From positions 32,064,218 through 32,128,217 of the forward strand of contig NC_134846.1 of NCBI RefSeq assembly GCF_965363235.1: a DNA stretch of 64,000 nucleotides, read 5' to 3'. Of this stretch, positions 1 through 64,000 are shown one piece after another (position 1 is the first letter of the stretch; each line of letters opens with the position of its first letter). This DNA is from Mytilus galloprovincialis (taxonomy: Eukaryota > Mollusca > Bivalvia > Mytilida > Mytilidae). A program made the position numbers and the translations under genes. The notes under the pieces were generated by a model, which was given only the letters and a program-made list of their open reading frames with translations, searched no databases and was not told where the DNA came from.

Positions 1-285
1 ATAATACAATCTACCACACTTGTGCCATTAGGTTGAAAACAAGTAAAATTACCATTTGAATCACCCAACATACGGTCATTCAGTATTCTGAGTTTAAAAG
101 TAATACATAATTGAAGTAATTGCTTGCCTCTAGCATCAACTTTATTATCACAACTCTTCCTTTTCTGTAACCCAATATTATATTCATATTCTTCATCATC
201 CATTGCAAATGGATCATATGTATCATTCTCTATAAAATCTAATTCTGACCCAGTCCTTGCATTTAAGTCTCCACACATATCATTT
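1..285 (-). mobile_element. LINE endonuclease-domain fragment
   Basis: The minus strand reads open from about 285 to the window edge. It gives a peptide with GDLNARTG near its start, then LLQLCITFKLRILN, GDSNGNFTC and TSVVDCI. This order (GDxNARTG, then LNxR-GD-G-FTC, then SxVDxI) is the apurinic-type endonuclease/phosphatase fold used by non-LTR retrotransposons (LINEs). The D and N of GDLN and the final D are catalytic in that family. No reverse transcriptase is visible because the element runs off the left edge. Its right end abuts sequence homologous to the 3' flank of the second SLC16 copy, so this looks like an insertion beside the duplicated gene. Clade not assigned. Confidence 0.75.
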
Positions 286-2021
286 GTCATATAATTGCAA
301 CATAATGTTTAAAACATTAAAAACATAAATGTTCCTGAATTTTGCATAACTGTGTCATGGAATTTCAATATAATGTTTAAAAGATTAAAAAAATAATTCA
401 TTAAATAACAAATAGAAATACTAAATACACAATATAAGCGCTCTCTCTGCCCTTATTATACATTAATAAGGATTTGAGCATGAAAATAAGCTGCAGCTTG
501 ATTTGTTTACATAGTACTATCCAATTATTCAATTATTTTGGCACAATTGTTTCCAGTTTTCTGCAATCCCTTGGGTTATGGTATCTGAGGAGTTTTTACT
601 CATTTAAACTGATTGCATGCTTATTTTCCGAATTCCGTTTATACATTTTAATCATTTTGGAGCGTTTTTTCTTGTTCTTTTGAGAGATGTAAGGAACACA
701 ATGATACCGGAAATACAGATACAGCAGCCTGCGGAATAAAATGTTTTGTCATAGCTATAGCTGTCGTATAACCATCCTAAAATAAATAAATATAATATAT
801 AAATGTGTATATGCAAAACACCTCGTGACTTCAAAAAAGAATATTTAAGGAAAAACAGATCAACACATTTACAATCAAATTATTTAATGAATGGCTATTA
901 TTTATTTTGAATTTTTTTAACCATAAAATTAATTTTTGACTCTTCACATTGAATAATCCGCGAAGCGGATTGTGTAAAATGTGAAGAGTCAAAAAATAAT
1001 TATATAGTTCAATAAATTCAAAATAAATTATTGACATGCATTATAAATAAATTTCTATCAAAACTAAGGCTCAAAGAACTTTTTATATTATTTATATTAA
1101 CAATAACAACGTACACACATGTTGGCGTATGAATAAACAACGCGTCAGAGTGGGCGTGTCGCCATAAAAATTGACAACATTGAAACTAATACTTTTTGCC
1201 AATCAGAAGAAAGTAAATACACCAAATTTATTTATTAGTGAATGCACATGCAGTTGTAGGTTTTGAAACTTGTCAGCTGCGGCGTTAATGAATCATCAAT
1301 CAATCAATTAAAACTCGTTATAAATCAGCATGAATCATGTTTTATGGAATTCGCTTTTACGTTGTTTGGTATTTTTATTTAGTTGGAGAACTTAGACTGG
1401 TAAAAAACGTTCAAATATGCAAATCAAGATGACAACAATTCAAAGTCGAAACATAAGAAATATGGTAGGTTCTGAAAAATGGGACGGCTTGGACGAATGA
1501 CCTCATTGGTGTGGTTTTCCCTCACAATGTTATATACATAACAGAAGACGGAACAATTTTTCAATCATGTTCATGTATGTTGTAAGCACACTTTTAAAAA
1601 AAGGTAACTAAACTGTTTGACAGGACATTTTAGTTCTTTAACCTTTTTATAAGTGGTGTGAATTTGCAGACCTATATTCCACGGTATTTAACCTTGTCCT
1701 AAGTGGGGAGAGTTGGTAGACCTATATTCAACGGGATTTTGGCCTTTTTCATAAGTGGGGCGAATCGGCAGTGAAGAGTTGGGTGATTTTTTTAAAAGTT
1801 TGGCGATTGGACAGTGCAGCGAATTGTCATGAATTCATCAGGATCACAACAGAGTCAGGATATGTATGTTGTCTACATTTAAAATCCCAACCTAGCTAAC
1901 TTGACACTTCTATATTGATTCGTCTAAAAATTGAACCCGATGGTAATTATGATTAATGCAGTCCAAACTGTTTACCCTTTCGGTTCATATCAGTTCACCA
2001 AATTCATGTATATATATATAT

Positions 2022-2185
2022 ACAACTCGTCTAAACATCAACCCAACAATGTTAGATCTGTAAATTTGCTTTCGCAAATTTTTGGTTCTTCCCTCGCCGG
2101 GATTCGAACCCATGCTACTGAGATATCGTGACACCAAATCGCCTGCACTGCAGCCGTCCCGCTAGACCACACGACCACCTGGGCT
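2022..2185 (-). mobile_element. tRNA-derived SINE, copy 1
   Basis: On the minus strand the unit begins AGCCCAGGTGGTCGTGTGG, contains an A-box-like TGGTCTAGCGG and a B-box GGTTCGAATCC, then a small palindrome (AATTTGCGAAAGCAAATT) and ends in ACGAGTTG plus a TA-repeat tail. The tRNA-like acceptor ends do not pair, so this is a SINE head and not a tRNA gene. It lies in the intron of the decaying transporter. Copies recur at 19836-20000 and 50837-50947. Confidence 0.8.
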
Positions 2186-2196
2186 CTCTTATTCAC

Positions 2197-2260
<64 letters not shown>
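2197..2260. repeat. (TA)n microsatellite
   Basis: About 60 bases of uninterrupted alternating T and A next to the SINE head. The Tyr-Ile polypeptides it encodes in several frames are artefacts. Confidence 0.95.
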
Positions 2261-2267
<7 letters not shown>

Positions 2268-4640
2268 GTTGGGCCATATTTCATATTTGATATTCTATCT
2301 TGTGTTTTATGAACTACTGTTTGTCTAAAAATATTTATTCCAGCCATTTGACTTTGGTCTGGTCTTGTCTTTGACCTGTATCTTTTTTTTTTAATTGCCA
2401 GTTGTAATCTTTTTTCCATAGATACGGGACTGTACCGGGGGACAACAATTTCTTATTATTCGTTATTATTTTGTTTACTATTTATTTCAATTATATGCAA
2501 TTATTTACACTTTATTCTGTATTTTGTAAACATAAATAGAAATAACTTATAATTTGCTATTTACTATCCATTCCAAGTTTACATTCGATATATTAATTAT
2601 CAGTGACCACTTTTAATTGATAATAAGTAGCAGATACAAGTTATTTCTAGTATATTGATGTTGACATTATACAGAAAAACGTGAAATTAATTCACATTAA
2701 ATGAAACCCAAGAGATAACGGATTTTGGAAAAGAGAGGGAGGGCTCATGAAACTTGTTCTGTTCCCAAAAACATTATTTCCTCACGAGGAAAAAAAGAAG
2801 ACCGGCGTCATATAGACAATAGTGAAATAAATTAAATTACGCTTGAAGCAATTTTTTTTTAAAGCTTACCCACTACTGGTGGTCCGACTAAAGAAGATAC
2901 TCCTTGAAGAAACATTACAACTCCATAAGCATCAGAAAGTTTATCTATCCCAAGAATATCTACAATTATTAAAGAAGTGAGTACTTCGGTGGAAGCTGAA
3001 AAGAGTCCAAACAGTCCAGCAAGTATTATAATGGAAGAAAAGTGGTAAATAACGGAACTATAGCTACAACTGCACCTGTCAATAACAAACTTCCACTATA
3101 TAGATATCGTCGATTTATCTGCTTTCTATCACCAAGGAAACCATACAGCAAGATTCCAAAGGTATGCAAATATATCATTAAGTCAACCATAAACATAGCT
3201 CTTTCTTGTGTATTGTCAATACTTGTAGCTCGGTTTACATATAATAAGTAGGGTACGTCATATCCAATATACAGAATAAAGCCAGAGAGTGCAAACATAA
3301 CATAACGTACATTTGTGAAAATTGAAATGTCAAACAACGGTTTGTTCATTTGTTTACATGGAGTCTTCGTAGTTTCACGGAAATCATGACAGCTAACAGG
3401 ATTGGACTTATAATTGTCTTTCGATTTAAGAGACTTTGAAACTAGGAAATCCTCGTCAATAGGAGTTAATTCAATCGCATGGTCCACGTGATCTTGTTCA
3501 GTAAATATTTTATCATCACAGTCTGAATCTTGAACTTTTATATATTCTTTGGCACCTTCAAGAGGTTTGAAGGCAGCGCCACAGACTACAATATTCAAAG
3601 AAATAGCACCTAAAATCATGACAGCACCACGCCAACTATATGACATAATGAGATATTGATATAAAGGAACGAATATCTGAGTTACAATTACGGCGCGACA
3701 ACGTGAAATTCCTGTAGCTAGGGTCCTTTTCTTTTCAAAATACATCGCAACCACAACAATCGAGTTCAAATAAGGCATCGAAATACCCAGACCGGCTATA
3801 AAACCATATGTTACCGCCATAGCCTCTACGGAATTGACAAAAGTACTTGATATCAAGCCTATGGCAGTAATCAGTCCACCAATTATAGTCGCTTTCCTAA
3901 AACCAATTCGGTTTGTTACAAAGCTTGCAATTGGTCCACATAACAATGGAACGGCAACAAATATCGATCCGATCCTTGCAGTTTTACTCCTTGATTCTTG
4001 AAAATAATCCAATAGACTGACATGCAATTCCCCAAGCGAATAAGAGCAACCAAGTGTAATCACGTTGATAATCAAAGCAGAAAATACAACAACCCAACCC
4101 CATCCGCCGTCCGGTGCTTCTACCTTACCACGCCGTATTGATTTTGATACTGGGACTGGTTTATCGCTGCATTCTTCTGTCATTTCAAATCTATTTGTAT
4201 AAACAGAAATCATAGGTTTATTAATGAAACATATTTAGGGTGTGAAATGGATGTATTGGTTTATTTTGTCTTCTTTACTTGTTCCGTATACTACATATTT
4301 ATTATACGTGTACAATAAATGCGTTACAATTGCAGTTACGTTACTACAGAAAGAGTGGTTATATTTCACTTGATTTTGAAAAACATGTAATACGAATAAA
4401 GTAGATTGATATGATTTGTTTGTCTTAGCAAAATGTCCCCTGCCACCACCTGTGTAATTGATGAATAAAATTCTGTGTCGACAGTAACAAGGTGTACATG
4501 GTGTACAACAGGAACATAATTACATTATAAAGTGTATATCGAGATTTTGTTGCCATAGATCACTGGAATAGAAGTATGGTGACTTTGTCTGCTTCCGACC
4601 CCTTGCAAGAGTAGGGCGTCAGTTCTGCTGTGTGGGATGT

Positions 4641-6772
4641 GCAACCACTAAGGTTATTTATAGTTAATTTGTTCTCGTCTTGAGCATACATTTAATATTT
4701 GCCACTGGATGTTAAGCAAACAATAATTAATCAATCGAACTCCCAGTTATATGAAAGTAAACATAGGGTTTTTACAATTTGATGGGTATACAAAATTTCT
4801 AAATTTGATGAGATTAATCAACAAATCATAAGATAAAAAAGTTGAAAAGGTGTGTATATAATTATTCTGTATTCAAGAAATATAATAGTTTAAGGAATAC
4901 TATGATTTTAGAAATGGTCAGTGAACAGTTCAGGAAAGATGTTTGTTGTGTTTTCCTCGTAATCATTTGAAAATAATATCAGCTAATTGGTATAAATAAA
5001 CTCATCATAGATACCAGGACTAAAATTTTACACTTAAGCCAAAAGCGCGTTTCGTCTACTAAAGACTCATCAGTGACGCTCAAATAGAAAATATTTAAAA
5101 GGCCGAATAAATTACGAAATTGAAGAAGATTGAAGACCAAAAATTCCTATAAGTTTTGCCAAATACAGCTAAGGTAATCTATTCCTGAGGTAAAAAAGGT
5201 ATGTGATCCTTAAGCCACTGGTTGTAACCTTGAATTTAACTTTCTCATAATATTTCAAAATAGCAATTATTTAGTTGCTTTAATACTAGGTTGAACAAAT
5301 CGCTTCGTTAGAGTATATTCTAGTCGTGATATTTTCAAATATTTGATATATTGTCAAAAACAATGATGATTTCGTTAATTATTTCAGACCTGAAAGCTTG
5401 AGTAAACCATATAGTCCGTAACCTTTGGATCCAAAATATTCTGAAGCCAAAAATTGTCAATGATGATATAGAATCCCTAGTCATGAAGCCTTTCTGGATC
5501 AGGGGTAGTGACCAAAGAAAATTATGTTAAAAACTGTAATGAATTATTGAAAATTTTAGCCAAAACTGACGTTACAACACAAATATATTTGAAGGGTCAT
5601 TTCTTTGTCATTTTTAATGTAATATGTTGCTAAAGGGATGTATATGTTACCGCAAAATTTCAATGATTTTGAGAAAGCCTTGAAATAATTGGAGATTTTA
5701 TAAAAATGATTATTTTTTGAAATAATTGGGGATTTTATAAAATCAAGGAAGATATTGCTAGGGATTATATAAACTTCCTGATTACATATTTAGACTTTTG
5801 AATTGGAAATATGTTTTTCTTAATATAAATAGACAAGTTATTCTGTATTAGGAGTTATTAACTATTACTTCTATGTGAAATTTGTAATGTTTTAGCTTGA
5901 ATAAAAAAACACACCAAAATATAAGGAACTTACTCCAATGGTTGATGCATTTCCGTAAAAAGTATTGGATCAAAATGACGGTTCAATATGGTTACTACAA
6001 AGCTAAAAAAAGACCTAAAGTCACATGACTTAGCAAATTAATTGAAAAGTGTATTGTCATATAAAAAAAATGTAAATGGTAATACAATATATGCTGTCAA
6101 ATCATATGATAAATAATTTAATCGTTCTTAAAAAATGTGTGTCATTTTAAAATAACATTTCAATTCAATTGTGTTGTTATATAATAGTAATTTAAGTAAT
6201 GAGGAAAAGTTTTTATTTATGTTTCATGATGATAGAGTTTGCTATTTTACAGCCAAAATCTGCCATGAAGTACTTTATAGAGAAAGTGTATTTTATACTC
6301 GTAATAAGTGTATATAATTTTGTTTGTTTTCATTTGTATAATTATTTTTAATAGTATGGTGTTTTATGCTAAGATATATAGATATATGTTATAGATGTAA
6401 TATAAATGTATTTTAATATGTGTTTGTACAGTCTCTCATAACACCTTTAAGAATGGCTCTTTTATAAATTGATCTGTTAATATTGTATTGTATATCAAAT
6501 TTAAAAAAAAAAAAAAAAACATATAAAAGAATATGAACTATGCTTGATTTAGCATATTAATCTATTGCAATAAAAAATCATAATATCTAATAAAATTTGT
6601 AGATTTAGCTAACAAAGTCCTTGTATTTGTATAAAGTAACATTCGTTTATAGTGGAAAATTGTTTTAACGTTGAATAAGCTACAATTAAAAATTGCTTGC
6701 TGGTCCCTCTCTGTGATTACCATTATATTACGCTGGTTCATTTCCCAATCAATCTGTCACCAAGGGAAGGTA
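4641..6772. other. AT-rich intergenic stretch
   Basis: No open frame with gene-like composition. It holds one dispersed-repeat fragment (5001-5205) and several A- or T-runs. Confidence 0.6.
5001..5205 (+). repeat. Dispersed repeat with GCGCGTTTCGTCT core
   Basis: Contains aagcgcgtttcgtctac followed by gactcatcagtgacgctc, a combination I recognise as a common mussel interspersed repeat. Only one copy is in the window. Ends are not sharply defined. Confidence 0.5.
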
Positions 6773-6783
6773 AATAAATCGAT

Positions 6784-7383
6784 ATATGTGGTGGTGTTTA
6801 ACGACCTTGACTGGCCTTTCAGCCCTCGCACGGTCGGCTCGGTGCCCGAAGGCGTTTGGTGAGCTTTAAATATTCTGGAGCCATGGGTCAGGAACAAGTA
6901 GTGGAGGTCGCAATATGGAGGCCGCCATCTTGGTTTTGGTGAGTTGTTTTTGGTTTTTGACTATTTTGTTGTTTTTTCTTCACTAACGGCTGCTTTCAGG
7001 GCCAGTTTGGTCAGCTTGGCAGCCCGCTAGCCTCGATGATGGAGTACTGGTAGATGATCTCGGACGTAGTTCAAAAGATGACAGGAAGCGTTATCAGGAC
7101 CAAAGCCGTGAGGCAGTGAAATGAAGGTCGTATCACCCAACAGCCTAGGATACAGCCCTCGGACGTTAATCGGCATAACACTCCCCATGATACAATGGTT
7201 TTGGAGTGCATGTTAACGCGGGTACGCCAACCGCTACGTCTATCTGTACGGCATGGATTGGTTTCTGTCATCTTAAGTAGTAAGTCGTTGATATCTAACT
7301 GTAAACCCTCATCGAAGATAGCGGGTAAAGTAGAGCTGGCCCAGCACGTCCGTTCAGCTGTAATGACTGAGACGTGGTGAATG
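6784..7383. mobile_element. 600-bp GC-richer insertion, unknown type
   Basis: An 11-bp direct repeat aataaatcgat at 6773-6783 and 7384-7394 bounds a segment visibly richer in G and C than its surroundings. No terminal inverted repeats, poly(A) tail or long frame is seen. Inside are a perfect YY1-type motif GCCGCCATCTTGG (6921-6933) and an intron-like segment 6939-6999 with GTGAGT donor, CACTAAC branch-like site, pyrimidine tract and TTTCAG acceptor. An 11-bp duplication would suit target-primed retrotransposition (SINE, LINE or retrocopy), but the donor is unrecognised. Confidence 0.45.
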
Positions 7384-7394
7384 AATAAATCGAT

Positions 7395-9190
7395 TTTCGT
7401 TCATAGTCTTTTTCAAAAATGATGAACTGTTCTTTATATTGGTATGTAATCATTTTAAACGTTTCAAATTTATGAAATTATATTCGTACATCAATGTTTT
7501 TGATACACCAATAACAAAAACTGAAATATATTGAAATGATACATTTTGTAATTATTCAAAATTATATCAGAAACCTAAACTTAATTATAAAATAATGAAC
7601 CTGTTAAGGGGAGAGAATACTCGCATAACTTTTTCGAATTGGCACATAATACAATGAAATGTCACTCTTGCATACAAATGGTACATCAATATAATTAATT
7701 ATCTGCGAAATCGTCCCCCACCTTCAATGATGATTCTAAATTATAAATATAACCAAAAGTTGTTAATCTATAGATAGTTAAGACTAATGAAAGCTAACCC
7801 AATGTAAAAATATTTCTTTGCAATTTTTTAAAACTTCCTCAGAAAAATACTCGAGCCACTTGACTTTCATAGCTCAAAATTAACGTTTTTACACAATATT
7901 TGAATAAAGTAGTTGAAGATTATTCGCTTCTCAAAGTGTAAGACGCATAAAAAATCGTATGCTTGCACCATCCTACCGAAATACGGATTTAATTAAGTCC
8001 TGAACATTTCGACATTTCTTCGTATATTTTGAACAAGACCGGTTTTAACCAAATCACAAGTACGTGTTAAGATCCGACTAAATACCTATTTTCCTATATG
8101 GTCAGGTAAAGTTGCTACTTGATTATCGATGACACAACTATCCACCAACGTTCAAACAAGTTGCTTTCTTTAAAAAAAAAAAAAATGCAATCGTACACCC
8201 AAATACTTGTTTCAATTGGCATTAAATATAAGACAATTGTTTAATAAAGATGTATTGTTTTTTTCATATAAGAATTAAAAACTGACATTGATTGTTTACT
8301 TAATGAAACTACAGTTCAATGTGGGTAGATATATTCTTGCTAAAGGAATCATTGCCCGCAACCAAGGATTTTTGCCCCTCTCTCCCGAAAGACAACATGC
8401 TAAGTCACCCACTTGATGTTCCATTCTAAGGTGCTGTTTTTTTAAAGAGTTAGTTTTTAGGCTAAAGTTTAAATACAAATGTGAAGAAATGTAATCAATT
8501 AATGATTATTTGTGTTCAAGAAATGCAATACATGAACCTGTAAAATAGATGTTTTTTATTCAAATTTGATATTGATAATTATTATTATCTTTACACCTGC
8601 TCTGCAATTTTTTGTTACGCTTAGGGTAGTAAGCATTGGTAATTTTAAGTTGTGTGCTTTGTGCTCTAAAAAGCTTTAGACGGCAAACCACTTTTGTTAA
8701 AAACAAAAACTTATTAAAAACTTTAATCGCTTTGAAGATATTTTCCCTCAGGGGTTTACGCAATGAAGTAGATATAAGCAATTAAAGTCAACCATGTTTG
8801 AAGATATTCAATATGCTTGAATGGCAGGGGCATTTTTTGTCAAATTCATGTGCACCGATTTGACTCAAATCCTTACATTAACTTACTCAAATGTATGTTT
8901 AAACTGTTAACATTTACAATGCATGCACCAGATAATATGTATCTGCATTTCATGTCATCTAATTAGCATCAAGATGACCTCTGAAGTCTGCCGACAACAA
9001 AGAATCAGATATAAAAACATAACGAATACGTGCAATTGGATTTTTCTCTGTCTGTTTGATTTCTCATTAAAGGTTAAAGAAATTTATTTATCATCATTTA
9101 TAAGATTTTATATTAAGTGGATCGAGTCAGTCAAACAAATGGGTTAACCGTTTTTCACCTTCAATTATGTATTCCTGGCATGTCATGCCA
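7395..9190. other. AT-rich intergenic stretch, no gene seen
   Basis: No recognisable coding region, repeat boundary or RNA gene. Short frames lack splice context and protein-like composition. Confidence 0.6.
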
Positions 9191-9195
9191 TGTAA

Positions 9196-9525
9196 TGTCC
9201 TTTTAGTGGTATATTTAACATTGCCATAAAGCGCGAGATTTGGCAAACACCAAACCAGGTTCAAACTACCATTTTTCTTAAAATGTCTTGTACATAGTCG
9301 ATCAGGAATATGGCAGTTGTAAGTTAATAGTTCGTTTCTATGTATGTTGCATTGTCTTTTGCTTTTTTTTGTACTTCCATGTTTCTGTTGTTTCGTTGTT
9401 TTCCTCTTATAGTTGATGTGTTTCGCTCGATTTTAGTGTGCAACCCGAACTTGTTTTCACTCAATCGATTTATGAAAAGCGGTATACTACTGTTGTCTTT
9501 ATTTGTCAAATTGACATTCCTTTCC
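9196..9525 (+). repeat. Dispersed repeat, first of a direct pair
   Basis: Starts atgtccttttagtggtatat and runs through tagttcgtttctatgtatgt and tagttgatgtgtttcgctcg to cggtatactactgttgtct. It is about 80% similar by eye to 9930-10235. Frames within it are shadows of the repeat. Confidence 0.7.
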
Positions 9526-9929
9526 TATAATAGCTGAAGATGCTTAGTTTCTGAGAGCTATCCATGAGATTGCCAATTTGCGTACCTGTTATCTGAAATG
9601 CTATACTCATTGTTTTATTCTAAATATGATGCTTACTTTCGTACTATCAATCATATTGTAAAGCTGACCATGCATGATTGAATGAATTGCATATAATTTA
9701 CATTTACCATGTGTTTTGACTTAGGCTTGGACTTTTCTGTTGTTATGTAGAGTAAATTAGTGAACTGTCTGCAATCCTGCGTTTAAGTGTTGCCCTGTCG
9801 AGAAATGTGTCTGATAAAATGCTGAAGTGACCGGAAGTGTTGATAACTGCGAGTAACAAAATATTCAATAATGAGTAGTTTAGTATTATTGTATAGTATT
9901 TGTACTTTAGTCCTGTCATACAATGTTGT

Positions 9930-10235
9930 CCTTTTAGTGTTATATTTAACATTGCCATAAAAGTGCGAGGTTTGGCTAGCCATAAAACCAGGTTCGACCC
10001 ACCATTTTCCCTTAAATGTCCTGTAACAAGTCAGGAAAATAGCAGTTGTTATCTTATAGTTCGTTTCTGTGTATGTAAAATTGTCGTTTGGTTTTTTGTT
10101 GCACTTCAGTGTTTCTGTTGTTTATTTGTTTTCTTATAGTTGATGTGTTTCCCTCGGTTTTAGTTTGTAACCCCAGATTTTTTCTCTCACTCGATTTATG
10201 ACTTACTACGTTTTCCTTTATTTAGACATATACAC
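9930..10235 (+). repeat. Dispersed repeat, second of a direct pair
   Basis: Same order of blocks as 9196-9525 (tgtccttttagtgttatat, tagttcgtttctgtgtatgt, tagttgatgtgtttccctcg). The pair lies downstream of the intact transporter gene. Confidence 0.7.
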
Positions 10236-10734
10236 ATAATACACAACCACGCTATAACTTATTGTCACAAACTATTCATTTGGTTTGACGCATGGTGTAG
10301 AATTATTCCCTGCTATTTCATTGTTTACAGTTTCTTGATTTAATCATTCAATTTAATTTGAAACGATAGAACTATGGTAAAACTATTGTTTCTGTTGTGA
10401 TTCAATTTATTTGTGAATCTTGATGCATCTGTTTTACTGGAAACCTTGGGTTTTTGTTGTTCTAAAAATCATTCTTATCAATTTTCGTGAAAATCCATGA
10501 CTAAGTTGTTGATGAATGGAAACTGAATCTGTAGAATGTATTGAAAATTTTTTAGTCAATTTATCAGAAAAATATCAAAAATATAGAAAAAAAATATTTT
10601 CAATTTTAGCTCTGGATTTTGATCATAAAAAGCTACAAACCAGACAGTAAAATCACCTCGAAACTGAAAGGATTAAGACTAAGAATCATGATACATCTAA
10701 TAAAAATAAAATTTTACTGAATTTGCATAACATT
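10236..10734. other. AT-rich spacer, nothing recognised
   Basis: Between the repeat pair and the second duplication unit. No frame, repeat or RNA signal seen. Confidence 0.6.
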
Positions 10735-11100
10735 AGTCATATAATTGCTACATAATGTTTAAAACATTAAAAACATACATTTTCCTGAATTTGCATAACT
10801 TTTGTCATATAATTGCAGCATAATGTTTAAACGATTAAAAAAAATAATTCATTATTAATAAATAAAAATAGAAATACTGAAGACACTATCAGCTCTCTCT
10901 CTTTCTCTCTTTCTGCTCTCCTTATAAATTAAGAAGGATATGAACTTCAAATTATGTTGCAGCTTGATTACCATATATATAGTACTATCAAATTGCTCAA
11001 TTATTTCGGCTAGGTTGTTTTTTTTCAATTCCTTTGGTTCTTGTCTTTCATAAATTTGTACTCATTTCAACTGATTTCATGCTTGTTTTCCGTACATATT

Positions 11101-12985
11101 TTAATCATTTTGGCGTGTTTCTTTCTTCTGTTTTATAAAAGATGTAAGCAACACAATGATACCGGAAATACCGATACAGCTGCCTGCGGAATAAAATGTT
11201 TTGTCATAGCTACCAGACGTGTCGTATAACCATCCTAAAATAAATAAATATATAATAACTACTCTAGTAAAAGGGTAAAATGATCATATAAACTATATAA
11301 CGATATAAGCAAAACTATAGGTCTAAATAGAAAGTGAACTCGTGTAATTGGATTATACTAGGTCTTTTTAATTTCATATAATAGATTAAAAATATATGTT
11401 AATCTTCGTTTTTACCTGTATAAGAATGATTTTTTTTTTGGACGAATCAGTAAATCAAATTATTTACCTTTGTTTCACTTTCAATGTTGACATCCTTTTC
11501 CTTTAAACAACTTAACACGCACAATACGTGCGTTATCCATCTCTAGCTAAGGATTAAATTGAAATTAAATTACGCTTGCGTAAAATTTTATAAAAACTTA
11601 CCCGCTACTGGTGGCCCGACTAAATTAGACACTCCCTGAAGAAACATTACAACTCCATAGGCATCAGTTAGTTTATCTATTCCCAAAATGTCTACAATTA
11701 TCACGGAAGTAAGTGCCTCGGCAGAAGCAGACAAGAGTCCAAAAAGTCCGGCAAGTATTGTGCAAGGAAGAAACGTTGTAAATATTGGAACTATAGTTAA
11801 AACTATACCTGTCAATAACAAACTTCCGCTATATAGATATCGTCGATTTATTTGCTTCCTGTCACCAAGGAAACCATAAAGTAGATTTCCCAAAGTGTGT
11901 GAGATTCCGATTACAGCAACCATATACGAAGCTCTCTTTTCTGTAATGCCAAAATTCTTAGCTCGGTCAACAGTGAATACGTAAGGCACGTCATACCAAA
12001 AATACAGAATAATGCTGGAGAATGTAAACATAACAAAACGTGCATTTGTAAAGATAGAAATGTCAATTAAGGGTTTGTTCATTCGTTTGCATGGAGACTT
12101 TGTAGTTTCACGGAGATCATGACAGCTAACAGCTGCTCTAACTATAGACGGTGAAGTGGCAACAGACTCCCCCAACACTGAATTAGACTCCAAAACGAGA
12201 CTAGGATTTGACTTATAAATATCTTGCGATTTAAGAAATTGTGTTACTACAAAACCACCGTCGATTGGAAGTAATTCAACAGCACCATGATCCCCTTGAT
12301 CAGTAAATGTTCTATCATCACAGTCTGAATCTTGAACTTCATTATATTCTTGAGGACCGTCAAGAGGTTTAAAGACAGCACCACAGACTACAATGTTTAA
12401 AGAAATAGCACCAATAATCAGGACAGCACCACGCCAACTATATGACATAATGAGATATTCGTATAAAGGAGCGAAAATCAACGTTCCAATGCCGGCGCCA
12501 CATTCTGAAATTCCTGTTGCAAGAGTCCTTTTCTTTTCAAAATACATCGCAACCACAACAATTGAGTTCAAATAAGGCATAGAAATACCCAGACCGGCTA
12601 TACAACCATATGTCACCGCCATAGCACTTACGGAATGGACAAAGGCACTTGATATGAAGCCCATGGCAGTAATCAGTCCACCAACTATAGTCGCTTTTCT
12701 AAAACCGAGTCGGTTTGTAATGACACTTGCAATTGGCCCACAAAGCAAAGGAACAGCACAAAATACGGATCCGATCCATGCAGTTGTACTCCTTGATTCT
12801 TGAAAATAGTCCAGAAGAAATACATACAATACTCCAAACGAATAAGAACATCCGTCAGTTATCACGTTGATCATAAATGCAGAAAACACAATCACCCAAC
12901 CCCATCCGCCGTCCGGAGGTTTGACCTTACCATTCCGTATTGATGTAGTCACCGATTCTGTATCATCGCTGCATTCTTCTCCCAT
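11101..12985 (-). CDS. SLC16 monocarboxylate transporter-like protein
   Basis: Two coding exons: 11602-12985 (ATG at the top, GTAAGT donor after the first base of a Gly codon) and 11101-11234 (TTTTAG acceptor, TAA stop). They join in phase to a 505-residue protein. Residues 23-31 are PPDGGWGWV, the SLC16 signature entering helix 1. Around the middle come LGISMPYLNS, KKRTLATGISECGAGIGTLIFAPL and SYSWRGAV. A long polar loop separates helices 6 and 7. The second half has GFLGDRKQINRRYLYSG, and exon 2 supplies GWLYDTSGSYDKTFYSAG followed by the last helix and a basic tail. SLC16 proteins are plasma-membrane carriers of lactate, pyruvate, aromatic amino acids, creatine or other solutes. The substrate here cannot be told from sequence, so I give no member number. 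An in-frame stop just upstream of the ATG supports the start. It is the intact partner of the damaged copy at 652-4183. Confidence 0.92.
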
Positions 12986-13284
12986 TTAAAATCTAAATAT
13001 AATCAGAAAAAGATATATTTAAAATTAAAATATATTTTAAGCATGGAAATTGCTGTCGCATGGATGTACTGATTCTTTTTTTTTTTATCAATTTGTTTGA
13101 TTAAATTCTGTTCAACTATACATGGTCACTAGTTCGTTTGAATTGAAGGTTTGTATTTAATTTCACGGAGAACAATAAGTACAATAAACATTCATTTCCG
13201 TCACCAAATTCATCTGTTACAGCAGAAAAAGTTTTCGAAACAAAATGAATAAAGTTGATTTTTTTATATACACGATTAGTCACT

Positions 13285-13790
13285 CGTAGCAAAAGAGGGA
13301 CGAAACATACCGGAGGGACAGTCAAACTCATAAATCAAAAATAAACTGACAACGCCTGGCTAAAAATGGAAGAAGACAAACAGAAAAACAATAGAACACA
13401 TGACACAACATAGAAAACTGAAGAATAAGCAACATGAACCCCACCAAAAACTAGGGGTTATCTCAGGTGCTCCGGAAGGGTGAGCAGATCCTGCTCCACA
13501 ATTGGCACCCGTCATTTTGCTTATGTTATAACAAAGCCGGTAAATAGTCTTATTCGATAGGTCACATTCATGAAAGGCAAGGTGATTATAGTTACGATTT
13601 AAGGAACATATCCGATATCATTTGTGAAACGGTTATTCCATAACGGTCAACCAACTCGTGATGGCGTCCGTAAAATTTACGAAGGGATAATTTCAACTTC
13701 ACCATTTGGAACTCTTGGTTTAATAAGATGTCCCTCGTCTCATATTAAACGATGAACAAAATTGTGTGTACTGCAAGAACATATATTATA
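13285..13790 (+). repeat. Dispersed repeat family B, long copy
   Basis: Begins agcaaaagagggacgaaac, continues through ggagggacagtcaaactcat, ggttatctcaggtgctccgg and cgtgatggcgtccgtaaaat. Shorter copies are at 27248-27480, 32655-32860 and 45425-45625 (minus). It sits in the 5' flank of the intact transporter and is absent from the other copy. Confidence 0.7.
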
Positions 13791-14197
13791 AACTGAATTT
13801 CGAGCGTTTGTCCTTAATGATAACTTGTTAATAAAAATATGGTCACATTGTTATTCTTCTGACCGGCAGTAAATCCCGTGCTAAAGTAGGGCATCCGTTT
13901 GACTGTGCGGGATGTATAAGTAATCAGCCACGTCCAGTTAGATTTGGGACGGTTAAAGATGTACTTTGATGAAATAAAAAAAATAATCTAAAATTGATAC
14001 TCTATGTCAGAAAAGAATAATATTGAAGGAACAAAATGAGCTTAAACACATTGATAGTTTATTTTAAAATATGGAACTCCTTTCTAAGATATATGATTAT
14101 TTTTTAAATGGCGGGAAAAGTTTGTCTCGGAATTGGTATTATTTTGGTCTCAAAAGTAAAACAATCTAGCAACTGCTTATATGTTGGTAATGACCTT

Positions 14198-15276
14198 CAG
14201 GGCCGTAACTACCTATGAGGCAGGCGAGGCAACTGCCTCCCCTGAATTTTCTACACCAAAAATGTTATTAAATGAAATATTAACAATATGTAGTCCTACA
14301 CGAAGAACTTGAATACACATGTTTACAGTGTTAACAGTGATATCATGATATGTGATGTATCTGTCATTTTCCGGATTTTTGATCGAAACGGTGAACCATT
14401 TTAGTATTTGTTTCAGTATTTTGTGTTATGTGGCCTTCCATCTGTTATTCAATATTTCCTATGTTGTACGAGAACGCATAATAAACTTGGCTTTCCACAA
14501 TTTTAAATAAAACTAATCACATTTATTTAGGGGCTCAATTAAGCAGAGGCAGTTCCCTTTGTATTGTGAATCTTTTATGGTATCGGAAATTCGTTACCGG
14601 CTGAATCAGCTGTTGGATATTTTTGTAACGTGTCTAGTCAGACAACTTACGTCTCCCGATCGTACGAGAACATTATGGTAAATGCCTTAGTAGTAAAACA
14701 CTCACATTCGTTGTAGTTCTATACATGTCTGTTCAGCTTTCTACGATATTGAAATTCAAGGTCCTCGATAAAAAAAAAATATCTTGCGTTCTACTGATTA
14801 TCTTGCTTTAGGCCTATATAATTTTTTTTAACTTACCAGTTTGATTTTTAACAAAAATATCTTTAAAAACAGATAATAATCGTTTGCAAAACAAATTGTT
14901 TCCATGTTCAAGTCTTCCTGATGAGTCGTAAAGTAAGGAAATCGAAGGAAAACGGGTAATTTTAAGCCATTTTATTGAGAGAGAGAGAAAATCGGCGGTC
15001 ACAATATATTTAATGTTAATGATTATAGTTCAAAGTACGGCTTTCAAGACACAGCCTTGGCTAACCCCTAACAGCAATCTCAGTTTGTTTTTGCATAAAA
15101 ATTGCTCCCAGGTTCAAGCAATACTGAGGAGTCTTAAGGAAAACAGGTAATTTTTAGCCATTTTATTGTGGAAAAAAATCCGCCGGGGCTGTGCCCCCAA
15201 CCCCCTATCTAAGGGGCCTCAATCGGCGGCCCCAAACCCATGCCTCCCCTGAATTCAACCCCTGGTTACGGCCCTG
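14198..15276. mobile_element. Non-autonomous hAT-like element
   Basis: Ends are CAGGGCCGTAAC and GTTACGGCCCTG, inverted, with flanking direct repeats ACCTT (14193-14197 and 15277-15281). CAGGG...CCCTG termini are usual for hAT transposons. A 5-bp duplication is shorter than the classical 8 but is described for the hAT5 group. The inner edge repeats the words gcctcccctgaatt near both ends. No transposase frame; the interior has two diverged half-copies of a ~100-base block around 14830-15190. Confidence 0.7.
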
Positions 15277-15281
15277 ACCTT

Positions 15282-16438
15282 ATTATGAACCATTGATGTG
15301 TTCTATGAAAAAAGGTAATATAGGGTGAAACACAGTGTTGTAGGGAAAAATGTTTATACAATCCTTAACCTCACCTAAGGACACCCTTAAATCTGATGCC
15401 TCGTCAGGCTCTCTGCACGCTACTGGACTCAAAGCAACCATCAATCAATAAAAGGTAAACATACGGAAAATGCACATATTATACTAGACTTCTAAATACT
15501 AGTATAAAAGGAACTTTGGAATTGAACAACAAGTATAAGACGAAATTTGTAAAGTAGCTAAATAAGGACTTAGGTTACATGTTTTATCAAATTAAATAAT
15601 ATTGTTTTTAAAGTACGGGGGAGAAGTGTGATTGGTAAACGTAAAAGACCATTAAGACACAGAATCAATTTGACTATCTGACAAATGTGAATAATGCAGT
15701 CTCGTAAAAATGGTCGGTATAATAAAGTCAACTACAAATGGTGACAAACAATCATATCTAGTATGATAGATTTCTTTCAATTGGCCCCTTAGGATAATTA
15801 AAAAAAAACATCTAAAACTACACTAAAACATTACTGAAACAAAATGATCAACAACACATGATGGACAGCAATCCTATACCGAGGATAAGAGCTTTATGTT
15901 AAACGATTTTATGAGAAATAACGGTCGGACGGATGATTAAAGGCTAATAATGGAGCCAGTAGAAAAAAGGGGGGTAGTATGATGTATATTCTAATTAAAA
16001 TGTCTTGTACTTAAAATTTGAACAGATTTTAATTGCTGGCAAATCTCTTTCTTGATTTATACACAAGGTAAATAATTGATGTCTTTGCCAGATTCTTTTT
16101 ATTCATATTACCCTATAGCTTTGTTCTTTAATGCAGAGTTGGTAAGAAATCTGGAAAAAAAACATCACCGTCTTAAACTTGCATTGAGGTGAAAGGTTTT
16201 GCTTTGTGTTGAAGGCCTAATTGGGACTTTGAGATTAAGAACAGTAATAACATGGCTATTTCTTTAATATATTTATCAATATAAATGAAACATTTAGTAT
16301 TTACACAAAGAGTTTACAATAAATGTTGGTACAATAAAAGCTGTCAAAACTTATGCTGATGAATGTTTAATATTTATAAATTAAATAAGAGCTAGATCTC
16401 AAGATGTTATTAAAGTCATATCATACTTCAAAATCGTT
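15282..16438. other. AT-rich intergenic stretch
   Basis: Nothing recognisable beyond short low-complexity runs and a degenerate fragment of family A near 16210. Confidence 0.55.
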
Positions 16439-16442
16439 TTAA

Positions 16443-17281
16443 GGTGGTATGGGTGTCTTCCTCAATCTTGGATTGTAATAAAACAGAGAACCAAAGGTCC
16501 ATATTTTGTATCAAGTTAGCAAAATGTGATATTTAATGTGAATTTGCATTTAAAACAACCAATTCATAAGAATATAACTTACAAATATTAATATTTTTGC
16601 AAATGCTGATTAGTTTTGTTTTTTTTTTTTAATTTTTTTTTTAATTGGCATTTCAAGGGGAGGTAACTCTAAAACTGCATTTTCTGAAGGATTCTACATA
16701 AAATTTTCCTATTTTGTATTTTAGCCGGAAAAAACGTACGGTGACCCTATCTTTTCGTTTGATATGCTCAAAGCATTGTCTGAAAGCTATCTTTTCCTGA
16801 AGTATTTAACAATTCTATCATTTTGTTTAGTTTCTAATCACAAAATGGTGTTTTTCCCTGTATAATCCATACAAAATGAGTCATTTTGTCACGTCCTGTA
16901 GCTTGAGAAAATGCGTGGTGACCTATCATTATGCCCCACATTTTTTTTACCCCAATTTCACGGTCCACTTAACATAGAAAATGAAAGTGGGAGTTTCAGG
17001 TTAAAGTTTTTGGTCAAGGTAGTTTTTGATAAAATTGAAGTCAAATCAACTTGAAACTTAGTACACATGTTCCCTATAGTATAATCTTTCTAATTTTAAT
17101 GCCAAATTAGATTTTTACCCTATTTCACGGTCCATGGAACATGGAAAATGATTGAGTGGGGCATCCGTGTACTTTGGACACATTCTTGTTTTTATTACAT
17201 TTTTCAACATATATCAATAGATACTACGTTTTGGCAAAGTATGAACAAATTATCATTTTTATTTTAGACTCCCATACCGCC
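16443..17281. mobile_element. TTAA-flanked MITE, 839 bp
   Basis: Inverted ends GGTGGTATGGGTGTCT and (read inward from the right) GGCGGTATGGGAGTCT, each flanked by TTAA (16439-16442 and 17282-17285). TTAA duplication is typical of Kolobok and piggyBac transposons; with G-rich ends I favour Kolobok-like. A different element (16925-17200) is nested within it. Confidence 0.75.
16925..17200 (+). mobile_element. ATGCCCC-type MITE, copy 1 (nested)
   Basis: Starts atcattatgccccacatt and ends ggggcatccgtgtacttt followed by ggacacattcttgttt. Inside are ttcaggttaaagtttttggt and caacttgaaacttagtaca. The same blocks in the same order occur at 39795-40085. The outer ATGCCCC / GGGGCAT words are inverted. 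It interrupts the TTAA element. Confidence 0.7.
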
Positions 17282-17529
17282 TTAAGTTAAAAATATGTTT
17301 TATATTTTTTAATGGTTAAATTTTCACTATAAAAACGCGTATATAGATTTTCTATCAAACGAAAATCGTATTTAATCTAAGTCTTCAGAAATGAACTGCT
17401 ATTGAATGATTTTCTTCTCGTAATCTAATACGTCGACAGCTTTTTGGTATACATTGATCTAAACAATGACGTGCATGTCTCGTTAAAAATTCGGAAACAA
17501 CGCAGCCCAATGGGTTTAAAATAAAACAA

Positions 17530-19013
17530 CCAGATGCTCCACAGGGCGCAGCTTTATACGACCGCAAAGTTCGAACCCTGAAAATTGGGGCAAGTATGGA
17601 CACAACATTCAAGCTTGATACAGCTCTGAATTTGAATTGTGATTAAATAGTTGACACGACACAGGTTTCTGACACATAATGAATGTGGTCTGAGAAATTA
17701 AACTTAAAAACTTTAAATTTTAAATTGGACATTACCTATTATGGTCCAATATCCAAAATCTAAATACATGGTTAGATTCAGCATATAAAACAACTGCACG
17801 AATTCAATTTTTGATGAAATCAAATAAAGTTCAATTTTGGACACTTTAAACCTCAATGTGGACCAATCTGATAACGGGGCCCAAACATTAAAAATCTAAA
17901 TACATGCATGGTTAGATTAAACCTATATCAAAGAACCCCATATATACAATTTTTGTTGAAATCAAACAAAGTTTAATTTTGGACCGTAATTTGGACCAAC
18001 TTGAAAACTGGGCCGATAATCAAAAATCTAAACACAGGTTTAGATTCAGCTTATTAAAGAACCCCAAGGATTCAATTTTTGTTGATATCAAACAAGTTTA
18101 ATTTTGGACCACGATTTGGACCAACTTGAAAACTGGGCCCATAATTAAAATTATAAGTACATGTTAAGATTCAGCATATCAAAGAACCCCAAGGATTCAA
18201 TTTTTGTTGAAATCAAACAAAGTTTAATTTTGGACCACGATTTGGACCAACTTGAAAACTGGGCCCATAATAAAAAGTCTAATTACATGTTTAGTTTCAG
18301 CATATCAAAAAATCCCAAGAATTCTATTTTTGTTGAAATCAAACACAGTTAATTTTGGACCCCAATTTGGACCAACTTGAAAACTGGGCCAATAATCAAA
18401 AATCTAAGTACATGTTTAGATTCAGCATATCAAAGAACCCCAAGAATTCAATTATTTTTAAAATCAAACTTAGTTTAATTGTGGACCCTTTGCACCTTAA
18501 TGTAGACTAATTTGAAAATGGGACCAACAATTAAGAATCTACATACACAGTTAGATTTGGCATATCACAGAACCCCAATTATTCAATTTTTGATGAATTC
18601 AAACAAAGTTTAATTTTGGACCCTTTGGGCCCCTTATTCCTAAACTGTTGGGACCAAATCTCCGAAAATCAATCCCAACCTTCCTTTTATGGTCATAAAC
18701 CTTGTGTTTAAATTTCATAGATTTCTATTTACTTATACTTAAGTTATGGTGTGGAAACCAAGAAAAATGCTTATTTGGGCCCTTTTTGGCCCCTAATTCC
18801 CAAACTGTTTGGACCAAAACTACCAAAATCAATCCCAACCTTACTTTTATGGTCATAAACCTTGTGTTTGAATTTCATAAATTTCTATTCACTTATACTA
18901 AAGTTATAGTGCGAAAACCAAAAGTCTTCGGACGCCGCAGACGACGACGACGACGCCAACGTGATACCAATATACGACCAAAAAATTTTCAATGTTTGCG
19001 GTCGTATAAAAAC
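17530..19013. mobile_element. TIR element with internal tandem repeats
   Basis: The 14-bp words tttatacgaccgca (17553-17566) and tgcggtcgtataaa (18997-19010) are perfect inverted repeats. Between them are about six imperfect ~115-bp units (core catatcaaagaaccccaag... gaccaacttgaaaactggg) and two ~130-bp units (core ttatggtcataaaccttgtg). The right end carries a run of CGACGACGACG. The 169-codon frame at 18702-19211 only reflects these repeats. No transposase. I recognise the block order as a very abundant mussel repeat. Confidence 0.75.
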
Positions 19014-19835
19014 CCAATAAAACCACCAAACAATAGTATAAACTCATTGGAAACACGACTACTCTGTGTAATATATGTCCTTGGGAGGGTAGGAAATTTT
19101 GTACAGCTTACCAGGCTATCATCCTCGAATCATAAAAACCGATACATTCAATTATATTGGCGAAAAAAGGAAAATAATTTAGAAATCGAAATTGTAATAA
19201 ATAATTTCTAAAAGCTTTTACATAACCCCAAATTCATTTACAGCACCCTTGATAACCAATATTTGGACGGCGGTTAACATTACCCATGCATGCCTACCTG
19301 CCAAGTATTGGGTCAAATATACAATAAAAAAAACCCCTCTTTTTTTAAGAGATTTCACCTAAAAAAATCAAGACTTCGGTTAATTTCTACATGTTTTCAT
19401 GTACGTGTTATCATGTAGTTTCCTATATTCACAGCGGTCACTGGGCTCTCGGGGGCGGATCGGGAAATTTCTAAAATGGGTTCCAATCCAGAATAAAAAG
19501 GAGGGTCCAACCATATGACCCCTATTTACAAGCATTGATCGTAAAAACAAAGAGTGGGGATCCGCAACTGGTTTTCTATGTATATATATCATTGCTGGTG
19601 ATCCGATGGATAAATCTGTTGTAGAGTTGTCACTGACTCAGACGTACTTATTCATATAATTATTTTCTATGACTGTCTCTTGCATCAATGTGTAGGATCC
19701 TTTACTATAGATAATTGAGCTGATCTGTAACAATAACATCTCCATGCCTTATATATCATGTACTGTAGTACGCCGCTAGATTTAAACTGACGAGGAAAGG
19801 TAACACACGGCCACTGAAAGCTTTATTATATGTGA
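19014..19835. other. Intergenic stretch with a worn GGATCC MITE
   Basis: No gene. A degenerate member of the GGATCC MITE family lies at about 19450-19575 (ggcggatcgg at the left, ggatccgcaactgg at the right, with AAGGAGGGTCC in the middle). Confidence 0.5.
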
Positions 19836-20000
19836 AGCCCAGGTGGTCGTGTGGTCTAGCGGGACGGCTGCAGTGCAGGCGATTTGGTGTCACGATATCT
19901 CAGTAGCATGGGTTCGAATCCCGGCGAGGGAAGAACAAAAATTTGCGAAAGCAAATTTTACAGATCTAACATTGTTGGGTTGATGTTTAAGACGAGTTAT
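19836..20000 (+). mobile_element. tRNA-derived SINE, copy 2
   Basis: Same unit as 2022-2185 in the opposite orientation: AGCCCAGGTGGTCGTGTGG, A-box-like TGGTCTAGCGG, B-box GGTTCGAATCCC, the AATTTGCGAAAGCAAATT palindrome, then GACGAGTTAT and a TA tail to about 20020. Confidence 0.8.
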
Positions 20001-21199
20001 ATAGTTATATATATATATATACATCAGTGATCGCTGTGGATTGTATACTTGGAATTTATAGTAAATAGCAAGTAACATGAGTAATTTTAAGTATATTTAT
20101 GTTCATTTAATATAAAAAACGCAAAAAATATTTGAAATCAATATAAAACCCCCAAAAACTGGATTTTTGAAAAAAAAAGGGTGTGTGGGGTGTGGTAAAC
20201 AATTTGTCCTGTCAGCCAAGTACCTTCGCTCGCTGGATTAGATAAATCAGTGATTAAACACAGCCACACACATACTGTAAATGTTAAGTGCAATAAATAT
20301 TGATTTGATTTGATCTGATTTATATGAAAGTTTGATCAATGGACGCAAGAAAATCTGAAAGCGTTTTTTTTTTTTTTAAATCTGATCTACCAAAAACGGA
20401 CATGAACTTTGATCTTTTCACCCCAATATAAATATGCGTTTAATTTCTATTGACAATGTATGCCTGACATGAGGATTTAATATTAATTAAAGTTCCTATT
20501 CATCCTGAAAGGATTTGTTACGGACGGACAAACGGACGCACAGGTAAATCGATATATACATGGTATATAAATAGTAATCAATGTGGAGCTTTCTCACTAT
20601 TCTAACAAAACTCTAATAAAAAGGCAGGTGAAACGGTACACAACAAAAAAGTGATGACGTTGCTTAAGATAGTTTTATTTAACTAATAGAGACTATACTG
20701 GTTACTTCATTTTTACCCAGCTCATCAAACATGCAAGAAAGTACAATAAAAATTTATTACAAGAAAGTTGATAAAAATTGGAATATTTACCTGATCATCC
20801 GACTACAATTTCCACATGGTTGCTTTTTTACGGTTTACATATTTATAACACAACTACACGATGTGTACTTAACATCGCTTGAAAACCGTTTGAAGAATGT
20901 GTATATATATATCACTGTTAGTTGTGTGTTATCGATTCAAAGCTCTAGAGAGCAAAACATTATGTTTTATACATGTTATATGGACTAAACTTTAAAATAA
21001 AATAAATTCGAAAGCAAACATTACAATTTATTGTTGAGGGTCGACATGGAAAAATTTATAAATTATCCTTAGATTTAATTCTTTTTATTTAATTGATTCT
21101 GTATCAAATTTATCACAAACTAACTGATCCTAACTTACTTGGTGTGTGAAAGATGGCTTTGTCATTGTAGATTTTAATGTAGTATATAGATTTAGGCTC
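20001..21199. other. AT-rich intergenic stretch
   Basis: No gene. Around 20230-20330 is a fragment ending aataaatattgatttgattt with repeated TTGAT, a tail style seen on some mollusc retroposons. Too little remains to classify. Confidence 0.5.
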
Positions 21200-21351
21200 C
21201 TAGCCACCAGCCATTTTGAAAAGGGGGATTCCCAACACAGGATTAAAAAAAGGGAGATCCAACTTTAAGTCCCACATCAAAGTCAAATGCATTGATCAAC
21301 CCTAAAAAAGAAGGGGTTCCAACCCCTGAACCCCTTCTGGATCCGCCACTG
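21200..21351. mobile_element. GGATCC MITE, copy
   Basis: Right end ctggatccgccactg is the family terminus. The left end is worn. The interior has ggggttccaacccc, as in the copy at 28811-28967. Confidence 0.65.
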
Positions 21352-21631
21352 CTAGCTGCCTCAAGTATACCACAATGTATAAAGTTAAACATTAGAACTA
21401 GAGACATTACAGGTTTGCCTTTTATGATTTCAAATAATATACTTCAAGTTTATCATATGTGAGTGTGATCTGTTACAATATGTTACTTGCAATGTTATCT
21501 TTAATATACAGTGGCAATAAGGGAGCTACCATTTAATTTTCTGGTGTAAAAAAGGAATATGGGGGGGGGGGGGATAATGAAGAACTTTCAATTTCTGATT
21601 TGAAAAGCCTTTTAGGGGCGAGCTAGTATTC

Positions 21632-22535
21632 TGATGTTTTAATACAACTCCATATGGAATAGTCATTACTTAATGATATTTCGATATAACACGATATGGA
21701 TTCGTATTGACTTGATATAGTTTTGTCATTACTCAATATGGTTTTGTCATTACTCGATGTGGTTTTAACATTACTTGATGTGTATGTGATTTTACGTAAT
21801 GTAGTTGTTTCATTACATGATTTCGTAATGATGATTTGTCTATTCTTTATATGGTTTTAACATTACGTAAACGATTTTACACTACTTGATGTGTTTAATT
21901 TGTTTCATTATTTTATGTGGTCTTATCATTCTTTGATGTGGTCCTGTCATTCTTTGATGTGGTTATCCCATTACTTGATGAGGTAAAACCACGTGACCAA
22001 TTCGGAAAAATCTGTTCTATTTTGAGATAGATTTCCATGTTGTATATGCCTTAAATACGTGTGGCCATCCATTTAAATAGTGTTCAAATTAAAGTTTGGG
22101 TTACTGTTTGAGTTAAACTTTGAGCTAGTTTTAGAATTCAAGTCATGCTTAGAATTAAAGTTCTAGTTAGCATTGAGTTTCGAGTTGGACTTCGAGTTTG
22201 AGTCATATTTAAACTGTTAAAGGCAGAATTCTAGTTACAACTTTGAATTTGAGTCACTTCTTGAGGTAGAGGTTGAGTAAGATTCGAATTTAAGTCTCAT
22301 TTAGATTAATTAAGATTACGAGTTGAAATTCGAGCTATTTTATATGTCTATTTGAGTTTGTAATTAAATTTTCTATCGCAGAACAAGGGCTTTTGCTCGG
22401 GCTTCAGAAAAGAGGGCTCCGGGATATGCGTACTAAATAAACAATGTTGCAGTATACAAAACGCAACATAAAGTTAGATGTGGTTTGATTACCAATTAGA
22501 CAACCAGAGTTTAAAAGCAGTGGATGTAAGAAACG
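21632..22535 (+). repeat. Foldback element 1, left inverted arm
   Basis: Pairs with 28350-29429. Outer ~450 bases are the ~20-bp CATTACTTGATGTGGTTTT-type units, and 22090-22350 is GAGTT-rich. It lacks the MITE present in the right arm and so preserves its empty site (gttactgtttgagtt context near 22095). Confidence 0.85.
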
Positions 22536-23264
22536 AAAAAAACTAACGGTCTATTTTACAAAAAAAAAAAAAAAAAAAAACAAAAAAACAAATATGACAC
22601 ATGTATACAACGACAACAATTGAACTTCCTGCTCCTGGCTTGGGGCAGGTACATAAGGGAACAGTCATTATTTACCAGCTGGAGGGTTGGGTAATTTATT
22701 TTTTTTGGGGGGGGGGGGGGGTCAAAATATTTTTGATGATCATATTGGGGGGGGGGGGGGGGTCAAAAACATGTTCCAATATTAAATTGGGGGGGGGGGG
22801 GGTCAATTTTTTTCAAACAGTATTTTCAACAACTACAACATTTTATGTTCTCCTTTCTTGACACTTTGGAATTCCTTTTTATATTTGTTATCTTGGTTCA
22901 TATATACACGCTTCGAATTCTAATATTAAATAGGTGCAGATGTCGAGATAATGGGATTTATAGCATCAATGACTAGCACAAGTGGATATACCACATGGGA
23001 AGTTAAATATATACTAGAACACACCCGCGAAATCGCGGGCATTCAGAGTGTATTTGAGAGGATGTAAAGTGTTGTAGGCAGAATTTTGTAAAAGATTTAT
23101 AATGACTTCAGAATTTCAGGAAAAGTATCAAAAGTCAAAGGTACTTGGGGACAGGAAAATGTTTTTTTATTAACCCTCCTCCTTTATTTCCAAAATTCCT
23201 ATTTTTTGTTTTCTATTAATGTCATTATTAACATACATTTAGTGTACATGTATTATGAACATTC

Positions 23265-23522
23265 CAGTCAGGAGCCTGTAATTCAGTGGTTCAGTAATAT
23301 TTGTTTTTCGTTCATTTTTTGTACATAAATAAGGCTGTTAATTTTCTCATTTGAATTGTTTTACATTGTCATTTCGGGGCCTTTTATATCAGACTATGCA
23401 GTATCGGCTTTTGCTTATTGTTGAAGGCCGTAAGGTGACCTTTAAATGTTAATTTGTGTCATTTTGGTCTCTTATGGAGAGCTGTCTCATTGGCATTCAT
23501 AATACCAGATCTTGTTTTTTTG
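23265..23522 (+). repeat. Dispersed repeat family A copy
   Basis: Blocks agtcaggagcctgtaattca, ttgaattgttttacattgtc, ttgttgaaggccgtaaggtg and gctgtctcattggcattc. A near-complete second copy is at 59080-59340. Here it lies between two ~200-base direct repeats of other sequence (23085-23262 and 23522-23705). Confidence 0.75.
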
Positions 23523-23726
23523 TAAAACATTTAGCGACTTGAGAATTTCAGAAAAGGTATCAAAAATCATAGGTAATTTGGGACAGGATAATTGTTTTTC
23601 TAGCCCGGCTCCTCCTTCTTCCACAAAAATTTTTTGTTTGTTTGTTCTCTATTAATTTTAATGACACATGAATAATTTTAGCGCTTATCTGTATATTATG
23701 AACATTCATTAAAGGGGGATCGGGGC

Positions 23727-23874
23727 AGAAGCGGATTTAGGAAGCCCGCCCCCCCCCCCTTTCTGAAAAATAATTGGTTGCTTATATAGGGAATCACTGA
23801 AGCATGACCGGAGCGGACCCCTTCTTAGGCAGTCAACGGGCCCCTGCGTATGAACATTTCTGGATCCGCCACTT
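23727..23874. mobile_element. GGATCC MITE, copy
   Basis: Right end tctggatccgccactt, left end agaagcggatttagg. The middle reads (inverted) as the tatagggaatcactgaagca type shared with copies at 34517, 37047 and 42115. Confidence 0.65.
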
Positions 23875-24165
23875 CGGAGGGGCCCTGATCCCAACATCCC
23901 GGGCTTAAAAACATGAAATCCAGAGGTTCTGAATTTATTATACAAATTAAATATCTCGACATCCCGAAATTCGAAAAAAGAAATCCCGGATCCCGAAATG
24001 GTCAATCCTGAAATTTCGATCTTAAAAACACCCGCTCCAGACGTCCTGAAAGTGTATTTTCTTTTTACAGTCAATTCTCAGTTTAATAATTGATCCACAG
24101 CGGTCATTGATATATTATTCAGACCCTCCCTTTTAAATAAACCCTGTGACTGCCGTGGATAGTAA

Positions 24166-24560
24166 ACTTGAAAATGATATCAGACAGAAAATACACTTTA
24201 TTCGTAGTATATGTATTTGTTTCAAAGTAAAAAGAAAAACGCAAACCGGAGGTCTAATCTGACTTAAATTTCGTCCAATGACGGATATAAGACAGAAAAT
24301 ACACTGTATTCGTAGTATTAATGTATGTTCAAAGTATACAGAAAAACGCAAACTTGAAAATGATATCAGACAGAAAATACACTTTATTCGTAGTATATGT
24401 ATTTGTTTCAAAGTAAAAAGAAAACGCAAACCGGAGGTCTAATCTGACTTAAATTTCGTCCAAAGACGGATATAAGACAGAAAATACACTGTATTCGTAG
24501 TATTAATGTCTGTTCAAAGTATACAGAAAAACGCAAACCGGAAGTCTAATCTGACTTAAA
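24166..24560. repeat. Higher-order tandem repeat, 186-bp period
   Basis: A 186-bp unit starting acttgaaaatgatatcagac (24166, 24352) is repeated twice plus part of a third. Each unit is two diverged ~92-bp halves sharing cagaaaatacact, attcgtagtat and cagaaaaacgcaaa. Confidence 0.85.
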
Positions 24561-25061
24561 ATTTCACCCAATGACGGAAACATATCCGGACGTCTTTTTT
24601 CTCGTTTTTCACCCAAAATAACTCAATCTGAATAATCATATGAATGGATGACAAATGCGATTATGCACTGAACCCATAGGACACAGAGGCATGATGATTA
24701 ATTTATTGTGGAAAGAAGAGAAGCGACACCCAAAATGAGGTCTTCTCGTTTAATAGTATAGATAAAATTGGTTTGACAAATATCTGATTTATTTATGACT
24801 GTGGTTTAAACTGCATCAAAAATAAATACTGACATCTGATTAGTATCAGATATTAAAGTGTGATACAACCAAGCCATAATCTTTGCCAAATACTACATTT
24901 AATCTGAATGTCTCACCCTTTTAATACATAATAGAGCATGAAATAGTGACCTATTCCAGCTGCCCATTCCTACAAATCAATTACATAGTAAGTGGCCTCT
25001 TTGGGAGATAATATTGACTTTTAGCAATTTGTTTATCAATACAGTCTTATTTTAATTAAAG

Positions 25062-25393
25062 ATGGATAGAGAAAAGAAGGAAAATGCTAAAATATTTCAA
25101 CGTAAGAATTATAAAGAAAAACGATCTTTAAAAAAAAAAACTTCAAACAAAATATTGTGAAAATAATATTCGGATTTCTCTTCAAACATGCTCTACAATT
25201 TTTGAATAGACTTTTACCAGATTTTTACCAGAGTGCATGGAAATATATGAGTGATCCTCATATATTTAAAAAGTCTTGTGTTACTGAAGCTACCAGACAA
25301 TGGGATGTACAATCAAGAATGAACAAACTTGAAGGTTCAGTGAACTTTATCCTAGGGACCAACCCAAATGCAGTTGGTAGTTTTATACATTGA
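25062..25393 (+). other. Unrecognised coding-like remnant
   Basis: An ATG at 25062 opens a very basic peptide (MDREKKENAKIFQRKNY...) that stops at about 25154. A second frame, 25157-25393, without an ATG, reads VKIIFGFLFKHALQFLN to NPNAVGSFIH. Composition is protein-like, but I recognise no family. It lies inside the Harbinger-like element and might be a relic of element coding sequence or a captured exon. Low confidence. Confidence 0.25.
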
Positions 25394-25440
25394 GATATTT
25401 TTAATTATGGACAAAATAGAATTCTTGATAACAACATTAA

Positions 25441-26166
25441 ACTAGAGGCTCTCAAGAGCCTGTGTCGCTCACCTGATTCTATTTGGGATTTTGAAATAAT
25501 ATTAAAAAATGTAAAAAATTGTAACAGATACTTATAATGATGTTATAGTCCAAATTTGGTTTAATATTGTTATGTTTGGTTTCATTTCATTCAGTAGTTC
25601 CTATAGTGTACCATGTTAAACTAAGCCCCAGTCTGGCGGCCATCTTGGATAATGGATCGGGTACAAAGTAACAACACTTGGTCAGCACCTCATAAGGAAC
25701 ACTCATGCCATGTTTGGTTTCATTCCATTCAGTGGTACTCTAAAAGAAGTCATTTGTATGCATTTCCCATAGGTTCCTATGTTAAAATAGTCCCCTGCTG
25801 GCGGCCATCTTGGATGATGGATTGGATACAAAGTAATAACACTTGATCAGCACCTCATAAGGAACACTGATGCAATGTTTGGTTTCATTCCATTCAGTGG
25901 TTCTCTAAAAGAAGTCATTTGTATGCATTTCCCATAGGTTCCTATGTTAAACTAAGTCCCCCGCTGGCGGCCATCTTGGATGATGGATCGGCTACAAAGT
26001 AACAACTCTTGGTCAGCACCTCATAAGGAACATTAATGCCATGGTTGGTTTCATTCCATTCAGTGGTTCTCGAGGAGAAGTTCAAAATGTAAAATGTTAA
26101 CGACAACGACGGACGCCAAGTGATGAGAAAAGATCACTTGGCCCTGCCGGCCAGGTGAGCTAAAAA
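25441..26166 (+). mobile_element. GCTCACCT-ended element, copy 1
   Basis: Starts gaggctctcaagagcctgtg, a self-complementary word, then tcgctcacct; ends caggtgagctaaaaa, so GCTCACCT and AGGTGAGC are inverted. Inside is a ~165-bp tandem unit (ggcggccatcttgga at 25635, 25800, 25966). The right end has gacgccaagtgatgagaaaa, shared with the copy at 35420-36696. Confidence 0.7.
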
Positions 26167-26964
26167 TATACTGTTAATTAAATGGGTTAAATCATTGATA
26201 AATAATATAACCAGATGGGGGGAGTCAAAGTTTTTTGTTAACTACATTTGGGGGGGGGGGTCATTTTTAAATTTACAATATAACTGGGGGGTTCATTTTT
26301 ATTTTGTTCATTTCACAAAAAAAATCCCCCCCCCCCCCGCTGGTAAATAATGACTGTTCCCTAAAGAAAGTGCACTTGGCGGAGTTTAACATGTTTGTGA
26401 GCGAACATTGGACTGTAACAGTAGTGTAACAGCACTATACGAGAAAAAAATGTAACTAGACAAACTGATGCCCCCGCACTCCACTCATTTAACCGCTTAT
26501 ATCCCAAAAAGGACAAAAGTTCAATTTTTCTCTCAAAAGAGGAAATATAATAAAAAGAAAAACCCTGACCACATGCACACTTTCAATACATGTACAAACA
26601 GCTAGCAGAGTGATAAATTCCTAGCATTCAAACTGTAGGAGGAGTTATCTGGAAACGCCTTACTTAAGCATGTAAATTTCCCAAAAATGACAGTTCAACT
26701 TTCTCCCAAAAGAGCACATATTAATAAAAATTAAACCCTTACCACATGCAGCACACCTTCAATATATGTACAAACAGACAGTAAAAAGAGAACTTCCTAA
26801 GATTCAAACTGTTGGAGGAGTTATGCGGAATAGCTATATACCCATAATGGGACTGAAAGACGTACAAATGGACAGAGGTTAAACACTTTCCCCCTTAACT
26901 TTCAGTTGCGGTAAAGTTGCGGTGGCTTAAACATGTTAAACAACAGTTGCAATTGGTAATTTAA

Positions 26965-27243
26965 GGTGGCACCTAACACTACAGGGAGATAACTCTGTAA
27001 AATCAGCCAAACGTTTTAATAACGTTGTGTTGTAAATTTTAAGGGAATATTAAGCTTCTCTCCGATCAAAATTGGTGTTTGTCAATCTGCTATATAACCA
27101 GTGTAATTTTTCTGATAAAATGGTTGGTTCAAAGTTTTTGAAATTTATATATTTTGGTTAAAGGGTCAAAGTAAATACTTTGTCAAAATTTTATGAAAAT
27201 TAAACGAGCCAAATTAATTTTAGTGAAAGTGTTAGGTACCACC
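26965..27243. mobile_element. TTAA-flanked MITE, 279 bp
   Basis: Inverted ends GGTGGCACCTAACACT and (from the right) GGTGGTACCTAACACT, each flanked by TTAA (26961-26964, 27244-27247). Related in size class and end style to 16443-17281, but a different family. Confidence 0.8.
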
Positions 27244-27247
27244 TTAA

Positions 27248-27480
27248 ATCCATCGGGGTGATTTCGGGTTCCCCAGAAGGGTAAGGAGATTCTGCTCAAC
27301 GTGTGACACCCGTCTTGTTATGCGAGAAATTACAAACCGAGTGATTTTGTTTTATTTAGAAGTTCACATTCGAGTAAAAGATGAAGGTATTATGGTTACG
27401 ACAACTGGAACATGTTCGTCGTCACATGTGAAACAGATATTCCAAAGAGTTTATTTTTTCAATTAGTGCGAGGTAGATCA
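27248..27480 (+). repeat. Dispersed repeat family B, partial
   Basis: Blocks ggggtgatttcgggttcccc, gtgacacccgtct and acatgttcgtcgtcacatgt are diverged versions of the long copy at 13285-13790. Confidence 0.6.
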
Positions 27481-28349
27481 GAGAATTCAATTGATTAAAA
27501 GTAAAAAAATTGATATTCGTATATATGTTCAATTGATCATTCACGCTAAAATAAATTCGGAGAATTCTTATTTTATAGTATTGATGCTTCGTCGCTTAGT
27601 CCGAGCCCCCTTCCCCGATTTTCCTGTGACTTAAGTGTGAGTTGATTTAAAGTGTCTCATTTGTTAACAAAGAAAGTATTAGTCTTTTTATTTGTGTCGA
27701 GCCTGCGACATCAATGTAGCGGCAGTGAGACACAACAACGTCGTCGAAATGGCGTTATTTCAGGAAAACCATACAGTTTTGTTCTAGTTAAATAAAACTG
27801 AATTAAACTGTTTTGACATGATCAATTTATTACCTCCATGAAAAGTTTCAAAACTTGTATAGGAGTTTTTTTCTCAATATCAAGAAAAAGCATCTACAGA
27901 AAAACACTTTTTAAATTTTTTTTTGACCGATGAATGTACCGCCAATCAACATTACGCTTTTACACCGAAAGCAGCAATATCGGGCGGGACACAGCGTTCC
28001 GTGGAATATTTTACAAATTTAATATAATACTGCTTCTACTAGTATTTGAGAACTTCGGATCAAATAATAGGACTAACTGGTTTGGGGATTTCCCAATTAT
28101 GTCCGAAATACTGTAAATTTTTAAAGATTTTATTTTTTCATTATTATCTGCCGTTCCCCTTTTTCATACCAAATAACTCTGAACAACCACTCGATCTTTA
28201 ATTTGAACTTTAACTTTGGCGATACCCATACAAAGCATATTAAACAAACGACATATTGAAATCTGTTAAAAAATAGATTTTTTTCACATAGTTCATGGTG
28301 GCCTTTTGTAGATGACTATACGGAGTGTTGAAGGCTGTACGGTTGCCTA

Positions 28350-29537
28350 TATATGATTTCTTATATCCACTGCATTTAAACTCTGGTGGATAGTTGTCTC
28401 AATGGCAATCACACCCGATTTAACTTTATTTCAACTCCGATGTTGCGTTTTGTATACTGCAACATTGTTTATTTAGTACGCATATCCCGGAGCCCTCTTT
28501 TCGGACGCCCGAGCAAAAGCCCTTGTTCCGCGATAGAAAATTTAATTACAAACTCAAAAAGACATATAAAATAGCTCGAATTTCAACTCGCAATCTTAAT
28601 TAATCTAAATGAGACTTAAATTCGAATCTTACTCAACCTCTACCTCAAGAAGTGACTCAAATTCAAAGTTGTAACTAGAATTCTGCTTTTAACAGTTTAA
28701 ATGTGACTCAAACTCGAAGTCCAACTCGAAACTCAATGCTAACTAGAACTTTAATTCTAATCATGACTTGAATTCGAAAACTAACTCAAAGTTAACTCAA
28801 ACAGTAACCCCAGTGGCGGATCCAGCCATTTTAAAAAGGGGGGTTCCCAACCCAGAGTAAAGGGTGGGTTCCAACTATATGCTCCCATTCAAATGCATTG
28901 ATCGTCCAAAAAAAAGGGGGGTTTCAACCCCCGGAACCCCCCTCCCCCCCCCCTGGATCCGCTACTGAACCCAAACTTTAATTTGAACACTATTTAGATG
29001 GATGGCCACACGCATTTAAGGCACATACAACATGGAAATCTATCTCAAAATAGAACAGGCTTTTCCGAATTGGTCACGTGGTTTTACCTCATCAAGTAAT
29101 GGGATAACCACATCAAAGAATGACAGGACCACATCAAAGAATGACAAGACCACATCAAATAATGAAACAAATCATCATTACGAAATAACAAAACCACATC
29201 ATGTAATGAAACAACTACATTACGTAAAATCACGTACACATCAAGTAATGTTAAAACCACATTGACTAATGACACTACCATATTAAATAATGGTGAAACC
29301 ACATCGGGTAATGACAAAACCATATTGAGTAATGACAAAACTATATCAAGTCGATACGTAACCGTATCGTGTTATATCGAAATATCATGAAGTAATGACT
29401 ATTCCATATGGAGTTGTATTAAAACATCATTACTACTGTCAAAACCATATTTAGTAAAGACAAAATATCATTAAGTAATAATAAAACAACATAAAGTTAT
29501 ATCAGAGTTCGACATAAGACAGCTGTGGTGTTCCATA
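28350..29537 (-). repeat. Foldback element 1, right inverted arm
   Basis: Inverted match of 21632-22535 plus ~108 extra terminal bases. Contains at least one more ~20-bp unit than the left arm and a 157-bp MITE (28811-28967). Ends at 29537 with gctgtggtgttccata. Confidence 0.85.
28811..28967. mobile_element. GGATCC MITE with clean 5-bp target duplication
   Basis: Ends CAGTGGCGGATCC and GGATCCGCTACTG. Target duplication AACCC at 28806-28810 and 28968-28972. The opposite arm of foldback element 1 has the same site uninterrupted (cagtaacccaaactt, read inverted near 22095), so the boundaries are certain. CAG...CTG ends with a 5-bp duplication match the element at 14198-15276 in style (hAT5-like by inference). 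Confidence 0.85.
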
Positions 29538-30457
29538 ATTCTGTAGTAATGACTAAACGTTTGAAAAGGAGCGAGCTTTGCCTCTGTAGTAGTGCCAAGA
29601 CGCTGGAATGGAAAAAAAAAGGGGCGAACTTCACCTCGGTAGTGTTCCCCAGACGCTGGACTGAATAAGGGGGTGACCTTCACCTCGGTCGTGATGCTCA
29701 GACGCTGAACTGAAAAAGGGATGCACTTCTCTGTAGAGTTGATCGTTGAGTGTTCTCCTCAATAGTGATGACCTGTCGCTAGAAAATCTAATCTCACACT
29801 TCAGGCGTGTCATCATTCTATCAATTTTTGATGCATCTTAGTACAAAACACCTTGTATAACTGAATATATATATATATATACATGTGTACATGCAATGAA
29901 ATAAGCAATAAATGTATTGTTTATTTATCTTTTGCCCATTGTCCACTATTTTTATATTTTAGAACTCACATCGTTCTCTATTTTTTTTTCATTTTTTAAG
30001 TCTATTTCTATCTTTTCTTTTTTTTTTCTTCTTCATTCTGAAAACCCTATCGAGACCCTCAGATTGTGCGTTGTCATTATTTTGTTTGCTTCTGATAGCC
30101 TTTACATCATATGTCATATGCTGATAAAATAAGAACTAAACACTTTTAAAATCTTTATGTTAAAGACGCCCACTATGATACCTCGTGGTGAAAATTATTT
30201 CTTGCATGTATAGAGATATAATCAGTATTGGAACCTTTCTATACATGCATGACATGGCTTATCGAAATCAGTGATCGGTTTCACAAAAAAACTTAGCCTG
30301 GAACCTGTACATGGGATTCCCATTTTAAGTTGAACATGCTCTTAAGATAATTAGACGATGTATTAAATATTTCCATTATGCATGTGGAGTAGAAGTGTAG
30401 ATCGAGCGTTGGAAAATCAAAGATTTTGATATTCATTTTTGCTCATTGTTGAATAAA
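29538..30457. other. Intergenic stretch with a short tandem motif
   Basis: At 29560-29720 a ~60-bp motif (gcctctgtagtag... agacgctgga... ttcacctcggt) recurs about four times. The rest is AT-rich with a TA run at 29866. No gene. Confidence 0.6.
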
Positions 30458-32270
30458 AAGAAATAAGATGTGTTATGATTGCCAATGAGACAACTCTCAA
30501 CAAGAGACCAAATGGCACACAAATCAACAATTATAGGTCACCTTACGGCACCAGGCTGAAGCTAGCGAACAATAAGGCGATATATCGAGAAACAAAAAAA
30601 GGCAGAAAATCCGTCCAGATATAGCAATTTTAATTCAAAATTTTGAAATGGTTTTTATCCCATCCATTGATAAAACAAGTCACATCTCTTTTTAGGCTAA
30701 TATTCCTTACAGGACCACAATAACTCTGCATCTATCAACGGATTAATTGTAGGTGTAGGAGCACCAATGCACCCACTTCAATTTAGAACGTATGTAAAAG
30801 TAGTCCTACTTTGTAAAATAAAGCACCTTTGATGTCATTGTTTAATTAAAGTAACATACACATATGAAGAAAAAGATCGGGCTATTCCAGGGCTTCTAGA
30901 GAAAAATAATGAAGGTTGTCATGGGGTATGACTATATAGCTCTTGTAGAGGAGAAATAGGCGCTTCTTTTGTGCAAGGTATCGAAAGGTGCTATGTTCAA
31001 AAATCTGAAACTAGCCCAAAATTTGAAAAAAATGGCAAAAAAACAGAGTGTCGGCTTATTCCAGGGCTTTAGTGAAAAATAATGATGGGTGTCACGGGGT
31101 ATGACTATATCGGTCTTGTAGAGGAGAAACAGGAGCTTCTTTTGCGTAAGGTATCGAAAGGCGCTATGTTTAAAAATCTGAAACTAGAAATCAAAATTTG
31201 AAAAAAGTGGCAAAAAACAGGGTGCCGGCTTATTCCAGGGCTTCTAGAGAAAAATAATGAGGGGTGTCACGGGGTATGACTATATATGTCTTGTAGAGGA
31301 GAAACGGGAGCTTCTTTTGTGCAAGGTATAGAAAGGCGCTATGTTAAAAAATCTGAAACTAGAGCTCAAAATTTGAAAAAAATGGCAAAAAAACAGGTGG
31401 TCGGCCTATTCCAGAACTTCTAGTGAAAAATAATGAGGAATGTCACGGGGTATGACTATATAGGTCTTGTAGAGGAGAAACATGCGCTTCTTTTGCGAAA
31501 GGTATCGAAGGGTGCTACAAGTCTTCTACAAGACCTATATAGTCATACCCCGTGACACCCCTCATATTTTTCACTAGAAGCCCTGGAATAGGCCGACCCC
31601 CCTATTTTTTGGCCATTTTTTTCAAATTTTGAGCTCTAGTTTCAGATTTTTGAACATAGCGCCCTTCGATACCTTGCGCAAAAGAAGCGCCTGTTTCTCT
31701 TCTACAAGACCTATATAGTCATACCCCGTGACACCCCTCATTATTTTTCTCTAGAAGCCCTAGAACAGGCCGACCCCGTTTCTGCATATGTGTATGTTAG
31801 TTAAATTAAACAATGACATCACAGGTGCTATATTTTACAGGGTAGGACTACTCTAACATACGTTCTAAATTGAAGTGGGTGCATTGGTGGTTCTACGCCT
31901 ACAAATAACCCGTTGAAAGATGCAGAGTTATTGTGGTATTGAATATTATCCTAAAAAGATATGCGACTTGTTTTATCAATGAAAAGTATACTTATACCAT
32001 TTCAAAATTGAGTTAAAATTGCTATTTGGACGGATTTTCTGTCTTTTTGAATATTTTGATTTAACGGTCGTTGTTGTCTTATTCTTTTTTTGGGTTCTCG
32101 ATATATCGTCTTATTGTTCGCTAGCAATTGTTGCTAGCTTCGGCCTGGTCCTTACGGCCGTCAACAATGAGCAAAGAAATGTGTTTGTTTTCGTCATTGT
32201 CCTTTCAAAGCGGTTTTTGGTGTTAAGTTTTCTCAGTGGCAATCATACTAAGTCTGAATATTTTTTCTAT
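30458..32270. repeat. 1.8-kb palindrome of ~175-bp units
   Basis: The left arm (to about 31510) carries four head-to-tail ~175-bp units (attccaggg-type start at 30884, 31058, 31232, 31408); after a short centre near 31513 the right arm carries two units in reverse. Shared words include ggggtatgactatat and cttgtagagg. Both arms then continue with the same unique flank in inverted order (ataactctgcatc, caatgcacccacttcaattt, cgatatatcgag) and finish in a worn family A copy. The whole could fold on itself. No coding function seen. Confidence 0.9.
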
Positions 32271-33314
32271 GAAACCAAAAAGGGTGAACTCTTGTAAAAC
32301 TTACTTTAACAAACGAAAGAAGGATATGGTTGGCGACTTCAAAGATGTTCAACACCGCCACGTTCGATTTTTGAAGTGCCATTCCCAAATTATAAGGAGC
32401 TTGTTATTCAGCGGTTATCGTTGGTTCTTGTCTGTCACATTTTTTTCTCGTATTATTTTTTTAAATTAGAACCGTAAGTTTTCAAAATTGACTTGTTCCA
32501 TATTTTTATTTTATATCGGAGCCTTTTAAAGCCGCCTATTCGGTATGGGTTTTTCTCATTGTTGAAGGCCGTGTGATTACCTATATAATTGTTAACATCC
32601 ACTTCATTTCAATTTCGGTGGATAGAACTTTGACTCATTGGCAATCATACCACAGCTGAAGATACCAAAGGGACATTCAAACTAACAAGTCGAAACTTAA
32701 CTGATAACCCCATGGCTAAAAAAGATAAAGACAAACAGAAACAACAGTTCACAAAACACAACATAGAAATCTAAAGACTGATCAACACAAAACCCACCAA
32801 AACTGGGGTGATCTAAGGTGCTACGGAAGGGTAAGCAGATTTTAAGATTCCTTCTAATAATACTATAATTTTCTACTTAAACAATATTTATGAAGAAGCA
32901 AAATTGGATACTTTAAGACTAAATATATATACAGACATGCGGCAAATTTTTTTCAGAAATAGGAATACAAAAGAGAAATTTCAGCGTCAACTGGTGCATT
33001 TTATCTTCATTATTAGAACGATTTAAAAAAAAATAATAACAAAACATTAAGAATGCACTAATATAATATGTTTGATCAGTTTAGATATACTGTTCCCAAA
33101 TTTAATGCCATACTTAATAGTGAATTAGACATAAATATTACGTAGATTTGAAGACAAAAAAATTCTTTATCCTAGGATCGATTACAGAGTTTAGTTCTTG
33201 AATTTTGTTCTTGGTGCTTATTTTTTTCATTTGATTTTGATGATTGTCGGTATATATTACGCAAATCGACTTCAATAAAAAATAAAAAAAAAAAGTTAAA
33301 AAAAATGTTATGAT
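32271..33314. other. Repeat-rich flank downstream of the kinase gene
   Basis: Holds a family A fragment (32530-32660), a family B fragment (32655-32860) and AT-rich DNA. The part near 33300 is presumably the 3' untranslated region of the GTPase-kinase gene; no clear poly(A) signal is assigned. Confidence 0.55.
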
Positions 33315-36300
33315 TTACAATGAATTCAGTACTACTTTTTTCTGTCCAAGAACAGACTCAAAGAAAGAAACCAAGCATCTAGCATCGGGTCTTACATCCG
33401 GGTCATTATGCCAGCATCTCATCATCACGCTCTTCATGTCGTCTGGTGGCGGACAATGAATTGTTAATGACGGACGAAGTCCTTCCTCCACGACAGAGAG
33501 TTCTACTGAAGAACGTAATAAAGTTTTCATATAATCAGACGCTTCGTAACCATACCAAATTTCCCACAACAAGATTCCAAAACTGTAAATGTCTGCTTTC
33601 CGGTCATAGCATACATCCTGTTTCAGGACTTCTGGTGCCATATAAATTGGAGAACCAACAGCAGATGCAGTAATGTCTATTTCCGCTTTTGTCAGACCAA
33701 CGTCCGACAATTTCACTATATTTTCTTTAGTTACCTGCAACAGAGAGCATTTTAGCTCAACTTCGATATTGAAAGCTATTTTAATTACTTCTTTAACATA
33801 TGAGCTGAGTCGGATAGAAATCGACTTTATGTAAGTTCACGTACACATGTACATGTATAAAGTTTTTGGTTGATTTTGGAACATTCATATGCGAAATAAA
33901 AGATGAGCTTGGGCTTATATTGTAGGGTTCTTATAACAACTAAATTTTCAAATACTCACAGACTTTGTATAGAGATTTTGTCAATTGTCAATCGGACATA
34001 AGTTTACATATACATGTATTGATATTCAATTGCATAAGGTCGATTTCTATCAATGGTATATTTCTATACTTTACTATAGAAGACAAGACAGAGATAAGGC
34101 CTTAATTAAAATATTGTTTGTTTCCCCAATCCCGACCCTGCCAAGCCAGGTGTGGGTAGCTAGGTAGGTAGGGAAATAATTTTTATTTTTCCAAAAAGCT
34201 TGACATTATCGGACGATCCGGCAAGCCTGAAAATCCAAAATAAATAAAATAATATTTCACTTAGTTTTGACAATAAAATTTTATGAGTACATGTAGCACC
34301 AATCTTGCAGGGTCGGTCGTGATTGGGGAAACAAACAATATTTTATTTTAGGCCCAATTGAAAACTTTCTTAAACTGGTAAAATTTTAATTATTTTTTTT
34401 TTCTCCCTCGAGTTTTCGAATTAATACTTGCTTTGTTGAATGCTTGATTTGTTTGTTTTCGCCTTGCCTCAAAATATAAATTTAAGATGTCATTTAACGT
34501 GTATTGCATGGATCCATAGGCGGATCCAGGGGGGCCTGCCCTCCCCCCCCCCTTTTTCGTGGGAAAAATTTGGTTGATTATATAGGGAATCACTGAAGCA
34601 TGACTGGAGAGGCCCCCCCTTTGTCAGTCAGCAGCCCCCTTATGAAAAGTTCTGGATCCGCCACTGTGATCCAAATATTACTGAAGACTGTGGATTGAAC
34701 TTATAAATTAATGCATTTTTGTTTCAGTGTTCGTTTTGTTTGTCGTTTGAATTTTAGTTCAAACTTACAAAAGAACACATGGGTCAGACATAAGTTTTTC
34801 AAGACGTCAATTTAACTTTACCCTGCACCCATTAAACCAAATATAAAAGATAATTCCAGAAATATAATTTTTATACCCTGACCAATATCAGCTTTCTTGC
34901 GCTTTTTCTAATCCGGGACTTCCATGACAATGACGTTCTAACAATAAAACACGATTTCTTAATTTACCAATAAAGTCAATGGCGGATCTAGAAAATGTCC
35001 CCTGCCCTGCCCTTCTCTCTCCTAAATCCGCCTCTTAAAGTATACATACCAATATGTTGGCAAGTTTCAGATCCCGATGAACTAGACTTTTCAAATGAAG
35101 GTAACTTAGGCCTTCACATATCTGTACAGCATATCTTAACGATGAATTCATTGACGTCTGGTACTCTGGATCATTTGAATGACATTTTCCCGCGTTTTTA
35201 AAGTCAGTATTTATCACTTTGTCTAACAATGTACCAGAACAATATTCCATAATGAGTGCCAACACTATAACAGGCTTGTCACTGCGCTTGTGATGTTGTA
35301 TAGTAGAACCGTGGTATTGCACAATATTTACATGTGAAAGATCTCTGAAATAGAATATTAGAAGTACTAACTGATCAATGAATAATTCCTGAACAGCAAA
35401 GTAAAACAAAAAATAATAAGAGGCTCTTAAGAGCTTGTGTCGCTCACCTTGGTCTATGTGCATACATGTATTAAACAAAGGACACAGATGGATTCATGAC
35501 AAACATTGTGTTTTGATAATGGTGATGCGTTTGTAGATCTTACTTTACTGAACATTCTTGTTACTTAAAATTTTCTTTATCTATAATAAATTTGGCCCTT
35601 TTAAGTTACAGAGGAAAATGTTTTGTAAAAAATATACAAAAATTTACCAAATTAATGAAAAAGGTAAAAAATTTAATATGAAGGTCAATTACTCCTTAAG
35701 GGACCAACTGACCATTTTGGTCATGTTGATTTATTTGTAGATCTTACTTTGCTTAACATTATTGCTGTTTACAGTTTATCTCTATCTATAATAGTATTCA
35801 AGATAATGACCAAAAACGGCAAAATTTCTTAAACAAATACCAATTCAAGGGCAGCAACCCAACAACCGGTTGTCCAATTCATCTGAAAATTTCAGGGCAG
35901 ATAGATATTGACTTTATAAACAATTTAACCCCATGTCAGACTTGCATTAACTGCTTTGGTTCAGAGTTATAAGCCAAAATCTACATGTTACCCCTATGTT
36001 CTATTTTTAGCCTTAGCGGCCAACTTGGTTGGTTGGCTGGGTCATCGCACACATTTTTTAAACAAGATACCCTAATAATGAGTTTGGCCAAGTTTGGTAA
36101 ATTTGGCAGAGTAGTTTCAGAGGATAAGATTTTTGTAAAATATTTCAAAAATTTACGAAAAATTGGTAAAAATGACTATAAAGGGCAATAACGCCTTAAG
36201 GGGTCAACTGACCATTTTGGTCATGTTGACTTATTTGTAGATCTTACTTTGCTGAACATTATTGCTGTTTACAGTTTATCTCTATCTATAATAGTATTCA

Positions 36301-39300
36301 AGATAATAACCAAAACGGCAAAATTTCCAATTCAGGGACAGCAACCCAACAACCGGTTGTCCGATTCATCTGAAAGTTTCAGAACAGATATATCTTCACT
36401 TGATCAACAATTTAACCGCGTGTCAGATTTGCTCTAAATGCTTTGGTTACAGAGTTATAAGCCAAAATCTACATTTTACCCCTATGTTCTATTTTTAGCC
36501 ATCTTGGTTTGTTGGCCGGGTCACCGGACACACTTTTTAAACTAGATACCCAAATGATGATTGTGGCCAAGTATGGTTAGATTTGACTGAGTAGTTTCAG
36601 AGGAGAAGATTTTTGTAAAAGTTAACGACGAGGACGGACGGACGACGGACGCCAAGTGATGAGAAAAGCTCACTTAAGGGCTAGGTGAGCTAAAAATGAT
36701 AAAATAATAACCTTACAAAACCAACAACAGCAAAAAAATATTAGAAAAAACTTAGTTTCAATGGTGATTGTTATTTGAGTCTATTTCTTTTCACTAAGTC
36801 TACTCTACTCTTGTACATGAATTGAGCCATTGTGGGTTATGGCACATAAGTAGTTACCCTGTTGGGAGTGTAGCGGATACATGGTTATGTAATCGTATTA
36901 ACAGTTGTCAGCTTTTGTCAAGTAAAGCACACCGTTTGCTGCACAAGACTTCCAAACGACATCATTATGATATTTACTCATATAAACGCTCAACCTGAAT
37001 AATCCAGTCGTTATATTTCACTCACTTCGATCGATACATCAACCAAAGGCGTATCCGAGGGGGGGGGGGGGGCTTGGGGGCCCGGCCCCCCTGTCGTGGA
37101 AAAAAAATGGTTGATTATATAGGGAATCATTGAAGCACGACTGGAGCTGCCCCCCTTAGGTCAGTCAGAGGCCCCCCCCCCTTTATAGGAAAAGTTCTGG
37201 ATCCGCCACTGTGACAACATGACCGAAAGGGGGCGCTGTAATTAATCGAGTTAAGAAGTTAACGCATTCGTCACAACTCGGTCAATTCCGTAATTCCATC
37301 TGATAGATGGAGAGAAACGGAGTCACCCGAGATTGACGATGGTTAAGAAACGCTATATATTTATCTACATACAACTGATGCCCTAAGTCCATGATCACAA
37401 ATGAATCTACTTTTGGTACACAATATTCTTACCTTAACGTTCTTTCTTCCAATAGTATATCAGATACGTTATTAGCGTTCAGAGGCGTTCTATACATTTT
37501 TACTGCAACTTCCTGAAAATTATCTTCGTCGTCTTTTAAACGGGACATATATACATCGGCAAAACTTCCGCAGCCAATCAGATCGTTCCCATTCCATGTT
37601 ATATCTTGAAATCGGGAATTTTCTTTCCGTAGATTTTGAACGTAAAACATGTCAAGTTCGCCTTGCAATCTCAGACATTCGACAATTATTTGTGGATACA
37701 ATTCCTCTAGATTTTTCTTTGATCGAGACAGATCGGTATTCAAATTTTCAAATAGTTGTCTATCTGACTGTAATATGTTTGGTATTTTTCCCTCCAGTAC
37801 CGTTATACTAGAATCGAATCTTTGTAAAAATAAGTTCACATTTTGTTCTAATTTTCCATTATCCCGAAGCAATTCAACAAACAGTTTTGATGCCTCTTTC
37901 ATTTTGTGTTGACAATTGTCCTTTTTATAAGATTTGAATAAACTTTTCACCGATTTAGAGGTCACATCTAGTGTTTGATCAAGACAAACGATAGTTCCAA
38001 GACTTTTTCTATTCATAACTTTATTTCTAGAAGCGCTGGAGAATAACTGTTGAATCGATTTCGTAGGTGCCTTTACTGAGGTATGAAAGTTATTCACTGC
38101 TTTCATATCTCCTCCCAGCATTACCCCTGAAATCAAATATAAACCTTTATAAATACGAATATATTTGTATAATTATAAGTAAAAAGATATAGGAAGATGT
38201 GGTGTGAGTGCCAATGAGACAACTCTCCATCCAAATAACAATTTATAAAAGTAAACCATTATAGGTCAATGTACGGCCTTCAACACGGAGCCTTGGCTCA
38301 CCGAACAACAAGCAAGAAAGTGTCCCAAAATTACTAGTGAAAAAAACATTCAAACGGGAAAACCATGCATATCAAATAATAATAAAAAAAACCCACAATA
38401 AACAAAAAGATAAAAGATATACTATCTCCCAAAGCCCGAAACACCATTTTATATTGCTGTATTGTGTCCTGCTGAAAGTCAAGTGGCAAATAGTTCAAGC
38501 TTACTCAAGACGAGACTGTTTTATCGCAAGTTTGATAGAGCTGAGGTTACACCACTGATTTGGCTGCTCCATCTATTTGTCAATTTTGCCTACACGTGAT
38601 CACAAAACTTTAAACAGTTTTAGTTTTCTTAATATTCTTATCAAAATGAAAATAAGGAGGTATTGTATAATTGCCAATGAGCCAATTATCAACAACTGAA
38701 GATAACAAGGGCGAAGATGAAATCAATTGTGGAGTCGCCGTATGGTCTTCAAAATTGAGAAAAATCCATAACGTATACGTATTAAGCTATAAAAATCCAT
38801 GGCATGCATTTCGGTGATGATTAGTCCTGAAACATGTTAAGCATAAGTACTCATACATATCAAAATACCTTTTCCCTCTTTTCACCTACCTTCCAGTTCT
38901 TTAATCCTGTCTTCCATTAACTCAAAATCTTGTCGAAGTTGTTCACTAATCTTTTCCTTAACACTTTTAACAATGCCTTCTGATCGTTCCCAAAAATCAA
39001 TCTGTGATTTCAATTTCTGTATGATCTGTTCTGATGCCTCCTCTGCGACCTTTCGCCAATTACCAAGAACATCCGGGCACTCCTCTTTGCTCCATTCGTC
39101 AATTCCCCCATCTAACCATGAAGATCTTAAAAATCCTTGGACTCTACTATTTAAAAGCTTTGCTTCGTTTTTAAGCTGGAGACGTAGATTTGTAATTGCT
39201 GTGTGTGTGTTAGTTTCTAGAAGCTGAATTCCAGTTTTCAAATTTTCTTGCATTTTCCGTTTTTCTTCCAGACCTTTCGAATCCATATGTCTAGCAAGTT

Positions 39301-42300
39301 TTAAGGAATATAGAACTCTTTTGATCACTTGTGATAAAAAACTGAAAGATAAAATGTTACATGTCTTATGTAATAATATTTAACGGAATGCAATTGTCCA
39401 TTGAAAATATAAAGTTTTCGATTGAGGTAATTTTAGTCGTTTCACTCGAAGTCTAATCGCCATGTTGGAGGTCAAATTGCACAAGTTCGAGGTCAAATTG
39501 CACAAGTACGTTCAAAATCAACCAACAAATTCAACTTGTTATCATTCGACCTTTGGAAAAGTTGTTTTTTTTATAGCCTTGTTCAACTGATAAAATTCAA
39601 ATCCATTTTAACTCGGCGGAATTGTGTGCTCATATGAGGATAACGAAATCAGAGATCTATATTCTAAATAGATTGAAGATTTGCATAACTCATCACAATG
39701 ATTTAGTAAGAATTTATATTAGATCTAATTGTACTACACATATTAACATAGTAACAGGTTGTTGATTTTTGTTGTCAAGTGTCCAATTGTATCATTTTTT
39801 TATGCCCAATTTATGGGCATTATGTTTTCTGGTTTGTGCGTCTGTGCTTCCGTCGTACCGTCCGTTCGTCCGTTCGTCCGACTGTCCCGCTTCAGGTTAA
39901 AGTTTTTGGTCGAGGTAGTTTTTGATGAAGTTGAAGTCCAATCAACTTGAAACTTAGTACAAATGTTCCTATGATACGATCTTTCTTAATTTAATGCCAA
40001 ATTAGAGATTTCCCCCCATTTTGACGGACCATTGAGCATAGAGCGAATGGGGCATCCGTGTACTAGGGACACATTCTTGTTTATAGCTATGATGCATTAC
40101 ATAAAATACACAAGTCGGTAATTCTATAAAATTAAGACAATTAACTTTAAACATTTTTTTTCAAAACCAAGTATAGGCGAAAAGTCATGACTTAAGACCA
40201 ATATTAGTCGTAAGTTTTTTTGTGAAACCGACCCCAGCTTTTTCCAAAAGCCCATTGGATCTTTTGACTACAGAAACACAGCGCCATGAGTGTACACTGT
40301 TTTAAAAGATAACTATTGCAGTACGGGATTCTTACCAATAATGTATATTAAAACCATTTTTCAAACATGATGGCATGAATTTTACAAGTCCATCGGTTAT
40401 AGCTGTGAAGTCTTCTGGTTCGTCGCCATGTCTTGATACCTTTAATGACTAGATTTGGAAAATGGAAAGAGAAAATTATTCTGATTATTCAACCATTGTT
40501 TTTTTTTATCAAATTTCAACCTATAGCTTATATATGCGTTTCACTTCTTCTCTTACAGTTTCCTATATCCATAATACTCGTAAATAATTATTATCGTATT
40601 AATATAAAAGAACTATAAAATGGTTTTACATTAGTCATTTTTGGGGCTCTATATAGCTTGCTGTTCGGTATGAGCAACGGGTCCGTGTTGAAGGCCATAC
40701 TTTGACCTACTAGTATAATGGTTTACTTTTACAAATTGTGACTTGGATGGAGAGTTGTCTCATTGGCACTCATACCACAGCTTCTTATATCAATCACTCT
40801 GTTTATTTCATAATAGGAATCATATATGTAAAGTACCTTTAAATTTATAAGCTGCTTACTAAAAATGTATATCGTCCGTATTATACGGTACCCTTAACAA
40901 ATAAATGAGGGTCAGGATATATAGGGATCCCTCATTGTCTGCCTCATTTCTTTATTTTTCATGTCTGTGTTCTCTATTCTTACCATTTTTTACCCTTTTC
41001 TCTATATTTGAGCACCCAATTATTCTCTATTCTCTTTTTATAGCCATTTATCAGGCATTTTTTATTTCTCTTAACTCCATTCATACCTCATAGACAACAT
41101 AATTAACAATAACGGCGAAGCGGATCGTTTACATTTTTTAAAACTTTTTGAAAAATCTTCGAAAAGGGCAAATTTGACTTCCGCAATATACAATGTACCT
41201 CTGTTGCCGAAATGTAAAATAGCTGGTCCTTCTGTATTCCTGGAAATAATTTCTTTAGTTGTGACAAGGTTGTCTTTGTAAGATCAGATTTATCAATTTC
41301 CGGTACAGTGTCCCATTTGTTGAAGACAAACATAGCAGCATCTGTTGAAAATTCTTGGTCACAAATAGACGATGTCGAGCGCAAAAACTGGCGAACCTGT
41401 AAATTTAAAAAATGGTCAAATATCTGTTTCAATATTGTGTTAACCATCTATATCGCTTTAATCATACCCGAAAAACTATCGCAAACAATCGACAGACTAT
41501 ATGCAAGTGAGAAGTTGAATTAGAATGAAATTCAAAACAGTGTAGCTGTGGCCATTGATTGACACATTAAAATCATCCATTGACTGGGACAATTTAGGTG
41601 AATTTTTGTATGTAACGACCAATGCTCACTATGTACTTTTTAAAGACACTTAAACTATGGGGTCACCAAAGGTTCTCAACACCTAAATAAAGTAATTCGA
41701 AAAATTAATCAGAAATAACACGATATTTTGATTTATATCAATTATATAAATCAAAACACAAAGGTTATTCCTGATTAATTTTTCGAATTATTTTATAATT
41801 AAAGGCGTTAAGAAACCTTTGGTGACCCCACAGTTTAAATGTCTATCGTAGGTACGTCGTGAACAGTGGTCGTTACAGACAAACGTTCACGTAAATTATC
41901 CCAGTCAATGGATGATTTTAATGTGTCAATCAATGGCCACAGCTACACTGTTTTGAATTTCATTCTATTACGCGCGCACATGTTTGTGAAATGGCTTTAA
42001 TTCAATGGAGGAGTCGATTTCAAAATATTGGGACACAAAATACAACTGTGTAACTTTTGTAGTCTTACTTGCTGTAGTATCCACTACATTTTAAAATCTA
42101 AATTATACACACTCATTGGCGGATCCAGGAGGCCCCTTATACATATGTGAATCATTTGTTTGATTATATAGGGAAGCACGACTGGAGTGAGCGCACAACT
42201 CCCCCTTTATGATAAGTTCTGGATCCGCCACTGACAATCCGCCTAATCTTATTATGAACAAAAGCATCTATTTCTAAGCGGTTACACCACTAAATACTTC

Positions 42301-45300
42301 AATTGTATATATGAGAGCATTTTTATATATGTATACCCGGCTAAACCACTAAATAAATCAACGTTATATGCCATTAACGCCCGGTTACCCAACTAAATAT
42401 ATTTATCATATGAGATAAGTCCTACCCCATTTTGTCCGGCTACACCACTGCTATCCAGATGGATTTGTGTCCTGTAATTTATTCACGACTACGTACCCTT
42501 TTCTGTAAGCCTCCAGCAGATGAACTATTAATGATGTATATAAATCCAGACACTTTAGATGCATACTTTTCGATCAATGGTACAACATTTCTATTTTCAC
42601 CTACCCCAGGTGTGTCAATTAGTATTACACCCGCCTGTAAATATACGTCATGAATTAATATTTGTTTAAGCAATTAATTTCTTATCGTAGAGGAAGCGTG
42701 ATATCACACACGACAAAATAACTTTCGATGGTATTTTTAGACGCAGTGTATATTAGGAATTTGATGTTGTCGGATTATTTCTTTGTTTTGGTTAAAATTA
42801 TCCACAATCTACCATAAACTATTCGTTTGATTTTGATTGTTGTCCATATTTGAAGACCATGCACAAACACGCGGCTCTCTAAATAATGTTTTTGTTAATA
42901 TGTCAATTGTTCTAATTGTTTTCTCTTAGTCGTATACCTTTTACAGCGAATACAAAATAGTTTCACTATATAATTTTACAATTTAGTTTTATCAATTAAT
43001 TATTTTATTATAGCCAGTCTTTTTCTCCTGTCCAAGCATACAATGTACATATATATATATTACATTCGATTTGGTTTTTTTCTCTCGAAGGTCGGTGGTT
43101 TTCTCCGGGCAATCCGGCTTCCTCAACCTATTAAAACTATACGCCACGACATAGCCCAAATGTGGCGCTTAAAAGTGGTGTTAAAACACCAATAATCAAT
43201 CAAGCAATCAAGCAATCCTTTCTCTCTTCGTGTATTGGAAATTATAGTAGGGAGATATTTTGTTTGTTTCTTGTTTTTAAATTTAAATAAAAAACAAAGG
43301 TTAATTTATATTTGTACCTTTTTCAGTTGGCTTGGCCAAAATATTTCAATTTTGTCATAAACAGATTCCCCAGTCGTTGTATCAATTTCTGTTACAAGAT
43401 GTTGAAACTTTTCAAAAGTAACCGATTCTGAAAGATCGAGTATCTCTGGTGCATGCCGACGTTCATTTTTGACAATTTTGCGATGAATTATTGCAATTCG
43501 TTCATTTGTCCTGGATCCCTTTATTTCACAAACAGTTCTTGTGGTAGGAAGACAACCAACTGGTAACAGATCATGGCCCAGAATGAGGTTGATAAAACTG
43601 CTTTTGCCCGAGTTTGTTTCTCCTTAAAAATGAAAAAAGAGGATTATACATTATAATGATTTATTCAAAAGAATTAACCAAAATTCCGAGCTGTCTCGTA
43701 TATATTCAAACATGTATATATATATATATATATATTATGTTTTTTAGATGATATCTAAAACAAATTAATTCATGCAACGTCTATATCTGTATCAGACCAC
43801 ATGAAATATTATAAACCTATAGAAAATTTAAGTTACATAACGTGTATACATGTATCAGACCACGCACTATTATAAACATATCGAAAGTTAAAGTTACATA
43901 ACGTGTATACATGTATCAGACCACGCACTATTATAAACATATCGAAAGTTTAAGTTACATAACGTTTATACATGATGTATCAGACCATACATTAAAAGAG
44001 CCAGGGGAAGAAAATTATTCAAAATGGATAAAAAATGTACTGTAAATTATAGGTAGTCAGGTACATGTGAGAAAAAAAAATATAATACATTATTGTTAAT
44101 TTTTGTTTATAGAGAATAACATTAATCCATAATGTCATAACTAGAATTTTAACGCATTCTTGAGCCTCCATATGGAGTTTTTTTATTACTAGTTTGTGAT
44201 TACTTGTCCGTTTTTATAGCGATTTTTAATTACCAGACCAAATATTTCATATTTTTTTTTATTATTTTATAATGTGGGACTGTGTTTCAGTTATTATCTT
44301 GTTTAATTTTTTTTTTTGATGATTATGTGATTATATTGGCAAAACATTTGTGATTATCTGATTACTCGGCCACGCTATGAGGGGCCTCATTTTGCATGAG
44401 CTTAAATTAACTTGTCAACACTGCAAATATAACTATATTAAAATTTTATACTTTTAAACTAGATGATCTACCGTCAAGTTTTTTTTAGTGAATTGTGTAA
44501 TAAAGGAGTTATGTAATATTGAAATATAAGATCTATTCATTACAGGATCTGAAAACTGAATCTTTGTTGTGTATAATTACTATACACTCAGTTTTATAGT
44601 ATTTTCATGAATATTAATGAAAGAGGAACTATGGGGAAAAATAAAAGATTTTTTTAATTGTTAAAACGAATAAAATAAATTGATGTATCGTTGCTCTTTG
44701 AGGTTCCTCAACGGTGTGTCCAAATAATCACATAATCACATTTTTTTGCCAATATAATCACATAATCATTAATTCTATTTTTTAACAGGATAATACAATA
44801 ATCATATCAAATACAGACATAGAATATCGAAATGTATGGTCTGGTAATCAAATAATCACTATTAAAACGGCCAAGTTATCACATAACAAATAAAACCATG
44901 AGGAAGCTCTTCTTTGTTGAGCGTCCAGTAGCAAATATTACAAGCATTTTCAGAACGAGATTAAACCAGATAACAATACAATGTTAACCATACCTGTAAC
45001 AAGTATTGGACATTCAGTTGACCTCAATTTGCTTTTCATTGTTACAAGTCTGTGCTTGATTCCAGGAATGAAGTTTTCTAAATCAGCTTCATGATTCTTT
45101 GGTAATTTCAGGAGAAAATTGTCAACGTCTTCGCATTTTTCAGTTAACACTCTTCGATTTTCTTCCTCAGCTTGCAAAATATCAGTTAAATCATGCTGAA
45201 TCTATATTTGTAAAAAAAAGTATTTATATTATTGAATATATTTTCAGTTGATTACTCATTTGGTTGAATGATTGTATAATTGATGGTCCATTGGCAAATA

Positions 45301-46311
45301 TTCATGCACATTTTGGACGAGATTACTCATTTGATTAAATAACAATTAAGTTCTTCTGTTAAAGATACAGGTAATGAAAGACTTACATATACAATGTTTG
45401 TGTTAGCAGAATGGTATTTTTTTGAAGCATGTGGAGCAGGATCAGCTTACCCTTCTGTAACACATTAGATCATCCCCAGTTTTTAATGGGGTTAATATTG
45501 CTTAGTCTTTAGTTGTCTATGTAGTGTCTTGTGTACTATAATTTGTCTGTTTGACTTTTTTAACCATGGCGTTGTCAGTTTTTTTTTTCGATCTAGGAGT
45601 TTGAATATCTCTCTGGTATCTTTCGCCTCTCCTTTGACTACACAAGCAAATTACAAGGTGCGTCGAAAAAAAAAATACTCTGAAATCGTAAATAAGAAAA
45701 CATAAAAATATTTTTTTTTTTAAACGAGAATTGAAATTTCAAAATAATAAGGCAAAACCACGTGTCTACTTCATGAATGAAAGAAAACATCTACTTTGAC
45801 CATGATAACAGTATGCATCATGAATCTGATGTTCAGTAGTTGTCGTTTGTTGATGTGGTTTATAAGTGTTTCTCGTTTTATATATAGATTAGACCGTTGG
45901 TTTTCCCGTTTGAATGGATTTACACAAGTCATTTTGGAGCCCTTTACGCTTGTTGTTCAGTGTGAGCCAAATTGAATGTTCCGTGTGAAGACCGTACACG
46001 TACTTTGACCTATAATGGTTTACTTTTACATATTATGACTTGTATGGAGAGTTGTCTCATTGGCACTCATACCACACCCTCTTATATCTATCTATACTAA
46101 CCTTGTCATTGTCCTGCGTTATGTTTTGTAATCTCCAGTATTCGACAACACGGTTCATAGCGTCGTTTTTATTTTTTATTCCTTTTCGATCTATACCAAA
46201 GTCCTTCATTACCTGAAAGACTGTACTCATGTCGGGTATTTTAAAAATGTCCTCAACACTGGAAAGACGTCTGCTGTAACGGTCCCTTAATTGATCTTCC
46301 ATATCTTCCAT
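33315..46311 (-). CDS. Dynamin-type GTPase / protein kinase (DSTYK-like)
   Basis: Ten coding exons, all with consensus splice sites: 46102-46311, 44994-45201, 43318-43622, 42497-42634, 41199-41396, 40336-40448, 38890-39341, 37433-38126, 35050-35344, 33315-33734. They sum to 3033 nt in one frame, 1010 residues plus stop. Residues 1-136 are charged and helical. The GTPase domain has P-loop GETNSGKSS (140-148), PTT (165-167), DTPG (248-251) and NKWD (313-316). A long helical region (about 390-700, coiled-coil-like) follows. The kinase domain has IGCGSFADVY (725-734), VAVK with Lys ~751, HRDLKLAN (862-869), DVG at 882-884 in place of DFG, and GSPIYMAPE. The order and length match vertebrate DSTYK ('dusty', about 930 residues), a regulator of FGF/ERK signalling and cell death, but here the GTPase motifs are canonical. 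Membership in a bivalve-expanded DSTYK-like group is inference. An upstream noncoding exon is likely: an acceptor-like site lies near 46338. Confidence 0.9.
34517..34667. mobile_element. GGATCC MITE in kinase-gene intron 9
   Basis: Ends aggcggatccagg and ctggatccgccactg; interior ggttgattatatagggaatc. GATCCA occurs just outside both ends and may be the target duplication. Confidence 0.75.
35420..36696 (+). mobile_element. GCTCACCT-ended element, copy 2
   Basis: Starts gaggctcttaagagcttgtg (self-complementary) then tcgctcacctt; ends ctaggtgagctaaaaa. Two diverged ~500-base internal copies begin ggaccaactgaccattttgg (35700) and gggtcaactgaccattttgg (36198). Lies in intron 8 of the kinase gene. 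Confidence 0.7.
37047..37211. mobile_element. GGATCC MITE in kinase-gene intron 8
   Basis: Right end ctggatccgccactg; left end aggcgtatccgagg, slightly mutated; interior tatagggaatcattgaagca. Carries G- and C-runs near each end. Confidence 0.75.
38189..38320 (-). repeat. Family A2 repeat fragment
   Basis: Reads gtgccaatgagacaactctc, then aatgtacggccttcaacacg and agccttggctcaccgaac. It is the inverse of the copies at 40620-40795 and 45815-46088. Another fragment follows at 38645-38770. Confidence 0.65.
39795..40085 (+). mobile_element. ATGCCCC-type MITE, copy 2
   Basis: Starts tatgcccaatttatgggcat and ends ggggcatccgtgtactaggg plus acacattcttgttt. It includes ttcaggttaaagtttttggt as in 16925-17200, and a CGTCCGTTCGTCCG run. 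Lies in intron 6 of the kinase gene. Confidence 0.7.
40620..40795 (+). repeat. Family A2 repeat, unoccupied copy
   Basis: Contains tggagagttgtctcattggc followed by actcataccacagcttctt. This is the intact form of the site occupied by foldback element 2 at 48065-52860. Confidence 0.75.
41521..41967. mobile_element. Snapback hairpin MITE, 447 bp
   Basis: The first ~75 bases (tagaatgaaattcaaaacag...) are nearly perfectly inverted in the last ~75, and complementarity continues inward (ggggtcaccaaaggtt with aacctttggtgacccc; gaaaaattaatcag with ctgattaatttttc) to a short centre near 41745. TA at both ends is consistent with a TA duplication. Lies in intron 4 of the kinase gene. Confidence 0.85.
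42115..42233. mobile_element. GGATCC MITE in kinase-gene intron 4
   Basis: Ends ttggcggatccagg and ctggatccgccactg; interior gattatatagggaagcacga. Shorter than its relatives. Confidence 0.75.
42275..42455. repeat. Short degenerate tandem repeat
   Basis: Four variants of ccggctacaccactaaata spaced about 50-65 bases apart (near 42280, 42340, 42390, 42437). Confidence 0.55.
43085..43220 (+). repeat. SINE-like fragment with ATCA tail
   Basis: Contains ggtggttttctccgggcaat and aatgtggcgcttaaaagtgg, ending in repeated aatcaatcaagc. I recognise this as a block common in bivalve genomes; family not named. Confidence 0.5.
43789..43990. repeat. Minisatellite, ~62-bp unit
   Basis: gtatcagacc starts at 43789, 43852, 43913 and about 43977, giving units of 61-64 bases with ctattataaacatatcgaaa and gttacataacg in each. 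Confidence 0.85.
44163..44905. mobile_element. Long-TIR MITE in kinase-gene intron 2
   Basis: About 85 bases at each end are inverted copies (ctccatatgg... ttaattaccagaccaa at left; ggtctggtaatcaaataatc ... accatgaggaag at right). Inner parts share gattatgtgattatattggc inverted. AT-rich with no frame. Confidence 0.75.
45425..45625 (-). repeat. Family B repeat fragment
   Basis: Inverse of ggggtgatctaaggtgctac... and of the agggacattcaaactaac end. Lies in intron 1 of the kinase gene. Confidence 0.6.
45815..46088 (+). repeat. Family A2 repeat, second unoccupied copy
   Basis: Blocks cagtagttgtcgtttgttga, agaccgttggttttcccgtt and ggagagttgtctcattggca. Matches 47830-48064 block for block and shows the uninterrupted site. 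Confidence 0.75.
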
Positions 46312-46399
46312 ATCTGTTTTATTTTGGAACAGGGTACCTCCTTTGTAAAAATATAACCAGATTAACTTTTTGTTTCTCGATTCCAATGTGAACACACAA

Positions 46400-47829
46400 T
46401 CGAACAGTGTGTGAACAGTGTGTGATCGACAAGTTCAAGTATTTTAAGTGATGGCAGCTTTTGTACAACTTAAAACTTCTTGAAAGAATATAAAATTTGT
46501 AATCCAATTGCAAGTTCTAATACTAACGTTAAATCCAATTTTCACCGATAAAGTAATCTTATATATTCTGAATACATTTAAATCTGTTCACATTACGTTT
46601 AAAATTTCACTATTATTACAGAAACCCGATATCACATCATATCATAATATTACATGCAGTTATTTATTATCCGTTACTGCATTTATGCACTGCTGTATGT
46701 CCCCACTAAAAATTAAAAGTCTGAAAATACCGGCAATGCAAATACATGAACGTTTCCGCGAAAAAGCAATTAAATTTCAATAACAAACCTCCAATTGGGT
46801 TTCCCAGTCTATTCATCTCTTTCAAAATATAAACACACCTTTCAAGCCATATCAAGTTAAAAAACAGATTTGAATCTAAGATAAACTTCTTTTGTTTAAA
46901 AATATGTCCTCTTTAAAGTTGACAATTGTGTAATCGTCCCAAACCGTTAAAAAAGACTTTAAGTACACTATACATGCAATTTAAATTGTTATACTTCCGT
47001 ATTTGTATAAAAGATATATATGCATACTTATTTATTTAATTATAGTGGGTGACTCCAATGTATAGATCTCAGCGGTATTTCTTTTGTGTCATAACACTGC
47101 ACAACATAACGTTTATAAATAGGTTGTGTCAGATTATGAATTCGATTAATATAAAAGTTTTAATGTAGAAAGGACCCGTTGGTTTTCTAATTAAATTTGT
47201 ACCAGGCACATTGCATATAATAAAGATTGAAAAAAAAAACCCAGGCACATTGCATATAAAATACGCGACAAACAAAACCTTTATAGACGTTATATATACA
47301 ATTGACGAAGTTAGTTGTCTGTCATTTTTGTTTTGCTAAATTTATTTTTAAACTAGCTCGTTTGGTTTTCTTGTCGTTTTTTCATCTTGCACTTTGCTGA
47401 AGGCCGTACGGCAACATATACTGTATATTCATTTTTGATTATGGAATACCAATATTCTTGGAATTTTCGGGTCTAGGAGAACCACGAGTGTTAAATAATA
47501 ATGTTTAAATTAAATTTTCTTTAGGTCCAATGCACAACGAAAATGCATGTTTTCTTTAGGCTAAGTGTACCTAAAAAAGTTCGTTTTCTACTTAAATCCA
47601 CGAAAACTCTTTCCCTCAGAAAAATCTTATGAATCAACAGTTACAATAGTTGCTTAAATCAACGTCTTTTGGACTCTGTTGGCCATGGATAGTTGTCTAA
47701 TTGGTACTGAACCCCTCAAGGTGACACCACGTCTCTTTATTATTTCATGTTTTAAAGGTTATTATTTATCGCGCACATGCTTTTTTTTTCAATCACAATA
47801 GTGTGAGTATGAAACATAGAAGAACACAA
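46400..47829. other. Intergenic stretch upstream of the kinase gene
   Basis: The promoter and any 5' noncoding exon of the GTPase-kinase gene should lie here, but I see no motif firm enough to mark. 47340-47720 holds degenerate family A-like words (gctgaaggccgtacgg, ggatagttgtctaattgg). Confidence 0.5.
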
Positions 47830-48064
47830 GTCTGCAATACATTCAGTAGTTGTCGTTTGTTGATGTTGTTCATAAGTGTTTCTCGTGTCTCGTTTTTTAT
47901 ATAGATTAGACCGTTGGGTTTCCCGTTTGAATGGTTTAACAAATGTCTTTTTGTGACCCTTTATAGCTTGCTGTTCAATGTGAGCCAAGACTCTGTGTTG
48001 AAGACTGTACCTTGACAAATAATGGTTTACTTTACAAATGTTGACTTGGAAGTAGAGTTGTCTC
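47830..48064 (+). repeat. Family A2 repeat, left part of a split copy
   Basis: Runs to ggaagtagagttgtctc, where foldback element 2 begins. The repeat resumes at 52861 with tgtctcattggcactcatac and ends near 52905. Confidence 0.8.
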
Positions 48065-48775
48065 TATGGAACGCCACAGCTGCCTTATGATAACAACAAC
48101 CATATCATTACGGGTAAAGATATATATCATGAAGCAAATGTTCTATACTATAACAACATTTGACTATAATACTCTGTCAATTTGCTATATTACTAAGATC
48201 AATTTATATACTATGAAGACACTTTGATACAACATGGAGCTACCTTTTCATACTATTCTGTCATTTCACTAAACTATTAAGTGATATTGTTTTGTCATAA
48301 ATGTACATTTTATACTATAAAGACATCTGAATATAACATTAAGCAACCTTTTCATACTATTTTGTCACCACAGTATATTATAACGATAAATTTGTATACT
48401 ATACAATCATCTCGATACAACATGGAACAATTTTGTGACGTCATACTATTATGTCATATAACTATCTTATAAAGACATATTTTAATATCAAGCTAACCGT
48501 TCTTATATCACGAGGTGTCATCTATATACCAGTAGACTATTTGATTACACTGTAAGAGCATTTCATCATACCATAATACCATTTCACCATATCATAAGAC
48601 CATTTCATCATAACACAATACCATTTCACCATATCATAAGACAAATCTATAAATAGCGGCGAAATTTCCAGCGAAATCCATCCGCAAGATCGATTGTAAT
48701 GGGAAAAAAATCCATGAAGGAAATCTTTTTTACGAGCCTTAGGGAATCGCTTTCAAGATAGATGAATTTATCGAC
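48065..48775 (+). repeat. Foldback element 2, left inverted arm
   Basis: Inverse of 52098-52860 with small indels. Inner end tgaatttatcgac. TATAAATAG at 48648-48656 on the plus strand. Confidence 0.9.
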
Positions 48776-49387
48776 AGAAGGGGATGCCGCTGGGGTTCTT
48801 GTGCGCTATCCTTTTCGTATATGAATGAATGAATATTTCAATATTAAAGTGCAACCTGAATTATAACAAACAAAGACATTCATATATATACAGGTAATTT
48901 TCAGCCAGTCAAATAGGCTTATGATGCACTGCATTGTGTATCATTATTAAAAATAAAATAAATTATAAATAAAGAAATATATATAGTTCGTATAATTAAG
49001 ATTTTTAAAATGTAAAACATTTAAAAAATTGCGTATGTGAAAGTGTAACTTTTTTCCATTTTGATTTGGTTTCATCTGGTGTGTTAAAAAAAATTGACTA
49101 CAAAAATGTCGAAGAGGAAAAATTTGTGGCTAGAAACACAGCTATGAACAACCAGACTTTCGTCTGTGAAAAAAAAAAATACCGGGCTCTTTATTTAACA
49201 AGCAATGGGAACAATTTTGTATCATATCATGTATTTCTGATATAATCTACTACCTATTAACATATTCAGCATGTATTTCTTGTATAAAACATGCTAATAT
49301 TTAAACCACGATAACTTACTCCTGTTCCGATATGAATGTAATATGTGTTACTGGACCATAAACACTTGTTCTTCACTTTAATCCATT

Positions 49388-50043
49388 TTTTATACGTCCG
49401 CCTAAATTTTGACGGGACGTATTATGGTATACAAATGTCCGCCGTCCGTCTGTCTATCTGTCCGGAGTCCACATGTCACACCGTAACTTGAGAACCGCTT
49501 ATCCAAATTTCATGACACTTAACATAGTTGTTTCTTATGATGGTCATACAATCTGTACATATACGTTTTGGTGAAAATAGGATTTAAACTTTTTGAGTTA
49601 CGGGACTTAACGTTAACTAAAACAGGGATGTGTTTTTTTTCACATGTCGCGCTGTATCTCAAAAACGATTTATGATTATTGCTTAAATCTTTACACATTT
49701 CTTAGTTATATTTATCCAAATATTTGAAAACTTTTTGGTGATGGTTCAAAATTTTATTTTAGAGTTATTGCCTGAGTTTTTGGCAAAAAGGGAAGGGGCA
49801 CATGTCGCACCGTATCTCAAAAACCATTAATGATTATTGCTTTAAACTTTACAACTTTACACATTTCTTAGTTATATTAATCTAAAGATCTGTATAGTTT
49901 TTGGTGATGATTCAAAATTAATTTTGGTAAAAAAAGGTTTTTTTCACATGTAGCGCCGTATCTCAGAAACTATTTATATTTATTGCATATAACTTCACAC
50001 ACAAGACGAAGGGCGTATCATACGCTCATGGTGCAGCTGTTTA
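49388..50043 (+). mobile_element. MITE with three internal ~150-bp units
   Basis: Starts ttttttatacgtccgcct and ends gggcgtatcatacgctcatg plus gtgcagctgttt. Inside, cacatgtcgcgctgtatctc, cacatgtcgcaccgtatctc and cacatgtagcgccgtatctc begin successive units. Nested in foldback element 2. Confidence 0.65.
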
Positions 50044-50836
50044 TTTTCAATTGTGAACAATCCAGCCTAAGACTTGAACTTCAACGGGATATTTTATAAG
50101 TATTTCGCATCGATGTCATTATATTTTTGATTAATTTTCATTTTGTTTCGTTTATTTCTGTTTTTTTCAATCGTTTCTATGTCGTATCGCACTTTATAGT
50201 CACCCAATAGTATCGTACCTGTCTGATATTGGTACGGGGATTATCGTTCGGTTTGAGTACGGAAATCAGAGATAAACTACTTCTGTTTTGAACACCTTCA
50301 AATAATAATATATCAAAACATAAATGTTTTCAACCGCGCTGAAGTACGTCCATTATTCATTTTTCATTATTCAAAATTCAATAATGAATAATGAAATAGT
50401 TCACTATTCACTATTCAATGTTAAGTGATGAATAATGAAATATAGAATGATAAATGTTTCATTATTCAAGTTGAGGCGGTGAATAGTGAAATAGAAATTT
50501 AAAAAATTGACTGTGACACTATAGCTATATCCCGTATTTCTTAATACCGTATCGTCTTTTTTGTGTTATCGAACAAATATTCAAAGAAATATCAGAAAAA
50601 ATAAAATGAAAACACACTTTAAATATTAATATAAAAAAGAAGATGTGGTATGATTGCCAATGAGACAACTATCCACAAAAGACCAAAATGAAACAGACAT
50701 TAACAACTAAGTTGATTTATTTCTCTAGGTTCGGAAGATTAACTAGTGGGTTTTCCTAACTATATTTAACAGAAATTCCTCGGTTCAATGTATGGACGAC
50801 CTGAATAACAAAACATATATATATATATATATATAT

Positions 50837-50947
50837 ACAACTCGTCTAAACATCAACCCAACAATGTTAGATCTGTAAATTTGCTTTCGCAAATTTTTGG
50901 TTCTTCCCTCGCCGGGATTCGAACCCATGCTACTGTGATATCGTGAC
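50837..50947 (-). mobile_element. tRNA-derived SINE, copy 3 (head lost)
   Basis: Minus-strand B-box GGTTCGAATCCC, the AATTTGCGAAAGCAAATT palindrome and ACGAGTTG tail are present; the A-box half is replaced by a second TA run. TA runs flank both sides. Confidence 0.8.
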
Positions 50948-51930
50948 ATATATATATATATATAAATTTGAATACTCTACGTTGTCTTTTTTATTTCACT
51001 GGACCTTTGCTATTCTGCATCCTCTGATTATAGATATAACAAACCGATTGTGCAGCAATGACAATTAGAAGGAGTTACGGAGGACCCAAAACACGCGTGA
51101 AAATTAAGAAATAGCCATCTTTGAATAATGAAATGGATATTTTGAATAATGGAATGGACTGCTGTGACCCTTCAGTCCCTAATTACAGACTGATTATATA
51201 CCTTATACCTCATTTGAAAGCTTATGTAGAGAGCAACAAAAGGTATATAGTCAATATGTTCCACAACGCATATTAGAGGAGTATCGAAGGACCTACATAT
51301 CGGAATACGGAATACGCGTGAACATTAAGAAATTATCTTATTTTGAATAATGAAATGGACTGCTGCAACCCGTCAGCCCCTAATTAAAGAACAGTTTATA
51401 CGCCAAATTAAAAGCTTATTGATAGAGAAATAAACTGAGTATAAACAGTATGTGCCGCAATGACCATTAGAGGGGTAGCAGAGGACCTAAATGCCAAAAT
51501 ACGCGTGAAATCTAAGAAACAGCCAATTTTGAATAATGAAATGGATATTTTGAATAATGGAATGGACTGCTGTGACCCTTTAGCCCTTATTTATAGATAA
51601 ACCGTATACCTCATTCGAAAGCTTATGTAGAGAGGAACAAAAGGTATATAGTCAATATGTTATAAATCGTAAAATTTATATAGAAAAGTAAAGATGTATC
51701 ATCTTTCAGCATTGATTTGTTAACTTCGTTTAAAAGTTCATTATGATTTTAACAATAATATCATTTTAAACATATGCCGATCTGGCTCTCAGCTATTAGT
51801 TAATAAAAACATTCAAGAATACGGCTAAATTGTAATGGGTACGGGATACGGGTCACACATTTTGCAAAATGATTTGCAAAGATGTGCTTTAAGTTAACCA
51901 TCTAAAACAAACAGGTTGATGTCATGATAA

Positions 51931-52116
51931 CTAAAATTTGGGGAAAAGAATATAGACCATCTTTTTGTTTTTGTTTTGTATGTTATTTAGTTTTTGTTTA
52001 TTTATTTTTATGAGGTATACCAATCTGTATGTGTCGCCTATATTGTCGACACCAAGTTTTTGCAACTCCGCATCGCTGAGGGGAAATGCAACATTAGAGT
52101 CAATAAATTCATTCAT
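51931..52116 (-). CDS. Possible first exon of an element-encoded protein
   Basis: ATG at 52116 opens MNEFIDSNVAFPLSDAELQ, then KLGVDNIGDTYRL before a GTATACC donor-like site; later residues are low-complexity Lys/Asn. The words LQKLGV-IGDTYRL resemble the end of a SAM-like (sterile alpha motif) domain. The start lies in the right arm of foldback element 2, about 105 bases after a TATAAATAG box. No second exon recognised. This may be the remnant start of the element's own gene. Confidence 0.35.
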   Translation of the reverse strand: MNEFIDSNVAFPLSDAELQKLGVDNIGDTYRLVYLIKINKQKLNNIQNKNKKMVYILFPKF

Positions 52117-52860
52117 CTTGAAAGGGATTCCCTAAGGCCCACAAAAAGATTTCCTTTACGGACTTTTTTCTCTCATTACAATCGATGTTGCGGATGAATT
52201 TCGCGGGGAATTTTCGCCGCTATTTATAGATTTGTCTTATGGTATGATGAAATATGGTCTTGTGTTATGGTGAAATGATAAAACGGCCTTATGATATGCA
52301 TGGTGAAATGGTCTTATGATATGGTGAAATGGTCTTATGATATGGTGAAAAAGTATTATGGTATGACGAAATGGTCTTATAGTGTAATCAAATAGTCTAC
52401 TGGTATATAGATGACACTTCGTAATATAAGAACTCTTAGCTTGATATCAAAATATGTCTTTATAAGATAGTTATATGACATAATAGTATGACAAAATTGT
52501 TCCATGTTGTATCGAGATGATTGTATAGTATACAAAGTTATCGTTATAATATACTGTGGTGACAAAATAGTATGAAAAGGTTGCTTAATGTTATATTCAG
52601 ATATCTTTATAGTATAAAATGTATCTTTATGACATAGCAATATCACATAATAGTATAGTTAAATGACAAATCAGTATGAAAATGTAGCTTCATGTTATAT
52701 CAAATTGTCTTCATAGTATATAAATTGATCTTAGTGATATAGCAAATTGACAGAGTATTATAGTCAAATGTTGTTATAGAATAGAACATTTGCTTCATGA
52801 TATATCTTTACCCGTTTTGATATGGTTATTGTTATCATAAGGCAGCTGTGGCGTTCCATA
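52098..52860 (-). repeat. Foldback element 2, right inverted arm
   Basis: Inverse of 48065-48775. The repeat words of the outer part differ in number between arms, giving the ~50-base length difference. Confidence 0.9.
52220..52228 (-). promoter_or_regulatory. TATA box in foldback arm
   Basis: TATAAATAG on the minus strand, ~105 bases upstream of the ATG at 52116. The mirror copy is at 48648-48656 on the plus strand, facing inward. Conserved in both arms. Confidence 0.5.
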
Positions 52861-52984
52861 TGTCTCATTGGCACTCATACCACATCTTCTTATATCTATT
52901 AATATTGAACAGTCTGTGGGGCTATGAAGACCGGTATTTTATGTATAGTTTGAAAACACTTACGATTCCAAGCAATACCATTGA

Positions 52985-53540
52985 GAATAGAAATGGGGAA
53001 TGTGTCAAAGCCTGAGACAACAACCCGACCAAACAACAGAACACACCCGAAGGATACTAATGGGTCTTCAACACAGCGAGAAAACCCCGCACCCGGAGGC
53101 GGGCTTCAGCTGGCTCCTAAACAAAAAGTGAACTAGTTTAGTGATAATGGCCGTGATACTTAACTCCGAAATATATAACTGAACTAAAATCACAATCATA
53201 CAGTCAAGACTAACAAAGGCCAGAGGCTACTGACTTGGGACAGACACAAAAATGCAGCAGGGTTAAACATGTTTTGTGAGATCTCATCCCTCCCCATATA
53301 CCTCTAGCAAATGTAGAAAAAAACACACAGCAATACGCACAAATAAACTCAGTTTAAAAGTAATCCGAGTCCGATATCAGAATAGGTTACAAAAAAACCT
53401 AAACATAATGACAATGATACATAAATTAACAAAGGACTACTAGCAGTTACTAACATGCCAGCTTCAGACCTCAATTAAATTGATTGAAAGATAATGTCTT
53501 CTTCATATGAATATCAATCACAATCCCGCCCGTTACATGC
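52985..53540 (+). repeat. Dispersed repeat family C, long copy
   Basis: Starts aaatggggaatgtgtcaaag, passes through acaacaacccgaccaaacaa, aaaggccagaggctactgac and ttaaacatgttttgtgagat. A second copy is at 62750-63062; a third is split around 22657-26361. Confidence 0.75.
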
Positions 53541-53814
53541 AACCATGTATATAGTTGCCGGTTTCGCTCTTAATTAATGCAAGTTGAAAAGAAAAAAAAC
53601 ATCGAATTCTTTTCTTTAGATACGCGGGCTCTTCCGTCTTCTTACAGTGTATTATTTATAAGCATATGCAGATATAAAGACCATTTTATGTTAAGCTTGA
53701 ATACATTAACAATTCCATATTATGCATTCAAAGAATTAACAAAAATTGCATTCTAAATTTTTAACGATAGTTTTCTTGTTCAAGGTGTGCATAAGTTCGA
53801 TACTCAGTCAAACC

Positions 53815-53950
53815 TTGGGACAGCCTGCATTCATATCTAACCTCGCATTCGTACTGGCAATTAAATCTTGCACTTTTATTGGAAATTCAATCTTGCATTC
53901 GTATTGGCAACTCAAAATTGCATTCGTATTGCCATTTTTTGTGCATTCGT
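53815..53950. repeat. Short tandem repeat, ~30-bp unit
   Basis: cgcattcgtactggcaatt and close variants (tgcattcgtattggcaact) recur about four times. Confidence 0.7.
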
Positions 53951-54057
53951 CATATGGACAATATTACATATTTTAAATCCAGTTATCTCCCGTTCATCAG
54001 ATGATAATATCATATACACATACAGAATATATTTTGACTACCTGTGTAATCCGTAAA

Positions 54058-54463
54058 GCCTCAGTCACACTGTGAAGTTTTAATACGTTTTAAAATTCTA
54101 CGTTTCAACTACGTTTTGAACAAAAATGTTCCGTTATTTTGAAAACTAGGTTTTACTAGGTTTGTGCTACGTTATTATCACGTTTTGCTACGTGTTAGTA
54201 CGTGTAGACCCACATTAATACGTTTCGATACGTAGTAAGCACGTTTTGTTGAGTTCCGCTAAGCTTTAATAAGTATTTACTAGGTTTCTACATCGTTTCA
54301 ATTTTCGCTACGTTTGTTGTTGAATTTTCAAAACATACGGGCAGGTCCAGTTTTGAACAAAGGATCACTACGTTTCGATACGCTCCGTTACGTATATTCC
54401 CGTTACGCTACGCTACGTAGTAAAACGTAGCGCTTGAAACATGACAGTGTGACTAGGGCTTTA
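54058..54463. mobile_element. TACG-rich MITE
   Basis: Inverted ends aaagcctcagtcacactgt and acagtgtgactagggcttt. The 370 bases between carry about 17 TACG/ACGT words (tacgtttcgatacg, ctacgtttg, gctacgtagt), a density of CpG unlike the surrounding DNA. No frame. Confidence 0.75.
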
Positions 54464-56500
54464 GTAAACACCAGTTATTTCATTTCTACGGACGTCTTTT
54501 ATGTTCATACTTGGTACTGGTGAATGTCTATTACATGATTGATATCTTTGATGGTAAAAAATGTCAAACATGGACAACATAATTGTTTTAGAATCGACAA
54601 AGAAGCAGCTATTATTTGGCATTTGCATTTTTTTTTACATTTACATGTAAATATCGTCTTGTTTGTAATACTGCTGTAGTGATTTTATTTTCCTAAACTG
54701 CCTTTTTTAAAATGTTTTTTTTTTTGTGTATTTTTTTTCATATCAGATATAACATGTATAAGTGTATAAGTATCAATCGCTTGGGTGATTAATTATTCTA
54801 AATTTGTGACAGGCACCTCAACTTGTAACAAATATTAACCAATAAGACCAACTAAATTTCCCGAAAAAAATACTTGAGATTTTATCAATATCAATGTTGT
54901 TTTCCCGATCTTACATCTTTTGAGAACAAAATTTCTCATCCGGTCAAATATAGGGTTAGAGAATGAAGGTGAAGGATTGGTTATGTATTTGTTGATGTTT
55001 TAGGGTTACATGTTGACAACGGACAGATAACGATACGCTTGAACATCATACAGACTAGCATTTCGACGGCAGCCGTTACATTAATAGAGCAAAAACTGCT
55101 TACCATTTCAAATAAATATTCGTTTTTTTAATTTCTCGTTTTTATATTTAGACATGATGTCTGCTTTCTTTATAACTAAAACTTTAAACTAAAGGACACC
55201 AGGAAAACGAATGTAGTGCACATGTAAAAGTAAAGCTATAATCGAGAAGAAAATAAAACTCATGCTGTAAATCAAATCGTCCTCTTTGTTTCTGGTTAGT
55301 CAAATTATACAATCATCATTGATGTAAGTGTTTCTTCTAAAATGTCTTTATTGTAACCTTTGTGCTTCACTTTATTGAAATTAAACGAAGGAAGATCAGG
55401 TATGAAAAACACAGTTGAATGTAGTTTGTAAAATGATATTCGATAATTTTATAATGTTTTTCTTTTTTCATTTAGCTAAATAATTGTAGGAAATTAAATA
55501 CAACAAAGAGTTAAACTTTCCTATGTTTGTCCTTGAACCATCAACGATTATAATTTCCTGTTTTTTTATAAGTTGAACACTTTTTTCTATATCTATTTTC
55601 TTAATCCTACGCATAATTGTTCTACGTTTTCTTTAATCTTACATTAATTGTGAGGGACAACCACAACATATATTTTATACATATTGATATAAACAGAATG
55701 AGGAAGTAACAGGGGTTGTTAAGTAGTAATTTAAGATTTAAATAACTGTTAAATTGTTATTAAATTGCCCGAACAGAAATATTATTAAAATTGAAATCTG
55801 TTTATACTATTCTCCTCAAAGAACCGCATTGTTCGTTGTTTATTTGTGTTTTGATGTAATGCAAGACTTTTGTCGGTTAAAGAATTTACATTTATTTACT
55901 GTCATATATTTTGTTATTGAAAAATAATAATATACAATGTAATTTAAAGTGTATTAGTTTCAAATATTTACGTCGTAGAAACCAATATTGAGACATACTT
56001 ACGGTTAAAAAATATTTTCATAATATTCTTTTTTTATAACTAGAAACATTGTTTTAATCATACAAAACATAAGATAAAATAAATAAAGATCTTAGCACGT
56101 TGCTATATTATTAAAAAAAAAAAAAAACAATCATGTTTATTAAAATTCATTTTTATAGAAGGATAAATGATATATGCATTTGATTTTATTATATTGATTG
56201 ATTAATTTATTTTGCTTTATGTCGCTTCATAACAAAAAGACGACATTGCGACAATATGTTATCATGAGAATGTTAGACTTACAGAATAATAAGCTGATGA
56301 CGAAACAAGTTTACAATTTATAAAATTTATTATTTGAACATTCAAAAAAAATGAGGATCATATTGGCAATTTAAATACTTTAATGGTTTTACTTGTCTAC
56401 ACACTCATAACAGCAAACCAGGTACCGTAATAACCAATGAAAGAATATATTGACCGTCTTTAGTACGCGATAATACACATGGCGCTAAATAGAAATGAAT
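54464..56500. other. AT-rich stretch downstream of the receptor gene
   Basis: No coding region or repeat boundary seen. The end near 56500 should include the receptor's 3' untranslated region. Confidence 0.55.
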
Positions 56501-59500
56501 TCACGTTCGCGTGGTGGTATCATATTCATCTTCTGTTTGCTGTCCAAAAAAACGGTCATAGGTCTTTTCACTTCTGTTCGGTAGTTTGTGATGACCTGCA
56601 GAATCATAAACATCGTCTGCCTTGTGGCTATAAATGTTATCATCATTTTGATTTTTTCTCTTTATATTGTAACTGGAAACATCGTACGTTCCATCGTCAG
56701 ACGTGTTACTGTATACATTATTTTCTTTGGGTTTTCTCGGTGTTTATTGTTACTAGATACATCGTATGTTCCATCTTCAGTCATATTATAAAGATCAGCG
56801 GGTTGTTGAGCACCCGGATCGATAAGAAACTGTTGTATATTTGATCTCGAATTGGATTTATTATTTCTATCCTGACCAGAAGAATCAGCCGAGGTTAGAT
56901 TTTGTTGACCTGAGTAAGCATACTGATTTTCATCATAAGCTTTGATACTTTTATCAGGACTAGTTTCCTGTTTGCCAATTTTTGACCTGTAAAATATGAT
57001 GTATATTTCCAATGCTGTGTCATACGTGTTCACCTGAATGTACTGGCAAATTCAAATAATGATTGATTATTTTTCTTCCAGTGGCAAATAGTGTTTTTTT
57101 TAGATTAATAAATACTTGAGATAAATTTACTTATTGGATGAATACTAGTTCTTTTTGTCATTCGTATCTTATTTTATGTAATGTGTTCGTTTCCTCACGG
57201 TTGTTTCCCATAATGTGTTTTGCAGTAAATGAGTGTTTACTCATATAGTTTCGTTAAGCAATTACATAACCAGCTCAGTTAATTTACAAATCTTCCGTCA
57301 TAAATTAAAGCCTTTTTTGTCTTTAAAATATCATTAAGATAGGATGCTGTAAATCAAGTGGAATTTTGACAGCTTCTTCATGTCTACATGTAAAAGTATA
57401 CAAAGAAAAGCAACGTGTTCCGTATATTAAAGACGACAACAGGGTAGTTTAGAAATTTTGGTTTGTCAATATAAACCTCCATACATACAACAATAAGAAA
57501 CAACAACAAATGCTGAAAAAAGATATTTATTCAGTACATATCTGAACTTTATAGCTTTGAAAAGATTCAATGGTTACCCATTCATTTCATTTTAACAATA
57601 TTTTCAAAATCAAAAACACAGATCGTTGATATAAACTGTTCCTGTTACCTTTGAGCACATTTGTTAAAATGAGGTAAAAACATGTTTGGTAAAAAATTAA
57701 AAATATCATTGAATAAATCATAGCCAGTAGTGATCCAAAATAATTAGAAAAAGTCGACCTCTAAAAGAAATTTGATTCTATCTATTTAAGAATTTAGATT
57801 TTTGTTTTGCATTTAACTGTTGAGGGTGAGGAAAGACAAATTGAGAGTTTTTACATTTTATGTTATTAGAATAATTTTTAATGTGACAGTAAAATCAGAT
57901 TTTGAATTAAAATGCAAAATTGAACAATACCTTCTTACACGATATATAATAACCATAACTATGATTATAAGAAGTAAGCCTCCGCCACCACCAGCTGCTA
58001 TTGCTAAAATATATAACAGAACATCGATTTTGAATCATATAAGTGCTTTTAGAATTGCAAAAGTGAGCTTATTTGAACACTAAATTTCATAAAATGCGGT
58101 ATAGGATTACACATTTCTAATATAACAAATATCACAGTTCCTTTAAGGTTTTGTTTAGGATTGCAAGCCATAACCCTTTAGCGGAGCCAGATACCTGGGA
58201 CCTAGTATATGTGGAACCTTGAAATTAGTTCTGTCATATATACAATATAAATTTGAACAAATTTTCTGCCACATCTATCAACTTTTAATTTGAGTTTGGT
58301 AAGTTGACAAATTTTACACCATCTTCATCTCCATATAAACTGTAATATATTTATACATGGTATAAGTGAATTATGTGGTGAGGACATACATATTTCAAAT
58401 GTTTCCCATGCGACATGAGGCGGAAATCTTGGTCACTATTTGTTTTGATAAATGGCTAGGCAACGATATACGTCCTTATACCAAACAAGTATTTGTAATT
58501 GTAAAAAAAGAGAAGTAATATCTAGATCTTTTACCTACAATATAATTTTGAACGACGAGTGATTCTAAATTAAAAGATCGTTCCGGAAGATCTGCCAAAG
58601 AGAAATAAATATATAACATGTAAAAAAAGAACATTTTCAAATGCCTGTCTCAATTCATGAACCGTTTCCGTAGTTGTTTAACGTCGTACCTTAATGTTTA
58701 TAGTTATTGCAAAACCTGGATACTAAGTATTCAAATAAATGATTATAGGTCTTTAATTGTTTCTGTTTATTCACAACTTGCTTTCTTGAACTTTGGTCGA
58801 TTAAGGACTTCCTGAAAATATGTCACCGTACGGCCTTCAACAATGAAGGGCTTTGATATATGTCATTTTCATCTGTCGATTGTTAAGTGTTTATGTTACC
58901 ATCAATAGGTCTTTTTTCTTATTTTGTCGATGAGTTGCTATCTTATTTACTTATAGTCACAAGTGTCTTATAAACATTACAGGCTCCTGACATGTATCTA
59001 ATGATATAAGACTTGTGATGGCCTTGTATTAAATTGTTTTTTTGAGAGTACTAGACTTTATATGTATGTGCCTATCCCAAGCCAGCAGTCTGTAATTCAG
59101 TGTTTGTCGTTTGTTTATGTGTAACATGTTTGTTTTCGTTCATTATTTGTACATTGATAAGGCTGTAAGTTTTCTCGTTTGAATTGTTTTACATTGTCAT
59201 TTCGGGGGCTTTATAGCTGACTATGCGGTATGGGCTTTGCTCATTGTTGCAGGCCGTACGGTGACATATTGTTGATAATTTCTGTGTCATTTAGTCTCTT
59301 GTGGAGAGTAGTCTCATTGACAATCATACCAAATCTTCCTTTTAATATTTATGTTACAATTACCTTTAAAATGGGTGCTGGATTCTGTTGATATTTCCGC
59401 ATGTGGTGTTTTCTGGGAATTATCTGAAATGCAGAAAACAGATAGTTAATTATCTTGAAGTGGACTGTCGTTTAGTGGATTCGTAACAAAACATACATGC

Positions 59501-62500
59501 TTGGTTGATGTAAATGAGACAACAAGCTCAAGTATGATAAGCAATAGGGCAATTATACTTGGTGAAAGGAGCATATAAGATGTGCTTGTAACTACCGTCA
59601 GTATAATACTGCGTTGTGCTGAATTTTTCTTAAGGGCAGATGTCTGTAAATTGTCTAAAAGGCAGAACAATGTAGATTATCTTTCAGGAGACCGACTGTT
59701 ATTTATTTGTAATATACAGATTATGCAATTATATTTGATGAATGGAACGTATAAGATGTGTAGATATATATCTGGCAGAGTTAATTTCACATTTATCTCA
59801 TTTTAATGGATTATCACGTTGCATATATTGAATATACCTGTATCATGTTGAGACTTTTTGTTTTTTTTTATTAATGTGTAAAAACGTGTACCGACTAACG
59901 TTTGATTTCCGAGCTTCATTTTAAAGTTATGTGCACGGCCCACTCTTCACATCCCTATAAAAGGAGCGTTCAATACTTATAATTACAATGTTTTACTGGG
60001 AACACGAAAACACTATTTCTTTATTTTTTTCTTTTATTTACCCGGTCACTTAATTTAGGACGCTCGTGTCATCATGAATGTTACCCTTCATTTTGAAATG
60101 AAGGTTTATTTCAGAATGACGCGAGATTGCTGTTAGCTAATCAAAATAGCGTATTATAATGAAACATATATGTACACATCTTCCTATATCTATGTAATGT
60201 AATTGTATGCAAAATGAGGTTCATGAATTATCATTCCTTTTTTTTCTCGAATTTTAGTGTATGTAACCTAAATGGTAGCCGTTATTACATCCGATCTTGA
60301 ACTGTTTCTTCTTCAAATTATAACAAGTACTCATGATCTGTTCCTATCCCAAGAACATCTATGGTTGAAAATAATATACAGTTAAATTTCAAGATTATTC
60401 ACTTATTATCCGATAAGATCCGATAAGCATCATTGACAGACCAAGTGACAGACGAAAAAGCACCAAACATCAAATATTCGGTTAATTGAAATAAATGATA
60501 AAATAGAAAATAAAAAGACATTTTTTCAAAAGCATAAAATACCCTTAGTTTAATAATATATGATATAGTATACGTCATGTATAATTTAGAGGTTATTTTG
60601 TCAAACGGCTCAACCTTATAATAAACCCATTATATTAACTTACTATTGCATTGAAACGAAACCCACATAGTCTTGCTGGAGATGTAACAGTCTTCATATC
60701 CGCTTGTGAAATTCAAAACGCTGAATTTACATTTGTCAGTCTTATGTGAGTTTCTACAAAAGCTGTTTATCTCATTTTGAAGAGATTCTGCAGGACAATT
60801 CTTCAGATGACTAATCGGATTTTCAGGTTTAAGAGAGAGTTCAATTTTATTGGCAAGGTACTGTGTTTCACATTCTATTTCAATTGGTTTGTTCAATTCG
60901 TGGCAAGCTGAATGCACTTGTTGTCCTTCATTTTAAGTTAAATATATCAAGGTTAGGATTTTGCGCAAGTAAATCATGATTCATGACTTATAATATACTC
61001 ATTTGCTTTCAAATTACAAATAACTAGAGATTGTGTTTATCGTATGGGGATCAGTTATTGTTAATCACTGTTATTTATGTTGGCTAGTTTATAAATGACT
61101 AGAAAAAAATTAAACAGCAGTCTTACACAATCACAAAACGTTACCCCCATAATAAGTTCATAACGATCAAATGAAGATGAGCCCTATGAATGTTAAACAC
61201 ACATACATTTTTATAAGCTTTCCAGGCGTTTGTTCGGTGTTTGCATGTTGATTTTTGCGAAGAACACAATGTTTTAAAACTTTGCTGTATTTTTGTAGCA
61301 GGCAATTATAAAGAAAGATAGTAACCGTTTGTGACATACGATTTGATAATTCAAACTTTGTTGCAGAAAATGCGCTGATTTTACAGCCAAAACACATATC
61401 AAGATACTCAAGGTTCAAATAATATATTTGCTTTGCATTCAAAACATCAAATTTACATCAAGCATTTGAAACCTGTCATGCACAAATTGTCAGTCACTTC
61501 ACGTTTATTTAAAAAAAATATTTTATCAGTATTAATTATATCGTAAGAACTATATCTTCAGACTGAGTGAAAAGACGTCATACATAGAGTTTCGTAAATA
61601 ACTATTTTGGATCACCTACTACATTTTGTAAATGATACTAACAAGCTTATAAGATATCCGTGCATTTCGACCTAAAGCATAACCAAACGTGGAAGATTGA
61701 AATGAAAATACGTATAATTTATAACACAAAAACAGGATAAACGAATTAACAAAAAAAAAAAAAACCGCACAGTTAGCTCAAGCACAAACACTCCGTTCCA
61801 GCTATGTGTTTCACCGGAAAAGTGTGTCAATTATTCGCGCTTTTTCGATCTATGAATTTGACTGTCCCTCTGGTATCTTGGTGATCATCACTATGCCAGA
61901 CAAACAAGAAATCTTGTTTATTTCGTAAGTACTTAATGAAAAATTTCCCGAACAGTCTAAATTAAGTTAACATATAATTTTGTATATTGACAAGAACAAC
62001 GCAAATCATGGTTCTAATATGTCATCATTCTTGTAGTGAAATTGTGTAATATGATTTTAATTTTCAATGACAATAACACTGATGTTGATATTGTTTATTA
62101 CAAATTCGAATCCTGGGCAACTGACAATAAAACTCATACAAATTTGAAGACTGTGCTTTATAATACTATTGTTAAAACTTAAACTATAATAGCATGTCTT
62201 TTTAATTTGACTGTTAATTTGTTTTAGTATAGAAATTTCATTGGAGGTAAGGGAACTCAAAGCATTTTCCTAAATTTTATTTTTGGTGTTATTCTGCTAA
62301 ACACATACCTTGGCAAGGTCTATAAGCTATCGATGTATCGTCTATCAAAATATTACGTATTGCTTCTGAATTTCGGTGCTTGAAATCTGCTTCCAATGTT
62401 ATTTTAAACGGACCTTGTCCATCAACATCTATCGATATGTTGATCCATTCACTAAAAGATGTAGAATTACCATCCGCGTGAAATAGTAAATTCTGATTTT

Positions 62501-63364
62501 TATCTGAAATCTTGTATATACTTAAAGAGCAATCATAACCATTTGCATAAATCTGGTACCAAAGTGACAAGCATATGGGTTCCTTTAATTCACCATCAGT
62601 GTCAATACGTGCGGTACCATTTTTACCAGCATAGGACAAAACGTTCAGGACATAACCTGGTAATTCTAAAAAAATCAATTATTTACATTCATTTATCTAC
62701 AATGTAATAGGATTTAAAGCATTTAATTATTTATATAAAATAGAGAAAGGAAATGGGGAATGTGTCAAAGCGACAACAACCCGACCATAGAACAGACAAC
62801 AGCCGAATGCCACCAATGGGTCGTCAATGTAGCGAGAAACTCCCGCACCCATAGTCGTCCTTCAGTTGTCCCCTTAAAAAATATGTATACTAGTACAGTG
62901 ATAATGGACGTCATACTAAACTCCGAATTGTACACAAGAAACTAAAATTAAAAATCATACAAGACTAACAAAGGCCAGAGGTTCCTGATTTGGGACAGGC
63001 GCAAAATTGCGGCGGGGTTAAACATGTTTATGAGATCTCAATCCTCCCCCTATGCATGTTCAAAAATTGAAAACTACTGGAAACAAAAACAGTGTATTCA
63101 AAGTCTCCTTTCAAAGTTTCACAAATTGGAAGTTTAATCCTCAGAAACAAACTGAAAAAGTTGTTTCTTTCATAGTATATAGCTAATATCTACAACACTA
63201 TAAAATACAAGACGTATGATTATAACGATACAAAATTTTCTTACTTGTATCTACTTGGGTATGATCACTCAAAAATTTATCACGCTTCCATGTCAAACTA
63301 CCTGAAGATTCTTTCATCCAATCTCCAAAATCATCCTCAAACGTACTTACGCTTGTCCGGATTG
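56501..63364 (-). CDS. MAM-domain type I receptor, 5' end outside window
   Basis: Seven exons with GT-AG sites and consistent phases: 63245-63364, 62309-62665, 60644-60925, 59364-59423, 58535-58591, 57931-58003, 56501-56986. The first two form a MAM domain (TFEDDFGDWMK ... LPGYVLNVLS ... CLSLWYQIYANGYDCSLSIY ... ILIDDTSIAYRPC). The third is a six-cysteine domain (QQVHSACHELNKPIEIEC ... MWVSFQC), best compared with SUEL/rhamnose-binding lectin domains, which is tentative. Two short Ser/Thr-rich linkers follow, then a transmembrane helix (AAGGGGGLLLIIIVMVIIY) with a basic stop-transfer. The cytoplasmic tail is tyrosine-rich: GTYDVSS twice, NIYSH, DVYDSA, KTYDRF, DEYDTT. Within the tail, near 56715-56735, the frame shifts by one base at a run of A/G; unshifted it stops at 56662. 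The duplicated DGTYDVSS in the second frame shows that frame was coding. A surface adhesion or recognition receptor is inferred; ligand unknown. Confidence 0.8.
59080..59340 (+). repeat. Dispersed repeat family A, near-complete copy
   Basis: agcagtctgtaattcagtgt, ttgaattgttttacattgtc, aggccgtacggtgacatatt and gtctcattgacaatcatacc in order. It lies in the intron between receptor exons 4 and 5. Confidence 0.75.
59446..59654 (-). CDS. Possible alternative terminal exon of the receptor
   Basis: After a strong acceptor (TTGTTCTGCCTTTTAG) the frame in phase with the upstream receptor exon reads NLQTSALKKNSAQRSIILT, then a hydrophobic stretch SPSIIALLLIILELVV, then FTSTKHVCFVTNPLNDSPL and stops. 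Spliced after 60644-60925 it would give a receptor with a different membrane anchor and a ~20-residue tail lacking the tyrosines. A worn partial duplicate of this exon lies just upstream at about 59677-59775. No transcript evidence available. Confidence 0.45.
62750..63062 (+). repeat. Dispersed repeat family C, second copy
   Basis: Starts aatggggaatgtgtcaaagc and ends ttaaacatgtttatgagatc; same block order as 52985-53540 but shorter. In the intron between the two MAM exons. Confidence 0.75.
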
Positions 63365-64000
63365 CTGAAATGAGTTGAATTGGGATATCAATTGTGATAT
63401 ATCGTGTTATTATAAGCAATATCCTAAATGCTTAATGATAAAAAAACTTTAACAAGTATATTTCAATTATCGCTAATCCGATGGTCTTAATATAGGTAAA
63501 ACTAAATCTTAAGTTAATTTAGATTTTAATTTAGCTATTTACCAAATAAAAGTTAATTGGACTTTCAAAATTTTCTATACAAACTCACTGTCTTTTGAAT
63601 TAGTGATAACTTTTAATAATTTTATTTATTTTAGTGATGTATTAAACTATACGTATTTCAATACTATATTATATATTAAGTCACCCATTATCTAGCATAA
63701 ACATCTCAAGTCGAAAGATACCGTATTTAATGTATTTGCTCCTATGCTCATATTACTCGACGTTGATATTTGGAGAATATACGGTAGGCCTATATAGTTT
63801 CAGTTGTAAATGAATAATGCATGCGAAAAAGATAATAACGATCTCTTTGAAAGTATGTCTTTACTACATTTATCAGGTATCAGGTACTGAAAATGTGGTG
63901 AAATTAATTTTATTTCCAAAATAACAATTTCAATGAGATTTGTATTATTTTTCTGGAAGCATGCAGAAGACATCGGTTTGCTTATTCCAATATCAAAGGA
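63365..64000. other. Receptor intron, nothing further recognised
   Basis: Upstream of the first visible receptor exon. That exon starts in phase 1, so at least one more coding exon lies beyond the window. Confidence 0.6.

Follow-up and report, generated by a model that had tools for sequence, protein, structure and literature searches.

Inverted repeats flanking several kilobases of DNA can mark a mobile element or can arise by local rearrangement, and the pair at positions 48065-52860 of the window (the whole 64,000-nucleotide stretch of Mytilus galloprovincialis DNA analysed here) raises the question of which of these it is and, if an element, to which group of transposons it belongs. The initial annotation had described a complete foldback-like element with an empty site in the same window, and the exact ends, the duplicated target and the empty-site alignments bear out this description. 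The segment is a complete transposon insertion of about 4.8 kb, whose inverted termini are, as had been proposed, exact: the 20-mer TATGGAACGCCACAGCTGCC occupies 48065-48084 on the plus strand and 52841-52860 on the minus strand. The hexanucleotide TGTCTC, already noticed at both edges, is duplicated at 48059-48064 and 52861-52866. When the two flanks were joined, they aligned through the junction to three unbroken copies of the target repeat in the window, each with a single TGTCTC, at 45832-46091 (plus strand, 82%), 40619-40791 (plus strand, 81%) and 38182-38365 (minus strand, 81%). The first two include the intact A2 copies that had been put forward as empty sites (46025-46080 and 40741-40790), and the third was absent from the initial annotation. 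Because the joined flanks align straight across the junction to three unbroken repeat copies, the inverted repeat did not arise by chance but marks an insertion. One related place, on contig C13, would speak for a local inverted duplication or an assembly artefact, being palindromic with 100% identity between its arms over 1,816 bp. However, the arms at 48065-52860 differ by about 7%, the target is broken exactly at the duplication and many other loci behave likewise, and for this locus that explanation is already refuted.

The left arm (approximately 48065-48775, plus strand) contains an array with a 21-bp period at about 48158-48642, and the right arm (approximately 52099-52860, minus strand) contains one at about 52281-52750. 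In BLAST the arms aligned to each other over 569 bp at 92.8% identity and over an overlapping 240 bp at 82.9%, which, together with the arrays, confirms the earlier view of internally repetitive arms of about 700 bases. Thus, the element has the foldback architecture of long inverted arms that are tandemly repeated within and variable in length. A TATA-like motif, CTATAAATAGCGGCG, faces inward at the inner edge of the left arm (48647-48661, plus strand) and also in the right arm (52215-52229, minus strand); within 3 mismatches it was present in 8 of 10 elements, with TTAATA in some of them. The interior (48776-52098) gave no Pfam match when 48800-52101 was scanned in six frames. It harbours a piece of the target repeat family (50612-50670, minus strand) and, at 50816-50948, a nested dispersed repeat that recurs in the window at 2006-2133 and 19888-20021. 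This nested repeat is young (its copies are 95-98% identical) and lies beside a TA run in the element; it holds a word that we take to be a tRNA-like B-box, and it is perhaps a SINE. ARAGORN called no tRNA at the nested repeat or at the insertion site, and there was no Rfam match over 48000-53000.

The genome-wide searches covered the 1.38-Gb assembly in 331 contigs. The exact 20-mer terminus occurred 55 times and the reversed pattern not once; when up to 3 mismatches were allowed, the counts were at least 1,720 and 7. In the window, the first 18 bases of the terminus were found 3 times at up to 3 mismatches, a number reached in none of 100 shuffles. The target duplication was evaluated in 29 pairs of facing ends, a count that leaves out 8 further listed pairs as well as the C13 pair, whose ends lie inside the palindrome and lack outer bases. 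An exact 6-bp duplication was present in 14 pairs, and the sequences of these 14 duplications differ from one another; the remaining 15 had no exact duplication. In six of the latter, 5 of 6 bases were duplicated (three of these six have identical flanks), and in nine only 0 to 4 of 6 bases agreed. Two of these nine pairs (L060-L063) have inverted flanks, and others may combine ends that belong to different copies. No pair had an exact duplication of any other length from 3 to 12 bp, and in the control the mismatched left and right flanks agreed in 1 of 812 cases. Eight full copies with an exact duplication ranged in length from 1.3 to 13.8 kb. The element is thus a member of a large mobile family with many dispersed copies. 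The initial annotation had named the lack of a second locus and a variable duplication length as findings that would count against it. Neither was borne out: we observed 55 exact ends, and the 14 exact duplications were all 6 bp long. Such a number of long dispersed inverted repeats also bears on the rearrangement of the mussel genome.

Two other kinds of locus were recorded in the course of these searches. The C13 palindrome (L044, G000:C13:28586000-28593700) surrounds an element, and its arms are 99.7% identical over another 1,566 bp beyond the stretch of complete identity; it points either to inverted duplication in the very recent past or to an error of assembly. Copies with the terminus TATGGAACGCCATAGCTGCC (L060-L063, L072 and others) include several of about 3.35 kb with other interiors. 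In two examined TATGGAACGCCATAGCTGCC pairs the flanking sequence is inverted, as if they were nested in a larger inverted structure, so these two are not simple insertions. The even length of this group had suggested it as a candidate for the autonomous partner, which we rejected: the 2.35-kb middle of L072 has no frame longer than 116 aa.

The duplication length and the terminal bases allowed us to consider the superfamily. In the excerpts available of PMC10045372, TA..TA termini are present in every complete IS3EU family and 6-bp duplications are usual, with GingerRoot placed in the IS3EU lineage. The IS3EU elements of rust fungi, as excerpted from PMC12730594, have TAYGG..CCRTA ends, terminal inverted repeats (TIRs) longer than 30 bp and 6-bp duplications. 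The mussel element carries TATGG..CCATA at both ends, its exact duplications are 6 bp, and its arms of about 700 bp exceed the 30 bp given for the rust-fungus members. We therefore regard it as probably a non-autonomous foldback-type DNA transposon of the IS3EU/GingerRoot superfamily, with a probability of roughly 75%. Neither a transposase in the interiors scanned nor an autonomous copy came to light, so this assignment is drawn entirely from the ends and the duplication. The earlier remark that a 6-bp duplication with these ends fits none of the familiar common superfamilies needs correcting, in that a described group, IS3EU/GingerRoot, does have such a duplication. Among the matches listed, no paper links IS3EU to a foldback structure. 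These matches come mostly from open literature outside Repbase, and an already catalogued family is possible. The sole match listed for IS3EU together with foldback is a paper on oyster satellites, which, in the part available, cites Tetris and labels two satellites IS3EU. If the element does belong to IS3EU, foldback architecture evolves repeatedly, having so far been tied to the P (Galileo) and Mutator (Tm1) transposases.

Those two superfamilies offer parallels for the arms. The arms of Galileo and Tm1 are likewise long, variable and repeated internally (PMC3573991 and PMC3169594, as excerpted), and a foldback of the P superfamily or a Mutator-like one would account for this architecture. 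However, Galileo copies are bounded by 7-bp sequences (PMC3573991) and the Tm1 duplications are 8-10 bp in 45 of 53 cases (PMC3169594), whereas the 14 exact ones here are 6 bp. By duplication length this origin is disfavoured already, and we consider it the most improbable of the alternative superfamilies. The likeness to Foldback/Galileo drawn in the initial annotation thus holds for the architecture and fails for the superfamily, Galileo belonging to the P superfamily with its 7-bp duplications (PMC3573991). Nearly as improbable is another group with a duplication of this length, either Dada (6-7 bp) or the remnant of a Polinton (6 bp). Where Dada has definable ends it is inserted in genes for small RNAs, and terminal inverted repeats are absent from its U6 and U1 families. 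By contrast, the element here has inverted ends, sequence varies among the 14 duplications, and neither a tRNA nor an Rfam match is present at the site. Polintons carry polymerase, capsid and integrase genes and their ends begin with AG; no such Pfam match was found in the scanned interiors, and the ends here begin with TA.

The initial annotation had suggested looking for a long relative with a transposase. Longer copies do exist, up to 13.8 kb, but the scanned interiors contain no recognisable transposase. These six-frame Pfam scans comprised 48800-52101 of the window, the middle 4.8 kb of a 7.3-kb copy, 8.5 kb of the longest copy (13.8 kb in all) and 22801-27799 of a second foldback in the window; the few matches, all of other kinds, were weak and did not reach their cut-offs. 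Nor did eight longer frames, taken from the 7.3-, 13.8- and 6.0-kb copies, yield a transposase. Viral contigs gave 0 matches. As a possible coding remnant we considered, and rejected, a 33-aa open stretch that lies behind the right-arm TATA-like motif (minus strand, 52116 down to 52018). It had 42 matches in the genome at E values up to 10, with open frames of 30-89 aa, and no match in Pfam or PDB. When the 12 other distinct copies with at least 80 aligned bases were compared with the window copy, changes at codon positions 1/2/3 numbered 64/34/45 with 16 indel columns, and because there is no third-position excess, coding is unsupported.

Frames with an integrase core are numerous in the genome. 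With the IS481 model 65 of 2,265 candidates were scored, many of them in long frames as in retroelements, and with the rva_4 model 150 of 394 candidates were scored. When distances to the 245 listed ends (of a total of at least 1,720) were considered, 1 of these 65 and 150 places came within 20 kb, against about 1.5 expected by chance; it was an rva_4 fragment 3.2 kb outside the C13 palindrome. The best IS481-model match, L059 (G000:C2:37766000-37771500), has an open 356-aa frame with an integrase core and, by eye, an HHCC-like pattern upstream. It was rejected as a partner, having no TATGGAACGCC end in 5.5 kb at up to 2 mismatches, and could be a transposase of Ginger type or else a domesticated gene. 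In addition, rva_4 integrase-core frames, mostly of about 436 aa, form nine facing pairs that all span 13.3-13.9 kb (in G000, C1:105984419-105997985, C3:95786237-95799611, C3:37033467-37047045, C3:9676723-9690465, C7:45159916-45173210, C7:51844549-51858455, C10:3153130-3166703, C11:27453703-27467316 and C11:65001695-65015287); these may perhaps represent a large element whose inverted arms each carry a transposase gene. That no transposase among the integrase-core matches listed is tied to the ends would agree with a non-autonomous element of an undescribed superfamily, resembling IS3EU by chance in its TA ends and 6-bp duplication. This we consider unlikely, although less so than the P, Mutator, Dada or Polinton origins, as the element agrees with what is published for IS3EU in its duplication length as well as in its five terminal bases (PMC10045372 and PMC12730594, as excerpted).

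The arms consist of arrays in which a degenerate 21-bp unit is repeated, regularised to 63 bp in some copies (17.3 copies in one), and the arrays reach about 1.1-1.2 kb. In ten elements, the self-match at lag 21 was 0.37-0.52 in all 20 arms and at most 0.34 in 9 of the 10 middles, the tenth being that of a 1.3-kb element that is almost wholly arm. In shuffled arms the highest value at a lag of any size was 0.33-0.38, so the weakest arms barely exceed this control. Under a criterion set after the data had been seen, the strongest lag between 8 and 130 was a multiple of 21, with a lag-21 value of at least 0.36, in 47 of 57 distinct ends; two of the ten ends that failed were without a trace of the 21-bp period. 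Within the window, 6 of 212 overlapping segments passed the lag-21/42 threshold, and all six lie in the arms of the two foldbacks. TATA occurs mainly at one phase from the terminus, which is weak evidence because the outer 150 bp are homologous. Homogenisation of the arms within an element is not claimed, since the two arms of an element are not in every case each other's closest match. The 21-bp period may simply have been inherited by related arms.

The second foldback, at 21632-29537, bears on this point. Its left arm (21632-22533, plus strand) lacks the terminus, and its right arm (28357-29537, minus strand) includes a 21-bp array at 29086-29351 and ends with TATGGAACACCACAGCTGTC at 29518-29537, which is the terminus of the first element with two changes. 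The two elements match over the terminal 25 bp (92%) and beyond that only in short pieces with E values of 0.007 or weaker; the arms of the second are unalignable to those of the first, though they too have the 21-bp period. Its family is also large, with 728 first-look candidates of which 40 were scored, and of three of its places in the pair test (C2:73769242, C3:18965127 and C1:70275887) two have an exact 6-bp duplication and one has none. The two arm types are either diverged relatives that have kept the spacing or have gained it separately, and both origins of the common period suggest, short of proof, that arm spacing matters. Spacing that is kept without sequence gives a direct and testable idea of how foldback arms function.

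The following scheme could account for these features. An integrase-like (DDE) transposase from another element would bind the TATGG..CCATA ends and, acting in trans, cut there and move the element, which would be joined across staggered cuts 6 bp apart. The 21-bp arrays, with a unit of about two helix turns, would present a series of protein sites along a single face of the DNA. This idea follows by analogy from Galileo, where tandem repeats in the long TIRs hold extra binding sites for the THAP domain of the transposase (PMC3688188, as excerpted), and the arms here may likewise hold helically phased protein sites. Because the 21-bp period is common to two families whose shared sequence is limited to the terminal 25 bp, we tentatively propose, with the odds somewhat against us, that foldback arms arose in a further superfamily, IS3EU, and that what is constrained in them is the 21-bp spacing (two helical turns) and not the sequence. 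If true, the arm would be a phased platform for the assembly of the transposase or a cofactor, which would explain the recurrence of foldback arms in unrelated transposons.

Compared with known systems, always as these are represented in the excerpts available, the mussel element resembles IS3EU in its 6-bp duplications, TA..TA ends and TIRs longer than 30 bp (PMC10045372, PMC12730594). It differs in having no recognisable transposase in the interiors scanned and in its arms of about 700 bp built of 21-bp arrays, which were found in no IS3EU account among the matches listed. Galileo has similarly long and variable TIRs with internal tandem repeats (PMC3688188, PMC3573991), but in addition to 7-bp duplications and a P-type transposase it has longer repeats, which in the subfamily described measure about 210 bp against 21 bp here (PMC3573991). 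Tm1 of root-knot nematodes is a precedent for foldback arms in a named superfamily (Mutator/Foldback); the two arms of an element are on average 93% identical and it, too, has no clear target consensus, whereas it has a Phantom-like transposase and duplications of 8-10 bp (PMC3169594). Finally, Tetris, a foldback of Drosophila virilis, is also apparently non-autonomous and has modular arms with tandem repeats, but these repeats are of about 220 bp and seeded satellite arrays (PMC4079207), whereas the mussel arrays were seen to extend to about 1.1-1.2 kb.
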